From assembly GCF_004421185.1 (NCBI RefSeq), contig NZ_LXQB01000011.1, positions 1 to 64,000 on the forward strand: 64,000 nt of DNA. The letters run 5' to 3'. Below the pieces are notes generated by a model, which saw only the letters and a program-made list of their open reading frames with translations, had not been told where the DNA came from and did not search any database. The position numbers and the translations under genes were made by a program. This DNA comes from Methylacidiphilum sp. Yel. Its GTDB lineage: Bacteria; Verrucomicrobiota; Verrucomicrobiia; Methylacidiphilales; Methylacidiphilaceae. Position 1 is the first letter of the stretch; the number at the start of each line of letters is the position of its first letter. Below are positions 1 through 64,000 of this stretch, piece after piece.

Positions 1-76
1 TTTTATTGGATTTCAATTGTTCTTTTCTGTTCATACATAATTATACTACACATAGCTATAATTTATCGCCTTATAT

Positions 77-97
77 CCCCATGCCTGAAGGCAGGGG
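77..97 (+). mobile_element. IS200/IS605-type subterminal hairpin (element end)
   Basis: Imperfect palindrome: CCCC, an unpaired A, TGCC, a TGAA loop, GGCA, GGGG. The same architecture flanks the decayed IS200/IS605 element at 25223-26671 and the tnpB relic near 60.1-60.6 kb, always with the bulged A in the 5' arm of the + strand. This is how TnpA-recognised ends look. The cmr2 remnant starts just to the right (about 105-110), so the element probably lies to the left and mostly outside the window. Positions 1-76 show no gene. Confidence 0.6.
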
Positions 98-99
98 CA

Positions 100-785
100 T
101 TACGGCGATGGATGGTAAAAGAGGATCCAGCTGCCCATCCTGAGGTTCTGTGTGCGCCGCGCTGCCGCAATGAACTCTTGCACAGGACCGAGGAAGAAGA
201 CCAGAAAGGCCGGATTCGGTAGCGCATCGGCAATGGCTGTCGAAATAGAGAGGTGCTGCTCCAAGGGATGGTCTGGTTGTCGAGTATCCGCGGGAAGCAC
301 ATGTATCCACATCTTCAGGCTCGTCTTTTTCGCAAGCTCCTCGTATAAAAGCCGCCAAATGTGGAAGTACAGGCGTTTCTCTTTGTCTGATTGGGCCGCT
401 AGCTGATTCACCAAGAGCTGGAGAATGTGCTGGCCTGCTTTTTCCTGCACTTCCTCATCCAGTTGCTGCAGATTTTGAGTGGGTAGTGACACGGGTTGAG
501 CTTGGGCCTCTGCCGATAGGGGATGAGTGAGGGTGGGAGTCACCCGGTCCCAGTAGGCCTCGGTCTTCTCAGGGAAATTCACCCGGTCAGCGGGCGAACG
601 ATAAGGTCGGTCTTCGTCGCCAGGTTTTTTTCTTCATCAGCATTGGCCGGACGCCCCAACACAATCTGCTGTAATGCTTCGGCAAGCTGGACATGGGGAG
701 TATGAAACACCGACCGCAAGACCAGTGCCTTCCCCGGCGGGTCATGCAGAAAGGCGACGATTTTACGCGTCCACTTGGTTACCAT
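100..785 (-). pseudogene. cmr2: Cmr2/Cas10 (type III-B CRISPR effector), truncated and frameshifted
   Basis: This is the N-terminal part of the large Cmr complex subunit. The first reading frame (785-579) begins with the family's HD-region start, KIVAFLHDPPGKAL. A frameshift near 595 moves the protein into a second frame (582-100). That frame carries ADRVNFPEK and then GPVQEFIAAARRTQNLRMGS, the start of the Cas10 palm-like region. Homology stops near 108, where the IS-type hairpin begins, so most of the roughly 800-1000 residue protein, including the GGDD region, is missing from the window. It follows the cmr1 remnant with a 7-base overlap, as in an intact cmr operon. Its G+C is visibly higher than the chromosome around it. 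Not functional. Confidence 0.75.
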
Positions 786-1129
786 CCCGTTACCTCCATC
801 ACAGGGCGAAATTCTTCCTTAGAACTAACTTCTTGGATGAAGTCATCAATCAAGGACAGATCCGGATAGACGGGCGGTTCTTGTCGCTCCAGCTTAAGCT
901 TTTCGTGTTCTTCCAAAAGCTGAGCTTGGAAGAATGCCAGGACTAATGCATATTTCCTATTAGATAGACGGGTCATATGGATAAAGAGGAGAGAAGCCCG
1001 GCGATGATGACGCTCTCCTACCGAGGTCACTTTGGCTCCATTACGTAAGAACACAATGGGCAATCCAAATGCCGCCCGCTCAACCGGCTGACGCCGCTTC
1101 CGGAACTGTTGGATCTGCTGGCCTGTCAA
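779..1129 (-). pseudogene. cmr1: Cmr1 (type III-B RAMP protein), C-terminal fragment
   Basis: The 116 readable residues contain ERAAFGLPIVFLRNG followed by RRASLLFIHMTRLSN, resembling the C-terminal half of Cmr1, the RAMP subunit that caps the Cmr complex. The N-terminal half is missing: upstream sequence becomes, within a few bases of 1130, the opposite-strand tail of a serine recombinase. The apparent start codon is therefore only the first methionine after the break. The stop overlaps the cmr2 start, so the pair keeps its original order. The Cmr1 assignment rests on this context and on the GLP motif, and another RAMP protein is possible. Confidence 0.6.
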
Positions 1130-1777
1130 ACATAACTACATCCTAAACGGTGGGCTTCTCTGGTGCGGAAAGTGCGGGAACGAGATGGAAGGGCGCTCTG
1201 GAACCGGGGCCAGGGGTGTGAGGTATTATTACTACACTTGCAAGAACAAAGAATGCAAGTTCAAGCTGCCTGCAGATGAAATCGAGGGAGTTATCCTAAC
1301 AAGAATTAGAGAGCTCTCCACCAAAAAAGACATCATGGAGAGCATCATTAGCTCCACCAACGAAAAATTGCCGAAGGAACTCCTGGAGTTGAAAGAGCAA
1401 AAAACACTCCTCCAGAAGGAGCTTACAGAAACAAGAATTTTGCCGATGGCATTATGAATAAGTGGGCATCCCTGGCAAGCGAGGACAGCAGTCTTTTCCT
1501 CAAAGAGAAACTGGATCAGTTAGGCAAAAGAAGAAAGGAGATTGAAACTGGCATCCAGGCGTTAGAAGCGACGATCAAGGAAATAGAAAAGAAGTCCGCC
1601 ACTCAAGAATTAGTGATGCCTGCCTTGAATAAATTTCCGGATGTCTTTGAGCACACCCAGCCTTATCAACAGAAAGAACTCTTGAGACTTGTCTTCCATA
1701 AGACCATCCTTACCCCAGACAGCATAAAATTAGCCCTATTCGGGTCCACCAGAAATAGGACTACTTTCTTTATGTGA
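1130..1777 (+). pseudogene. Large serine recombinase, C-terminal fragment with frameshift
   Basis: Reading upstream of the first ATG at 1185 gives NYILNGGLLWCGKCGNEMEG, followed by a second cysteine pair in CKNKEC. This is the zinc-ribbon domain of large serine recombinases. A coiled-coil stretch (KELLELKEQKTLLQKEL) follows. Near 1430-1455 the frame shifts into a second segment, which runs to a stop at 1775-1777 and has the usual helical tail of these proteins. The resolvase catalytic domain and most of the recombinase domain are absent. The fragment abuts the cmr1 remnant on one side and lies about 30 bp from the 3' end of tRNA-Gln on the other. It is a relic of an integrated element. Confidence 0.75.
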
Positions 1778-1805
1778 ATCTGAGATACGCTCTCAGACAC
1801 CAATC

Positions 1806-1879
1806 TGGCTGCCCGGCATGGACTCGAACCATGACTAAAGGCTCCAAAGACCTCTGTGCTACCATTACACCACCGGGCA
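1806..1879 (-). tRNA. tRNA-Gln (anticodon TTG)
   Basis: Reading the minus strand gives a 7-bp acceptor stem TGCCCGG/CCGGGCA, a D arm with GGTA, an anticodon loop CTTTGGA (anticodon TTG), a TTCGA T loop and an encoded CCA at 1806-1808. It lies between the serine-recombinase relic and isocitrate dehydrogenase. The recombinase relic ends about 30 bp from the tRNA 3' end. Confidence 0.93.
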
Positions 1880-1917
1880 ATACAGCTCTATTTTTCTCTA
1901 CGAGCCTGGTTGCTTCT

Positions 1918-3363
1918 TTATTCTCCTTGGCTACGAGAATACCCCTCCATCCCATTAAAAGTATACAATAACTCTGTTTTAGTGAATTCCAATCCGATTT
2001 TCTGGATTCGATCCAAAAGTCTAACAACATCACCATGAGAAATGGTTGAATTGTTTTCTTTATTTTTAATAAAACGGCATTGATAGGGACCAGCCAGCAA
2101 AGCTTCCTCAAAGCAAGCAGGCCATACTGACATTCCTCTATTTGCAATCGATTCCAAAATAAATGGATCAGAACAGCCTCTTAAATGGTCCGCTAATTGA
2201 GCAGGATGAAGAGGATATTCAACAAAAACATCTACTCCAACTAGCTCTTTCCTCTCTTGAGGGAGAACAATAGAAAAATTTGTTTTAGGATTTTCTTTAA
2301 ATTTAGTGGAACAAAAAGGTTTTAAAACCTCCGGTTCTTTCCCTAAATTTTGGATAATTTGATCGGAAAATTCTTTTGTGCCAACTTTTTTTCTACTAAC
2401 CCCTTCTCTAAAAATGTCATAGGTATGAATTCCTTCTTCAATCGTCCGAAGCCATGCATTGTATACCCTATCGGCAACAGAATTTTGTCCAATATGGACA
2501 AGCATTTGAACAGCAGCTAAAAGAAGACCTGAAGGATTTGCTACATTCTGTCCAGCTCTCCTCGGTGCAGAACCATGTATAGCTTCAAACATAGAATATC
2601 GCATTCCTATATTGGCAGAGGAACCCAGACCAACAGAACCAGCAATCTGAACAGCTACATCTGAAAGAATGTCTCCGTAGAGATTAGCAAGGACGATAAC
2701 ATCAAAGGATTCTGGGCTATCAGCAAGTTTAGCCGAGCCAATATCAATGATCCAATGTTCCTTTTCGATCTCGGGATATTCTTTCCCCACCCTTTCGAAC
2801 ACCTTATGAAACATGCCATCGGTTATCTTTAATATATTATCCTTTGTAAAACAGCTTACTTTCTTTCTCCCAAAACAACGGGCATATTCAAAAGCATAAC
2901 GAATAATTCGTTCTGTTCCTTGAAAAGACAAAATCTTCAGCGCCTGATACGAATCGAGACTTTGTCTGTGTTCTATTCCACTATAAAGATCCTCTTCGTT
3001 TTCTCGAATGATTACTAAGTCAAGCTTAGGATGTTTTGTAAATACAAAGGGATGATAAGCAATGCAAGGCCGTACATTTGCAAAAAGTCCTAAGGCTTTT
3101 CTAAAAGTAACATTTAAGCTCTTAAAGCCTCCTCCCTGAGGAGTTGTAATGGGTGCCTTTAAAAAAACTTTTGTTCGTTTAAGGCTTTCCCAAGCTGCAG
3201 GATCAATTCCGGTGGGATTCCCTTGCATATAAATTTTTTGACCGATCTCAATGGTCTCGATTTCTAGCTCAGCCCCAGCCGCTAAAATCACTTTTAATGT
3301 GGCTTCCATAATTTCGGGGCCAATTCCATCTCCATAAGCTACAGTGATTGGTACTTTTTTCAT
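1918..3363 (-). CDS. icd: Isocitrate dehydrogenase, Thermus-type with C-terminal extension
   Basis: 481 residues of the isocitrate/isopropylmalate dehydrogenase family, converting isocitrate to 2-oxoglutarate and CO2. The N-terminus (VPITVAYGDGIGPEI) is the family signature. SLNVTFRKALGLFANVRP near residue 85 is the substrate loop, ENEEDLYSGIEHRQ follows, and NLYGDILSD around 230 carries metal-binding aspartates. HGSAPRRAGQNVANPSG begins the cofactor-binding loop. The protein is about 130 residues longer than the catalytic core. The extra C-terminal domain (VGVDVFVEYPLHPAQLADHL onward) resembles the tail of the roughly 500-residue Thermus enzyme. Cofactor choice cannot be read with certainty. 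Its product competes with isocitrate lyase (55571-56791) for isocitrate. Confidence 0.88.
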   Translation of the reverse strand: MKKVPITVAYGDGIGPEIMEATLKVILAAGAELEIETIEIGQKIYMQGNPTGIDPAAWESLKRTKVFLKAPITTPQGGGFKSLNVTFRKALGLFANVRPCIAYHPFVFTKHPKLDLVIIRENEEDLYSGIEHRQSLDSYQALKILSFQGTERIIRYAFEYARCFGRKKVSCFTKDNILKITDGMFHKVFERVGKEYPEIEKEHWIIDIGSAKLADSPESFDVIVLANLYGDILSDVAVQIAGSVGLGSSANIGMRYSMFEAIHGSAPRRAGQNVANPSGLLLAAVQMLVHIGQNSVADRVYNAWLRTIEEGIHTYDIFREGVSRKKVGTKEFSDQIIQNLGKEPEVLKPFCSTKFKENPKTNFSIVLPQERKELVGVDVFVEYPLHPAQLADHLRGCSDPFILESIANRGMSVWPACFEEALLAGPYQCRFIKNKENNSTISHGDVVRLLDRIQKIGLEFTKTELLYTFNGMEGYSRSQGE

Positions 3364-3428
3364 TTTTTGTAGAATTTGTTAAATTAATTAATTTATTTTA
3401 TTTTTTTATCCTTATTAAATGCCACATG

Positions 3429-3917
3429 TCAATTAGCTAGATACTTAATTACCCACCATCGAGATTGTCCACCCGTTGCAGAAGAGAGACCGACTAAAAC
3501 AGGAGCAGCAATAAAAAAACCAGGACCTGTCGCTGCAGTTGCCCCATAAGCTCCTGCAACCCATATAGCTTGTCCAGCAGCCGAGCCTAATGCAGCAGTT
3601 GCACCACCTGGCAGTATCCCATAAGCCTGATATTCCAATAAGCCATCCGCCCCCATTTTTTTTGCTTTTTTAGTAATATCTTTCAGTAAAGAGGATTTTA
3701 TTAATCCACTTCTTCTATCATGAATAATCCCAATAATTTTATATGGGCGAGGAGGTAATCCATCATACCAAATGTCTATTCCATTAATTTTCTGAACTGA
3801 AGCTCCTTTCCCTTTTTGTCTTCCTCCTCCTTCATAAGGTATATAATTTGTTGAGGAACAAGCCCAGAGCCACAAAAGCAAAAAAACCATTAGTGTTTTT
3901 TTTACAAGGCTCTTCAT
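3429..3917 (-). CDS. Putative lipoprotein, paralogue of its upstream neighbour
   Basis: 162 residues of unknown function. The N-terminus has a positive start, a hydrophobic stretch and a lipobox ending in cysteine (LLWLWAC, Cys20), so it is probably a lipoprotein. The mature part has a conserved core shared with the next gene: NGIDIWYDGLPPRPYKIIG, then HDRRSG, KKAKKMGADG and EYQAYG. A Gly/Ala-rich segment follows, and the end reads GGQSRWWVIKYL. The neighbour at 3945-4472 has the same order of motifs, so the two are a tandem duplication. I do not recognise a named family. The core looks like a compact folded domain followed by a low-complexity, possibly membrane-associated tail. Confidence 0.75.
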   Translation of the reverse strand: MKSLVKKTLMVFLLLWLWACSSTNYIPYEGGGRQKGKGASVQKINGIDIWYDGLPPRPYKIIGIIHDRRSGLIKSSLLKDITKKAKKMGADGLLEYQAYGILPGGATAALGSAAGQAIWVAGAYGATAATGPGFFIAAPVLVGLSSATGGQSRWWVIKYLAN

Positions 3918-3944
3918 ACAATCATTAGGAATTAGGATGTTTTT

Positions 3945-4472
3945 TTATCCTTTCTTTTTTTTCTCATTCTGAGAATGAACATATTTAAATACCCACCAGC
4001 GGGACTGTCCACTTTGCGCTCCAGAAAGTCCAGCAGATGCAGGTCCAGCATAGGGCAACCAACTTCCCATAGTAGACCCATAAGATTGAGGAAAATACAT
4101 TGCATTGGTTCCAAAACCAGCAGCGGCGGCCGCTAATTGATTAGCTGCTACTGCATAAGCTTGATATTCGATAACACCATCAGCACCAATTTTCTTTGCT
4201 TTTTTCACTATATCTTTAATCAATCCAGAAGAAAAAAAACCGCTTCTTTCGTCATGAATCACCCCAATAATCTTATATTTATGGAGTGGAAGTCCATCAG
4301 ACCAAACTTCTATTCCATTAACAATCCTTTTGCCTCCTCCTTTTCCTTCCTGAATGCCATCTCCATGGTATGGAAAATAATTTGTATGAACACAGCCACA
4401 AAAATAAAGAAAAACTCCAGCTATCCCCATTATTTTTGTAAGTAGAAGAAAAGAACTTTTAAGAAAACTCAT
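3945..4472 (-). CDS. Putative lipoprotein, first copy of a tandem pair
   Basis: 175 residues with a signal sequence and a lipobox ending LYFCGC, followed by VHTNYFPYHGDG. It shares with the downstream gene the blocks NGIEVWSDGLP, YKIIGVIHDERSGF, KKAKKIGADG, EYQAYA and GQSRWWVFKY. The central Ala/Gly/Ser-rich stretch differs, which is where paralogues seem to have diverged. Only 27 bp separate it from the second copy, so they are probably co-transcribed. No function can be assigned. It lies about 130 bp downstream of the rRNA operon terminator, on the same strand. Confidence 0.75.
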   Translation of the reverse strand: MSFLKSSFLLLTKIMGIAGVFLYFCGCVHTNYFPYHGDGIQEGKGGGKRIVNGIEVWSDGLPLHKYKIIGVIHDERSGFFSSGLIKDIVKKAKKIGADGVIEYQAYAVAANQLAAAAAGFGTNAMYFPQSYGSTMGSWLPYAGPASAGLSGAQSGQSRWWVFKYVHSQNEKKKKG

Positions 4473-4602
4473 CGGTCTATTTAGTCAAGCTAAAATTCGA
4501 TATACCGGAAGACTCTTTGAATGAACCAGCTTTCTTTTTAACAATTAAACTCAGTCGATGAGTCAAAGTTATAAAATGAATGCAAAAAAACTCCAACACC
4601 AA

Positions 4603-4642
4603 TTAGAAAAAAAATCCCTTACTTTATTCAAGTAAGGGATTT
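4603..4642 (-). terminator. Rho-independent terminator of the rRNA operon
   Basis: A perfect 13-bp stem (4612-4624 with 4630-4642) and a 5-nt loop lie just after the 5S gene. On the minus strand the stem is followed by an uninterrupted T run, the classic intrinsic-terminator form. Confidence 0.92.
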
Positions 4643-4647
4643 CATCT

Positions 4648-4761
4648 CTGGCAACGCCCTACTCTCACGTACCCTATCGGTACACTACCATCGGCGAAGA
4701 CATGTTTCACTTCCGTGTTCGGGATGGGAACGGGTGGTTCCATGTCTCTATGGTCACCAGA
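4648..4761 (-). rRNA. rrf: 5S ribosomal RNA
   Basis: The minus strand reads GGTGACCATAGAGACATGG at the 5' side, then the conserved CCCATCCCGAACACGGAAGT block, and ends with GTAGGGCGTTGCCAG. The ends pair as in 5S helix I. It is the last gene of the operon, about 80 bp after 23S and just before the terminator. End positions are good to a few bases. Confidence 0.93.
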
Positions 4762-4804
4762 CCTCTTCCTTTATACACAAAGGAAGAGGTCTAATGACCA
4801 TTTC

Positions 4805-4844
4805 GTTCTTTGAAAACTGCAGGTTAATTGAGAATAAAAGACCT

Positions 4845-4854
<10 letters not shown>
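4805..4854 (-). repeat. 3' arm of the 23S precursor processing stem
   Basis: The + strand GTTCTTTGAAAACTGCAGG here is an inverted copy of 7744-7762 on the other side of 23S, and the match continues through ATTGAGA-TAAAA. In the transcript the two arms would fold into the long helix that RNase III cuts to release pre-23S. Confidence 0.8.
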
Positions 4855-7710
<2,856 letters not shown>

Positions 7711-7716
7711 TTTAAG

Positions 7717-7762
7717 TACTCTTAAATGTTTTACTCTCAATCACCTGCAGTTTTCAAAGAAC
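7717..7762 (-). repeat. 5' arm of the 23S processing stem, with boxA-like sequence
   Basis: Inverted partner of 4805-4854. On the minus strand it contains GTTCTTTGAAAACTGCAGG. The GTTCTTTGAAAAC part also resembles the boxA antitermination element and is echoed in the 16S leader at 10075-10088. Confidence 0.75.
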
Positions 7763-7851
7763 ATATAGCCTTTTAAAACGCATCCTCTACCCCAATCATT
7801 AGAAAAACTTTGTCAGGAAAATCGGAATGCCTTTCTTTATCAATAACCATC

Positions 7852-7925
7852 TGGGCCTGACTGGGCTCGAACCAGTGACCCTGCGCTTATCAAGCGCATG
7901 CTCTGACCAACTGAGCTACAGGCCC
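7852..7925 (-). tRNA. tRNA-Ile (anticodon GAT)
   Basis: Minus-strand cloverleaf with acceptor GGGCCTG/CAGGCCC, D arm TAGCTCAGTTGG, anticodon loop CTTGATAA (GAT) and T loop TTCGAGC. CCA is not encoded. Position in the 16S-23S spacer is typical. Confidence 0.95.
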
Positions 7926-7959
7926 AATGCAGTCCCGACGTTTTGGGCCAACCGCATGC

Positions 7960-8035
7960 TGGTGGAGGCAAGGGGATTCGAACCCCTGACCTACAGCTTG
8001 CAAAGCTGCCGCTCTCCCAGCTGAGCTATGCCCCC
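7960..8035 (-). tRNA. tRNA-Ala (anticodon TGC)
   Basis: Minus-strand cloverleaf starting GGGGGCATAGCTCAGCTGGG, with anticodon loop TTTGCAA (TGC), a TTCGAAT T loop and an encoded CCA at 7960-7962. It is the first of the two spacer tRNAs. The 405 bp between it and 16S hold no gene, only the 16S processing stem at 8293-8334. Confidence 0.95.
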
Positions 8036-8292
8036 GATAACCTATCTGTAGGATTATCGTTTCGTTACTCCTTTTCCAAAGCATGCCATTGTGATCCATT
8101 CCGCTTTACCTAACAAAGTATTTTGTCGTTGCCTTTCTCTATCCCTCAGAAATGCCTATCCTTTGAGTATGAGATACACAACAACAAAATCATCTCACTA
8201 AGCTCAACATGGACCTTCTTCGCTTCTACTGAAACTGGATACTATTCTTAGCTGTTGGTTTTTGCTTTAAAAGGCTATGGTCGCCAGTTCAA

Positions 8293-8334
8293 CAGAACTG
8301 AGTTGTGCAGAATCCTTATTATAAGGTTGCAGTA
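8293..8334 (-). repeat. 3' arm of the 16S precursor processing stem
   Basis: The + strand GAGTTGTGCAGAATCCTTAT, followed by TAAGGTTGCAGTA, is nearly the reverse complement of 10014-10057 upstream of 16S. The arms would pair across the 16S gene to give the RNase III substrate. Confidence 0.8.
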
Positions 8335-8433
8335 TCATTTTTTTTACTCGCCTCCAATCTATGATTGCAAGGCAAGTAATCGACCTAAGCAACGAATATT
8401 TTCGGAATCTTACCGAATACTTTCGCTGCTTTA

Positions 8434-9967
<1,534 letters not shown>

Positions 9968-10013
9968 GAAAGATTCTTGGCTTAATGCTCTAAATTTTAG
10001 AGCAGGCCACAAA

Positions 10014-10057
10014 ACTACTGCAAAACCTTACATAAGGTTCTGCACAACTCAATCCTG
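10014..10057 (-). repeat. 5' arm of the 16S precursor processing stem
   Basis: Partner of 8293-8334. On the minus strand it reads GATTGAGTTGTGCAGAACC followed by TTATGTAAGGTTTTGCAGTA, a long imperfect helix across the 16S gene. Confidence 0.8.
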
Positions 10058-10074
10058 TTTTTAGGCGACCTAAA

Positions 10075-10088
10075 GTTATCAAAGAACA
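10075..10088 (-). promoter_or_regulatory. boxA-like antitermination element in the rRNA leader
   Basis: The minus strand reads TGTTCTTTGATAAC between the promoter and the 16S processing stem. This resembles the boxA consensus (TGCTCTTTAACA-type) and the GTTCTTTGAAAAC copy in the spacer ahead of 23S (7750-7762). It would bind NusB/S10 if functional, and the assignment is by similarity and position only. Confidence 0.5.
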
Positions 10089-10123
10089 ATTTTTTTATTA
10101 TTTTGCTTTCTCGTAGGGAGTTT

Positions 10124-10151
10124 ATCCTATTCACTCTCCCATTTTAGTCAA
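10124..10151 (-). promoter_or_regulatory. Probable sigma-70 promoter of the rRNA operon
   Basis: On the minus strand TTGACT (10151-10146) and TAGGAT (10129-10124) are separated by 16 bp. A strongly A/T-rich block lies upstream (about 10152-10200), as in an UP element. It is about 160 bp upstream of mature 16S. This is the best promoter match in the 331-bp gap between 16S and the divergent gene at 10299. Confidence 0.55.
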
Positions 10152-10298
10152 TAGATTTTTTTACTATAAAAAAGAAAATTTATTTTTCATTTCAAATATA
10201 ATGCTTCCTTGAGTAATTTCAAATAGCCAAATAATCTTGTTATAAGATTGTTCTCTGTTATTATTCTTCATTCTTTCTAATTATAACGCATCCAACAA

Positions 10299-12047
10299 AT
10301 GGATTCCATCAATAGCCATTCTCATATAGAAAAAAACCAAACCCCACCCCCCTTCCATAGGACAAATCTTTTTTATCCTTCTAAACAATGGTTTTTTTTG
10401 CCACCTTTCTTCCTATTCTTCTTTGCCTTTGTTCTGCTTTCCTCCGGATCTTATTCGCTACCACTCATTGATCGGGACGAACCAAGATTTGCAGAGGCGG
10501 CAAGGGGAATGCTTCAAAAAAAAGATTTCATCGTTCCCTTCTTCAATGGGGAGTTCAGGCTGGATAAGCCACCATTAATTTATTGGTTGATGGCCTTCTT
10601 TTATCAATTGTTTGGAGTTAATGAATTCTCTGCTAGACTCCCTTCGATCCTGTCTGCTTCAATTTTAGCCACGATTCTCTATAGCATAAGCAATGGCTAT
10701 TGTTCTCCCATCCGATGGGTGGCACCTATAGGTTTTATTGTCTCCGTGCAGACCCTTATTCATGGTAGATTAGCTACCGCCGATATGGTCCTGGTGCTCT
10801 TTGGAACACTTTCTCAATGGGCATTTTTAAATCTACTTAAAAAGAAGTCGCCTTTGTGGTTTTTTATTTTTTGGATTTCTCTTGCCCTCGGTTTTCTTGC
10901 TAAAGGACCTATAATTTGGTTCATAGCCTTAATTACTTATTTGCTTCACCGGTTTGTTTTCTGGAGGAAACCTCTACCTATTGCCAATATTGCTCCAATT
11001 CCAGGTTCGCTGTTGTGCCTTGCAATCGTCAGTTGCTGGGCTATCCCAGCATTGATCGAAACAAAAGGGCTTTTTTTTAAAATAGGCATTGGAGAACACA
11101 TTATTCATAGAGGAATAGAAGCGTTTGATAATCGCCCGTTCATTCCTTTCTATTATTTTCTATCTTCTTTAGTAAGTCTCTATCCAAACTCCGCATTTTT
11201 TGTATTTTTTTTTGAAACCTTAAAGAAAAACTGGTCAATGGAGAATAGTTTTTTGCTTTCCTGGTTTCTGGCTCCTATTCTCATTTTTTCTTTCTATGCC
11301 ACAGAGCTTCCCCATTATATCATGCCAGGCTTTCCCGCTTACTTCTTGTTAATAGCCCAAGGCATTGGCGAAGCCAAACATACCAGATTTTCTTTTCTTT
11401 TTGCTCTCTTTTTTCTTGGATTATTTACAATCCTTGCTTTAAGCCTCATATTTTTTTGCCTTTACCAAGGATGGCCTCAAGGCACCTCCCTGAAGGATAT
11501 TCCAATACTTGGGGGTTTGGTCCTTCTTTTTTTATCCCTTTTTGGTTTCACACTCCTTTCGTGTATAAAAAATCGTTCCATCTCTATGCCTTTTGCCTTC
11601 ATTATGGCCCTGCTGGCTGCTTTGCTTGCTTCTTCCTTCTCTTTTTTATCCAAAGACTTACGGTTTCTTTCCCTCACCATAAGACTCTCTGCTATGTTTA
11701 AAAACATGCCCGCTACATCGATAAACTGTGCCTGGGGATATACAGAGCCAAGCTTAGTTTTCTATTCGAATAGAAATTGGAGATGGGATACAGCTTTGCC
11801 AACTTCTCCTAAACCACCCTTTTTTTTGATCCAATTGGAAGAAGAAACCTCCCTTGGAAAAGGACTAATGCAGTCCTTTGAAAAGACCAAGCAGCCTCAA
11901 AAAAAACAAGAAAAAGCAATTGCATCGCCCCCCCTTTCTTTACCCTCTGCATTGAAAAATCAAGATAACCTCGGAGAAGGAAAGATAGAAGGATTAAATC
12001 TTGGAAGAATGTCGTGGTCAAAAATTTTTTATCATTATCATTATTGA
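10299..12047 (+). CDS. ArnT/PMT-family membrane glycosyltransferase
   Basis: 582 residues, with many hydrophobic segments from residue 31 on. The first periplasmic loop carries DRDEPRFAEAARGM (residues 58-71), then LDKPPLIYWLMAFFYQLFGV and SARLPS. These are the hallmarks of ArnT-like GT-C transferases, which use a polyprenyl-phosphate-linked sugar and modify lipid A or other envelope acceptors. The acidic pair D60/E61 matches the catalytic region. The C-terminal 130 residues are more polar. Substrate and acceptor cannot be deduced. It stands alone, divergent from the rRNA operon and about 225 bp before the nirK operon, which has no obvious link to it. Confidence 0.82.
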   Translation: MDSINSHSHIEKNQTPPPFHRTNLFYPSKQWFFLPPFFLFFFAFVLLSSGSYSLPLIDRDEPRFAEAARGMLQKKDFIVPFFNGEFRLDKPPLIYWLMAFFYQLFGVNEFSARLPSILSASILATILYSISNGYCSPIRWVAPIGFIVSVQTLIHGRLATADMVLVLFGTLSQWAFLNLLKKKSPLWFFIFWISLALGFLAKGPIIWFIALITYLLHRFVFWRKPLPIANIAPIPGSLLCLAIVSCWAIPALIETKGLFFKIGIGEHIIHRGIEAFDNRPFIPFYYFLSSLVSLYPNSAFFVFFFETLKKNWSMENSFLLSWFLAPILIFSFYATELPHYIMPGFPAYFLLIAQGIGEAKHTRFSFLFALFFLGLFTILALSLIFFCLYQGWPQGTSLKDIPILGGLVLLFLSLFGFTLLSCIKNRSISMPFAFIMALLAALLASSFSFLSKDLRFLSLTIRLSAMFKNMPATSINCAWGYTEPSLVFYSNRNWRWDTALPTSPKPPFFLIQLEEETSLGKGLMQSFEKTKQPQKKQEKAIASPPLSLPSALKNQDNLGEGKIEGLNLGRMSWSKIFYHYHY

Positions 12048-12273
12048 ACCTAGAGTGTTTCCTTTGAGAGATTCATTAAAAATGCTTAAACATAGAGAAG
12101 AGCCAAATCAACCTTGAAGATTTGTCGCCCAGTAAGATTTTTTGTTTTTTTCTAAATTTCTAAAATAAATTAAAAAATATTTCTTTGCCCATCAACTATT
12201 AGAACCAAAAAGTAACTTTCATCCTAAATTGTGCCTACTTGTTTTTCCTCTTTAAAATGATTTCTATGTACCC

Positions 12274-13353
12274 ATGCATTTTCAGAGATCCCCATGGTTC
12301 AAGAGCGCCATTTATACATTGCAAAAACTGCTTCTCTTTCTTTTGGCTCTCCTATTGTACTTTAATGGACTTCGAGAGACTCTCCGCAGTGAATCCCGTA
12401 CTTTTGAGCTCACTATAGAAGATACAATTATTACTCTAGTCAAAGATCAAAAATTCCACACTTTTGCGTTCAATGGCCAGGTTCCCGGTCCCCTTATCCA
12501 TGTTAAATATGGGGATGACTTAACTATCAAAGTCACAAACCTCACTACTCTGCCACATACGATCCACTGGCATGGAATTCTTCAAACCGGCACCTGGCAA
12601 ATGGATGGTGTGCCAAATACAACTCAGCCTGAAATAAAACCTGGAGACACCTTTACTTATCATTTCAAGGCTTTACCTGCAGGGACTTATTGGTATCACT
12701 GTCATGTCAATGTCAATGAACATGTATCGATGAGAGGAATGTGGGGCCCATTGATTGTCGATCCCCCCAAACCTAACCAATTAGAAAAAAAAGTGACCAA
12801 AGATTTTATATTGATGCTCAGCAGTTGGCCTTCTCACTGGGCAAGAAAACCTGGATATGGAGGCATTCCTGGAGATGTCGAAGACTATTTTACAATTAAC
12901 GCTAAAAGCTATCCTGAAACCCAACCAATCAGGGTAAAAAAAGGAGATTTCATCCGTTTTAGGATTTTTGCAACAAGTGATACTGTTCATTCTCTCCACA
13001 TTCACGGTCATGTGTTTTTGATTGGTTGTAAAGATGGACACTTCCTTCCAAATCCTATTGAAGCTGATACTGTCCTTATTTCTCCAGGAGAAAGATACGA
13101 TCTGTTTATGTACGCAGATAATCCGGGCCGTTGGATGGTTCACGATCATGTGGATGTTCATACTACCAATGGCGGCAATCCAATGGGAGGAATCATGACC
13201 ATAATCGAATACGATGAGGTCGAAAAGACTGATTCTTGGTATGAGTGGAAAGACAAAAAATTCATACCTGACTTTTTTTATGAAGAATCGATGAAAAAAC
13301 CCTATGGCCTTTTCATAAATCCAGCATTTAAAGGAGAACCTGCCCCCCAATAA
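12274..13353 (+). CDS. ncgA: Two-domain multicopper oxidase, NcgA-like
   Basis: 359 residues with a hydrophobic export signal (about 13-32). Domain 1 has HTIHWHG (His95, His98, His100) and WYHCHVNVNEHVSMRGM (His142, Cys143, His144, His150, Met153/156), which supply a type 1 copper and half of a trinuclear site. Domain 2 has HSLHIHGH (239-246) and HDHVDVH (290-296). Cys is replaced by Asp291 there, so it lacks a type 1 copper. This makes it a two-domain oxidase with the blue copper in domain 1. It is the first gene of a tight four-gene operon with two cytochromes c and NirK, the same composition as ncgABC-nirK of ammonia oxidisers. The role there is nitrite/NO tolerance, and the exact substrate is unknown. 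Confidence 0.82.
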   Translation: MHFQRSPWFKSAIYTLQKLLLFLLALLLYFNGLRETLRSESRTFELTIEDTIITLVKDQKFHTFAFNGQVPGPLIHVKYGDDLTIKVTNLTTLPHTIHWHGILQTGTWQMDGVPNTTQPEIKPGDTFTYHFKALPAGTYWYHCHVNVNEHVSMRGMWGPLIVDPPKPNQLEKKVTKDFILMLSSWPSHWARKPGYGGIPGDVEDYFTINAKSYPETQPIRVKKGDFIRFRIFATSDTVHSLHIHGHVFLIGCKDGHFLPNPIEADTVLISPGERYDLFMYADNPGRWMVHDHVDVHTTNGGNPMGGIMTIIEYDEVEKTDSWYEWKDKKFIPDFFYEESMKKPYGLFINPAFKGEPAPQ

Positions 13354-13355
13354 AA

Positions 13356-14054
13356 ATGAAAATTGGTTACTTTTATTTTCTTTCTTTATTTTTCTATTTA
13401 GCTGCTAACCGGCTCATTGCTGACGATGGAATGCAGATACTGCAAGCTCAGTGTTCTAGCTGTCATGCCATAACCAAACCAACCGATAATTCATTGGAAA
13501 GATTATGGACAAGAAAAGGACCCGATCTTTACTATGCTGGTCTAAAATTTCAAAAAAAATGGCTGGTAAAATGGTTACAACAACCAACTATCATTCGACC
13601 AGCGGGAGAATTTTATTTTAAGCATATTAAAAAGACTCCAAACGGGGATGAAATAGATTCTTCATCTTTAAGCCCCCATCCAAAACTTTCTCCTAATGAA
13701 GCAGAATCGGTCGCTAATGCTTTAATGAGTTTAAAACCCGAAGGGCTGATTATTCCCGGCAAATTTAAAAACGAACCAGTCAATCCTTCGATTGGTGCAA
13801 TGTTTTTTGGTAAATTAAGGGGTTGCTCAGCCTGTCATGCCACAAAAGAGGGTGGAGGAGGGCTGTCAGGACCAGAGCTTTATGACGCAGGTGACCGACT
13901 GCAAGGAGATTTCATTTACTCATTTATTGAAGATCCACAGAAGTTTGAACCACATATCTGGATGCCTAAGCTTGAGCTTGCAGAAGCTGATCTGCAAAGA
14001 CTTTCATCTTATCTCCTGAGTCTTCATAGATCTCAACAAAAGGAGGGAAAATGA
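13356..14054 (+). CDS. ncgB: Diheme cytochrome c of the nirK operon
   Basis: 232 residues with an N-terminal signal peptide (about 1-22) and two haem c sites, CSSCH (33-37) and CSACH (157-161), so it is a periplasmic diheme electron carrier. Each haem motif begins its own cytochrome c domain. It begins 2 bp after the multicopper oxidase stop and overlaps the next gene by 4 bp (ATGA), implying translational coupling. By position it matches one of the NcgB/NcgC cytochromes. It probably shuttles electrons between the respiratory chain and the copper enzymes. Which of the two ncg cytochromes it corresponds to is uncertain. Confidence 0.8.
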   Translation: MKIGYFYFLSLFFYLAANRLIADDGMQILQAQCSSCHAITKPTDNSLERLWTRKGPDLYYAGLKFQKKWLVKWLQQPTIIRPAGEFYFKHIKKTPNGDEIDSSSLSPHPKLSPNEAESVANALMSLKPEGLIIPGKFKNEPVNPSIGAMFFGKLRGCSACHATKEGGGGLSGPELYDAGDRLQGDFIYSFIEDPQKFEPHIWMPKLELAEADLQRLSSYLLSLHRSQQKEGK

Positions 14055-14470
14055 GAGGACTGGATCCAATCGATTTTTTTACCAAACAGATTCAACGCTC
14101 TCTTCTCTTTGTTCTTGTGCTGCTGTTGCCTACTTCCTTTATTCCTCCTGTGGCAAGAGCCGATGATGCTAAATGGACTAAAATAGAAAAGCTATATAAC
14201 ACCTATTGCGTCCAATGCCATGGCATAGAAAGAAATGGAACCGGAATTAATTCCAAATTTATGACTGTCCAACCGAGGGATCACACAGATCCGAAGGAGA
14301 TGGGAAAAATTCCTGACGAAGAAATTATAAAAGCCATTACTTATGGCGGGATTTCTGTGCAAAAATCAATCCTCATGCCTGCTTGGGGTAAAGTCCTTAC
14401 ACAGCAAGAAATTTATGAATTAAAAGATTACTTAAGACATGTCTGTAATTGTGGAGGAGAAAGCAAATAA
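14051..14470 (+). CDS. ncgC: Monoheme cytochrome c of the nirK operon
   Basis: 139 residues. A signal sequence with a long hydrophobic core (18-33) ends near ARADDA. The haem site is CVQCHG (Cys53, Cys56, His57), and the likely sixth ligand is Met109 in ILMPAWGK. This is a small class-I cytochrome c. It overlaps the diheme cytochrome gene by 4 bp and precedes nirK by 22 bp. Likely electron donor to NirK or acceptor from the multicopper oxidase. The ncg name is by operon position and is tentative. Confidence 0.8.
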   Translation: MRGLDPIDFFTKQIQRSLLFVLVLLLPTSFIPPVARADDAKWTKIEKLYNTYCVQCHGIERNGTGINSKFMTVQPRDHTDPKEMGKIPDEEIIKAITYGGISVQKSILMPAWGKVLTQQEIYELKDYLRHVCNCGGESK

Positions 14471-14492
14471 ACCAAACCAAAAAGGAGGAGAA

Positions 14493-15422
14493 ATGAAAAA
14501 GCGATTCATAAAACACCTAATGGCATTGCTCATAACTGTTTGCACCATTTCGATAGGAATGGCAAAAACAGTTTCAGTAACATTCCATGGAAAAGAAGCT
14601 GATGTGGTAATTGATAATAAAGGAACTAAATACTCAGCCTGGACATTTAATGGACAAGTGCCAGGGCCCTTAGTGAGAGTGACCGAAGGAGATATCGTTG
14701 ATTTCACATTGATTAATGAAATAACAAACAAGAAATCTCATGCTATGGATTTTCATGCTGCTCAATTAGATGCTGCTAAGGATTTTGGCCAAATAAGGCC
14801 TGGGGAAACAAAGCATTACACCTTCAAAGCTAACTATCCGGGAGTGTTTTTCTATCATTGCGGTGCCGATCCCATGGTTCAGCATATTGCAAGAGGGATG
14901 TTTGGAGTAATTATAGTAGATCCAAAAAATCCATACGCTATGCCCAAAGCTGATAGAGAATATGTTCTTGTCCAATCAGAGATTTATTCCAATCCTGATG
15001 ACGAAAAAAGTTTGATGGAGAGCAAGTGGGATTTTGTCGGATTCAATTTTTGTAAGTTTAAGTATGATCCAGTACATGATGAAAGAGCAACAACTTGGTT
15101 ACAAGCAAAACCTGGAGAAAGAGTTAGAATATATTTTGTCAACGCTGGCCCTAATGAGTTTGCTTCTTTTCATCCAATCGCCGGTATTTGGGACAGGGTC
15201 TATGTGTCAGGAAATCCCAAAAATGTTCTCTATGGCCTTCAATCTTTTACTGTTGGACCAGGGGATGGAGCCATTTTTGATCTCATTTCCCCCGTAGAAG
15301 GAGCTAATGCCATAGTGACGCATTCTATGAAGGAGGCTTTGACTGGAGCTATTGCTATAATCATGTTTACAAAAGATGCCGATCCTAAAATGGGACATGG
15401 AGATCAGATCCTTGTGCGTTAA
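14493..15422 (+). CDS. nirK: Copper-containing nitrite reductase (NO-forming)
   Basis: 309 residues. The ATG at 14493 is preceded by AAAGGAGGAG with ideal spacing and starts a clean signal peptide, so the longer frame from 14439 is not used. Cupredoxin domain 1 holds the type 1 copper ligands His83, Cys123, His131 and Met136. The type 2 site is His88 and His122, with His277 (VTHSMKEA) from domain 2. The catalytic pair is Asp86 and His227 (FASFHPIAG). All reaction residues are present. The type 1 loop is one residue shorter than classic NirK (Cys-x7-His instead of Cys-x8-His). Reduces nitrite to NO in the periplasm. Last gene of the operon. Confidence 0.9.
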   Translation: MKKRFIKHLMALLITVCTISIGMAKTVSVTFHGKEADVVIDNKGTKYSAWTFNGQVPGPLVRVTEGDIVDFTLINEITNKKSHAMDFHAAQLDAAKDFGQIRPGETKHYTFKANYPGVFFYHCGADPMVQHIARGMFGVIIVDPKNPYAMPKADREYVLVQSEIYSNPDDEKSLMESKWDFVGFNFCKFKYDPVHDERATTWLQAKPGERVRIYFVNAGPNEFASFHPIAGIWDRVYVSGNPKNVLYGLQSFTVGPGDGAIFDLISPVEGANAIVTHSMKEALTGAIAIIMFTKDADPKMGHGDQILVR

Positions 15423-15581
15423 AAAAACTGTCAGACTTACTCGATTCTGTCTTTTGTGCAAAGCTTAAGCGAATAGGCAAGTGCTTTGTGGGTAACCAAA
15501 ATAAGAGTTGATCTAAGTAAGAATTGCCTATGGTAGGAGTACTGCTATGACTGGATAATTATAGCTGCTAGTTAACCACAA

Positions 15582-15989
15582 TCATGAACAGCCATTGTGA
15601 AAGGAGCAAATTTCAGTTTCTGCTTCAACAGTACTTACTTGAGTCTGATTAAATTCTATTTCTTTTTGTAATTCTTCTACACTTTTTAACACTTTCATAA
15701 ATTTTTTACCAAAAGATGTTAGTTTATATTCTACTTTTGGCGGAAGAGTGGGATAAACAGTTCTTTCCACTATTCTCCATTCACAAAGCTTCTTCAAAAG
15801 ATCGTTAAGAACTTTTGTCGTTATCCCCGGAATATTCTTTTTCATTTGACCTGGTCTACAGATATTCTGACAAATCAAATCCAGGACCGAAACTGTCCAT
15901 TTGCACTTAAAAATGTTTTCTACCAACCGGGCAGCTTCCGAATTCCTGGTCGGTATCACAACTTCCCTTTTAGGCCGCTCGTTGTTCAT
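15582..15989 (-). CDS. HxlR-family transcriptional regulator, cysteine-rich
   Basis: 135 residues with the HxlR winged-helix pattern: CKWTVSVLDLI, IPGITTKVLNDLLKKL, then YPTLPPKVEYKLTSFG. HxlR proteins bind promoters as dimers and several sense oxidants or electrophiles through cysteines. This one has six: Cys29, 40, 44 and 69, plus a C-terminal ICSFHNGC (128, 134). It is convergent with nirK, about 160 bp away, where ammonia oxidisers use NsrR instead. Control of the nirK operon is an inference from position and cysteine content. The 159-bp gap between the two genes holds no clear terminator. Confidence 0.8.
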   Translation of the reverse strand: MNNERPKREVVIPTRNSEAARLVENIFKCKWTVSVLDLICQNICRPGQMKKNIPGITTKVLNDLLKKLCEWRIVERTVYPTLPPKVEYKLTSFGKKFMKVLKSVEELQKEIEFNQTQVSTVEAETEICSFHNGCS

Positions 15990-16122
15990 CTTTTAGCAAT
16001 AAGGATAAGTTTCTTTAAAAAAATTGTCAATTCTATATCATCTTCTTGCTACTTTTAATATAGGGATTATTACTTATTTTGCTTACAGATGTATTAAAAA
16101 AAAACGAAACAGCTGCTGTAAT

Positions 16123-17697
16123 TTATAGGGAAGAAAGTGAAACGCAGGTATCTTGAACTATATCTAACTTTTTTGGATAATCCACTATCCAATGAGCTCC
16201 TCTACTCTCTTTTCTTTGCAGAGCACTTTCAATAATAACAGCTGCTACCAAGACAATATTCTTGGCTTTGACTTCAAGTAAGGATACTATTTTTTCTTTT
16301 TTTTCTTTATTTTTGAAAAAATCGATCTTCAGCTCAATTTCCTTTTTTGCCTTTTCCAGTCCAGCAACCGACCTAACAATACCAACACACTCCCACATTA
16401 ATTTTCTTGTTTCCTCGATAACTATCAAGATATCACTGGCACTTTGCTCTTTTTTTTCAACCACAGGACAACACGCAAAATTCCAATCAATACGCGTTCT
16501 TAAAACATTATTTTGGCTTATTGAAGATTTTGCCGCTCTTCCAGCTACGACTATTGCTTCTAACAAAGAATTGCTCGCTAACCTATTTGCTCCATGAAAA
16601 CCTGTGCAGGCCACCTCTCCTGCTGCCCATAATCCAGCAATAGAAGTCCTTCCATAAGTATCTGTAGCTACACCTCCGCACTGATAATGTGCAGCCGGAG
16701 CAATGGGCACAAGATCTTTAGACATATCAATCCCCTGGCTCAAACAATAAGAAAAAATATAAGGGAACCTTTCCTCCAACCATTCTCTTTGTTTTCCCCG
16801 AATATCCAAATAAACATAGGGAATATTTTTTTCTTTCATTTCCAAAAAAATCGCCCGACTAACAATGTCTCTGGGTGCTAGTTCTCCCCTCGGATCGGCA
16901 CACTTTAAAAAATGTTCCCCGCTTTGGTTTATAATTTTTGCTCCTTCTCCTCTTACCGCCTCACTAATGAGAAATTTTTGGGAACTTTGTTGAAAAAAAC
17001 ACGTAGGATGAAATTGAATCATCTCCATGTTTTTCAACAAAGCTCCAGCTCGATACGCCATGGCAATTCCATCCCCTGTTGCACTCGATGGATTAGTCGT
17101 ATGGAGATAAATTCCTCCGCAGCCACCAGTAGATAACAACGTATGGGGCGAAAAAAAGGCTCTAGTAATCTTTTTTGTTTTATCAAAAACATAGGCCCCA
17201 AAACAAATCTTATCGATGACAATAAGATCAATAGCCCATTGGTTTTCCCAGAGGAGAATTTGTTTCCTTTTCTTTGCTTCTTTTTTTAATGCTTCAATAA
17301 TTGCCATGCCCGTATGGTCCTTAACATGATAGATCCTTCGATGAGAATGTCCCGCTTCTAATCCCAAGTCATAATTTCCTTCGGCAGTCTTTGTAAATGG
17401 AACGCCAAGGCGTATTAAGTCCGCTATCCGCATAGGTGCTTCTTCGACAAAAGATTTAACAACGTCGGCCTTGCACAATCCATCTCCAGCTTTGAGTGTA
17501 TCGGAAATATGCGATTCAAATGAATCTTGTGGGGAACTTACACAAGCTATTCCTCCCTGAGCATACCAAGAGCTGGAATGAGTAAAACTGCCTTTTAGTA
17601 AGACATCCACTCTGCCAAAACGTGAAGTTTCCAGGGCAAAAAACAATCCTGCTATACCTCCTCCAATGACAAGAAAATCCGTTTCAACTCTTTCCAT
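16123..17697 (-). CDS. nadB: L-aspartate oxidase
   Basis: 524 residues. The N-terminal dinucleotide fold DFLVIGGGIAGLFFALE binds FAD. SSWYAQGGIACV follows, then HSHRRIYHVKDHTG in the substrate region and TGFHGANRLASNSLLEAIV, the family signature. It oxidises aspartate to iminoaspartate, the first step of de novo NAD synthesis. It can use fumarate or oxygen as acceptor. The gene follows yidC by about 30 bp on the same strand, so it may ride on the rpmH-rnpA-yidD-yidC transcript. No nadA or nadC is in the window. About 25 bp downstream is a palindrome and T run that could terminate, but the loop is too small to be convincing. Confidence 0.93.
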   Translation of the reverse strand: MERVETDFLVIGGGIAGLFFALETSRFGRVDVLLKGSFTHSSSWYAQGGIACVSSPQDSFESHISDTLKAGDGLCKADVVKSFVEEAPMRIADLIRLGVPFTKTAEGNYDLGLEAGHSHRRIYHVKDHTGMAIIEALKKEAKKRKQILLWENQWAIDLIVIDKICFGAYVFDKTKKITRAFFSPHTLLSTGGCGGIYLHTTNPSSATGDGIAMAYRAGALLKNMEMIQFHPTCFFQQSSQKFLISEAVRGEGAKIINQSGEHFLKCADPRGELAPRDIVSRAIFLEMKEKNIPYVYLDIRGKQREWLEERFPYIFSYCLSQGIDMSKDLVPIAPAAHYQCGGVATDTYGRTSIAGLWAAGEVACTGFHGANRLASNSLLEAIVVAGRAAKSSISQNNVLRTRIDWNFACCPVVEKKEQSASDILIVIEETRKLMWECVGIVRSVAGLEKAKKEIELKIDFFKNKEKKEKIVSLLEVKAKNIVLVAAVIIESALQRKESRGAHWIVDYPKKLDIVQDTCVSLSSL

Positions 17698-17727
17698 TAT
17701 TTCTATTAAAACCTAAAATGAATGATT

Positions 17728-19503
17728 TTATTTCAATAACGAAATTTTATGAGAGGCTTTGTGCTTCTTAACCCGGTGTAAAACAGGGAGAGGTTTTTTC
17801 AAATTTCGATAAGTTTGTACAATTGTTACTAAGTTATTAACTGTCCAGTAAAGTGACAGAGCCGAAGCAAAATTATAGAAAAATACAAGGAAAAAGACAG
17901 GCATCCATTGAAAAACTTTTAATTGAGGATTGTCTGAAGCTTGAGGAGTCATCCGAGACAGAAGAATTTGTGTACCAACCATTATTAATGGCAGAGGATT
18001 AATATCCAAATTAAGCATCGACAAATGATAAACAGTATCTGGTTGCGTTAAATCTTTAATCCATAAAAAAGATTGGTTTCTTAATTCGACGGAACCCTGA
18101 AGCATTGTATAAAAACCGATAAAAATGGGTACTTGAACTAGCATTGGTAAACAACCACCAAGAGGATTCACTCCATATTCTCTATAAAGCTTCATCATTT
18201 CTGCTTGCATCTTATCAGGCTGGTCTTTGTAGCGTGCTTGAAGTTCTTTGAGTTTTGGAGAAAGCGCTTGCATGGCTTTCATATTGCGGTTTGCGCTTGA
18301 TTGTAGCGGCCAAAAAATCCCTTTCAGTAGTAAGGTAAATAGAATGATGTCTAAGCCATAATTAGGGATGAAAGAGTGAAAATGGACCATGCACCACACC
18401 AAGGGTTTCACTACCCATCCCCACATCCCATACTCCATGACTTTTTCAATATGATCACCAAGTTTGTGAAGTCGGGCATATTCTTTAGGGCCACTATAAA
18501 CTTTAAACTGAACGCTTAATATAGAGTTTGGTTCTAAGGATAGCTCTGAAAAACGCGCCCAGGCTTTTAGACCTACCGGTATACGGCTTTGGCCTTGCTG
18601 TTCCAAAGGAAATTGGGAAAGCTCCACAGGGATAGCTTCAATTTGAAAGGGAGGAAGACTCGATGGAGGAATAACAACAATGGTAAAATATTGGTTCTTA
18701 ACAGCGGCCCAACGGAGAGATTCTGTCGGACTAGTAATAACGGTTCGAGGACCTCTCCAGTAAAACAATCCTAAGAAGCCTGCAGGATTGAAGTCTGGAA
18801 GGCCAATGCGACCAAATCGAGCTCCCTTGAGAGTGAGCCAGTTAGCTGCGAGAGTCTGGATCGCATCTTTGGCATGGATTGGAGAAGCTAAACCTATATT
18901 GAGTCTTGATGCTGGAAGATTTACGGAAGCTGAAGATTTATTGACAAGCCTCTGTTCCATAATAATCTGGTAATCTTGACCAAGAGTAAAAACCCTTTCC
19001 AAGCTTACTCCTCCAGAAAGATCTCTTTTAAAAATGACTTTCCCCTCTTTAGTTTCGGATTGATATCCACTAAGATGATACTTCCCATCCCAACCAGAAA
19101 GATTCAGTAGAGGTTCTTCATCAAAACGATTTAAAAGAATGTTTTCTCTTCCCTTTGGACCTCGAAAAAAGTGCTCTTTTAGTTCAATATTTTGAATTGC
19201 TCCTCCCCATGAAGTCAAAGCCACACGAATTTTATCGTTTTCAAGATAACTTAGCGTTTCTTTTCCAAGAGCAGGTGATTTTTCGAAACTTTCAAGGGGA
19301 CTTAGAACCGGGCTTTCCTCATGATCCTTAGGAGCAGGTGCGTTGGTGGAGAGCTCTTCAGAGGCAGAAGACTGTGGAAGCGAAGAAGGAGATTGCTCAC
19401 TCTGAGTTGGTTGGTTCCTAACGTAATGATATTCAACGTAGATTTGCCAAACCAAAAGCAAAACAAGACAAATGCCAAAACCAATCCAACCTTTTTTGTC
19501 CAT
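17728..19503 (-). CDS. yidC: Membrane protein insertase YidC
   Basis: 591 residues, the Gram-negative long form. An N-terminal anchor (about 5-22) leads into a large periplasmic beta domain (about 70-370) with a Pro/Ser/Glu-rich linker at 33-70. The C-terminal core is membrane-embedded: NYGLDIILFTLLLKGIFWPL, then NPLGGCLPMLVQVPIFIGFY and the final helices ending in LYWTVNNLVTIVQTY. The C-terminus is basic (RVKKHKASHK), typical of ribosome contact. It inserts and folds inner-membrane proteins with or without SecYEG. The start is the ATG at 19503. It follows yidD in the conserved rpmH-rnpA-yidD-yidC order. Confidence 0.95.
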   Translation of the reverse strand: MDKKGWIGFGICLVLLLVWQIYVEYHYVRNQPTQSEQSPSSLPQSSASEELSTNAPAPKDHEESPVLSPLESFEKSPALGKETLSYLENDKIRVALTSWGGAIQNIELKEHFFRGPKGRENILLNRFDEEPLLNLSGWDGKYHLSGYQSETKEGKVIFKRDLSGGVSLERVFTLGQDYQIIMEQRLVNKSSASVNLPASRLNIGLASPIHAKDAIQTLAANWLTLKGARFGRIGLPDFNPAGFLGLFYWRGPRTVITSPTESLRWAAVKNQYFTIVVIPPSSLPPFQIEAIPVELSQFPLEQQGQSRIPVGLKAWARFSELSLEPNSILSVQFKVYSGPKEYARLHKLGDHIEKVMEYGMWGWVVKPLVWCMVHFHSFIPNYGLDIILFTLLLKGIFWPLQSSANRNMKAMQALSPKLKELQARYKDQPDKMQAEMMKLYREYGVNPLGGCLPMLVQVPIFIGFYTMLQGSVELRNQSFLWIKDLTQPDTVYHLSMLNLDINPLPLIMVGTQILLSRMTPQASDNPQLKVFQWMPVFFLVFFYNFASALSLYWTVNNLVTIVQTYRNLKKPLPVLHRVKKHKASHKISLLK

Positions 19504-19609
19504 AACAAATAGTTTGTTAATTACTAAAGAAAAACCAAGATTCCTTTCTTCTATCGATATTTACAAGAGATTTTTCCATTTTAAAAAAAATTTCTACTCT
19601 AGATGAAAC

Positions 19610-19876
19610 TTATTTTTTTATCCTGATTTTTTTCTGAGAGATTTTTACCTCATCGGGAACAGGATCCCATCCTTTACCTCCCCAAGGATGACATCTCAGC
19701 AACCTTTTGGATGCAAGTAATAGCCCTACTATCACCCCATGTTTCTGTACCGCCTCTTTGCAATACTGAGAACAGGTTGGATGATACCGACAAACACCAT
19801 AAATTCCAAGGGTTTGACGAATCGAACTTAGGCCGTATCTGTAAAAGGATAAAAGAAAAAAAATTATTTTTTTCAT
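19610..19876 (-). CDS. yidD: Membrane protein insertion efficiency factor YidD
   Basis: 88 residues with the family pattern: an N-terminal amphipathic/hydrophobic stretch ([14 protein letters not shown]), [19 protein letters not shown] and [16 protein letters not shown]. Three cysteines and the CHPWG box are conserved. It assists YidC-dependent insertion at the inner membrane. Its start codon overlaps the end of rnpA by 4 bp, so the genes are translationally coupled. Confidence 0.92.
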
Positions 19877-20262
19877 ACTCTATTAAAAAAATGTATCGCT
19901 TTTTCGCCTAATTCGATCATATCTTTTTTCATTTCTTTAAAATTTGCGGTCAAAATCCTTTCTTTTGCAATCCAACCAAAGGAGTAGGGCACAAGCTTAA
20001 AGGGGGCGTGTTGTCTAAATATCTCCCTCATTCTTCTTTTAATAAGATTTCTTTTGGCAGCTCCGCGGATCTTTTTCGAAACAGCAAAAAAAACTTTAGG
20101 AAAAGAATCGATTTCTCTTGGTAAAAGAAAAAGGATAAAAAAAGGAGAAGAAAACTTTTTCCCATGAGAAAAAAAGAGGGCAATTTCGTCTTTTTTTTTA
20201 GCAATGAATCGCCTCGGTAATTTATTGTTCAAGCCGGTTGAGCAACCAAAATAGACCATCAA
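19873..20262 (-). CDS. rnpA: Ribonuclease P protein component
   Basis: 129 residues. The signature is [20 protein letters not shown], the RNA-binding RNR motif of RnpA. It is the protein cofactor of RNase P in tRNA 5' maturation. It lies 34 bp downstream of rpmH and overlaps yidD. The N-terminal 14 residues before [12 protein letters not shown] look like an extension. A start slightly downstream would need a non-ATG codon, so the ATG at 20262 or 20259 is kept. Confidence 0.9.
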
Positions 20263-20296
20263 ATATACTAAAAGCTAAAACGCTCGGAAAAAAAAA

Positions 20297-20470
20297 TCAC
20301 GAAGAAGTGTGACGACTAAATTTTCTTTCTGTGTTTTTAGGGACTAACCGCCATCTCCCTTTTTTTCTTCTCCTTTTCAATATTAATCGGCCACCTTTAG
20401 TCTTTGAACGATTTAAAAACCCATACTGTCTTTTTCTTGTCCTTTTGGAGGGTTGGTATGTCCTTTTCAT
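20297..20470 (-). CDS. rpmH: 50S ribosomal protein L34
   Basis: A 57-codon gene read directly from the minus strand: [20 protein letters not shown], then [20 protein letters not shown]. It is Arg/Lys-rich and matches L34, which is usually 44-50 residues. Here a short tail ([15 protein letters not shown]) is added. It is the first gene of the rpmH-rnpA-yidD-yidC cluster, with only about 38 bp to the polyprenyl synthase upstream. No dnaA is adjacent. Confidence 0.95.
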
Positions 20471-20508
20471 AAGATCCTTCCCATTTTAACAAATTAAAAA
20501 TAAATACA

Positions 20509-21585
20509 CTATAATACTGACTGGGCATTGACAAGTTCTGCTAAATGCTTTCCTAAAATATTGCCCACATCGAGCAAATATTCTTTCTCATCACTTTCTG
20601 GTAAGTGATCTAGCTCTTTTTTCCCTTGCTCAAGGAAATTCATAGCCGTCTGAAACGTCTTTTGGAGAACTCCTTCCTTTACGATCCATAATTGAATTTT
20701 TTCCCAATCTTCAGAGACGCCATTTTCAAAAATTTCGACAATGGTTCTTTTCATTTCCTCGGAGCCTTGTTGGTAAAGATAAAGGATCGGCAAAGTCAAC
20801 TTCCCTCCTCCTAAATCTGTTCCCAATGTCTTTCCCACATTTTCTTCATTTCCGAAAAGATCCAAACAATCATCATAAATTTGATAGGATGAACCTAGTG
20901 CTTGGCCATATCTGCCCAAAGCTTCGGAAATAGATTGGGAAGCCGAATTCAGTCTTGCGGCAAGTTCACATGGAATACGAAAGAGTTCGCCTGTTTTCAT
21001 TTGAATGATTTTCAAATATTCCTCTTCCAATAAATTCCAATCAAATCGTCTTCTTGTCTGAAGAATCTCTCCGCTGCAAACCACACAGACACCGTTAGCC
21101 ACACTTTTAATAATGTCAGGATGCAGCCGACAACATACCTTAAGAGCCTGTGCAAACAAACTATCACCAAGAAGTACTGAAATTTCTGAACCCCATCTGG
21201 AAGTCACCGAAGGAAGTCCTCGACGCATAGAAGCCCCATCAAGGATATCGTCATGGACAAGAGTCGCCAAATGGATCATCTCAACAACAACTGCAAGATA
21301 AAGATGATCCTCAATTATTCCTCCACTTCCCTTTGCAGAAAGCAAAACAAGAAGAGGCCTAATTCTCTTGCCTTCACTCTCTAAAACATAGCGAAAGAAT
21401 GGAACAACACCCGCATCAAATTCTTCCGCTTGGTTTAAAATTTCCCTGTCTATCCAGCCAAGATAGTCTTTGAGTTGACTTGTCAAATTATGAAAAATAT
21501 CCGGTTTTGATGCAATCGGTTTTGCATTGTTTTTAAATATTGTCATCTTTGCTTCATTGTTGCGGGCGATCTTATTTTCGATCAT
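20509..21585 (-). CDS. Long-chain trans-polyprenyl diphosphate synthase
   Basis: 358 residues. The first aspartate motif is LVHDDILDGASMRRG (Asp112, 113, 116) and the second is YQIYDDCLDLFG (Asp238, 239, 242). GKRIRPLLVLLSA near 72 binds isopentenyl diphosphate. This is the all-alpha isoprenyl synthase fold of IspB/HepT-type enzymes, which make the quinone side chain. Chain length cannot be read safely from sequence alone. About 34 residues precede the family core. An internal Met14 is an alternative start. Confidence 0.88.
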   Translation of the reverse strand: MIENKIARNNEAKMTIFKNNAKPIASKPDIFHNLTSQLKDYLGWIDREILNQAEEFDAGVVPFFRYVLESEGKRIRPLLVLLSAKGSGGIIEDHLYLAVVVEMIHLATLVHDDILDGASMRRGLPSVTSRWGSEISVLLGDSLFAQALKVCCRLHPDIIKSVANGVCVVCSGEILQTRRRFDWNLLEEEYLKIIQMKTGELFRIPCELAARLNSASQSISEALGRYGQALGSSYQIYDDCLDLFGNEENVGKTLGTDLGGGKLTLPILYLYQQGSEEMKRTIVEIFENGVSEDWEKIQLWIVKEGVLQKTFQTAMNFLEQGKKELDHLPESDEKEYLLDVGNILGKHLAELVNAQSVL

Positions 21586-21735
21586 AAACAGCAGCCAGCG
21601 CCACTGATATCTCTAGTAAAATTGCCCATCAGTTTTTCTCTTTTAAAGAAAAACCATAAGATAAATACAAGCCGTCCCCTTGCGTCAAGTTGGTTAGCCT
21701 AACAGCAATAGCAGCTTTCAAACCAATTTGACCCT

Positions 21736-21963
21736 TTAGGCCGTTGCATTGGAAGAATCCTTACAAGCATCGATCATGGAATCGAGTGCTTTTCTAAATT
21801 CTTCCAATCCAGGTGCAGGAATGATAATTGCATCCCTTCTTCCTCTTACATCTTCAGTAATTCGAAGAAACCTCCCCCTTCCATTTTCTTTTAGATCAAA
21901 GAAGAAGTTCTTTCTTTCAACAGTAATTTTTTCACTTTTTATGTTTTTTTGCTCGCCATCCAT
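21736..21963 (-). CDS. PUR-alpha-like nucleic-acid-binding protein (DUF3276)
   Basis: 75 residues. KITVERKNFFFDLKENGRGR followed by FLRITEDVRGRRDAIIIPAP and a C-terminal helix (EEFRKALDSMIDAC) matches the small bacterial PUR-alpha-like/DUF3276 proteins, known in Bacteroidota, Spirochaetota and Verrucomicrobiota. They form a beta-beta-beta-beta-alpha unit and bind single-stranded DNA or RNA. It stands alone upstream of the polyprenyl synthase, on the same strand. Its target is unknown. Confidence 0.85.
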   Translation of the reverse strand: MDGEQKNIKSEKITVERKNFFFDLKENGRGRFLRITEDVRGRRDAIIIPAPGLEEFRKALDSMIDACKDSSNATA

Positions 21964-22073
21964 TTCTAGAACTCCTCGCTGGTTTTAGAGTAATGTTTAA
22001 AACGCCTATTTGTCAAATCCTCGTTTTTGATCTTTAAAAGAAACCGTTTATACTTTGCCTTTTCTCTTTTAAT

Positions 22074-23330
22074 GTGCAAAATATTTTTTTGTGCCATAAA
22101 GCATCGTTTATTGTGACTAAACAAAAATCACATCTAAGAGGTTTCCTTCTCCTTTCTTTTGTTATTCATTTGGCTATTACTTTATTTCTAGGATCGGGAA
22201 TTTTAAAACAATTTTTTCCAAAAACTCCTCCTCCTGATTCCCCACCACCAACCTTAACCATGCTTGAAATGGTCCAACCTGAAAGTTTTATTCCTACCGA
22301 AGAATGGCAAAAAACAGATCATCCTGACCCCCACGCTCTTCTTCAATCCGATCGTTCCACCGCTTTAAGGAGCCAAGAAGCTCCGCAAAAACCGGACTCT
22401 CCTCTTCCTCAACTTTCGGGAGATCCCCGCTCATCAATGAGCTATATTGATCAGCCTGCCTCAAGGCCTTCCCCTCCGAGGCCTAGCGGCCGATCCACTC
22501 CAGCTCAAAAACAAGCAGTTCCCACAAAACAAATAGAACAAGAAAACCAACAGAATCAAGCTTCTTCAAACAATGAAGCCAAAATGGAAAACAAATCCAA
22601 GCAAGAGACTAAAGAAAATCACCTCCAGAAAGACAATCAAAAACTGACTACAAAATCTGAAGAGCCAACCCCTACAGAAAAACCTTCCGAAGACAACCCC
22701 TCCAAAGTGCTAGAAAAACTTCTCAAAGAGATTAACAAACCATCTGAAGAGTTTTTAAAGAAAGAAGATCCAAATGGAGATCCTCTCATGCCCTTTCAGA
22801 ACAAAACTCCCAAAGAGCCAGCAAAAGCCACCGAAAAGGAAACTTCAAAAAATGCAACCGCAGCTTCTACCACTTCCAAACAAACGGATCCTAGCCAACC
22901 CAACTCTTCTTCCCAATTTAGTCCTCCCCCCAATCCCCCTCCTTCTCCTGAATCCTTTGAAAAGCATAGAATGCAAATCTCCGGAGGACGTACAGCTGAA
23001 CTAGGGCCTGTTTCTCCCTCTGCACGTGAAACCGAGCTTGGTCGATATAAAGCAAGACTTTATCGTGCTATTGGCTCCAGATGGTACTTAGAAGTAGAAC
23101 AAAATATGGGGTTGCTTGCCATAGGCTCAGTCAGAGTTCGGTTTTATGTCCAATCCGATGGTACTATAAGCAGTCTCCAAGTTATCAGTGAAGATGGCAT
23201 AACCGAAGTTTTAAGATCAATATCTCTTGATTCTATTCGTTTATCGGCCCCTTTCGGTCCTTTTTCTGAAGCCATGAAAGGACAGATTGGAGATGGATTT
23301 TGGGAAGAAATTACCTTTACCATTTACTAA
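22074..23330 (+). CDS. TonB/TolA-like energy-transducing protein
   Basis: 418 residues. An N-terminal membrane anchor (about 22-42) is followed by a long Pro/Gln/Lys/Glu-rich spacer (about 46-310) that could span the periplasm. The compact C-terminal domain (ELGRYKARLYRAIGSRWY to WEEITFTIY) has TonB_C-type features, including VRVRFYVQSDGTISSLQV. It precedes exbB and exbD homologues, so it should couple the proton motive force to an outer-membrane process, either TonB-type transport or Tol-type envelope maintenance. I cannot separate TonB from TolA on sequence alone. The spacer is strongly low-complexity. Confidence 0.82.
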   Translation: MQNIFLCHKASFIVTKQKSHLRGFLLLSFVIHLAITLFLGSGILKQFFPKTPPPDSPPPTLTMLEMVQPESFIPTEEWQKTDHPDPHALLQSDRSTALRSQEAPQKPDSPLPQLSGDPRSSMSYIDQPASRPSPPRPSGRSTPAQKQAVPTKQIEQENQQNQASSNNEAKMENKSKQETKENHLQKDNQKLTTKSEEPTPTEKPSEDNPSKVLEKLLKEINKPSEEFLKKEDPNGDPLMPFQNKTPKEPAKATEKETSKNATAASTTSKQTDPSQPNSSSQFSPPPNPPPSPESFEKHRMQISGGRTAELGPVSPSARETELGRYKARLYRAIGSRWYLEVEQNMGLLAIGSVRVRFYVQSDGTISSLQVISEDGITEVLRSISLDSIRLSAPFGPFSEAMKGQIGDGFWEEITFTIY

Positions 23331-23379
23331 TAGAAGAACAGTGCTATTTTTTTTGAATAATATCGCTTGAGGAGAGCTT

Positions 23380-24054
23380 ATGTCGTTTGCCATCTCTTTT
23401 AACTGGAACCAACTATCATCTTATTTTGCCATAAAGAATTTTATCGAAGGAAGCGGTCTATTCATCTATCCAGTCATTCTGTGTTCGATTATCGGACTAG
23501 CAATCATTCTTGAAAGGTCCTTTTCTTTACGTCGTTCGAAAATTATTCCAAAGAAATTAGTCAAAGCCATTGAAGAGCTTGGCTGGGGAGAAAATCCCGA
23601 ACGCATAGAAAAACTTTGTCAGGATCAAAAGTCCACTTTGAGTCGGCTCGTTTATCTTTGTCTACAAAATATGACTTGGTCGAAATTCGAGAATTCTGAA
23701 GCTCTTCAAGTCAAAGCCCGCTCTGAAATAGCTCAATTGGAAAAAGGATTAGTTATTTTGGAAATTATTGTGGGAATAGGCCCTTTGCTTGGCTTGCTAG
23801 GCACCTTATCGGGACTTATTACTATCTTTGGTAATGTCGGAACCCATGGCATGGCAACCCAAGGAGCGGCAATAGCTCATGGAATTTCTGAAGCTCTTCA
23901 CACTACCCTTGCAGGATTGGGAATTGCGGTTCCCTGCTTAATTGCTCACAGTCTTTTTTCTAGAAAAGTTGAAGCTTATGCTGTTGAGATGGAAAATATT
24001 TGTTCTGAGCTTTTAGCAAAAATTTATACGGAAGCCCCTACCCCTGAATATTGA
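23380..24054 (+). CDS. exbB: ExbB/TolQ-type proton channel subunit
   Basis: 224 residues with three predicted membrane segments: YPVILCSIIGLAIIL near 26-40, then a pair around 130-150 (GIGPLLGLLGTLSGLITIF) and 175-195 (TTLAGLGIAVPCLIAHSLF). The GPLLGLLGT and TTLAGLGIAVP motifs are the MotA/TolQ/ExbB signature. Together with ExbD it forms the inner-membrane motor for the TonB-like protein upstream, 49 bp away. A Shine-Dalgarno GAGGAG precedes the ATG. Confidence 0.9.
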   Translation: MSFAISFNWNQLSSYFAIKNFIEGSGLFIYPVILCSIIGLAIILERSFSLRRSKIIPKKLVKAIEELGWGENPERIEKLCQDQKSTLSRLVYLCLQNMTWSKFENSEALQVKARSEIAQLEKGLVILEIIVGIGPLLGLLGTLSGLITIFGNVGTHGMATQGAAIAHGISEALHTTLAGLGIAVPCLIAHSLFSRKVEAYAVEMENICSELLAKIYTEAPTPEY

Positions 24055-24089
24055 CAGCTTCAAAAATATTTTTTTCTATAACAAAAAAC

Positions 24090-24512
24090 ATGGAATTCAG
24101 ACCTAAAAGTAATCGAAGACCGTTAATTAACTTAGTTTCTTTAATCGACATTCTATCCATTGTTTTGCTCTTTTTTGTCGTAACGACAACTTTTCAAAGA
24201 GAAGAACCTGCCGTTAAAATCGATTTACCTAATTCAGTTCGTTCCAAACCAATAAGATCCGATCTTCCTAAAATTATCTTCGTTACCGAAGACAAGAAAA
24301 TCTTTCTAGATAATAAACCTGTAGAACCCGAGCATCTCGGAGAATTATTGAAAAAAACAATTACCGAAAATCCTGACACCAAAATTGCCTTAAAAGCAAG
24401 CAAAAATGCACCTTTCGAAATAATCATCCAAGTAATGGATGCAGTCAAATTTGCAGGAATCCCAAATTTACCTACATTTACTGCAGAAGAGGATAAAACC
24501 AACCGGAATTAA
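24090..24512 (+). CDS. exbD: ExbD/TolR-type motor subunit
   Basis: 140 residues from the ATG at 24090. A TTG at 24051 would overlap the exbB stop and add 13 residues, but ExbD proteins normally begin just before the basic stretch FRPKSNRRPLINL. One membrane helix (LVSLIDILSIVLLFFVVTTTF) contains the essential aspartate of the LID motif. The rest is periplasmic (KIDLPNSVRS to the end), with the family's ITENPDTKIALKA. It partners with ExbB and the TonB-like protein. Neither start has a strong ribosome-binding site. Confidence 0.87.
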   Translation: MEFRPKSNRRPLINLVSLIDILSIVLLFFVVTTTFQREEPAVKIDLPNSVRSKPIRSDLPKIIFVTEDKKIFLDNKPVEPEHLGELLKKTITENPDTKIALKASKNAPFEIIIQVMDAVKFAGIPNLPTFTAEEDKTNRN

Positions 24513-24525
24513 TTTTGTTTCCATT

Positions 24526-25098
24526 ATGATATTAAACCTTATACTCTACGATAATCCGATTCTGAGAAAAAGAGGAAAGGCAATCGAGGCCTTTGATCAA
24601 CAGCTTAAAGATTTAGCTTCTGACATGCTTGAAACCATGGCCTTTTACAAAGGGGTTGGGTTAGCCGCTCAACAGATAGGTAAAGCCCTTCAGTTTGCCG
24701 TGGTTGATGTCAGCAACTCTAAAATTCCTTCTTCCTTGCTTATTGGCGGAAAACCTGTTCCAGTCGAAGAGCATATGCCGCTTTTTCTTATCAATCCTAC
24801 CATAAAATACACTCGATCCAAAGAAATAAGCAATGAAGGATGCTTAAGCTTTCCAGGGCTTCGTATTGATGTTCCTCGGTCGAAAAGAGTTGAGCTCAAT
24901 ACCTACGATCTTAATGGGAAACCTCTAAAATTTGAAGCCGGTGGTTTTCTTGCCATTGCTATTCAGCACGAATACGATCATTTACAGGGAAAACTTTTTA
25001 TTGATTATCTTTCAGCTGAACAGAGGAAAACAATCAAAGAAGACCTCGAAAAAATCAAACGAGGAGAACCTATTCTATCCAGTAAGGATAAGGAGTAA
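24526..25098 (+). CDS. def: Peptide deformylase
   Basis: 190 residues from the ATG at 24526. The three family motifs are present: GVGLAAQQIG, EGCLSFPG with the metal cysteine, and QHEYDHLQG with two metal histidines and the catalytic glutamate. It removes the formyl group from new proteins. A longer frame from 24439 overlaps exbD and would add unrelated residues, so it is rejected. No fmt follows: the next 120 bp hold no gene, and a decayed IS element begins at 25223. Confidence 0.94.
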   Translation: MILNLILYDNPILRKRGKAIEAFDQQLKDLASDMLETMAFYKGVGLAAQQIGKALQFAVVDVSNSKIPSSLLIGGKPVPVEEHMPLFLINPTIKYTRSKEISNEGCLSFPGLRIDVPRSKRVELNTYDLNGKPLKFEAGGFLAIAIQHEYDHLQGKLFIDYLSAEQRKTIKEDLEKIKRGEPILSSKDKE

Positions 25099-25241
25099 TT
25101 AAAACTTGTAGCGACACCGAAGCAAATAGAAGCATGATTTTAGGCATAACTGTCATTCCACTTTGTCCATTAGCCCTGCCAATACACCTCGCCTTCTAAT
25201 TCAAAATAGTAGAACTGATCCACCCATGGCTGAAGCCAGGG

Positions 25242-26193
25242 GGGGCTAGGGATGAGATACGCCAATTCCTCGCGCCCCTCCTGCTTGCTTGAGAAGCCAA
25301 TCGGTACGACGTGCCCGTTCTCATCGGCGGCTGGCATTCCCTTTCGGCGGCCGCCCCGCGCTCAGTTTCTTTAAGCTGTTCCTCGAAGTAGCCGATACCG
25401 CAAGGAGGCGATCCACCTCTTAAGCGCCTTTCTCTTCACTGTCCAGTCCTCATGGAAATTGTCCGGGTTGGTTGCCCGGCGCAAACGGCCAAACACGCTC
25501 TCTGGACGGGCCTAAGCTTGCGGCAGGGCTGCTCTACCCTAGGGAAAAACTTCTCCTGGTAAGCTGCGGTCTCCCCAACGATCGAAACTGTAAAAGAGCC
25601 GATATCAGGGCAAGCGTTCTCCTCATCGCGCGCCTGCCGGGTCTTCGCAGGCGTCGTCCCCTTCTGGACGAGCGGCACCTACCAGCGGTCCTGGCCCCGG
25701 ATCCTCCGTCGAATGACACGGCAGTATTTCGTCTCGGAGGAGAGTGCGGCGGCTTGCCAGCCGTCGCGGTCCCTGAGGATCGAACATGGCTGGGATCGAA
25801 ATGCCCTTCCACTCGATCTTGCCGACACGGAAATGGATCGCTGCCGCGTTGCTTTTGCCTTCGATCGAGTGGAGGCTCGCGGTATCCCTTGAAGCGAGGC
25901 CTGCCGCGCAGTCCTACGGCGTACTTCTGAATGGCGTAGAAGGCACGCTTGTCCACTGTCTGCGCTTCATGTGGACTGAGGTGATCGCCAGTCGCACAGC
26001 CGCGTCGGCAGGCGATCGCGAACCGCTCGAAAGCCGACTGCTTGAAGTCGAATCAGTCGATAATCTCACGTCTGAGCGCAGTGCGCTTCCACGCTTGTGG
26101 CTCGCGGCTGGCTCGCTGCCAGTCTTGGCTCTTGCGCATGAGAGCCAGCACCCGGAGCGACTCTCACAAGACAGCGCCTGTTCCCGATTCTTC
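25242..26193 (-). pseudogene. tnpB: TnpB-type RNA-guided nuclease, broken and truncated
   Basis: Pieces of one TnpB can be followed through several frames on the minus strand. The first is MRKSQDWQRASREPQAWKR, with DFKQSAFERFAIACRRGCA. Then come DKRAFYAIQKYAVGLRGRPR, HFRVGKIEWKGISIPAMFDP and, near 25.6 kb, DIGSFTVSIVGETAAY, the first RuvC aspartate region. A stop follows near 25436 and only a weakly matching tail remains. The second and third RuvC motifs and the zinc ribbon are not found, so the C-terminal third appears deleted. The N-terminal helix-turn-helix region is also not evident. Non-functional. Confidence 0.65.
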
Positions 26194-26583
26194 TCAGACA
26201 TTCTTTTGCTTCTCGATGTATCGTTTGATGGCTGAAAGGGGAGTGCCGCCTACGGTGGACACGAAGTACGAATTCGACCACAACGTCGGCAGGCGGCTCC
26301 TGAGCCACGCGAACTCCTGCCGCAGGAGCCGTGATGACCGACCTTTCATCTGTCGGATGAGCCTATGAATCCCATACTGCGGATCCACTTCGACAAGCAG
26401 ATGAACGTGATCCGGCATGATCTTTAATTTGAAAATCTCCGCACGACGCTCCGCCGCCATGTCCTGAAGAATCTTCTTCAGCCGCACGTCGACCCCCTGA
26501 ACGAGTACCGGCCGCTACTTCGGCGTCCACACGACGTGGTACTTGCACGAGTAGACCACATTTTTATTCGTTTTGTACTCCAC
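26194..26583 (-). pseudogene. tnpA: IS200-type Y1 transposase TnpA with a nonsense codon
   Basis: From a GTG at 26581-26583 the minus strand reads VEYKTNKNVVYSCKYHVVWT, then PK, a TAG at 26515-26517, and RPVLVQGVDVRLKKILQDM. The residue lost is normally the tyrosine of the PKYR motif. The remainder is intact: the metal-binding HUH box in MPDHVHLLVEV, SRLPTLWSNSYFVSTVGG, and the helix SAIKRYIEKQ with the nucleophilic tyrosine. The full length of 129 codons matches the family. TnpA cuts and rejoins single-stranded ends at the hairpins. The stop would leave no complete enzyme. Confidence 0.88.
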
Positions 26584-26691
26584 TCAGCCATTATAAGACA
26601 CATGGATGTATAATTCAACCCCTAACGGGAAAAATCCTAACCTGCCTTATCCCCATGGCTGTTGCCAGGGGCAGGCGGCGGCCGCATTTGG

Positions 26692-26982
26692 TCATTTTGA
26701 TCCCTTATCTCCTGTTTGTTTCTCGGGTATGTCTTTTATCCCTTTTTTGCGAAAAAAATCCAAAAGTTCTTTTCCTCCAAAATCGGCAAGAACTTCATCT
26801 TCCCATTCCAGTGTAGGAGCTCTGGATTGCTCAGAAATCTTTACCATCCGCTGGTAAGATTCCCTGTCTTTCAAGACGTCGATACGCTGGTAACGAATGC
26901 CAAACCTTTTTAAAAGATCTTCAGCTTCCTCACACCAAGGACAGCCTTCTTTTACGTAAAGGATGATTTTTGGCTCTTTCAT
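26692..26982 (-). CDS. Glutaredoxin-family protein
   Basis: 96 residues with the thioredoxin-like start IILYVKEGCPWCEEAEDLL, active site Cys-Pro-Trp-Cys, RIDVLKD, and the cis-proline in SRAPTLEW. It reduces disulphides or glutathione-type adducts. The fold is slightly longer than grxC, and the last 20 residues (RKKGIKDIPEKQTGDKGSK) are unrelated to the family. The stop lies only about 20 bp from the IS hairpin, so the tail could have been altered by the insertion. It sits 30 bp after hemQ on the same strand. Confidence 0.85.
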   Translation of the reverse strand: MKEPKIILYVKEGCPWCEEAEDLLKRFGIRYQRIDVLKDRESYQRMVKISEQSRAPTLEWEDEVLADFGGKELLDFFRKKGIKDIPEKQTGDKGSK

Positions 26983-27011
26983 GCATTTTTAAAACTTTCT
27001 TTGGTTGCTTC

Positions 27012-27809
27012 TTATCTTTGAACTCTTTTTATTGCTTCATTTAAAGACATCTGCAAACCACAATAAAACGAACCGAACTCTGCAAATTTAGCGCTCACTG
27101 GATCAAAACGCATTTCATAAACGATCGACTTAATATCATATGGATCATTTGCATATAAGCTTACCGCCCATTCCCAATCATCAAGCCCCGTAGATCCAGT
27201 GATATACTGAATGACCCTCCCACTATATTTTCTGCCTACTGTCGCATGGCCTTTCATCAACTCCTTCCTCTCTTTAAATCCAAGAGCATACCAATTTTGA
27301 CCGCTTTCTCTTTTTTTCCTCATTGGATAAAATGAGAAAAAGGGATAATCAGGCAACGTGGGATACAGCCGAACCGTGGTGTAATACTCCATAGCTTTTT
27401 CAAAAGCACTCATTCGGTTCAAAAAATCCTCTGTTCCGGGTTGAATGCCAGAAGCAATTAATTCTTCTTCGAACTCTTCTCTTGTCGTAGTATATTCGGA
27501 TTTTTCTGTCATCGAAAAAAAAGAATAATGAAGGTTCCAACCATCTAAGCTAAAAGTTTTTGTAAGACTTTTTTCAAACTCCTGCATTTTATGCAAATCA
27601 GGTCCTAGAATCATAAATCCAATGTCACAATGACACAGCATACAAAAAGTTGCGATTTGAAAACCTTCTTCCTTTTTCATTCGGTCAACTATAGAACCGA
27701 TTTCAACTTCAAAATCTGGATGAACATGCCCATCTTTTCTTTTCCAATGATCAATCGAAAAGAACAAATGAACAACAAAAAGCCCTTCTTTTGCCTTCAA
27801 TCTATTCAT
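27012..27809 (-). CDS. hemQ: Coproheme decarboxylase HemQ (chlorite dismutase family)
   Basis: 265 residues. The C-terminal half carries the family blocks FFSFYPMRKKRESGQNWYAL, GHATVGRKYSGRVIQYITGS, GLDDWEWAVSLYA, YEMRFDPVSAKFAEFG. ChdC/HemQ decarboxylates coproporphyrin-iron to haem b, and the catalytic tyrosine region (YTTVRLYPTLPDYP) is present. True chlorite dismutases have an essential arginine in a different context, so HemQ is the better call. Haem is needed for the cytochromes of the nirK operon. It is divergent from lptB across 136 bp. Confidence 0.88.
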   Translation of the reverse strand: MNRLKAKEGLFVVHLFFSIDHWKRKDGHVHPDFEVEIGSIVDRMKKEEGFQIATFCMLCHCDIGFMILGPDLHKMQEFEKSLTKTFSLDGWNLHYSFFSMTEKSEYTTTREEFEEELIASGIQPGTEDFLNRMSAFEKAMEYYTTVRLYPTLPDYPFFSFYPMRKKRESGQNWYALGFKERKELMKGHATVGRKYSGRVIQYITGSTGLDDWEWAVSLYANDPYDIKSIVYEMRFDPVSAKFAEFGSFYCGLQMSLNEAIKRVQR

Positions 27810-27945
27810 TTAAAAAAACTCCTTTTTGGATTGCATAATACTTGGTAGAATGCATTGTATCTATGGCATAATTACATTTTTTTGAGCAAAAAATAGTATT
27901 AGAAAGTATCACTTTCTAAATGCTAATTCAGCTGCCTTTTCCATA

Positions 27946-28929
27946 ATGAATACAAAATATAGTGGGAATAGTTCTCCTTCATCTCCCAACGAGCTATCTA
28001 AAAATCCAAATGGTCTTTATATCAATACCATGCGTTCTCATTCCTTAAGTGAGGCCTTAAAAACCTTTAAACAAAAAACCCAACTCCCCTCCCCTTTCTC
28101 TTCCAATGCTTCTCCCTTATCTTTAGAACAACCACGTCAAACTCTCTCTTCCAAGTCCACTACTCAACTGGTCTCCAAAGGTCCATCCTCCAAAGGAGTA
28201 AGTGGTGAAGCCCTCATTAGATCTGTTCAACTGGTGAAAGAATATGGTGGAAGAAAAGTGGTTAATGGAGTGGATCTTGTTGTTAACAAAGGAGAAATTG
28301 TAGGGCTTTTAGGTCCTAATGGGGCAGGTAAAACAACCACCTTTTATATGCTTGTAGGCTTAGTGACGCCAACAAAAGGAAAGGTATTTATTGAAAATGA
28401 GGACGTAACAAAAATGCCGATGTATAAGAGAGCTAGAAAAGGATTAGGATATCTTCCTCAAGAAGAATCGGTATTTAGAAAGCTAACGGTAGAAGAAAAT
28501 CTCATGGCTATTCTTGAATTTTTGGATATATCCAAGGAAGAGAGAATGCATCGGCTCGAAGAACTTATTCGTGATTTTGGGTTGGAGAAAGTAAAAAAAA
28601 CCATTGCGATGTCTTTGAGTGGAGGGGAAAAAAGGAGGCTCTCTATAGCAAGAGCCTTAACAACCTCCCCTTCGATTTTACTGCTTGACGAGCCTTTTAG
28701 TGGAGTCGATCCACTGGCTGTTTATGATCTGCAACAGCTTGTCTTAAGTTTAAAAGAACGGGGCGTTAGTGTGCTCATAACAGACCACAATGTCAGAGAA
28801 ACTCTATCCATCGTTGATCGTGCTTATCTTATATATGAAGGAAAAGTCATGAGCCACGGCACAAGTGAATTTTTAATCAACGATCCTATCACAAGAGAAC
28901 TCTATCTTGGTCCTCGATTTAGCATGTAA
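27946..28929 (+). CDS. lptB: LptB-like ABC transporter ATPase with N-terminal extension
   Basis: 327 residues. The ATPase core starts near residue 91. Walker A is GPNGAGKTTTF (from 123), then LGYLPQEESVFRKLTVEEN (the Q-loop/LptB signature), LSGGEKRRLSIARAL (224), ILLLDEPFSGVDP (Walker B) and the switch His281. LptB powers extraction of lipopolysaccharide from the inner membrane with LptFG. The first 90 residues are Ser/Pro/Lys-rich and low in complexity, which is not normal for LptB. An internal Met29 start would shorten but not remove it. No lptA or lptC is adjacent. Confidence 0.87.
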   Translation: MNTKYSGNSSPSSPNELSKNPNGLYINTMRSHSLSEALKTFKQKTQLPSPFSSNASPLSLEQPRQTLSSKSTTQLVSKGPSSKGVSGEALIRSVQLVKEYGGRKVVNGVDLVVNKGEIVGLLGPNGAGKTTTFYMLVGLVTPTKGKVFIENEDVTKMPMYKRARKGLGYLPQEESVFRKLTVEENLMAILEFLDISKEERMHRLEELIRDFGLEKVKKTIAMSLSGGEKRRLSIARALTTSPSILLLDEPFSGVDPLAVYDLQQLVLSLKERGVSVLITDHNVRETLSIVDRAYLIYEGKVMSHGTSEFLINDPITRELYLGPRFSM

Positions 28930-29019
28930 AATCTCTTCCTTTGCTATTTTTTACCAATAAAAAGTCGAATTGTACTTTATTGTTTTCATTCTTATATTTC
29001 TTCATTTCCAATAGGAGAG

Positions 29020-30999
29020 GTGCTTAGAAGAGGTTTTTTAAAAAACCCTAAGTATTTTTTCCATACAAAACTACAAAAAGATAAAGAAAAGAAGCCTGTG
29101 ATCGATTACGAATCTGAACTCAACGAAGAACAGAGAAAAGCGGTAACCGCTCCACTTGGTCCAATCCTAGTTATTGCAGGAGCTGGAAGCGGAAAAACTC
29201 GTACTTTAACCTATCGGGTTTCCTATCTGATCGAAAAACAAATCAAACCCGACCATATCCTTCTAGCCACTTTTACCAATAAGGCTGCTAGAGAAATGCT
29301 CCACCGAGTTGATCGGCTTGTAAGAACAGATACCTCCAAAATTTGGGGAGGTACTTTTCATCATCTTTGTAATAGGTTTTTAAGAAATCACGCTACAGCC
29401 ATAGGTTTCGAGCAAAACTTTACGATCCTAGACAGGGAAGATTCCCTAAGTCTATTGTCTGAATGTATTCAAGAACTGAATATAAAGCATAGTGGCAAAC
29501 TTTTTCCTTCTCCAGAAGCCCTGCTTGAAATTTTCTCTTTATCAGTCAATAAAGTAAAGCCTCTTTGGAAAATCATCGAGGAAGCTTTCCCACATTTTTC
29601 TACTTATGCTGAAGACATTTCAAAGCTTCAGAAACTCTTCAACGAACGGAAAAAAAAGTCTCAACTTGTAGATTATGATGATCTCCTATCCTATACGGTA
29701 AAACTTTTTCAAGAAAATGAAAAGATCTGTCGCTTTTATCAATCTTATTTTGAATACATTCTTGTTGACGAATATCAAGATACCAGTCGGATTCAAGCAG
29801 AGTTCATCGATATGCTCGCTCAACGCTTTCATCAAGTCATGGCGGTAGGAGATGATGCTCAAAGCATTTATTCCTGGCGCGGTGCAGAAATTGAAAATAT
29901 CCTTACATTCCCTAAAAAATACCCATCAGCTTTAGTCGTTAACATAAAGACAAACTATCGAAGCACACCCGAAATTTTAGCTTTAGCCAATGCAGCCATA
30001 GCAGGCAATCAGTTCCAATTTCCAAAAGAATTAAAAGCCATTAGGAATAGTCTCAAAGAAAGCAAGCCGCTTCTGCTCAGCTGTTCAACGGCTTCTACTC
30101 AATCAATGGAGATTGCAAATCATATCGAAAAATTTAAAGCCCAGGGCATCAATTATAACGAAATCGCTATTCTCTATAGAGCACATTTTCACGCATTAGA
30201 AATCCAACTTGAATTGACCCGCAGAAAGATTCCTTTTGAAATCACTAGTGGCATCCGTTTTTTTGAACAAGCTCATATAAAAGACATTTGTGCCTTTTTA
30301 CGATTTTACATCAATCCATACGATGAAACTGCTTTTAAACGAATTGTAAAAATGTTTCCTGGAGTTGGACAAAAAACGGTGTCGAAACTTTGGGAAGAAT
30401 ATATAACTATCACCGGGTCAATAGAAAAACTCAGCCCTCCCAAAGTCTCCTCAAAGGCATGGAAAAATTGGTTAGACCTCCAAAAGATGTTAGCATCTAA
30501 AGAGTATGAAAATAATCCTTCCAAACAACTCGAAGCTGTTCTTAATGGAGTGTATATGGAGCATTTAAAAGTCCTTTATGACAGCTATCAGAGAAGACTT
30601 GAAGACATTGAAGGGCTTATTAGTTTTGCTTCCAATTACGATGCCACCGAAGACTTTCTTTCCCAGGTTTCCTTGTTAACAGGAGTGGATACAGCCCAGG
30701 AGGAAAAAAATGGGGTACGTTTAAGTACGATCCATCAAGCCAAAGGATTGGAATGGAAAATAGTTTTTTTGATTATGCTGTGCGATGGACTATTCCCTTC
30801 AAATTATTCTTTAAAGCATGCAGCACTCCTTGAAGAAGAAAGAAGACTTTTTTATGTCGCTGCAACACGAGCAAAAGATCAACTTTTTCTATGTTATCCC
30901 TGCAGTAGGTCTTTTAACTATCGAGAAACTCTTTATCTCCCCTCACGTTTTGTTGAAGAAATCCCAAAAAATCTTTTGGTCGAAGTAAAACTGCCTTAA
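29020..30999 (+). CDS. UvrD/PcrA-type superfamily 1 DNA helicase
   Basis: 659 residues if the GTG at 29020 is used. LNEEQRKAVTAPLGPIL leads to Walker A in AGAGSGKTRTL (54-60). VDEYQDTSRIQ (250) is motif II, VGDDAQSIYSWRGAE motif III, and LSTIHQAKGLEWKIVFL motif V. RRLFYVAATRAKDQLFL near the end is motif VI. Such helicases act in excision repair and replication-fork processing. It is somewhat shorter than PcrA (about 720) at the C-terminus. The GTG is only two bases after AGGAGAG, so the start is uncertain, and a GTG at 29098 is possible. It ends 12 bp before dnaE. Confidence 0.88.
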   Translation: MLRRGFLKNPKYFFHTKLQKDKEKKPVIDYESELNEEQRKAVTAPLGPILVIAGAGSGKTRTLTYRVSYLIEKQIKPDHILLATFTNKAAREMLHRVDRLVRTDTSKIWGGTFHHLCNRFLRNHATAIGFEQNFTILDREDSLSLLSECIQELNIKHSGKLFPSPEALLEIFSLSVNKVKPLWKIIEEAFPHFSTYAEDISKLQKLFNERKKKSQLVDYDDLLSYTVKLFQENEKICRFYQSYFEYILVDEYQDTSRIQAEFIDMLAQRFHQVMAVGDDAQSIYSWRGAEIENILTFPKKYPSALVVNIKTNYRSTPEILALANAAIAGNQFQFPKELKAIRNSLKESKPLLLSCSTASTQSMEIANHIEKFKAQGINYNEIAILYRAHFHALEIQLELTRRKIPFEITSGIRFFEQAHIKDICAFLRFYINPYDETAFKRIVKMFPGVGQKTVSKLWEEYITITGSIEKLSPPKVSSKAWKNWLDLQKMLASKEYENNPSKQLEAVLNGVYMEHLKVLYDSYQRRLEDIEGLISFASNYDATEDFLSQVSLLTGVDTAQEEKNGVRLSTIHQAKGLEWKIVFLIMLCDGLFPSNYSLKHAALLEEERRLFYVAATRAKDQLFLCYPCSRSFNYRETLYLPSRFVEEIPKNLLVEVKLP

Positions 31000-31011
31000 T
31001 CTATTGCTATT

Positions 31012-34000
31012 ATGAGTGAGGGCTTTGTTCATCTCCATCTCCATTCAGAATACAGTCTTCTTGATGCATCTGCTCGAATCAAAGATATCGTCAACAAAGC
31101 TAAAGAGTTGGGCATGCCAGCGGTAGCGCTCACTGATCATGGAAATCTTTATGGGACGATCGAATTTTACAAAGCTTGCATTCAAGAAAACATCAAACCC
31201 ATCATCGGCTGTGAAGCTTATATAACTGCTGGAAGCCGCTTTGACCGCAAAGGCAGTAGAGAGAAAATCTACCATATTACTCTTTTAGCTAAGAATCAAC
31301 AAGGGTATAAGAATCTTTTAAGACTCATTTCTTTATCTCATCTAGAAGGATTCTATTACAAACCCAGAATCGATCGGATTCTGCTTAAAGAATGTGGCCA
31401 AGGGATTATTGGTACGAGTGGCTGCATGAATGGAGAGATTCCACAAAAGATTTTGGAAGGAGACATCAAAGCGGCTAAAAAGCTTGCCGAAGAGTATAGC
31501 CGTCTATTTGAACCCGAGTGCTTTTATTTAGAAATACAAAACCATGGCTTAAAAGAAGAAGCCACAATAAGAGAAGTGCTCGCCGATTTTTCTAAGAGTT
31601 TGGGACTGCCTTTGGTGGCTACTAATGATGTCCACTACATGGAGCAAGAAGACGCCCAATACCATGATGTTTTACTCTGTATTGGAACAGCCAGCCAGAT
31701 CAATGACACTAAAAGAAAGAAATACCCTTGCGCTGAATTTTACTTCAAATCCCCCCAACAAATGGAAGAGCTTTTTAAGGAATATCCTCAAGCTCTAGAA
31801 AACACTTTGACTATAGCCAACCAATGTGATGTTTTCATTGAGTTAGGTAAAAACCGGTTTCCTGCCTATCATCCTCCTGCTCCCTATAGTCAAGAAGAAT
31901 ATTTAAAAAAGCTCTGTTATGAAGGCTTAGAAAAAAGATATGGCGACAGGAACCTAGAGGAAAAGGAGAAAATAAAAGAAAGATTGGATTATGAACTGTC
32001 CGTTATAGAAAAGACAGGTTTTTCGAGTTATTTTTTAATAGTCTGGGATTTTATCCATTATGCCAAAAAAGAAGGCATTCCTGTAGGTCCAGGCAGAGGC
32101 AGTGCAGCAGGTAGCCTAACAGCCTATATCCTAGAAATCACTGATATTGACCCTTTAAAGTATAAATTGGTCTTCGAAAGATTTCTCAATCCACAAAGGG
32201 TTTCACCTCCTGATATTGACATCGATTTTTGTTATAACCGCCGTTCAGAGGTTATTGATTATGTCAGAAAAAAATATGGAGAGAGATCTGTCGCCCAAAT
32301 TATCACTTTTGGGACGATGGGAGCAAAGATGGCGGTAAGAGATGTAGCTAGAGTGCTGGGTCTAAGCTATCAAGAAGCGGATCGTATTGCCAAGATGATC
32401 CCAACTGACTCGTCAATGACCATAGAGAAGGCCAAAGAACTGAATCCGCTCCTCCAACAACTCTATGCTCATGATCCACAATGCCAAGAAGTTCTCAATA
32501 TCGCCTCCAAACTGGAAGGATTAACTAGACAGGCTGGTGTGCATGCAGCTGGGGTTGTTATTTCTGATGGAGATCTGCTGGATTTTGTCCCTCTTTCTCG
32601 CGGAGATAATGAAGAAATAGTGACTCAATGGTCCATGGAACCTATTGCAGAAATCGGACTGCTGAAAATGGATTTCTTAGGGCTAAAAACGCTAACTGTC
32701 ATTTCTGAATGCTTGGAGCTTATAAAAAAAAGCGGGGAAAATCAAACACTTGATCCAAATCGTTTTCCCCTTGATGACAAGAAAACATACGAGCTTTTGG
32801 GACTTGGATGGACCGTAGGGGTATTCCAGCTGGAATCACCGGGTATGGTTGAGCTAGCTAAAAAACTTAAACCAGGAAATATCGAAGATATCATCGCTCT
32901 AGTGGCTCTTTATAGACCAGGACCAATGGAAAATATTCCTGCCTATGCTGAAAGAAAGTTAGGCAAGGTGCCTATAACCTATGACCATCCTCTTTTAGAA
33001 CCGATTCTAAAGGATACCTACGGGGTTATGATCTATCAGGAACAAGTCATGCAAGCGGCTAGCGTTTTGGCTGGTTATTCTTTAGGAGAATCAGATCTTC
33101 TGAGAAGAGCCATGGGCAAAAAAAAGCCTGAAGAAATGCGAAAGCATCGCAGCCTATTTGTCAAAGGATGCAAGGAAAAAAACAACATTCCTGAAGAAAA
33201 GGCCAATCAGATTTTCGAAACGCTGGAAAAGTTTGCTGGTTATGGTTTTAATAAAGCTCATAGCGCCTGTTATGGTTATTTGGCTTATGTTACTGCTTAT
33301 CTCAAAGCAAACTACCCTGTATTTTACCTTTGTACGCTTTTATCTAACGAGTTAGGAGATACCGAAAAAATCTCCCAACTTGTTTCCGAATGCAGACGAA
33401 TGGGTATTGCCGTTTTACCACCCGATATTCTCAAAAGCGAGGTACGCTTTTCAGTAGAAAATGGAGCGATCCGCTGGGGACTTTCAGCAATTAAAAACGT
33501 AGGAGAGTCTGTTGCGGAAGCAATAGTACGAGCAAGGAAAAAACATGGCGATTTTGCTTCCCTGTATGAGCTGTGTGCGCATCTTGACTGTCCATTAAAT
33601 AAAAAGTTTTTAGAAAGTCTGATTAAATCTGGTGCGTGTGATAGCCTTAGAAAAAGTAGAAAAGAATTGCTTGAGAGTCTTGGAGAGGCAATGGCTCAAG
33701 GAAACAAAACTTCCAAAGAAAGGTTAAGTGGCCAACAGTGTCTTTTTGAAGAACCCAAAGAGAACAATCCTAAGGCTTCTGAAATAGCCGAAGAGTATCC
33801 ACTGAACCTTCGGCTCCAATGGGAAAAGGAACTATTAGGAATCTATTTAAGTGGTCATCCAATTGATGAATGGATGCCTCTGATCAAATTATTCCAACAA
33901 ATCCCAATTTCCCAGCTGCAAGAGCTAGCGGATAATACTCGGCTTTACATCCCTGGAGTTATCACTCAAATTGAGAAAAAGACTTCCCAAAAATCCAAAA

Positions 34001-34497
34001 AACCCTATCTGAAGCTTATGCTCGAAGATCAGACTGGACATATCGAAGCCATTCTTTTTTCCGACGCATTCCAAGCGACTTCTACCAATGAATGGGGAGC
34101 AAAGGCTTTTATTGTAGATGCTCAGATAAATAAAAAAGAAGAAAGTATTTCGATTCGATCTTCACATCTTTTTACTATAGAAGAAGCTATTGAGCACTTA
34201 AAACCTAGGCTTTTTTTGACCATTGCTGAAGAAAACTGGACTCCAAACCACTGGAAGAAGCTTCACGATATTCTTTTAAAGCATCCAGGCAATACCCCTG
34301 TTGTATTAAGGTATCTAACAAAAGAAGTCGTATGTGAAATCGCCACCGGCGAAACCTTTAATGTTAATGTTTTGCCTTCTCATCTGCCTTCCCTTTTGCA
34401 GGAGTTAACTGCTCTGCTCCCTCAAGATTCCTTAAAACTGAAATTTAATAAATCTTCTTACGATCATTCCAAGCAAAGCTCTCTTCCCTACTCATGA
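31012..34497 (+). CDS. dnaE: DNA polymerase III alpha subunit
   Basis: 1161 residues. The PHP domain begins FVHLHLHSEYSLLDASARIK. The polymerase core has PDIDIDF with catalytic Asp401 and Asp403, and KMDFLGL with Asp554, matching the E. coli spacing exactly. GPGRGSAAGSLTAY near 360 is the Gly/Ser loop. Tandem helix-hairpin-helix and OB domains follow (IPGVITQIEKKTSQ). The protein ends with NVLPSHLPSLLQEL. It is the replicative polymerase of the DnaE1 type. It overlaps aroB by 4 bp (ATGA). Confidence 0.96.
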   Translation: MSEGFVHLHLHSEYSLLDASARIKDIVNKAKELGMPAVALTDHGNLYGTIEFYKACIQENIKPIIGCEAYITAGSRFDRKGSREKIYHITLLAKNQQGYKNLLRLISLSHLEGFYYKPRIDRILLKECGQGIIGTSGCMNGEIPQKILEGDIKAAKKLAEEYSRLFEPECFYLEIQNHGLKEEATIREVLADFSKSLGLPLVATNDVHYMEQEDAQYHDVLLCIGTASQINDTKRKKYPCAEFYFKSPQQMEELFKEYPQALENTLTIANQCDVFIELGKNRFPAYHPPAPYSQEEYLKKLCYEGLEKRYGDRNLEEKEKIKERLDYELSVIEKTGFSSYFLIVWDFIHYAKKEGIPVGPGRGSAAGSLTAYILEITDIDPLKYKLVFERFLNPQRVSPPDIDIDFCYNRRSEVIDYVRKKYGERSVAQIITFGTMGAKMAVRDVARVLGLSYQEADRIAKMIPTDSSMTIEKAKELNPLLQQLYAHDPQCQEVLNIASKLEGLTRQAGVHAAGVVISDGDLLDFVPLSRGDNEEIVTQWSMEPIAEIGLLKMDFLGLKTLTVISECLELIKKSGENQTLDPNRFPLDDKKTYELLGLGWTVGVFQLESPGMVELAKKLKPGNIEDIIALVALYRPGPMENIPAYAERKLGKVPITYDHPLLEPILKDTYGVMIYQEQVMQAASVLAGYSLGESDLLRRAMGKKKPEEMRKHRSLFVKGCKEKNNIPEEKANQIFETLEKFAGYGFNKAHSACYGYLAYVTAYLKANYPVFYLCTLLSNELGDTEKISQLVSECRRMGIAVLPPDILKSEVRFSVENGAIRWGLSAIKNVGESVAEAIVRARKKHGDFASLYELCAHLDCPLNKKFLESLIKSGACDSLRKSRKELLESLGEAMAQGNKTSKERLSGQQCLFEEPKENNPKASEIAEEYPLNLRLQWEKELLGIYLSGHPIDEWMPLIKLFQQIPISQLQELADNTRLYIPGVITQIEKKTSQKSKKPYLKLMLEDQTGHIEAILFSDAFQATSTNEWGAKAFIVDAQINKKEESISIRSSHLFTIEEAIEHLKPRLFLTIAEENWTPNHWKKLHDILLKHPGNTPVVLRYLTKEVVCEIATGETFNVNVLPSHLPSLLQELTALLPQDSLKLKFNKSSYDHSKQSSLPYS

Positions 34498-35576
34498 ATA
34501 ACGAAAGTCTTATTATAAGGGTATCGACTCCAAGTAGAAACTACTTGGTTCGGATAGGCAGAGGCCTCCTACAGTCAAGTGGTTTGCTTGCCTCCCAATT
34601 AGGTTTGGAAAACCGAGTCGTTCTTTTACATGACGAAGCAGTCAAAACTTATGCCCTGCAAATAATCGATTCACTGAAAGGCTATGGCTTCAAGCCTGGG
34701 ATTATTTCTATTGCTTCGGGAGAAAAATCAAAAAGTTTTAGGACTCTAGAAGCAATTGTCAAAAGGCTTGCAGAAATGAAGTTGGATCGCAAAAGTACAC
34801 TACTCGCTTTGGGCGGTGGTGTTACAGGCGATCTCGTTGGATTTGCTGCTTCTATATTCCTTAGAGGAATATCTTTCATTCTCATTCCTACAACCCTTTT
34901 AGCAATGGTTGACAGCTCTATTGGAGGAAAAACAGGCATTAATCTTCCTCAAGGGAAAAATTTAATTGGCTCGTTCTATCAGCCACTTGAAGTATGGATC
35001 GATCCTGAAGTTTTGCATACGCTCTCGCCAAGACTCCTCAGTGCAGGTATGGCTGAAGTCATCAAATACGGGATGATTGCTGAAGAAAAGTTGCTGGAGG
35101 AAATTGAAAAAAAAGAGGAAGCCAATCTCCTCGATCTGATAAAAAGAAGTGTTGAAATCAAAGCAAAAATAGTAAGCGAAGACGAACAAGAAAAAACTGG
35201 GAAAAGAGCTATTCTCAATTTTGGCCATACTCTAGGACATGCCCTAGAAGCAGCCAACCAGTATAAAGATCTTTTGCATGGTGAAGCCGTTGCTATCGGA
35301 ATGCATGCTGCCTGCTTGCTCTCCAATTGGTTATTGTCGTTTCCACTTTCTTCGATTGAAAGATTAAAACACATTTTGCGATTATACTCTTTACCTCTGA
35401 TCGCTAAGGGGTTTTCCAAACAAGCAATCCTCCATGCCCTTGCTGTAGACAAAAAAAGAGTTCAAGGCGTTAATTCTTGGATTCTCCTTCAGTCTATTGG
35501 TTTTCCAGTTATTAGCAAAGAGGTAAAAAAAGCCGATATTGACCGCCTACTAAAAGAAATCCTACAAGGGAGCTAA
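34494..35576 (+). CDS. aroB: 3-Dehydroquinate synthase
   Basis: 360 residues. GGGVTGDLVGFAASIFLRG is the NAD-binding glycine-rich region, TTLLAMVDSSIGGKTGINL the active-site loop, and NFGHTLGHALEA carries metal-binding histidines. It converts DAHP to 3-dehydroquinate, the second step of the shikimate pathway. Its start lies inside the end of dnaE and is likely coupled to it. Downstream the gene order continues into a broken dprA. Confidence 0.95.
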   Translation: MNNESLIIRVSTPSRNYLVRIGRGLLQSSGLLASQLGLENRVVLLHDEAVKTYALQIIDSLKGYGFKPGIISIASGEKSKSFRTLEAIVKRLAEMKLDRKSTLLALGGGVTGDLVGFAASIFLRGISFILIPTTLLAMVDSSIGGKTGINLPQGKNLIGSFYQPLEVWIDPEVLHTLSPRLLSAGMAEVIKYGMIAEEKLLEEIEKKEEANLLDLIKRSVEIKAKIVSEDEQEKTGKRAILNFGHTLGHALEAANQYKDLLHGEAVAIGMHAACLLSNWLLSFPLSSIERLKHILRLYSLPLIAKGFSKQAILHALAVDKKRVQGVNSWILLQSIGFPVISKEVKKADIDRLLKEILQGS

Positions 35577-35596
35577 TCGAACTGTTGGCATGAACA

Positions 35597-36721
35597 ATGA
35601 TTATTATATAAAGTTCGACTTTATCTTCGATTTTTACAAATCCCGGCAATAGGATCCGGAAGCAAAAATCATCACCGATTGTGGTGGCATTGAAAATGTT
35701 TTTCAAGACTACATCAAAAGAGATTGTTGAAAAATGTGGTTTAAGCCAAAAAATCACTCAGAAAATTTTCCTGCCTATTGATGAATAGAAGATTAATGAG
35801 AAAATCAATTAGTATAGGAACCTTGGCATAGAGGCAATTTGTTACGAGGACCCTACGTATCCTTCGGTACTTAAAGCTATTGATTCTCCGCCCTTAATGC
35901 TTTATTGCAAAGGACAGATTCCAGAAAAACGGAACTGTGGTATTGCCATTGTGGGAAGCAGAAATCTAACCCCTTATGGCATCCAAATAGCTAGAAGACT
36001 CGCCTATCAAATTGTTAGGGTAGGATTTGGTATCATTTCAGATGGTGCTTTGGGTATAAGCTACCCACGCTCAACTGTGAGCTCTGTGGCTGCAGAGGGA
36101 ATCACATGGGCCATAATGGGTTCAGGACTGGGTTGGTTTCATCCCCCTCAAAAGAATCTTGAATTATTAGAAAAGGTCATGAAAAAAGGATTGATCCCTA
36201 GTGAATTTCCTCCTGGAACAGCACCTAGCCGATCTACTGTTCTTCTCAAAAATAGGATTATTAGTGGCTTATCTATTGGGGTGATGGTGAAAGCTGTCCA
36301 GGGACGTACCTCCCTTTTAACTGCTCTCAATAGCTCTGGAACAGGGCAGACAACTTTTTACCGTTCCTGGTCGTAGAGACAATCTCTTTGCTTTTGGCCC
36401 CAATCAGCTTATCAAAAAGGGAGCAAAGCTTGTATGTGCCTTAGAGGATATTCTTGAAGAGATTAGTTATTCTTAGAGATTAGTTATCTATCCCCTTTGG
36501 TCTATTCGAAGAGAGGGGATAAAGAAAGAGCTTCAAAAATTAAACTTTCTAAGGATGAACAACAGGTGTATCTAGCCATGGAAGCAGAAGAAACTTCTAT
36601 AGAAGAATTGGTCAGAAAAACAGGCTTAGCTCTTGCTACCCTTTTTTCTGTATTAAATCGATTAGGGACGAAAAAAATCGTTTGTCAACTTCCTTTAAGG
36701 CGTTATGACCGGACTTTGTAA
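35597..36721 (+). pseudogene. dprA: DprA/Smf DNA-processing protein, multiply broken
   Basis: All three parts of DprA can be found but in different frames. The SAM-like N-terminus appears as LQIPAIGSGSK near 35.64 kb. Next comes IVEKCGLSQKITQKIFLPI, interrupted by TAG codons at 35786-35788 and 35810-35812 in the frame of the main open stretch. The Rossmann core (35897-36376) has AIVGSRNLTPYG, GLGWFHPPQKN and NRIISGLSIGVMV. A frameshift near 36360 puts GRRDNLFAFGPNQLIKKGAK in a new frame. The winged helix is at 36497-36721 (LSKDEQQVYLAM to LPLRRYDRTL). DprA loads RecA on incoming DNA in transformation. Confidence 0.88.
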
Positions 36722-36820
36722 AGGGAAAAACTAGAATGGCTCACTTAAATGCTTTTAGATTTCTTGTGTAAAATATTTTAATAAATATCATTGAATAAGC
36801 AAAACAAACAAAAGAACGAG

Positions 36821-39394
36821 ATGGGTAAAACATTGGTTATTGCAGAGAAGCCGAGTGTGGCTCAGGATATTGCCGAAGCTTTGGGAGGTTTTCCTAAAGG
36901 ACGGCATGCGGTTTATGAAAATGAAAAGATGGTGATTAGTTCAGCAGTCGGACATGTCGTTGAACTCTGTCTGCCTGCGGAAATGGATGTTCGACACAAA
37001 AAATGGTCTTTGGTTAATCTCCCCATTCTCCCAGCTTCCTTTTCCTTAAAACCGATAGAAAAATCAAAAGAAAGACTCGATCTTCTGGTTTCCTTGCTCC
37101 ACAGAGAGGACATTGATCTGATTATCAATGCTTGCGATGCCGGAAGAGAAGGAGAGCTTGTTTTCAGGTATCTCATTCGCTATGCGAATGTCAATAAGCC
37201 CATACAAAGGCTCTGGCTTCAGTCGATGACCAAAGAAGCCATTATCGAAGCTTTTAGAAATCTAAGAGCACTAAGTGAAGTAGAGGGATTGGCCTGTGCA
37301 GCAGTATCAAGATCAGAAAGCGATTGGCTTATTGGCATAAATGGAACAAGGGCCCTTACAGCCATCCATTCCAAATCCAATGGATTTAGGTTGACTTCCG
37401 TCGGTAGAGTGCAGACTCCGACTTTAGCAATGGTTGTAGCGAGGGATAAAGAAATCCTTCAATTCAAACCACAGACTTATTGGGAAATCGTGGGAACATT
37501 TCGATCCTTTCAAGGAGAATATAAAGGGAAATGGTTTTTAGAAAAAAACTCTCAATCAGACAAAGCAGACAATCACCCTGAACGGCTATGGAATCAGGAA
37601 CAATGTCAGAAAATTGTGGAAAAATGCTTAAACAAATGGGGGAATGCCACTGAAGAAAAAAAACTTTCCTTACAGTCTCCTCCTTTACTCTTTGACCTCA
37701 CAACACTTCAAAGAGAAGCTAATTATCGTTTAGGCTACAGCGCCCAGAAAACCCTACAGATTGCGCAATCCTTATATGAAAATCACAAACTGATTACTTA
37801 TCCTCGGACGGATTCCAAATTTCTTCCCGAAGATTACGTCGAGAGAGTTAAGGAAGTGCTGAAAAGTCTTTCTAATGAATCATTTCAAGCTTTTGCTAAA
37901 GAAATCTTAACTCATGGATGGGTGAATCCAAAGAACAGGATCTTTAATAACCAGAAGGTTTCCGATCATTTTGCTATTATTCCAACAACTAATACCCCCA
38001 AATCCCTCAATGCTAGTGAGGAAAAAATTTATCAACTTATTGTAAGAAGATTTCTGGCTTCCTTCTATCCTCCAGCCGAATGGGATGTAACAAAACGGAT
38101 TACAATTATCGAAGAGGAAGCTTTTAAAACCGAAGGCAAAAGCCTTAGATCTGCTGGCTGGTTAAAAGTTTATGGAGCCGTAGAATCTATAGAAAATAAA
38201 GAGGAAAAGGAACAATCACTTTGCCCAATCGAGCAAGGGGAAAGAGTTTTAGCCATTGCATTAGAAACCGTTACTAAAGAAACAAAACCCCCAGCTCATT
38301 TTACAGAAGCAACCCTTCTTTCAGCCATGGAAAGTGCAGGCAATCTTGTTGAAGATGAAATACTTCGGGAAGCCATGTCGAAAAAAGGGTTGGGAACCCC
38401 GGCAACCAGAGCTGCAATTATTGAAGGATTGATAGAAGATGGTTATATTCGAAGGCAAAAGGGAAAAGAACTTTTGGCTACCCCAAAGGCATTTGCTCTC
38501 ATAGAACTGTTGGAAGCCATCAATATCCATACCTTAAGATCCGCTGAACTTACTGGAGAATGGGAATTTAAACTACAGCAGATGGAAAAGGGGAACTATC
38601 CTCAAGAAAGATTCATGAAAGAAATCTACCAACTGACCGAATCGATTGTCGAAAAAGTCAAAGCTTTTGGTTCAATCGATAATTTTAGAAAACCTCTTCC
38701 CATTTCTACTCCTCAAGGGCATACCATCGAAGAAACCTTATATGAATATAGATCCCATGATAACTCCTTTCGATTGACAAAGTATATCGCTGGACGGCCG
38801 TTGTTTCCCAATGAACTGGAAGGTCTGCTTGCCAACAAAGAAATTGGCCCTCTCAAAGGATTTTATAATAAAAGCGGGGATCCCTTTAGCGCCTCTTTAA
38901 AATTAGACGACGAAAGTGGTCATGTCAGTTTTGTTTATGAAAAAAAGAATCCACAAGAAAACATCGAAGAAATTATTTCTGAAGAATCTCTTGGGAGTTG
39001 CCCTCTGGATCAAGCATCGGTAGTGGAAACAAAAGGATACTATGCCTGTACCAATTTTCTTCAATCCTCGCATAATGGAAACCGCAAGTGTACATTTAGA
39101 ATAAATAAAGAAATTCTTGGTCAAGAATTATCCAGAGAGGAAGTCCAAAAGCTTCTGAAAGAGAAAAAAACCTCTCTTCTTACCCAATTCCGATCTAAAA
39201 AGAGAAAGAAAAACTTTTCAGCCCATCTTGTTTTGAACGAACAAGGAAAGCTCAGCTTCGAATTTCCTGCCAAAGCAAGCAAGAAGAATGGAGCTATTAG
39301 CCGATCCAAAACAGGGGAAACTTCTAAAAAAAGGAAATCAGCAAAAAAAACCTCCAAAACTAAAAAGAAGCAATCTCCAAAAAGCAAGAATTAA
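36821..39394 (+). CDS. topB: Type IA DNA topoisomerase, TopB-like
   Basis: 857 residues from the ATG at 36821. A TTG ten codons upstream is less likely. The Toprim start is KTLVIAEKPSVAQDIAEALG, with DAGREGELVF as the metal site. The active-site Tyr327 is in LITYPRTDS. FRLTSVGRVQTPTLAMVV and GTPATRAAIIEGLI match the topoisomerase III subfamily. The C-terminal half carries Topo_C-type repeats (ILGQELSREEVQKLLKEKKT) and no cysteine-rich zinc fingers. The last about 35 residues are a Lys/Ser tail. It occupies the place after dprA where topA is common. It relaxes negatively supercoiled or decatenates DNA. Confidence 0.87.
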   Translation: MGKTLVIAEKPSVAQDIAEALGGFPKGRHAVYENEKMVISSAVGHVVELCLPAEMDVRHKKWSLVNLPILPASFSLKPIEKSKERLDLLVSLLHREDIDLIINACDAGREGELVFRYLIRYANVNKPIQRLWLQSMTKEAIIEAFRNLRALSEVEGLACAAVSRSESDWLIGINGTRALTAIHSKSNGFRLTSVGRVQTPTLAMVVARDKEILQFKPQTYWEIVGTFRSFQGEYKGKWFLEKNSQSDKADNHPERLWNQEQCQKIVEKCLNKWGNATEEKKLSLQSPPLLFDLTTLQREANYRLGYSAQKTLQIAQSLYENHKLITYPRTDSKFLPEDYVERVKEVLKSLSNESFQAFAKEILTHGWVNPKNRIFNNQKVSDHFAIIPTTNTPKSLNASEEKIYQLIVRRFLASFYPPAEWDVTKRITIIEEEAFKTEGKSLRSAGWLKVYGAVESIENKEEKEQSLCPIEQGERVLAIALETVTKETKPPAHFTEATLLSAMESAGNLVEDEILREAMSKKGLGTPATRAAIIEGLIEDGYIRRQKGKELLATPKAFALIELLEAINIHTLRSAELTGEWEFKLQQMEKGNYPQERFMKEIYQLTESIVEKVKAFGSIDNFRKPLPISTPQGHTIEETLYEYRSHDNSFRLTKYIAGRPLFPNELEGLLANKEIGPLKGFYNKSGDPFSASLKLDDESGHVSFVYEKKNPQENIEEIISEESLGSCPLDQASVVETKGYYACTNFLQSSHNGNRKCTFRINKEILGQELSREEVQKLLKEKKTSLLTQFRSKKRKKNFSAHLVLNEQGKLSFEFPAKASKKNGAISRSKTGETSKKRKSAKKTSKTKKKQSPKSKN

Positions 39395-39725
39395 TGACCA
39401 TCCGCTTCATCCATACCTCCCCCTTAGGTTCTCTGAAAACCTTTTGAATTATGTAATTGAACCACAGGAGGAGCTATTGTTAAAATAGGCTTTAGAAAAG
39501 CCAAACGGCTACTTTTTCTCTAATTAGAGCAATGTTCTTTGGTCAACAGCTCCATACCAGAGAATACGTAAGCTATAGAAAGCTTATTAATTAGGGAGTC
39601 TAATGGCTCAACGAGGCCGAAGAAAAGTATTCTTTTAGAAACTTATTCTCTCTCTCAGCATTTATTGATATAGAAATTCAAAGAAGCCTCACTTCCTAAA
39701 CTCTAAAGCTACAGGAGATTTATTT
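39395..39725. other. Intergenic region between topB and phosphoketolase
   Basis: 331 bp with no credible gene. A 6-bp hairpin with a 3-nt loop (39488-39502) precedes a short T run and might be a weak terminator for topB. The phosphoketolase ribosome-binding site AGGAG is at 39713-39717. Only very short frames are open. Confidence 0.5.
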
Positions 39726-42095
39726 ATGTCTGCTGATATCGAAAACATCGATCTGCACATTGAATATTGGAACGCTGCAAATTATCTGGCAGCTGCCCAA
39801 TTTTATTTAAAAGAAAATCCTCTGCTCCTTGTTCCATTAAGACCCGAACACCTAAAGCCACGCATTCGAGGGCATTGGGGATCAGCCCCGGGATTAAATC
39901 TTATTTATGTTCAGCTCAATAGGTTAATTAAAAAAACCAATGCTCAATTCCTTTTTATTACCGGGCCTGGGCATTGTTCCTCGGCGATTCTGGCAAACCT
40001 GTATCTGGAAGGGACTTATTCAGAATTTTATCCTGAAATTTCTCAAGATCTAGATGGTCTCACTCTTTTTTGCAGGCAATTTTCTTCCCCTGGTGGAGTT
40101 CCCAGCCATGTAAGCGCCATGACGCCTGGATCTATCCACGAAGGGGGGGAACTGGGCTACTCTCTTTTGCATGCTTTTGGTGCCGTATTCGATCATCCTG
40201 AGCTTATTGCAGCAGCTGTTGTGAGTGATGGCGAAGCAGAAACTGGACCGTTGGCTGCCAGCTGGCAATCAATAAATTTTCTCAACCCCACTAGGGATGG
40301 AGCTGTCTTACCGATTTTTCATGTAAATGATGGAAAACTTTCTGGACCCACCATCTTCGGAAGGATGGAAGATAAAGACATAGCCATGTTTTTTTCTGGC
40401 ATGGGTTATGAGCCTCTCTTTGTTTGTGGAAACGATCCAAGGCAGGTCCATACGGAACTAGGCATTGCTTTAGAAAAATCCTACGCAACGATTCGGCAGA
40501 TTCAACAAGAGGCAAAAGAAAAAGGAGTGCATTCCAAGCCCCGATGGCCCATGATCGTGTTAAGAACCCCTGATGGGTGGACGGGCCCCAAAGAAGTGGA
40601 CGGTGTAAAAATAGAAGGCACTTATCGTTCTCATAGAAGTCCACTGATGGATGCACGAGAAAATCCTGAACATTTGAAACTTTTAGAATCTTGGCTTAAG
40701 AGTTACCATCCTGAAAAACTGTTTGATGAATCTGGAAAACTACGAAAAGATCTTTCAAATCTTGCTCCAAAGGGGAGTCTTCGAATGGGTGCAAGTCTCT
40801 ATGCGAATGGAGGTAGTCTTTTAGTCGATTTGGTTTTGCCTGATTACACTGAATACCAAGTTGGTGTCAAACAACCTGGAAATACCGTCTCAGAACCCAC
40901 ACATGTTCTAGGGAAGTATCTTCGGGATGTGCTTCGAAGAAATCCAACGAACTTTCGTATCTTTTGTCCTGATGAAACGGATTCGAATCGGCTTTCAGCT
41001 GTTTTCGAGGTAACAAATCGCTGTTTTGTAGGCAGGACAAATCCAGATGACGATCATCTATCTGCTGATGGAAGGATCATGGAAATTTTGAGCGAACACT
41101 GCTGCCAAGGTTGGCTCGAAGGCTACCTTCTTAGCGGCAGACATGGACTGTTGGTTTCTTACGAAGCTTTCGCCATGATTCTTGATTCAATGGCAAGTCA
41201 ACATGCCAAGTGGCTAAAACTCTACAGGGAAATACCGTGGAGAAAACCTATAGCTTCTCTTAATTATCTATTGTCTTCCCATGTATGGCGCCAGGAATAC
41301 GATGGCTATACCCATCAAGGCCCTGGATTTATCGATACACTGATTAACAAAAAAGGATATGTAATCAGAATCTATCTCCCACCAGATACAAATACATTGC
41401 TTTCTGTCATGGATCATTGTTTAAGAAGCAGAAACTATGTTAATCTGATTATCGCTGAAAAGCAGCCAGCTCTTAATTGGCTTAATATGGAGGAAGCTCG
41501 TGCTCATTGTGCCCGTGGGGCTTCTATTTGGACCTGGGCTAGTAATGATGAAGGAAACCCGAATATCATTCTTGGCTGTGCGGGGGATGTCCCAACATTG
41601 GAAACAGTGGCTGCTTCTTGGCTTCTACAAAAACATTTTCCTGAGCTTAAAGTCAAAGTAGTGAATGTTGTCGATCTGATGACCCTTTCTCCTCCAGCCT
41701 ATCATCCTCATGGAATGGATGAACAAAGGTATATTCATCTTTTTAGTGCCACTCAACCTGTCCTTTTTGCTTTTCATGGCTACCCTAGAATGGTCCATGA
41801 CCTCATTCATGGACGACCTAATCCGGCCAGGTTCCACGTCCGTGGCTTCCAGGAAGAGGGAACAACCACAACCTCTTTTGACATGGTCGTTCTCAATAAG
41901 ATGAGCCGGTACCACCTGGCCATTGATGCAATCAAATATGCTTTAAAAGGAGTCCCTCATCTCCGAACAAAAGGAGAAAATATGATCGCCTTTTTTGAAA
42001 GAAAAATAGCTGAACACTCTGCTTATGTTAAGGCCCACCTGGATGATATGCCAGAAATTAAAAATTGGACCTGGAGCAATCCTTCAGCTAGTTAA
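39726..42095 (+). CDS. xfp: Phosphoketolase (xylulose-5-P/fructose-6-P)
   Basis: 789 residues. GHWGSAPGLNLIY, ITGPGHCSSAILANLYLEGT, GGELGYSLLHAFGAVFDHP and VSDGEAETGPLAASW are the XFP N-terminal and TPP-binding blocks. LPDYTEYQV and FCPDETDSNRLSAVFEVT mark the middle domain, while SHVWRQEYDGYTHQGPGFI contains the phosphoketolase pyrimidine-domain motif. The enzyme splits xylulose-5-phosphate or fructose-6-phosphate to acetyl-phosphate plus a sugar phosphate. The acetyl-CoA made from it could feed malate synthase (54023-55567). It is a single gene with its own ribosome-binding site. No acetate kinase or phosphotransacetylase is nearby. Confidence 0.95.
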   Translation: MSADIENIDLHIEYWNAANYLAAAQFYLKENPLLLVPLRPEHLKPRIRGHWGSAPGLNLIYVQLNRLIKKTNAQFLFITGPGHCSSAILANLYLEGTYSEFYPEISQDLDGLTLFCRQFSSPGGVPSHVSAMTPGSIHEGGELGYSLLHAFGAVFDHPELIAAAVVSDGEAETGPLAASWQSINFLNPTRDGAVLPIFHVNDGKLSGPTIFGRMEDKDIAMFFSGMGYEPLFVCGNDPRQVHTELGIALEKSYATIRQIQQEAKEKGVHSKPRWPMIVLRTPDGWTGPKEVDGVKIEGTYRSHRSPLMDARENPEHLKLLESWLKSYHPEKLFDESGKLRKDLSNLAPKGSLRMGASLYANGGSLLVDLVLPDYTEYQVGVKQPGNTVSEPTHVLGKYLRDVLRRNPTNFRIFCPDETDSNRLSAVFEVTNRCFVGRTNPDDDHLSADGRIMEILSEHCCQGWLEGYLLSGRHGLLVSYEAFAMILDSMASQHAKWLKLYREIPWRKPIASLNYLLSSHVWRQEYDGYTHQGPGFIDTLINKKGYVIRIYLPPDTNTLLSVMDHCLRSRNYVNLIIAEKQPALNWLNMEEARAHCARGASIWTWASNDEGNPNIILGCAGDVPTLETVAASWLLQKHFPELKVKVVNVVDLMTLSPPAYHPHGMDEQRYIHLFSATQPVLFAFHGYPRMVHDLIHGRPNPARFHVRGFQEEGTTTTSFDMVVLNKMSRYHLAIDAIKYALKGVPHLRTKGENMIAFFERKIAEHSAYVKAHLDDMPEIKNWTWSNPSAS

Positions 42096-42114
42096 AGCTC
42101 AACTGATGTTAGGC

Positions 42115-43644
42115 TTAAGTTTTTTTAATCCTGGCAAACCATATGAAAAAGGTGATAAACAAATAAATAATGGCACAAAACCGGAAGGTATCATCAACCG
42201 CTAAAATATAGCTTCTTTGGCTGACTAAATTCCCATAGATTTTTAATGCCTGCATGGAATCAAGTCCCCAATCTCTGAGTCTTTGGAGAAATTCAACCAC
42301 CTGAGGGTCGAATAAGCTACGGGTTTCAACAAGACGAACTTGCTGGAAAGCAGTTCGATGCTCTAAGAGTGTGCCTAAAAGTCCTCCGCCAATAGAAAAA
42401 GAAAAAGTCCTTAGCAAGATACTCTCGTTTATCGCCTTTTGCTGATTGCGCTTCGATAGACCTTCTATACTTATTCGATTGATTGCTGGCAATAACCCAA
42501 CCATGCCTCCTAACAAGATTTGGGAGAACAGAACTGTCTGAATAAAAAAGGATCGACGATTGAAAAAGTCATAATTACTTGTCATGTAGCAAAAGAGAGA
42601 GAGTATGGCAAAGCAGAGGCTGGCTACGGGCCTAGGATCAGAACGATTAGAAAGAAACACAGACAGAGGATAAAGAAAAGGAAGACACAAAAGCATAGGA
42701 AGAAGAGGCAGACTAGAAAGAAATGATGTATAACCTAATTGCTGGAGTGCTCCAATAAGCACAGAAAAGGAACCATATAGAAGGCCAAAAGAAATCGGTC
42801 CAAGCAAGTTAGCGATGGAAAAGTTAAGTTTTAGAAAATGTCGAACATCAAAGAATGGTTCTTTTTCTCCCAATTCCCAGATAATAAAATAAATGAGAGA
42901 ACTTATCCCTAAAAAAAAGAAACAATTAATAAAAAATGAATTATACCAATCTTCATCCTGACCCCTTGAGACGACTATCTGGAAGGAGAAAAAACAAATG
43001 CTAAGAGAGGAAAGACCAATCCAATCCAAGGGAACGCTACGAGTTAAGTTATTCTTTTTTCTTAGAAGAACAAAGAGTACCCAAAAAAGAATCATATGTA
43101 AAAGGAAATTAATTAAGAAATAATCTCTCCAATTCCATCGGAATTCTTGCAGGATCCCCCCAATGGGTGGCCCAAAGCCAAATGTTGTCAATAGAAGAAA
43201 CCCAAAAAGGGTCGTAACAAATGGCCATTTACTGATCGGATAAAAATCCATCAAAACATATTGACAAAGCATCATCACAGCTCCAGCTCCTAAGCCTAAA
43301 GGAAGCCTAAAAAAAAGAAAAAGATAGAAATCAGTTGTTATAGCCAAGATAAAATTACTCAAAATAAGAATGACAATGGCACCTAAAAGCGAACGCGTTT
43401 TACCATAAACAGTTGATAACCATGGACTGAGAAACATACCCAAAGCCCTACCAATAAAAAAAATGGTCGAAGTCCACATCGCATGACTTGGGCTTTGGCC
43501 TAATTCTCCTACAGCATGCCTGTTAAGCACCGCATAGGCAGATGAGCTGTAAACGGCCAGCAAAAATTCTGTGCTTAGCACAAGATGCAGAAAAAAAAAA
43601 GAAACTTTACCCATTTGCTGCCGCAAAGCAGGAATCCTTATCAT
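42115..43644 (-). CDS. MFS drug efflux protein, DHA2/EmrB type (copy 1)
   Basis: 509 residues with about 14 hydrophobic segments. SPSHAMWTSTIFFIGRALGM and GLGAGAVMMLCQYVLMDFYP lie in the first half. PVASLCFAILSLFCYMTSNY and SKRNQQKAINESILLRTFSF are shared with the paralogue at 43960. The size and the 14-helix pattern fit the DHA2 (EmrB/QacA) family of proton-driven exporters. It is transcribed away from its paralogue across a 315-bp A+T-rich gap. The partner OprM-type channel and EmrA-type adaptor lie with the other copy, so this one may be an alternative pump for the same channel. Confidence 0.85.
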   Translation of the reverse strand: MIRIPALRQQMGKVSFFFLHLVLSTEFLLAVYSSSAYAVLNRHAVGELGQSPSHAMWTSTIFFIGRALGMFLSPWLSTVYGKTRSLLGAIVILILSNFILAITTDFYLFLFFRLPLGLGAGAVMMLCQYVLMDFYPISKWPFVTTLFGFLLLTTFGFGPPIGGILQEFRWNWRDYFLINFLLHMILFWVLFVLLRKKNNLTRSVPLDWIGLSSLSICFFSFQIVVSRGQDEDWYNSFFINCFFFLGISSLIYFIIWELGEKEPFFDVRHFLKLNFSIANLLGPISFGLLYGSFSVLIGALQQLGYTSFLSSLPLLPMLLCLPFLYPLSVFLSNRSDPRPVASLCFAILSLFCYMTSNYDFFNRRSFFIQTVLFSQILLGGMVGLLPAINRISIEGLSKRNQQKAINESILLRTFSFSIGGGLLGTLLEHRTAFQQVRLVETRSLFDPQVVEFLQRLRDWGLDSMQALKIYGNLVSQRSYILAVDDTFRFCAIIYLFITFFIWFARIKKT

Positions 43645-43959
43645 ATTTATAAAAAAATATTATTAATACAATAAAAAAGTTAAACTCTAAAAATGTTTTA
43701 AAATATAAATATGTTTTATATTCTATTATTTTTTATAAATATTAGATAATTTTATGATTTTTTACAAAAAAAATTTTTCTAGAATCAAATAAAGTCAATA
43801 AGCAAAAATAAAATATTATTATTTATGTTAATATTTTTCTAGAGGCACTGAATTTTTATTCTTACAAAAATTTTTCATTTCAAAAAAAAATTAATAGTAT
43901 TGAATTTAAGTTTTGATTCTTTAGAAAATATTTAAACCGAAGAAAAAAAATTTTAGACA
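43645..43959. promoter_or_regulatory. A+T-rich divergent promoter region between two MFS genes
   Basis: 315 bp composed almost entirely of A and T, with many A and T tracts. No open frame is found. Both pump genes must be driven from it. The tracts suggest intrinsic curvature and a site for a nucleoid protein or silencer. I cannot point to a definite -10/-35 pair or an operator palindrome. Confidence 0.5.
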
Positions 43960-45528
43960 ATGGCTTTTGAAACTAAAAAAGAACTTAAGCCGGCTTTGCT
44001 TGTTTTGTTACAGGGGCTCTTTAGTATCGAATTTCTTTTAGGTACCTATAGTCCTCCTGCTTATGCCACCTTTAATCTCTATCCAGCAGGCGATTTGGGG
44101 GTAAGCCCAAGCCATGCGTCCTGGATTTCGACGATTTATTTCGCTGGTCAGGCCTTCGGGCTATTTATAGGCCCTTGGTTTGATCGAGCTTTTGGTCGAG
44201 TCCAATCTTTGCTTTTCTCAATCGGGTTTTTTGCTCTATTCGATTTTCTTGTTGCCATTAGTTCAGACTACTATCTTTCCCTGTTCTTTAGACTGCTCCT
44301 TGGTATTTCTGGTGGTAGTACCATGACACTCTGCCAGCTTAATCTGCTCGATTACTATCCAATTAGTCGATGGCCTTTTGTGATCACCTATTTCGGATTT
44401 CTTCAGGTTTCTGTCTTTGGGTTTGGCCCAGTAGTCGGAGGGTTTATTAATGAATCATTTGGCTGGAGAGCCTATTTTTTGACAAGCTGCTCTCTTCATA
44501 TCATCTGTGGGCTAATTATAAGCTGGATTCTTATTGTTCTTACCGAGAAAAGACAGGACGATAAGCCAGTTCCCCTTCCTTTCGATTGGATTGGATTTAT
44601 GCTTTTGCTCTTTGCTGCTCTGTGCTTTCAAACCTTAGTCACGCGTGGACAGGATGAAGATTGGTATAATTCCACCTTTATTGACCTTCTTTTTCTCTTT
44701 GGTGTGATCTCGCTTCTCTATTTTGTTGTTTGGGAAATGGGTGAAAAAAACCCTTTCATCAATCTCAAACTTTTCTTAAAACCAACCTTTCTCATCTCCT
44801 CGATCATAACCCCTATTTCCTTTGCCATTGTCTATGGGCTTTTCTCGACTCTTGTTTTTACCCTTCAGGTATTGAAAAACCATACGAACTTCTCCTCTTT
44901 TCAAGCTGGACTAGCCATGGCTCCTTTATTGTTTTTTCTACCGATTATTTATCCTCTCTCCGTTTTTTTATCTCCAAGAATCAATCCCAAACTGATTGCT
45001 TCCTTTCTCTTAACTCTCTTAGGCATCTTCTGTTACTGGACTGGATATTACGATTTTTTCAACAAAAGAGCCTTTTTTGATCAATTTTTCAATCAATACA
45101 TTCTTTTTAGTCAAGTCCTCAATGGTGCCTATGTTGGTCTTGTTCCAGCACTCAATGCTATAGCCATTAATGGATTATCAAAAAAAAACCAAGAATCTGC
45201 CGTGAATACAAGTATTCTCTTACGCACCTATTTTCTTACTTGGGGTGGAGGACTCCTTGGAACCATGCTGATGGAGCATAGGCGTGATTTCCAGCAGACA
45301 CGCCTTGTTGAAACATTTACAAGTCAGAATTCAGAAAGTCTAAGCTTTATAGCCTCACTCCAACATCTAGGTCTGAATAGCTTACAGATCCAATCGAAGC
45401 TGGTAGAGCAAGCGGCTAGCCATTCCATTATTTTAGCTCTGGATGACACCTACAGGCTTTGTAGCTGGATTTTTTTTCTGATGGCTATTTTAGTCTGGAT
45501 TCCAGCCATGAAAAGAAAAGAAATATAA
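43960..45528 (+). CDS. MFS drug efflux protein, DHA2/EmrB type (copy 2)
   Basis: 522 residues with about 14 membrane segments. It is paralogous to the divergent gene at 42115-43644 over its whole length. Both share VSRGQDEDWYNS/VTRGQDEDWYNS, FYPISKWPF/YYPISRWPF and SKKNQESAVNTSILLRTYF, among others. It is the first gene of an efflux operon, with an OprM/NodT-type channel and an EmrA-type adaptor. This matches an EmrAB-TolC-like tripartite pump crossing both membranes. The exported compound is unknown. Residues before about 18 are polar, which is normal. Confidence 0.87.
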   Translation: MAFETKKELKPALLVLLQGLFSIEFLLGTYSPPAYATFNLYPAGDLGVSPSHASWISTIYFAGQAFGLFIGPWFDRAFGRVQSLLFSIGFFALFDFLVAISSDYYLSLFFRLLLGISGGSTMTLCQLNLLDYYPISRWPFVITYFGFLQVSVFGFGPVVGGFINESFGWRAYFLTSCSLHIICGLIISWILIVLTEKRQDDKPVPLPFDWIGFMLLLFAALCFQTLVTRGQDEDWYNSTFIDLLFLFGVISLLYFVVWEMGEKNPFINLKLFLKPTFLISSIITPISFAIVYGLFSTLVFTLQVLKNHTNFSSFQAGLAMAPLLFFLPIIYPLSVFLSPRINPKLIASFLLTLLGIFCYWTGYYDFFNKRAFFDQFFNQYILFSQVLNGAYVGLVPALNAIAINGLSKKNQESAVNTSILLRTYFLTWGGGLLGTMLMEHRRDFQQTRLVETFTSQNSESLSFIASLQHLGLNSLQIQSKLVEQAASHSIILALDDTYRLCSWIFFLMAILVWIPAMKRKEI

Positions 45529-45591
45529 TTTCTTAAAATTTTCTACAATGTTTGTCGAAAAGAGAAAAACTGGTCTTCACAAAATATTATA

Positions 45592-47094
45592 ATGGAGTGT
45601 TGTTTATCTATGGAGCCCTTGACAAAAGACAGATTTTGTAATGCTTATTTTCTCCTATTTATGTCAATGCTGATTGGCATGATGATTACGGGCTGCGCTA
45701 CTTTGCCAAAAGACACACGTGTTGCAGCCCCCCTTGAAACTCCACAGATTAAAGAAACGCTTCATGCCCAATTTGACAACTCTTCTGAAAAAATAGTAAA
45801 AAAATGGCCTTCTCTTCGCTGGTGGGAGGAGTTTCACAATCCTGAAATGAATCGGATTATAACTATAGCACTGGGGAAAAATCCTGATTTAAAAGCTTCA
45901 CTTTCAAGGATTCATCAAGCATGGGCCATTGCAGCCGGTGCCCGCAGCCGCTACCTTCCTTCCTTTAGTTCCACGCAATTTCTTTTCCCGGTGCCCCTGG
46001 GAGTCTTGCAACTTCCTGGGAGCAGTTTTTTTGGTCCGTTCGGAGACAACAGTTTCTTTTTTTGGAGTGTCATTCCTGCCCTCTCAAACTATCACTTAGA
46101 TCTTTGGGGAGAAGATAAAGCTCGGGTGAGAGCAGCCATTGGCATGGCAAGAGCTTCTGAAGCAGAATATGCCCTCGCCCGACTTTTTCTGAGCACGACC
46201 CTCGCCAGTAGATACATTAGATTGGCTTCTGCTGAAGAAGAATTAGGACTGGCAAGGAGTGGACAAAAAATCATCAATGAACTGCTTCATCTTGTTCAGA
46301 TGAGAAAAAAAAGTGGTATAGAAAACCTACTCCCAGTCCATACCATTGAACAGAGGCTGGAAACAATAAACCAACTCGTTAACAGCCTTGAAAGAGAAAC
46401 GAAAATCTTAAAAGATGAAATCGCCAGGCTGGCTGGACAAAGTCCCGATTGGGGTAGAACGATTTTAGTAAAAGAATCGACCTTCCCAAAACGATTTCCC
46501 TTGCCAAAGTCTCTTCCTCTGGATCTTTTAGGAAGAAGACCTGATGTGGCGGTGAGCCGATGGAGAGCAGAAGCTCTTGCCCATCAAGTCAAAGTTACAA
46601 AAACGGCATTTTATCCAAATCTTGATCTCGTTGCTCTCGTCGGCTTTGAAACTTTGAATTTTGCAACCCTTTTTCTCAATCCCGCTTTACCTTTATTGTA
46701 TATTGCTGGCCCTGCCTGGAATTTACCTATTTTCACTGCTGGCAGACTCAGTTCGGAACTTGTCGTAGCTCAGGAAGAATACAATATTGCTGTGGAAAGT
46801 TACAACAGCACGCTGCTTTCGGCTTTCCAACAAGTAGCCGATGCATTAGCCGTATGGAAAGAAACGGATAAAAATCTGAGTTCGCAGGAACAATCTACCA
46901 ATTCAGCACAATCTAACGCTGAACTATCGGCAAGACTTTTTTCTGCTGGAATTAACACCAAGACTGATCTTTTAGACTTACAGTATACACTTATTCAATC
47001 TCAAATAACATTAAGTAATAGAACTGCTGAACATCTAGAAGCAGCTGTCGGCCTTTTTTTAGCATTAGGGGGTGGATATGAGTCCATCGAATGA
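45592..47094 (+). CDS. Outer-membrane efflux lipoprotein, OprM/NodT type
   Basis: About 500 residues (494 if the ATG at 45610, with GGAG 12 bp upstream, is used). The lipobox ITGCA anchors the protein in the outer membrane. Two TolC-like repeats follow: WWEEFHNPEMNRIITIALGK begins the first. GRRPDVAVSRWRAEALAHQ with KTAFYPNLDLVALVGFETL begins the second. It is the exit channel of a tripartite pump. The 16-bp overlap with the adaptor gene shows operon structure. Confidence 0.88.
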   Translation: MECCLSMEPLTKDRFCNAYFLLFMSMLIGMMITGCATLPKDTRVAAPLETPQIKETLHAQFDNSSEKIVKKWPSLRWWEEFHNPEMNRIITIALGKNPDLKASLSRIHQAWAIAAGARSRYLPSFSSTQFLFPVPLGVLQLPGSSFFGPFGDNSFFFWSVIPALSNYHLDLWGEDKARVRAAIGMARASEAEYALARLFLSTTLASRYIRLASAEEELGLARSGQKIINELLHLVQMRKKSGIENLLPVHTIEQRLETINQLVNSLERETKILKDEIARLAGQSPDWGRTILVKESTFPKRFPLPKSLPLDLLGRRPDVAVSRWRAEALAHQVKVTKTAFYPNLDLVALVGFETLNFATLFLNPALPLLYIAGPAWNLPIFTAGRLSSELVVAQEEYNIAVESYNSTLLSAFQQVADALAVWKETDKNLSSQEQSTNSAQSNAELSARLFSAGINTKTDLLDLQYTLIQSQITLSNRTAEHLEAAVGLFLALGGGYESIE

Positions 47095-48370
47095 AGCGGA
47101 AAAAAAAACAACCAATCTCAAGGACCCATGGAAGAAGATTTTGCGGTATTTAAATAGGTCAATAATCGCTTCTACCCCACCTAAATACCGAAGAAGAGTC
47201 ATCCGCAATAGACGGCTTGTCCTCCTAACCTTGGGCATACTCTTTTTAGGATTTCTCTATTTCCTCCTTTGGTTTTTTATTTTCTGTCGAGTAGTGATCA
47301 CTAATGATGCCTATGTCATAGGCAATCTTGTCCCCTTGAAATCACAAGTCAGTGGTGTAGTCACAGAAGTACTTTATGAAAACACTCAGCTTGTGCATCA
47401 AGGAGAGGTCCTAGTCAGGTTAGATAGGCTTGATTCAAGAGTCGCCCTGGAACGGGCAGAAGCTAATCTAGGGGAAACGGTCAGAAGGGTTGAAGATCTC
47501 TTCTACCAAGTCCAGGTCAGTAGGAATCGACTGTTAGCAGAAATTGCTAGATTAGATCGGCTCAAGCACGATTTAGCACGCTATAAAAGTGTTGTCTCTT
47601 ATGGAGCCGTATCCGAACAGCTTGTGGATGATACCGAGCAGCAGGTCAAAGAACTTGAGGCACAAGTCAAACAGGATGAAGCTTCTCTCTATGATGCCGA
47701 ATCCCAAATCTTTAACACAAAAATAGAGGATCACCCTCTAGTCAAACAAGCCGCCACCGAACTGAAAAATGCCTATTTGGATTATGTCCGAAGGGAAGTT
47801 TACGCCCCTGTTACTGGTTATATTGCCAATAGAAAAGTTCAGCCAGGGGATGAAGTCCATCCCGATACTTATCTTTTGTCAATTGTGCCTCTGGACTACC
47901 TATGGGTAGAAGCGAACTACAGAGAAAGAGAAATGAAAAAAATTCGTCCAGGTCAACCCGTTACTATTACAGTGGATTATTACGGAAGAAGGCTCATCTA
48001 TCACGGTCAGGTAGAAGGATTGCATCCAGGTACTGGGAGCGCTTTTGCTTTGCTGCCTCCTGAAAATGCAACCGGAAACTATATTCATATTGTCGAAAGA
48101 GTGCCTGTCAGAATACGTCTTTCTCCAGAAGAACTAAAAAGACATCCCTTACGACCTGGTCTTTCAGTCATAGCACTGACCCATGTAGACAAAAAAGGAG
48201 AGCCTATTTTAAGTTCTTTAGTAAAGTTCCCAAAGGAAAAATATGAAGCACATATCTATGAAAGAGAACTAGATGGAGCCGACCAGCTTATCCAGAAAGT
48301 CATCGAATCGAATCTTTACAAGAACCGTTTATCACAACCTATCCATCCAGATAAAAAAGAAAAAGATTAA
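47078..48370 (+). CDS. Membrane-fusion (adaptor) protein, EmrA/HlyD type
   Basis: 431 codons from the ATG at 47078, preceded by AGGGGG. A GTG at 47072 is less likely. A single membrane helix (about 46-68) is followed by ITNDAYVIGNLVPLKSQVSG, the lipoyl-domain entry. Then come a long coiled coil (about 125-215) and YVRREVYAPVTGYIANRKVQ, the second lipoyl half. Beta-barrel segments follow (GQPVTITVDYYGRRLIYHGQ), with FALLPPENATGNYIHIVERV as an EmrA-like hallmark. It bridges the MFS pump and the OprM-type channel. Confidence 0.9.
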   Translation: MSPSNEAEKKTTNLKDPWKKILRYLNRSIIASTPPKYRRRVIRNRRLVLLTLGILFLGFLYFLLWFFIFCRVVITNDAYVIGNLVPLKSQVSGVVTEVLYENTQLVHQGEVLVRLDRLDSRVALERAEANLGETVRRVEDLFYQVQVSRNRLLAEIARLDRLKHDLARYKSVVSYGAVSEQLVDDTEQQVKELEAQVKQDEASLYDAESQIFNTKIEDHPLVKQAATELKNAYLDYVRREVYAPVTGYIANRKVQPGDEVHPDTYLLSIVPLDYLWVEANYREREMKKIRPGQPVTITVDYYGRRLIYHGQVEGLHPGTGSAFALLPPENATGNYIHIVERVPVRIRLSPEELKRHPLRPGLSVIALTHVDKKGEPILSSLVKFPKEKYEAHIYERELDGADQLIQKVIESNLYKNRLSQPIHPDKKEKD

Positions 48371-48449
48371 TGAATTTAATAATTTTCTTTGACTGTTGTT
48401 TCTATTTTTGTCAAAAAAGAAAAAAATATCTTTGATCAATGGTTTTCAT

Positions 48450-49349
48450 ATGCGTCCTAAAATTAACAAGGTAGTCTTTTTTTTCCTTTTTTTAATCCTT
48501 AATTTTTCCACTCTTCTTACTTTGCTTACTTTGCCTCTTATGGGTGCCGATTTTGGGGATGACAACAGTGTATCTGTGGAAAATTCTGATCCTAAAGCAA
48601 AAGAAGAATTATCAAAAAATTTAAAGAATTTATCTAAAATCGATACCTTTCACTATCATCAAGGAGTTTATGCGGCTCTGTATGGGGGTGGAGGATACCT
48701 AGATTCAGGCCAATGGACCTATACAGATACAAAAGGAAATATAGGGATGGGAAATTATGGTGGCTCTTGGGGAGGAATTGGAGGGCTAAAAGTCGGTTAC
48801 CAATATAAAGGTTGGCAGATCGGTCATTCCCCTTATAGAGTAACCGAAGCAGTGGAATTCGATGGGTTCTATGCTGGCTATTCGAATCCAATGAATGGGT
48901 ACATAGGGACTTTTTCTGGGCCAGTATTCCATGGTAGCAGCGTGACTCCTGACATGCAATTGAATGTGGGGATTATGACAATTAATTCTTTAACCAAATT
49001 AATCACTCCCTATCGTTTTGCCCCATATATTGGATTTGGAGTTGGTGGAGGAATCGTTACAGCTTCTAATATTACTGGGATTGCTCCAGTTGGTGGATTC
49101 GATACTTCCCATTCCAGCACAACCGGAGTCTTTGTTCTTGCTGAAATTATGGGAGCAGAATATTACATCACTGATCATCTAAGTGTTTTTATTGAAGGGA
49201 AATTCATTTACTTTGATAGTTCAATTTCAATCTTCAAAAATTTGGCTCACTTTAATGTAATGACAAATACGCCGGCACAAGCTTCTTTCGCTTTAGGTAA
49301 CTTTTTCCAATACATTGGTGTCGCTGGTGTCAAATATGTTTTCTGGTAA
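48450..49349 (+). CDS. Outer-membrane beta-barrel protein
   Basis: 299 residues from the ATG at 48450. A very hydrophobic signal peptide (about 8-30) ends near LMGA. The mature part is rich in Gly, Tyr, Phe and Trp with alternating strands (GIGGLKVGYQYKGWQIG, YAGYSNPMNGYIG, YRFAPYIGFGVGGGIV), and the last residues are VGVAGVKYVFW-like with a C-terminal aromatic, the outer-membrane barrel signal. Eight to ten strands are plausible. No named family is recognised. It lies 80 bp after the efflux operon on the same strand and could belong to it. The frame extends 18 codons upstream, but that part is Lys-rich and unlike a signal. Confidence 0.75.
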   Translation: MRPKINKVVFFFLFLILNFSTLLTLLTLPLMGADFGDDNSVSVENSDPKAKEELSKNLKNLSKIDTFHYHQGVYAALYGGGGYLDSGQWTYTDTKGNIGMGNYGGSWGGIGGLKVGYQYKGWQIGHSPYRVTEAVEFDGFYAGYSNPMNGYIGTFSGPVFHGSSVTPDMQLNVGIMTINSLTKLITPYRFAPYIGFGVGGGIVTASNITGIAPVGGFDTSHSSTTGVFVLAEIMGAEYYITDHLSVFIEGKFIYFDSSISIFKNLAHFNVMTNTPAQASFALGNFFQYIGVAGVKYVFW

Positions 49350-49370
49350 AACAGCGACAATACTTTATTC

Positions 49371-50618
49371 TTATTCAGGCTTATTGAACCACAAGCTATC
49401 TACGTATTCTATCCAATGAAGAACGGGAAGAGTGGTAGCCGATTGCAACTGCAGCCGACAGCCAACATTAGCCGTAAGAATCACTCCTGGTTTTCCAGAA
49501 AGAATATTTTTTATTTTTGCATCCAGTAGTTTTTGAGAATAATCTTTTTGGAACAAGGAGTAAGCACCTGCTGCCCCGCAGCAAATGTGATTATCTGGAA
49601 TATCTATTAGGTGAATACCTAATTTTTTTAAAAGGGCTTCTACCCTCCCCCTCATTTTCATCCCATGTTGTAAAGTACAAGGACTGTGAAAGGCCACAGA
49701 GGGAAATAGGTCCGCAGCAAGTTTTAAAGGAAGCTCCTCTTTTTCTAAAATTTCGACAGGATCAAAAGTCAATGTAGCTATCTTCAAAGCTCTATTTTTA
49801 TAAACTGGATCATCTTTAAAAACAACTCCGTAGTCTTTAATCATCTGACAGCAGGCCGAAGAACAGACAATAATCCCATTTATTCCTTTTTCTAGGTAGC
49901 GAGTCCATAAGTCGATATTGTTTTTCATCTGTTCCTTTGCCTTTTTTTTGTAGGATAAATGATAAGCCAATGCCCCACAACAACCTTCGTTTTGAACATC
50001 AATCAGTTGAATATTCAAACTGCCGAATAGTCTTCTAGTCGCTTCAAAAACAAAAGGATACAACACAGGTTCAACACATCCTTTAAAAAGAATCATTTGA
50101 GCTTGTCTTTCCCTCATCCACTGAGGCTTCTCATAACATCCTTTCTGGATGTTAGAAAGATTAGGTAATTTGCTGCGCAAATGTGGAGGTAAAAAAGCTC
50201 TCAAAAGATTTCCAATTTTAAACAGATAAAAAAACCTTTTCCTTTCTGACACAAAATAGAGAAGAAGCCAACGAAAGGCTTTGTCCAAAAAAGGTCGTTC
50301 TTTTACCTGCTCAACGAGTTCTTTGCCAATATCTGCAATTCTTCCAAATTGCACATTGGAAGGACAAGACGTTTCACAACCTTGGCATAACAGACAACGA
50401 TCAAGATGCATTCTGGTCTTTTCTCCAGAAGCCTTGCCTTCTAAAAAAGCCTTTATCAAATATATTCTTCCTCGCGGTCCGTCTAGTTCGTCGCTTATTA
50501 ATTGGTATGTTGGACAGGTGGCATTACAAAATCCACAATGCACACATGCTTTGATAAGTTCCTTGGCTTCCTTCCCGGCTTGAAGCTTGCTATACTTTAG
50601 GTGCAGTTGTGTATCCAT
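49371..50618 (-). CDS. glcF: Glycolate oxidase iron-sulfur subunit
   Basis: 415 residues. Two 4Fe-4S clusters are visible in CVHCGFCNATCPTY (Cys25, 28, 31, 35) and CLLCQGCETSCPS (75, 78, 81, 85). Two cysteine-rich CCG domains follow (DVQNEGCCGALAYHL and IPDNHICCGAAGAYSLF). It passes electrons from the flavin subunits to the quinone pool at the inner membrane. It is the last gene of glcDEF and starts 8 bp after glcE. It is convergent with the beta-barrel gene. Confidence 0.93.
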   Translation of the reverse strand: MDTQLHLKYSKLQAGKEAKELIKACVHCGFCNATCPTYQLISDELDGPRGRIYLIKAFLEGKASGEKTRMHLDRCLLCQGCETSCPSNVQFGRIADIGKELVEQVKERPFLDKAFRWLLLYFVSERKRFFYLFKIGNLLRAFLPPHLRSKLPNLSNIQKGCYEKPQWMRERQAQMILFKGCVEPVLYPFVFEATRRLFGSLNIQLIDVQNEGCCGALAYHLSYKKKAKEQMKNNIDLWTRYLEKGINGIIVCSSACCQMIKDYGVVFKDDPVYKNRALKIATLTFDPVEILEKEELPLKLAADLFPSVAFHSPCTLQHGMKMRGRVEALLKKLGIHLIDIPDNHICCGAAGAYSLFQKDYSQKLLDAKIKNILSGKPGVILTANVGCRLQLQSATTLPVLHWIEYVDSLWFNKPE

Positions 50619-50626
50619 GAGATGAT

Positions 50627-51709
50627 TTAAAACTCCTCATAAATTCTACCTGGATTTAAAAGCCCAAAAGGATCAAAAGCCTCTTTAATCCTTCTATGAA
50701 TCCGCATAAGAGCAGTATCCAAAGGAGAAGCCAAAGTCTCTTCCTTATCAAGGTACCAAGCATATCCTCCTTGATCACGTGCCCAACGAAAAATGGCCTC
50801 CCTATTGTCTCCTTCTCCCTTCCACCATCTCTGACTTCCACCCCAGTCGAAAAACCATTCCCCTTCAATCGGCGTCAAAGGGGCAGCTTGGGGAAGGACA
50901 AAGCGCCAGAGTCTTTGGCTATTTCTAAAAAAAGGATGGGTTCTTTCTTTGACGGAGTTCCAAAATTGATGATCGTTGGCTAAGATGTCTCCCCCAATTG
51001 CTTTTGCAGCCCTCCTTACAGGTTTTTCATAACCAGAAACTCTCACATAAAGTCGATTGTTATAATAACAACTGGCAGAAATCGGAAAATATTTAGCTGC
51101 AATGATTGAAAGAAAACGAAGTGCCTCAGTAGCATTTTTTTCTAAAACTACGGTAGTAGAAAATGGAGGGAGGGGAAGTACTTTAAAAGTCACTTCCAGA
51201 ATTATCCCAAGGGTTCCCTGTGCTCCAGCCATAAGCCTGAAGAGATCAAAGCCAGCCACATTTTTGATGACCTGACTACCAAAGGTTAGCACCTCTCCCT
51301 TTCCATTAATGATCTTCACTTTTAAAAGATAATCTTTCAATGCTCCTTTGTAGGGTCTTGATGGACCAGAAAGTCCACACGCAACCACTCCACCTACAGT
51401 AGCTTGTTCTCCCAGATGGGGAGGTTCAAAAGGTAAATACTGGCCATGCTGCTTCAAGACTGCTTCCAGGTAGGCGATAGGAGTCCCACTCCTTACTGTT
51501 ACAAATAGTTCCGCCGGATCATATGTAATGATTCCTCTATTTTCAGAAACGTTAATAGGATTCCCAAAAACTTTTCTACCTAATCTTTCTTTCGTTCCCC
51601 CGCCAATGATTTTTATCTTCTCTTTAAGACTAATAAGCCTTCTTATTTTTTCTATAAGCTCGTTTGTGATTGAGGAGGTGGTTGAAGAAGGAAAGTCTAT
51701 CATTTTCAA
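50627..51709 (-). CDS. glcE: Glycolate oxidase FAD-binding subunit
   Basis: 360 residues. KIKIIGGGTKERLGRKV begins an FAD_binding_4 domain, and EQATVGGVVACGLSGPSRPY is the flavin-binding loop. NVAGFDLFRLMAGAQGTLGI is also typical. The C-terminus (FDPFGLLNPGRIYEEF) matches the end of GlcD-like proteins. It is shorter than GlcD by a capping domain, which is normal for GlcE. Its start is 11 bp after the glcD stop. Confidence 0.92.
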   Translation of the reverse strand: MKMIDFPSSTTSSITNELIEKIRRLISLKEKIKIIGGGTKERLGRKVFGNPINVSENRGIITYDPAELFVTVRSGTPIAYLEAVLKQHGQYLPFEPPHLGEQATVGGVVACGLSGPSRPYKGALKDYLLKVKIINGKGEVLTFGSQVIKNVAGFDLFRLMAGAQGTLGIILEVTFKVLPLPPFSTTVVLEKNATEALRFLSIIAAKYFPISASCYYNNRLYVRVSGYEKPVRRAAKAIGGDILANDHQFWNSVKERTHPFFRNSQRLWRFVLPQAAPLTPIEGEWFFDWGGSQRWWKGEGDNREAIFRWARDQGGYAWYLDKEETLASPLDTALMRIHRRIKEAFDPFGLLNPGRIYEEF

Positions 51710-51720
51710 TTAGTAAAAAA

Positions 51721-53205
51721 TTAAAATCTTTCTACATTTCTAAAAGCAATCTGTCCTTGATGCACATGCATCTTTCCAAATTCCGCACATCTATGAAGCG
51801 TGGGAATAGCTTTCCCTGGATTAAGCAATGCGTGTGGATCCAAAGCTCTTTTTAGCCGATGGAACTGCCAAATTTCCTCCAAGGAAAATTGGAAGCACAT
51901 TGGCCCAAGCTTTTCAAGACCCACTCCATGTTCTCCAGTAATCGATCCTCCAACTTCTACACAGAGTTCAAGAATCTTTTCCCCTAAGCTTTCGACTCTT
52001 TCCTTCTCCCCAGCAATACTATTATCATAGAGAATAAGGGGATGGATATTCCCATCGCCCGCATGAAAAACATTTCCAACTCTAAGATTATATTGAGCGG
52101 CTAATTCGGCAATCCTGTTGAGCACAAAAGCAAGGCTTTTTCTTGGAATTGTTCCATCCATACAATAATAATCAGGAGAAATTCTCCCAGCAGCCGGAAA
52201 GGCTGATTTTCTTGCTTTCCAAAGGAGCAACCTCTCTTCCTCATTCTTAGAGAGGATGATCTCCGTAGCTCCCATCTGAATCATCATTTGTTCCACCAGC
52301 CTACACTCTTCCTCCACCTCTTCAAACATCCCATCAAGCTCACACAGCAGAACGGCTGCAACTGAAATTGGAAAGCCTACTTGAATATAGAATTGGACTG
52401 CTTCAATAACTAGCTTGTCCATAATTTCAAGTCCTGCAGGCACTATGCCTGAAGCAATAATCTGGCTTACTGTTTTACTAGCCTTAGTGATATCATCAAA
52501 ACACCCTACAACAAGCTTTGCACATTCCGGCTTTGGCACAAGACGTAGTGTAGCTTCTATAACTATTCCAAGCATTCCTTCGGATCCTACTATTAAAGAA
52601 AGAAGATCACAACCAGGGCTTTCACCCCCCACATTCCCTATTGATACAATCTCCCCTTCTACAGTCAGCATCTTTATCGCAAGCACATTATTGACTGTAA
52701 GGCCATATTTCAAACAATGGATTCCTCCAGCATTCTCAGCAATGTTTCCTCCAATCGTACAAGCAATCTGAGAGGAAGGATCTGGTGCAAAATAAAGTCC
52801 ATAAGGAGCAGCAGCCTGGCTTACCTGCATATTAGTGACCCCAGGCTCTACTCTAGCAATCCGATTTATAGGATCGATTTCAAGAATCTGATTGAATTTA
52901 GACAGGCTAAGAACAATCCCTCCCTCCACAGGTGTTGCACCTCCCGAAAGCCCCGTACCCCCTCCTCGCACCACTATGGGTACTCCGAATCGCTTGCAAG
53001 CAGACAAGATCACAAGGATCTCTGCAATTTTTTGTGGAATCACCACAGCTAAAGGCAATACCTTAAAAGCGGTCAGTCCATCGCACTCATACACAGAGAG
53101 TTCTTCAGGTTCATGGATCACTTCCTCTTTAGGTAAAGAGTGTAAGAGTGTTTTGATTAACTCCGAATGGTTTTTAGAATTTTTTGTTTTTCTTTCCTTA
53201 AACAT
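51721..53205 (-). CDS. glcD: Glycolate oxidase FAD-linked catalytic subunit
   Basis: 494 residues. VPIVVRGGGTGLSGGATPVE and GIVLSLSKFNQILEIDP are FAD-binding. CTIGGNIAENAGGIHCLKYG is the second flavin loop, GNVFHAGDGNIHPLILYD carries the catalytic-site histidines, and ITGEHGVGLEK is characteristic. It oxidises glycolate (or D-lactate) to glyoxylate, likely feeding malate synthase. First gene of glcDEF. It is divergent from a small membrane protein across 224 bp, where a promoter must lie. Confidence 0.94.
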   Translation of the reverse strand: MFKERKTKNSKNHSELIKTLLHSLPKEEVIHEPEELSVYECDGLTAFKVLPLAVVIPQKIAEILVILSACKRFGVPIVVRGGGTGLSGGATPVEGGIVLSLSKFNQILEIDPINRIARVEPGVTNMQVSQAAAPYGLYFAPDPSSQIACTIGGNIAENAGGIHCLKYGLTVNNVLAIKMLTVEGEIVSIGNVGGESPGCDLLSLIVGSEGMLGIVIEATLRLVPKPECAKLVVGCFDDITKASKTVSQIIASGIVPAGLEIMDKLVIEAVQFYIQVGFPISVAAVLLCELDGMFEEVEEECRLVEQMMIQMGATEIILSKNEEERLLLWKARKSAFPAAGRISPDYYCMDGTIPRKSLAFVLNRIAELAAQYNLRVGNVFHAGDGNIHPLILYDNSIAGEKERVESLGEKILELCVEVGGSITGEHGVGLEKLGPMCFQFSLEEIWQFHRLKRALDPHALLNPGKAIPTLHRCAEFGKMHVHQGQIAFRNVERF

Positions 53206-53429
53206 TATATATATAAAAAATATCCTATTAATACATTATTTGCTATTGCTTCAAGATAAACGTTGAGATTCAAAAAAGATAAAATTGCATTCGTAATAGC
53301 TATGTAGTAGCCCTAAACACCGTTTCTAATAATTTTATTTTGCTTTGGAAAGCAACGAAAAAGAAAAAAAGAAGGAGGTATTCCTTATTCAGTAATCTTG
53401 AGAAATGACTGTTTTTTTTGTAATTTATA

Positions 53430-53906
53430 ATGTCTATGGATTGCTTTACTAGTTATTTTTTAGCCATTACTCCCACCCCTGATACTATTTCCTATAGGAA
53501 TTCTTTTCAAGGCTATATTAGCATTTCTTTATTATTACTTGGATCCTCCATTGCTTCCTATTTTGCCATTCAAATATTGAATGTAAGAAAATTGAAAGCA
53601 AAACCTGATACTTTGACCCTCGTTTTATTTTCTATTTTTGCTTTATTCAGTTTTTTGGGAATGTTATTTTGGAAACCAATCCCTGAAGACTATCGATGGA
53701 TTGGAATTTTGCTTGGTTTATCTCTATTGTTATTACTAATCAAAAGATTCTCTCCAAGAACCATTCATCCCAAAATCCTGCCTTCTGTGCTCATACCTTC
53801 AGGAATTGTTTCTCTCCATTACCTAGTTCACGAAAAAATTGAATTCTTAATTGTCTTCTTCGTTACTCTGTTTGCCTTAGGTGTGGTCAAGGAACTTAAA
53901 AGCTAA
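53430..53906 (+). CDS. Small integral membrane protein, unknown function
   Basis: 158 residues with about four hydrophobic segments (roughly 28-50, 60-80, 86-104 and 130-150), e.g. LTLVLFSIFALFSFLGMLF and WIGILLGLSLLLLLIKRF. The start and end are polar. I recognise no family and no catalytic motif. It lies between divergent glcD and convergent malate synthase, alone on its strand. Codon use fits the chromosome, so it is probably a real gene. Confidence 0.6.
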   Translation: MSMDCFTSYFLAITPTPDTISYRNSFQGYISISLLLLGSSIASYFAIQILNVRKLKAKPDTLTLVLFSIFALFSFLGMLFWKPIPEDYRWIGILLGLSLLLLLIKRFSPRTIHPKILPSVLIPSGIVSLHYLVHEKIEFLIVFFVTLFALGVVKELKS

Positions 53907-54022
53907 AGCATCTCTTCTCTTGACTCAAAACAATTTATAACCAGCTTTTTTTCCGCAGCTTCTCCTCTTACCTTCCAAAAAGATGGGCTCTTCTGGCAGG
54001 CAAAGAGAAAATTTAGCTTCTC

Positions 54023-55567
54023 TTATAAATACTCGTAAGTAATGAGTGTCAAAAACTCTACGAAATCTTTTGTTAACACAACTTCTTCAATCACTCGATC
54101 TATTTGATCTAAAAAAGGAAGATGCTTGAGTAGCTCTTTTTCTTCTCTTTTCCAGCATAGAAAAAGTTCTTTGTCAAAAGGAATTTCGTTATCCATCTCA
54201 GCTTCCAAATGAACCCATTGCCATAGCTGACTGCGCGCAATTTCAGCAGAAGAAATATCTTCCTTAAGATTAAAGATATCTACGGCTCCATGACCAGAAA
54301 GCCAAGAAGAAAGATACATGAAAAGAAGGCTAATATTGTTTCTAACACCAGATTCAGTAATAGCCCCAGGGATCTTAAAATCAAGCAAATCCTCCGGTTT
54401 CACTAAGATGCTCTCTGGAAGTTCCTTTGCTTCCGTAGTGGCTTTTCTTGCAACATTCTTAAAAGCTTCTCTTATCACAGGAACAAGCTTTGGATGATTA
54501 ACGATACAACCATCCATTCCTAGAGCAATATCTCTTTGTTTTTCGAACTTTATTTTTTCGAAGAGCTCTGCATCCTCATAAATGACTGATGGTTCTAACA
54601 GAGAGACTCCTCCGATGGCAAGAGCTTTTCTTTTATGACAGCTCCCCACAAGAAGCTTCCTATAGGCTTGCAGGAAGTTTGCATCCATTGTAATTTCCGA
54701 CCTGTCAGGTATAAGTGCTTCTCTTCGCCTCCGGAATTTCTTTATGACACTGAAAACATAGTCTCGTGGGTCTACGCTCAAGGCCCAAGCATGGTTTTTC
54801 ATGGAATGAAGGATTTCTTCCATTTCAAAAACAGCCGTAATAGTCTCTATGATGACAGTTGCCCGTATACTCCCAGAAGGAAGGGAAAGAGCGTTTTCAG
54901 TAAAGGAAAAAAGAGAAGACCAAAATTCGGCCTCATAAAAATTTTCTATTTTTGGAACATAAAAAAAAGGTCCACTTTGTCTTTCTACAAGCAGTTTAGC
55001 ATTGTGATATGCATAAAGACCAAAATCAAAAAGACTCGCCGCAAGGGGTTTGCCATCTACATGAACATGTTTTTCCAAAAGATGTATTCCTCTTGGCCTA
55101 AGATGAAGAAGAGGCTGATAGTTTGTATTGCTATCATTTTTTTGCCTCAAGAAATCAAACAAAGAAATCTGGCTTTCGATGATATTTTCCCAGCTCGGCG
55201 ATAAAGAATCTTCTAAATCAATAATGATCCCATTGGCACCTGACTGCACAGCATCCTTCAGAAAGTCCAAAGAAGCAGTTCCCAGAATCTCAACTTTTCT
55301 CTCTGGCAAGTTTTGAGGCAACGCAGCTACTTCCCATTTATCTTCACGAATCAGACGAGTGTCCGAAAGAAAGTTTAAAGAAAGACTATTATTATCTAAG
55401 GCTTTCTGTATTTTTTTTCTTCTTTCCAGTAGTTCCAAACGCAAGGCATCAAACTGCCTATGAAGAGAAGCAATAAAACGGAGTGCCTCATACCTAAGGA
55501 TCTTTTCCCATTCCTTATGATAGGAACCTACAATCGTTACTCCTAAAGGGGCTGAATAAATACTCAT
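54023..55567 (-). CDS. aceB: Malate synthase
   Basis: 514 residues, the AceB (type A) length. GANGIIIDLEDSLSPSWENI has the metal-binding acidic residues. LHLRPRGIHLLEKHVHVDGK and GPFFYVPKIENFYEAEFWS follow. AWALSVDPRDYVFSVIKKFR, VGSCHKRKALAIGG and ALGMDGCIVNHPKLVPVIRE are strongly conserved. The active-site arginine lies in LRPRG. Condenses glyoxylate with acetyl-CoA to malate. It directly follows isocitrate lyase (3 bp gap), forming aceAB. Glyoxylate comes from both isocitrate lyase and glycolate oxidase. Confidence 0.95.
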   Translation of the reverse strand: MSIYSAPLGVTIVGSYHKEWEKILRYEALRFIASLHRQFDALRLELLERRKKIQKALDNNSLSLNFLSDTRLIREDKWEVAALPQNLPERKVEILGTASLDFLKDAVQSGANGIIIDLEDSLSPSWENIIESQISLFDFLRQKNDSNTNYQPLLHLRPRGIHLLEKHVHVDGKPLAASLFDFGLYAYHNAKLLVERQSGPFFYVPKIENFYEAEFWSSLFSFTENALSLPSGSIRATVIIETITAVFEMEEILHSMKNHAWALSVDPRDYVFSVIKKFRRRREALIPDRSEITMDANFLQAYRKLLVGSCHKRKALAIGGVSLLEPSVIYEDAELFEKIKFEKQRDIALGMDGCIVNHPKLVPVIREAFKNVARKATTEAKELPESILVKPEDLLDFKIPGAITESGVRNNISLLFMYLSSWLSGHGAVDIFNLKEDISSAEIARSQLWQWVHLEAEMDNEIPFDKELFLCWKREEKELLKHLPFLDQIDRVIEEVVLTKDFVEFLTLITYEYL

Positions 55568-55570
55568 GTT

Positions 55571-56791
55571 TTATATCTTACCCACAATGGTATTATAAAT
55601 CAGTTCAAAATAGCTTGCTCCGACTTCATGTTGGTGACTGAGAGCAGTATATCCCTCCTGTTGTGCTTCTTTTTCCTTTTCTTGAAATACAGAATAAGCT
55701 ACCAAACCTTTTTCTTTAATTTCCTTGGCCATTGTAAACATGCCATAACAGAGGGCATGAAAACCGGCCAAAGTAATCAGTTGTAATTTATAGCCCCAGG
55801 AAGCCAACTTATTGTGAAAAGCTGCCATCTGTCCTTCTTTCATATATTCTTTCCAATAAAAAGATGGAGAACAATTATAAGCAAGCAACTTCCCTGGGAA
55901 GGTTCTATGGATAGCTTCAGCAAATCGTTGGGCAGCCAATAAATCGGGCTTTGAGCTTTCAAACCATAACATATCCACATAAGGAGCGAAAACCAGTGCA
56001 CGAGCTATTGCTAAGTCCAATCCTCCTTGAATTTCAAAAAATCCTTCTTCAGTTCTCCGCTTTATAAATTCTCGATCCCTTTCATCCACATCCGAAGACA
56101 AAAAAGAAGCCCCATCGGCATCCGTCCGTGCTATAAGAATGGTGCTCACTCCCAATATATCAGAGGCAAGTCGTGCAGCTATCAGTTTTTCTAAAGCCTC
56201 TCTAGTCGGAACCAATACCTTAGAACGCATGTGTCCGCACTTCTTAGCCGAAGGAAGCTGATCTTCAAAATGCACCGCAGCCGCTCCTGCTTCAATTAAC
56301 CATTTTGTCAACTCGAAAGCATTCAATACCCCTCCAAATCCTGCTTCCCCATCAACAACAATCGGCACAAAATAATTGATATCTTTTTTGTTTTCGGCAA
56401 AGTCGATCGCATCGGCTCTTCTCAATGAAGCATTGATCCTTTTTACAAGTAAAGGCATAGAATTAGAAGGATAAAGAGAAAAATCAGGATATGTCTCTTG
56501 AGCCAAATTAGCATCAGCAGCGATCTGCCAGCCTGAGCAATAAATAGCTTTAAGCCCTGCTTTGACCATCTGAACCGCTTGCATTCCTGTTGCAGCTCCA
56601 AGAGCAATGACTGGTTCATTGTCCTGGAGAAGTTCCCAAAGTCGTGTTGCTCCATGCCTAGCAAGGGTATATTCAATAGAAAGCGATCCTGAAAGTCTTA
56701 CAACATCGGCTGCTGTATAGGCTCTTTTGATCCCTTTCCATCGATCTGAACAAGCCCATTCTTCCGATATTTTTTCAACTAGAGAAAGCAT
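55571..56791 (-). CDS. aceA: Isocitrate lyase
   Basis: 406 residues. The catalytic loop is SAKKCGHMRSK with Cys185. DGEAGFGGVLNAFELTKWLI and VHFEDQLPS provide the metal site, and YCSGWQIAADANLAQETYPD precedes it. LAYNCSPSFYWKEYM is a further hallmark. It cleaves isocitrate to glyoxylate and succinate. It is upstream of aceB by 3 bp. The protein is slightly shorter than the E. coli enzyme (434), mostly at the ends. Confidence 0.96.
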   Translation of the reverse strand: MLSLVEKISEEWACSDRWKGIKRAYTAADVVRLSGSLSIEYTLARHGATRLWELLQDNEPVIALGAATGMQAVQMVKAGLKAIYCSGWQIAADANLAQETYPDFSLYPSNSMPLLVKRINASLRRADAIDFAENKKDINYFVPIVVDGEAGFGGVLNAFELTKWLIEAGAAAVHFEDQLPSAKKCGHMRSKVLVPTREALEKLIAARLASDILGVSTILIARTDADGASFLSSDVDERDREFIKRRTEEGFFEIQGGLDLAIARALVFAPYVDMLWFESSKPDLLAAQRFAEAIHRTFPGKLLAYNCSPSFYWKEYMKEGQMAAFHNKLASWGYKLQLITLAGFHALCYGMFTMAKEIKEKGLVAYSVFQEKEKEAQQEGYTALSHQHEVGASYFELIYNTIVGKI

Positions 56792-56811
56792 AGGAAGAGT
56801 TTTAGAAAAGC

Positions 56812-59013
56812 TTAATCGATAACAATGAGTTTCACCTCACCTTCTTTTTTGAGAAGTCTCACCCCTACATTATGTGGATAACGCGATAGTTCAACATCGA
56901 TTCTCCAATTACCCACCCTTAAGTCTTGAATAATGACTTTTTCCAGAAAGTCAGGTAGTCTTGGTTGCTCAAAAATCACTAAATTTTTGGTGGCGTCAAT
57001 TTTCAATCCAATGGCTGATTGTAAGAGCAAAAAGACAGCGCCACTGGACCAAGCATGGGGTGCACATGCAACTGGATAAAGTGTTGGTCCTTCTTGGCCT
57101 CTTTTAGCTATCCCTCCAAAAAGTTCAGGTAACCGTTGAAGGTCGAAAAAAAGGGAGGCTTCAAAAAGTCCTTTAAAAAGTTTTATAGCCATCTCTTTCA
57201 TTCCGTAGGACATCATTCCAGCAGCAATAAAAGCGGTATCAAAAGGCCATACCGAACCATTGTGATAGGAAATAGGATTATAGCGTATTTCTGTAGAGGC
57301 CACAGTACGGATGCCCCAACCGGTAAAAAATTTATCGCTCATAAGAAGCTTGCCAATTAGCTCAGCTTTATCTTGTTTGGCGATCCCTGAATAAAGGCAG
57401 AGGCCAGCATTTGAAGCAAGAACCTTACATTTTTCTTTTCGTCCGTCTAAGGCTAGAGCATAAGAAGAAAGTTCTTCAACCCAAAATTCCTTTTCGAATT
57501 TTTCTTTCAATATCTCAGCTTCCTTTAGCAGCCTGTCATGCAGCGAGATCTGACCTAAAACAGAAGCAAGATAAGCAATTTTTTTCTTTGCGGCAAAAAC
57601 GAACCCCTGCACTTCACATAAAGCAATTGGACCTACGGGAAATGAACCATCCTTCTGGAAGACAGAATCAAAAGAATCTTTCCAGCCTTGATTTGTTAAG
57701 CCCCTTGAACTTCTTCTTCGATATTCTACAAAACCATCGCCATCTACATCGCCATAGCGATCAATCCAGAGAAGAGCCAGTTCTATACTTGGCCAGAGTT
57801 CTTCGATAAATTTTCTGTCCGCGGTCCGCTGATAATATTCAGCAGCAAGAAGAAGGAACAGGCAGGTTGCATCAATGCTTCCGTAATATTTACGAAAAGG
57901 AATCTCGCCCAGATTGGCCATTTCTCCTTCTCTGGTTTCATGCAAAATTTTTCCCGGCTCAGCATCCGCTTCAATATCAAAGTCTTTTGCTTGATTGGCC
58001 GCAAGAAACGACAAGACCCCTTTCCCAAGTTCAGGAGCTAACCAAAGACACTCAAGAGTTGTAATAAGCCCATCTCTGCCAAATGGCGTACAAAACCAAG
58101 GGACACCAGCATATGGAAATGGACCTTGTGGAGTTTCTGTGATTAACATCAAAAGATCAGACAGGGATCGATTAATCCACCCATTGAATTGGCTGTTAGA
58201 GGTCCATATTTTGCACCACTTTTTCTCTGATTCTTTGTAAGCCTCAATCGATTTATTGGAAGCCTCTTTATAGCTCAAAAAAGAAGGAAAAACTCTCTTT
58301 TCATGGCTTTGAAAACATTCTACAGATAAATGAATGAGCTTTTCTTTTCTTGGGATAAGTTCTAAAGAAACAGCCGCTGACGTAGTACAAAGATTTAGGG
58401 GTTTGGGATCAAAAAAAAGTAGGGTCTGACGCAAAATATTATCTAAGCCTAGATATTGAAAAAGAACACTTTGCTCAGTAAGCACTGGATTCAATAACTC
58501 TCCTCTTTTTTTCCTTTTTGTTCCTCGTACTTCAAACAGATCGACAAAATCAGCATTAAATTTGAACAAAAGTATGACTTGAACTGGAACTTCTCCATAA
58601 TTACAGATACAAATTTCTTCATAAAGGCATGACTCCCAAATAAACTTCGAACGAGTAATGAGCAAGGTTTGTTGTCGGATAATCTTTCCTTCTTTTTCTA
58701 TCTCCGGGTTAGACAAATCAATAGTAAACATCGCATTATCTTCTCGAATCGTCGAACTGAGAAAAAGAGGATAGCTTTTTTCAATGAATAGAACGCTTTC
58801 GTTAAGGTGTCTCGTGCCCCGATAATAAAGTCCCTGATCTCCTAATCCCAAGGGTTGGATATCTCCTCGCCGATCAAAAACTCCAAATGTTTCTTTGTGT
58901 TTCAAAACTCGCGTGCGATCATCTGCAAAAGGAGAACACACCCTAACATAGTACGTATCACCAATCTGAATAAAATCTTTTCCATTTTTTAAACCTATAA
59001 TTTTACTCTCCAT
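56812..59013 (-). CDS. Glycogen-debranching-type amylo-alpha-1,6-glucosidase
   Basis: 733 residues. The N-terminal GDE_N-type domain includes FGVFDRRGDIQPLGLGDQGL and YYRGTRHLNESVLFIE. The catalytic half is an (alpha/alpha)6 barrel beginning PYAGVPWFCTPFGRDGLITT, with YYGSIDATCLFLLLAAEYY, DRYGDVDGDGFVEYRRRS, YHNGSVWPFDTAFIAAGM and ACAPHAWSSGAVFLLLQS. This is the glycogen-debranching / trehalase-like family of GH133-type enzymes. It overlaps the next gene by 11 bp, a glycosyltransferase, so they form an operon on alpha-glucan or trehalose-like polymers. The exact substrate is not certain. Confidence 0.85.
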   Translation of the reverse strand: MESKIIGLKNGKDFIQIGDTYYVRVCSPFADDRTRVLKHKETFGVFDRRGDIQPLGLGDQGLYYRGTRHLNESVLFIEKSYPLFLSSTIREDNAMFTIDLSNPEIEKEGKIIRQQTLLITRSKFIWESCLYEEICICNYGEVPVQVILLFKFNADFVDLFEVRGTKRKKRGELLNPVLTEQSVLFQYLGLDNILRQTLLFFDPKPLNLCTTSAAVSLELIPRKEKLIHLSVECFQSHEKRVFPSFLSYKEASNKSIEAYKESEKKWCKIWTSNSQFNGWINRSLSDLLMLITETPQGPFPYAGVPWFCTPFGRDGLITTLECLWLAPELGKGVLSFLAANQAKDFDIEADAEPGKILHETREGEMANLGEIPFRKYYGSIDATCLFLLLAAEYYQRTADRKFIEELWPSIELALLWIDRYGDVDGDGFVEYRRRSSRGLTNQGWKDSFDSVFQKDGSFPVGPIALCEVQGFVFAAKKKIAYLASVLGQISLHDRLLKEAEILKEKFEKEFWVEELSSYALALDGRKEKCKVLASNAGLCLYSGIAKQDKAELIGKLLMSDKFFTGWGIRTVASTEIRYNPISYHNGSVWPFDTAFIAAGMMSYGMKEMAIKLFKGLFEASLFFDLQRLPELFGGIAKRGQEGPTLYPVACAPHAWSSGAVFLLLQSAIGLKIDATKNLVIFEQPRLPDFLEKVIIQDLRVGNWRIDVELSRYPHNVGVRLLKKEGEVKLIVID

Positions 59014-60031
59014 AAAGCAGATTGTTATATATTGATAAGTAAGATTGTGCCATTTTTCTTGCTGTAAAATGATTTAACACATGTTTTCGACATTCCTTTC
59101 GATCAATTCGATCGATATCCATAATTTTTTTTACTCCCTCATCCACCGAATGGATAATGTAGCCTGTTTGCCCATCAACGACAATTTCTGGAACTGATCC
59201 ATTTCTCCATCCAATAACAGGAGTACCACACGCCATTGCCTCAATCATCACCAGTCCAAAAGGCTCTGGCCAATTGACAGGGAAAAGGAGCGCGTAGGCA
59301 TTGGCTAAAAATACTTTCTTTTCTTCTTCTCCGATTTCTCCAATAAATTCAACAGGGGCTTTTTTAAAAAGGGGAAGAACAACTTCTAGAAAATATTGTT
59401 TGTCCACCTCGTCCACTTTTGCAGCTATTTTTAAATCCATCCCTACCCTCTTTGCTATTTCAATGGCTCTTTCGATTCCCTTTTCAGGAGAAATTCTACC
59501 AACAAAAGCCAGATAATTTCCTTTCTCCGGATAAAAGGGATAAAGATCTACTGGAATGCCATGGTAAACGGTGCCAACCCAATGAATCCAAGGAAGAAAT
59601 GAGCGCTGAGCTTTCGAAATAGAGACCACAGGAATCTGATCAAACTCTCTATAAAGAACGATTAAATCTGGAAGATCAAGTCTTCCATGCAGAGTGGTAA
59701 GGTGCTTGGTTTTGCTGCGTTTTGAATAAGGAAAATGGAAAAAATCGATATGATAATGAATGATGTCAAAAGTTTCGGCCATTTGAAAGACTTTTTCTAA
59801 CATCAAAATATGATAAACCATGGGATCTTTTTTGCGTTTTTGAAGCCGCAAAGATTCGGGAATAACAGATACAAGCTTCCCTTTTGTTATCGAATCCCCA
59901 CTAGCAAAAAGGGTTGTTTCATGTCCTAGAGTAATCAATTCCTCGGTTAAATAGTGGATAACTCGTTCGGTTCCTCCATAAAGCTTTGGAGGCACTCTTT
60001 CATACAAAGGAGAAACCTGGGCAATTCTCAA
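59003..60031 (-). CDS. GT4-type glycosyltransferase
   Basis: 342 residues. MRIAQVSPLYERVP and KLYGGTERVIHYLTEEL begin the first Rossmann domain. NYLAFVGRISPEKGIERAIE starts the second, and WPEPFGLVMIEAMACGTPVI has the nucleotide-sugar binding glutamates of GT4. The family includes glycogen and sucrose-type and lipopolysaccharide transferases. Its start lies about 75 bp from the tnpB relic. The coupling to the debranching-type enzyme suggests alpha-glucan metabolism, but that is inference. Confidence 0.88.
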   Translation of the reverse strand: MRIAQVSPLYERVPPKLYGGTERVIHYLTEELITLGHETTLFASGDSITKGKLVSVIPESLRLQKRKKDPMVYHILMLEKVFQMAETFDIIHYHIDFFHFPYSKRSKTKHLTTLHGRLDLPDLIVLYREFDQIPVVSISKAQRSFLPWIHWVGTVYHGIPVDLYPFYPEKGNYLAFVGRISPEKGIERAIEIAKRVGMDLKIAAKVDEVDKQYFLEVVLPLFKKAPVEFIGEIGEEEKKVFLANAYALLFPVNWPEPFGLVMIEAMACGTPVIGWRNGSVPEIVVDGQTGYIIHSVDEGVKKIMDIDRIDRKECRKHVLNHFTARKMAQSYLSIYNNLLYGE

Positions 60032-60106
60032 TAGAATTCCTCCTTTTTCAAATTCAGAAACAAGTTCAAAATTTAAAAAAAGAGGCGTTTTAAATAAATT
60101 CAGCTA

Positions 60107-60590
60107 CCCCAGCCCTAAAGGGCGGGGCTTGCGCCTAGCCTTACGGCTGAGACGATAGGCTGGCTGACAGCAGCCCGCCGGAAGTGGACATGCCGCCTCT
60201 GGGCAAGATATTGCCGAGCAATGTTGCGAGCCGCCTTTAGCTCGGCGTTCAGTTCAAAGCCGCAATTTCGGCACACAAAACCTGATTGTGTTTGGCAATT
60301 GTATCGGTGGGTATCCCCACAACACGAACACATTTGTGAGGTGTAGTCAGTACGGAGTGTCCAGTACGTCTCGTGATGCAATTTCACACCATTATTGCAA
60401 CGCTTCTGCCAGCCAACAGCGCAGACAGCTTTGAAACAATCATCATACTCAGGGAGTATGCGCAAGAGGATTTCAGCCTGTTTGGTTGTAGGTTGTAGAA
60501 ACAATCGGATTGTCCTCCTCATACTTCACATACTATCCTATTTTGCGAAGCGAGAGTAACAGCACTCCTCCCCATGCCTAAAGTAAGGGG
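60107..60590 (-). mobile_element. Miniature IS200/IS605 relic with direct end repeats
   Basis: Both ends are bulged hairpins in the same orientation. At 60107-60127 it is CCCC, A, GCCC, loop TAAA, GGGC, GGGG. At 60570-60590 it is CCCC, A, TGCC, loop TAAA, GTAA, GGGG, with two mismatched pairs. Each is followed by CTTGCGC (60128-60134 and 60592-60598) and a later GGCTGA. An internally deleted tnpB (60115-60522) fills the space, and no tnpA is present. At about 0.48 kb it resembles a non-autonomous derivative that would need TnpA in trans. Confidence 0.7.
60115..60522 (-). pseudogene. tnpB: Internally deleted TnpB: N-terminal domain joined to zinc ribbon
   Basis: 135 codons without a stop. Residues 1-62 (MRRTIRLFLQPTTKQAEILL, then YDDCFKAVCAVGWQKRCNNG) are a normal TnpB N-terminus. 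The text then jumps in frame to SQMCSCCGDTHRYNCQTQSG and FVCRNCGFELNAELKAARNI. This is the C-terminal zinc ribbon (CSCC and CRNC) with the end of RuvC-III. About 250 residues holding RuvC-I and II are gone, so it cannot be a nuclease. The last catalytic position, usually Asp, is Glu (AEL). The stop codon lies in the element's end hairpin. Function, if any, would be non-catalytic. Confidence 0.8.
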
Positions 60591-60694
60591 TCTTGCGCGA
60601 CGCTGTTGGCTGATGAGTTTTTATAAAGAACAATAAAAAAATATAAAAAATAGACTTTATTTCAAACCAAAATTTTTTTAGCTAGAGCTCATTC

Positions 60695-62248
60695 ATGAAC
60701 AAAGACAGTTTGTTTGAAATGATTCAATTAAAAAACGTTACCCAAATTTACTGGGATCTTTCTGTAGCTGAACTCTATGAACAGGCAATTAAACGCCATG
60801 AAGCTTTACTTTCAGCTTCAGGCTCTCTTGTCTTTCATACTGGTCAATACAAAGGAAGAACGCCTAAAGACAAATTTATCGTCAAAGATCAACAAACAAC
60901 AGAACAGGTCGATTGGGGAAAGATTAATCAACCTTTTGATCCGCTTTCCTATAAACGGCTTAAAAGCAAGATACTTTCCTATCTTCAAGACAGAGATCTT
61001 TTTATCCAACGGTGCTATGCTTGCTCCAATCCAAACCATCGCATCAATCTTTGGATATTATCTGAAGGGCCTATCTATTCTCTTTTTTCCCGAAATTTAT
61101 TCCTAGTTGAGAAAGATCCAGAAAAAAGAAAGCATCTGCTCCCTGACTTTATCCTTATCCACACTCCAGGCTTTAGGGCCGATCCTGAAACAGATAAAAC
61201 ACAGTCTGGCGCTTTTATTATTCTTAATTTCGATGAAAAAATGATTCTTATTGGCGGTACCGGTTATGCGGGAGAAATTAAGAAAGCTGTTTTTACTGTA
61301 TTAAATTTTTTATTACCCCAGAAAGGGGTATTTCCAATGCACTGTTCTGCCAACTTCGGAAAGGATCCTCAGGACTCAGCCATTTTTTTTGGTCTTTCAG
61401 GGACCGGCAAAACGACTCTTTCTATTGATTCTACCAGAAAGTTGATTGGGGATGACGAACATGGGTGGGATGATAGCGGAGTATTTAATTTTGAAGGCGG
61501 CTGTTATGCGAAGGTCATTAGAATAAGTAAAGAAGGAGAACCAGAAATCTACCAAGCAGCCTTGCGTTTTGGAACTATCCTCGAAAATGTCATTATCAAC
61601 CCACAAACCAGAGAAATAGATTTTAATGATGAATCCCTCACAGAAAACACTCGGGCCGCTTTCCCAATTGAATCTATTCCAAATGCTTCAAATCAACTTG
61701 CTGGCGGGCATCCTAAAAATATCATCATGCTTTGTTGCGATGCTTTTGGGGTGCTTCCTCCGGTAGCAAAACTCAATCCAGAACAAGCCATCTATTATTT
61801 TCTTCTTGGTTATACAGCTAAAATCGCGGGAACCGAAGCAGGAATACAAGAGCCAACAGCTGTTTTCAGTCCGTGTTTTGGTTCTCCCTTCCTTCCCCTC
61901 TCCCCAAAAACGTATGCAAGAATGTTTAAAGAGAAAATTGAAAAACACAAGCCCAATGTTTGGTTGTTAAATACGGGATGGACTGGAGGGGCATATGGCA
62001 TTGGCAAAAGAATAGCTCTTGAAACTTCTCGTCGACTTGTTAGAGCTATTTTAAGTGGAGAATTAGCAAAGGCTGATTTTGTAGATGAGCAATACTTCCA
62101 TTTTTCTATTCCCCAAAGTTGTTCGGATATACCAACTGAAATTCTTCATCCAAGTAAATCCTGGAAAGATTTATCCCAATACGAAAAAAAAGCAAGGGAA
62201 CTGCAAGCGCTCTTTGCCCAAAATTACCATGCTCTTTCTCTTGCTTAA
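60695..62248 (+). CDS. pckA: Phosphoenolpyruvate carboxykinase (ATP)
   Basis: 517 residues. HTGQYKGRTPKDKFIV is the substrate-binding region. FPMHCSANFGKDPQDSAIFF leads to the kinase-like GLSGTGKTTLSIDSTRKLIG (about 231-250), and DDEHGWDDSGVFNFEGGCYA carries the metal ligands. LAGGHPKNIIMLCCDAFGVL and NTGWTGGAYGIGKRI are ATP-type hallmarks. It converts oxaloacetate to phosphoenolpyruvate using ATP, linking the glyoxylate shunt to gluconeogenesis. It has its own upstream space (about 100 bp after the IS relic). Confidence 0.95.
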   Translation: MNKDSLFEMIQLKNVTQIYWDLSVAELYEQAIKRHEALLSASGSLVFHTGQYKGRTPKDKFIVKDQQTTEQVDWGKINQPFDPLSYKRLKSKILSYLQDRDLFIQRCYACSNPNHRINLWILSEGPIYSLFSRNLFLVEKDPEKRKHLLPDFILIHTPGFRADPETDKTQSGAFIILNFDEKMILIGGTGYAGEIKKAVFTVLNFLLPQKGVFPMHCSANFGKDPQDSAIFFGLSGTGKTTLSIDSTRKLIGDDEHGWDDSGVFNFEGGCYAKVIRISKEGEPEIYQAALRFGTILENVIINPQTREIDFNDESLTENTRAAFPIESIPNASNQLAGGHPKNIIMLCCDAFGVLPPVAKLNPEQAIYYFLLGYTAKIAGTEAGIQEPTAVFSPCFGSPFLPLSPKTYARMFKEKIEKHKPNVWLLNTGWTGGAYGIGKRIALETSRRLVRAILSGELAKADFVDEQYFHFSIPQSCSDIPTEILHPSKSWKDLSQYEKKARELQALFAQNYHALSLA

Positions 62249-62471
62249 TCTCTTTATTCTATTAGAGTGATATACATCCTGTCCATAGTTGAAGAGAAGA
62301 TATTTTTAATTATGTCTTTTCTTGCAGGCATTTCCAAGCAGGCCTATGCCTCGACTCCACTGCCTCTTTTTCTTCCTATAGAGCAGAAAGGTAGCTTAAA
62401 GGGGACTCACTCAGTAGTCCTACATTTTTTTACAAAATCTCACCATTCTCCTCCTCCCAAAGAGGCTTTCT

Positions 62472-62512
62472 AAAAGAGCCACTCTTAGCAGAGATCGGCT
62501 TATAGCTCTTTT
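62472..62512. terminator. Possible terminator between convergent pckA and atpG
   Basis: An 8-bp stem AAAAGAGC (62472-62479) with GCTCTTTT (62505-62512) encloses a 25-nt loop. The arm ends in T on one side and A on the other, so it could work for both strands. The loop is long, so the call is weak. The rest of 62249-62541 shows no convincing gene, only a 68-codon frame without homology that I recognise. Confidence 0.3.
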
Positions 62513-62541
62513 TAAGAGGCCCGTCAACCTATCGCTTAGAG

Positions 62542-63420
62542 CTAATTTTTCTTTTCTATCTTCTTTTTCAATGCCTCACTGCCCAAAAGGATAACTTCAA
62601 TCTCTTCTGTGATTTCCTCTTGTCTAAGCCTATTAGCTTTTTTATTCAATTCTTCTACTTTCTTATCAAGCTGGTCCAATGCCGACTGCATATGTTCCAT
62701 TCTTATTTTGCTTTCGGTCAACAGCGAAGAGTAAAAAGCAAAAAATAACCCAACCAGAAGAAAATTATCTACAAGATCTATAAAAAACTCTCTTGGATCT
62801 ATATTAAGCAAGGGGGGTGGAGGCATTTTTTTTCTAGCAGCTTTGATTTTTTCTTCAGAAACAGGTATAGGGAGCAGAATTTTTCTTCTAATTTCGTAAT
62901 TGTCGGGAAGATGGAAAAATACAGAGACTGAAGTGGGAGGTTCCTCTTGAATCAAAGACTTCCGTACGAGTTCTAAAAATTCAAAAATAAAGGGAGAGAC
63001 TTCTTCTGCAACGCTTGGTCCTGAAACCGCTTTAATAATTTTTTGAAGGCCGCTGGCACGACTTTCCAGTTTGCTTCCTACTAAAATCAACCCATAGTGG
63101 TCAGGCAACATAGAAGATCTCTCCATATTTTCCCAATAGCTTGTCAGAGAAGAATTGAAGTCTCCACAAAATCCCCTTTCCGATCCAATTAAAATATACA
63201 GGGGTCTATCTATCTTAAGTGGCCGATTGAGAAGTTCTGGAAAGGAAGGGAAAAAATCATCGGCAGTATTCTGCAAGGCATCGACTGCTTGTTTTTGGCT
63301 TTCAAAATATTTGGCTATTTTTCTCTGTTCCACCAGAGCCATGTTCTTCATGGCCTTCATGATTTCGCCTATCTCTAGAAGTGCTCCACGATATTTAATT
63401 AAATCTCTACGCTTGCTCAT
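62542..63420 (-). CDS. atpG: F-type ATPase gamma subunit (N-ATPase type)
   Basis: 292 residues from the ATG at 63418-63420, which overlaps the atpA stop (ATGA). An upstream Met would add 24 residues inside atpA and is rejected. The N-terminal coiled coil is [20 protein letters not shown], and the C-terminal helix is [20 protein letters not shown] with [20 protein letters not shown]. Those two helices form the rotor shaft. [16 protein letters not shown] in the middle is the Rossmann part. The protein is less conserved than standard AtpG, which fits the second, N-type ATPase. Confidence 0.87.
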
Positions 63421-64000
63421 GCCACTTTTTGTTCTGTTTGCTGAACTGTTGAACTGATAGAGTGAAAAGCTTCCTCTATTTCCTTTAGCCATTTTTCTCT
63501 TGGATCGTCTAGAACCAACGTAGTTGCTTTAAATTTCTTTAAGAGCTCTTCTTGAAAAACCCTCAAACTCTCAAAGGGAACATCATCGAACAATCCTTCA
63601 TTAAAGGCAATTAACCAACAATATTCTTGTTCGGGTGAAATAGGAGAAAGCCTCTCCTGCTTAAGAAGCTCTCTTAAAATCCTGCCTTTTTTAATCTTTT
63701 TTTCTAGAGAGGCTTCAAGTTTTGTTCCAAATCGGGTAAAAACTTCAAGTTCTAAAAATTGCAAATAATCTAGTTTCATCCTACCTGCTTCTTTTCTTAA
63801 ATGAGGATGCTGTGCAGCCCCTCCAATTCTTGAAACAGATCGGGTCACATCAATGGCAGGGAGAAATCCGGAGGAAAAAAGAAACTGTTCAAAATAAATC
63901 TGCCCATCGGTTATGGATATGAGATTAGTAGGAATATAGGCAGCAAGTTCTCCCTGTTGAGTTTCTACAATTGGTAAAGCCGTCATGCTCCCTCCTCCTT
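63417..64000 (-). CDS. atpA: F-type ATPase alpha subunit, C-terminal part (runs off the window)
   Basis: The last about 194 residues are in the window. The open frame continues past 64000: the bases before the internal Met read [39 protein letters not shown] and [18 protein letters not shown] are alpha-subunit signatures, including the arginine finger in SVSR. The C-terminus resembles the N-type (Na+-translocating-like) alpha subunits in [20 protein letters not shown]. In N-ATPase operons the order ends with atpA-atpG, as here. The rest of the operon lies beyond the window. Confidence 0.9.

Follow-up and report, generated by a model that had tools for sequence, protein, structure and literature searches.

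The 64,000-nucleotide stretch of Methylacidiphilum sp. Yel DNA analysed here (the window) carries the four genes ncgA, ncgB, ncgC and nirK. We consider it probable that they form a complete ncgABC-nirK operon, taken up from a proteobacterium by an ancestor of Methylacidiphilum, and that this operon has kept the same site in the genus and would have tolerance of nitrite and NO as its net effect.

Gene content and metal sites of the cassette

All four genes are intact and lie on one strand of the window between positions 12274 and 15422. The features of the locus are as follows.

ncgA, 12274-13353, forward strand: 359 aa; multicopper oxidase of the blue copper type with two domains; hydrophobic segment at the N-terminus, either an export signal or an anchor
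ncgB, 13356-14054, forward strand: 232 aa; dihaem cytochrome c with signal peptide
ncgC, 14051-14470, forward strand: 139 aa; monohaem cytochrome c with signal peptide
nirK, 14493-15422, forward strand: 309 aa; copper nitrite reductase of the N. europaea type, predicted to be periplasmic
HxlR-family winged-helix regulator gene, 15582-15989, reverse strand: Pfam HxlR, 68 bits; convergent with nirK
Promoter-proximal island 5' of ncgA, 12172-12246, forward strand: conserved, with the palindrome AAAGTAACTTT at 12209-12219

ncgA and ncgB are 2 bp apart, ncgB and ncgC overlap by 4 bp and 22 bp separate ncgC from nirK; the tight packing described in an initial annotation of this DNA agrees exactly with the ORF coordinates. 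Judged from the spacing, the four genes are predicted to be a single operon. The span given in that annotation (12274-15422) takes in all four but leaves out a fifth gene of the locus in this genus, that of the HxlR-type regulator. For nirK the start at 14493 was preferred over that of the ORF lister (14439) because it is preceded by a Shine-Dalgarno-like AAGGAGGAG and agrees with the N. europaea start. Elsewhere in the window, a complete rRNA operon (16S, two tRNAs, 23S and 5S) occupies positions 4646-9965 of the reverse strand and comes within a few hundred bases of the glycosyltransferase gene that precedes the cassette.

Pfam and NCBIfam models identify the products as a multicopper oxidase, two cytochromes c and a copper nitrite reductase, and the domain content first described (a two-domain copper oxidase, proteins with two and one CxxCH motifs and a NirK-type copper oxidase) was found in full. 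NirK scores 195 bits against the NirK equivalog model, under the curated cut-off of 296, as would be expected for a divergent NirK. Among solved structures, the ncgA product is most similar to the entry 3g5w (513 bits, 69% identity) and the nirK product to the entry 4kns (473 bits), respectively the blue copper oxidase and the NirK of Nitrosomonas europaea; a search of the solved structures found no close relative of NcgB or NcgC. With N. europaea proteins as the best structures, and with the gene order and haem counts of N. europaea, the ncgABC-nirK identity proposed initially is upheld.

The residues named here were assigned as copper ligands from what is established for the two enzyme families. 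Candidates for the type-1 copper site in domain 1 of NcgA are H95, C143, H150 and M156, and the histidine pairs of the trinuclear site (H98/H100, H142/H144, H242/H244 and H290/H292) are 100% conserved among relatives. Because the HCH of a type-1 site is replaced by HDH in domain 2, NcgA fits a type-C two-domain multicopper oxidase, with a type-1 copper site predicted in domain 1 only. In NirK (309-residue numbering) the type-1 ligands H83, C123, H131 and M136, the type-2 ligands H88, H122 and H277 and the catalytic residues D86 and H227 are all invariant or 99% conserved. NcgB has CxxCH motifs at residues 33-37 and 157-161, with M203 and H108 invariant across 76 sets, and its N-terminal part gives a weak FixO-like match; NcgC has its single motif at residues 53-57, with M109 and M84 invariant among relatives. 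Gene order and packing, the orthology and ligands of NcgA, the haems of NcgB and NcgC and the type of NirK all agree with membership of the ncgABC-nirK group.

Carriers, horizontal origin and loss in Kam1

Scanning genomes with an alignment of NcgA yielded 80 loci. Comparison of gene order in related genomes, which the initial annotation had put forward as a check, finds the four genes collinear as ncgA-ncgB-ncgC-nirK in more than 70 other loci and in nearly all loci with sufficient flank; nirK is inverted relative to this order at one locus (L109). NcgB is dihaem and NcgC monohaem in all of the complete sets (76 of 76), and the 4-bp ncgB/ncgC overlap is common to most relatives. The identical gene order in so many loci and the constant haem counts place the cassette far beyond chance.

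Most carriers belong to Pseudomonadota (Thiobacillus, Nitrosomonas, Nitrobacter, Sphingopyxis, Duganella and others); further loci come from Nitrospirota, to a deep clade of which L093 belongs, and single ones are labelled as other groups. The acidobacterial genome KBS 96 contains the entire cassette, preceded by an Rrf2 gene (L038), likely a second transfer out of Pseudomonadota. Mentions of the operon in Nitrobacter (PMC5080386) and in Zetaproteobacteria (PMC3603346) are consistent with this wider distribution. Accounts of the operon usually centre on nitrifiers, and the initial annotation tied it to ammonia oxidisers, which proves too narrow: an HAO-type gene is found in 7 of the 49 carrier genomes (strongly in six) and an AMO/PMO gene in 6 of the 49. 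Such absences are soft in draft genomes, and the N. europaea assembly used itself shows no AMO; even so, the picture is clear, and most sampled carriers are not ammonia oxidisers. The link to ammonia is therefore not general, and the role of the operon must be a more general handling of nitrite and NO.

With three pmoA-type genes, a single HAO-type gene and Methylacidiphilum as its nearest genomes, the window's genome is indeed that of the verrucomicrobial methanotroph that had been supposed. It also has a norB-like gene, which we infer to be norB from its position compared with M. fumariolicum SolV. The cassette nirK is the only NirK in this genome; the second, distant NirK type of the genus was not found there. 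Three further Methylacidiphilum genomes (G008, G009 and G010) have the cassette at the same site, between a PMT-type glycosyltransferase gene and nadB/yidC. We take G009 to be SolV and G010 to be M. infernorum V4, a strain in which the cassette NirK is likewise the only one, with the nitrite reductase content given in PMC6688271. The second NirK type (G009:1919793, probably Mfumv2_1973) is only 34% identical to the cassette NirK; in G008 the gene of this distant type (L018, G008:1940956-1941786) has one in-frame TAG and so may be a pseudogene. In Methylacidimicrobium the only NirK is a distant one (32-36% identity), and among the 388 sampled Verrucomicrobiota genomes no genus besides Methylacidiphilum has an NcgA at a comparable level.

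In a tree of the concatenated proteins the four Methylacidiphilum sets are nested in Pseudomonadota, as sister to two metagenome-assembled genomes (MAGs) from Centralia thermal soil, with a support of 100. Single trees of NcgA and NirK, a check also raised by the initial annotation, agree with this placement, the NirK node being weak (86). A tree that holds Methylacidiphilum outside the proteobacterial group can be rejected (p = 0.006). On these trees the cassette is of horizontal origin, the Methylacidiphilum ancestor having taken the operon from a proteobacterium. Other sources were considered: a clade of Methylacidiphilum with Nitrosomonas, as expected for an origin from ammonia oxidisers, is rejected by the AU test (p = 0.0009), as is the acidobacterial copy L038 alone as the source (p = 0.0003), and vertical inheritance within Verrucomicrobiota is unsupported, with 3 of 388 genomes in one genus. 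A transfer of nirK was proposed earlier from a blastn match to N. eutropha (PMC6688271); the wider sample points to a proteobacterial lineage different from Nitrosomonas and to transfer of the whole operon. One of the two Centralia genomes, Centralia_MAG_89 (that of L031), has a pmo/amoCAB operon (L123:2769-5999, reverse strand) whose A subunit is divergent, scoring 186 bits against the AMO model. An HAO-type gene was not found in this genome; mis-binning is possible.

In M. kamchatkense Kam1 (G011) no nitrite reductase was found (PMC6688271). This is loss by one clean deletion and not primary absence. Positions 7942-12619 and 16019-23999 of the window align to one continuous Kam1 stretch, with an overlap of about 5 bases at the joint (G011 946,0xx; about 9026-9030 of L120). 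The deletion spans about 3.4 kb: it took away the final two thirds of ncgA and the whole of ncgB, ncgC, nirK and the HxlR gene, and the residual start of ncgA is also frameshifted. Since Kam1 lives without it, the cassette is not essential. Transfer from a proteobacterium followed by deletion in Kam1 gives a simple account of why nitrite reductases are patchy among verrucomicrobial methanotrophs.

Regulatory surroundings of the operon

An Rrf2/NsrR-type gene adjoins the operon in 39 of the 68 relatives for which 2 kb or more of upstream sequence is available. None lies beside the cassette in the window or in the G008-G010 loci, where the NsrR-controlled arrangement is absent; the window's genome has a single Rrf2 gene, shared with Kam1, which is probably an unrelated housekeeping regulator. 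An HxlR-type gene adjoins the cassette downstream in all four Methylacidiphilum carriers, and it was deleted together with the cassette in Kam1. We do not accept this co-occurrence as proof of function: one deletion removed both in one genome, and it is weak evidence because a single deletion explains a single absence. That HxlR belongs to the cassette in other phyla can be dismissed, with no HxlR gene near any of the 80 relatives.

Of the 75 positions in the island upstream of ncgA (12172-12246), 58 do not vary among five Methylacidiphilum genomes, Kam1 being one of them, whereas the surrounding intergenic DNA has diverged, and the island is still kept in Kam1 despite the loss of the operon. 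The palindrome within it occurs once in the window against 0.23 expected and is perfect in four of the five genomes. From this conservation the palindrome or the island may be an operator, and we hypothesize that the HxlR protein might regulate the cassette by acting on the island. Scans for promoters and terminators gave fewer matches than shuffles. A change of switch on entry into Methylacidiphilum, from an Rrf2/NsrR-type repressor sensitive to nitrite or NO to an HxlR-type regulator on the conserved AAAGTAACTTT, would have produced a periplasmic nitrite/NO unit that responds, in an extreme acidophile, to another signal than before; we offer this only tentatively and regard it as rather doubtful.

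Probable role and comparison with known systems

By analogy, the most likely role of the cassette is periplasmic nitrite/NO detoxification. The protective effect is suggested by N. europaea mutants, as summarised in PMC5080386 and PMC6967387; the former states that ncgABC and nirK both give nitrite tolerance and that nirK is harmful without ncgABC. NirK would be exported and would swap one electron between nitrite and NO, and NcgB and NcgC would ferry this electron to or from the respiratory chain. NcgA, as an O2-using type-C multicopper oxidase, would supply or drain oxidising equivalents so that NO does not build up: it would act as an O2-linked valve and the cytochromes as wires, letting NirK work without NO poisoning. 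The nitrite and NO would stem from pMMO oxidising ammonia and from HAO making NO, a stress that would be acute at pH 2-3, where nitrite would be partly HNO2, and downstream NorB would convert NO to N2O. The SolV nirK Mfumv2_1120 is transcribed (PMC6688271), and it is the second, distant NirK of SolV that has drawn most attention (PMC5623727, PMC6688271).

NirK could also run from NO to nitrite and so be the missing NO oxidase after HAO, with the electrons passing via NcgC and NcgB to the chain or via NcgA to O2. The HAO of methanotrophs makes NO, and reverse NirK has been proposed as the NO oxidase (PMC8498564, PMC6688271); an O2-using oxidase within the operon suits the oxidative direction, and the window's genome encodes HAO. 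This role is, however, inapplicable to the carriers other than the 7 of 49 with HAO, and Kam1 has kept its HAO despite losing the cassette, so we judge it improbable. Kam1 on the one hand and SolV and V4 on the other are a natural strain pair for probing the role of the operon, including that of NirK as the missing NO oxidase.

Respiratory denitrification, in which NirK would reduce nitrite as an alternative acceptor at low O2, with the cytochromes as donors and NcgA incidental, seems less probable still. SolV does use nitrite more quickly without O2 and makes N2O (PMC5623727, PMC8498564), but the SolV nirK examined for denitrification is the other copy, Mfumv2_1973. Many carriers come from lineages of facultative denitrifiers such as Thiobacillus; an O2-dependent oxidase in the operon nevertheless fits anaerobic respiration poorly, and in N. 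europaea under O2 limitation nirK expression goes down and ncgA up (PMC6967387). A main function of NcgA in copper or phenol oxidation, with the operon serving copper handling and NirK recruited to another redox task, is very improbable: NcgA shares the multicopper oxidase fold with CopA/CueO-type proteins, and laccase-like activity is known in two-domain relatives such as 2zwn, but it matches the N. europaea blue copper oxidase far better than CopA/CueO models, is constantly accompanied by NirK and the cytochromes and has no copper-resistance genes among the cassette neighbours.

With nitrite/NO detoxification as the preferred reading, the cassette can be set beside the systems already described. 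It shares with the N. europaea ncgABC-nirK operon (L051) the four genes, their order, the haem counts and the 4-bp ncgB/ncgC overlap, at identities of about 62-69% for NcgA, 55% for NcgB, 51% for NcgC and about 66% for NirK. In N. europaea an Rrf2/NsrR-type gene lies upstream in divergent orientation, whereas the window has none there and has an HxlR-type gene convergent downstream; the host, unlike N. europaea, is a thermoacidophilic verrucomicrobial methanotroph. The nearest relatives are the cassettes of Centralia_MAG_89 and Centralia_MAG_231 (L031 and L032; NcgA 74-75% and NirK 74-77% identity), which are in proteobacterial hosts, one with its own pmo/amoCAB operon and without HAO, and unlike those of Methylacidiphilum have an Rrf2 gene immediately upstream. 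The SolV NirK Mfumv2_1120, presumably the gene in G009, is 98% identical and at the same locus as in the window; PMC6688271 treated this nirK alone and covered neither the operon nor its wider set of carriers nor the closer sister among Proteobacteria. The second NirK type of SolV is a copper nitrite reductase of the same genus but, at 34% identity, is unlike the cassette NirK. The cassette is a further member of the known ncgABC-nirK operon type, with a clear history of transfer and loss and a possible change of regulator.
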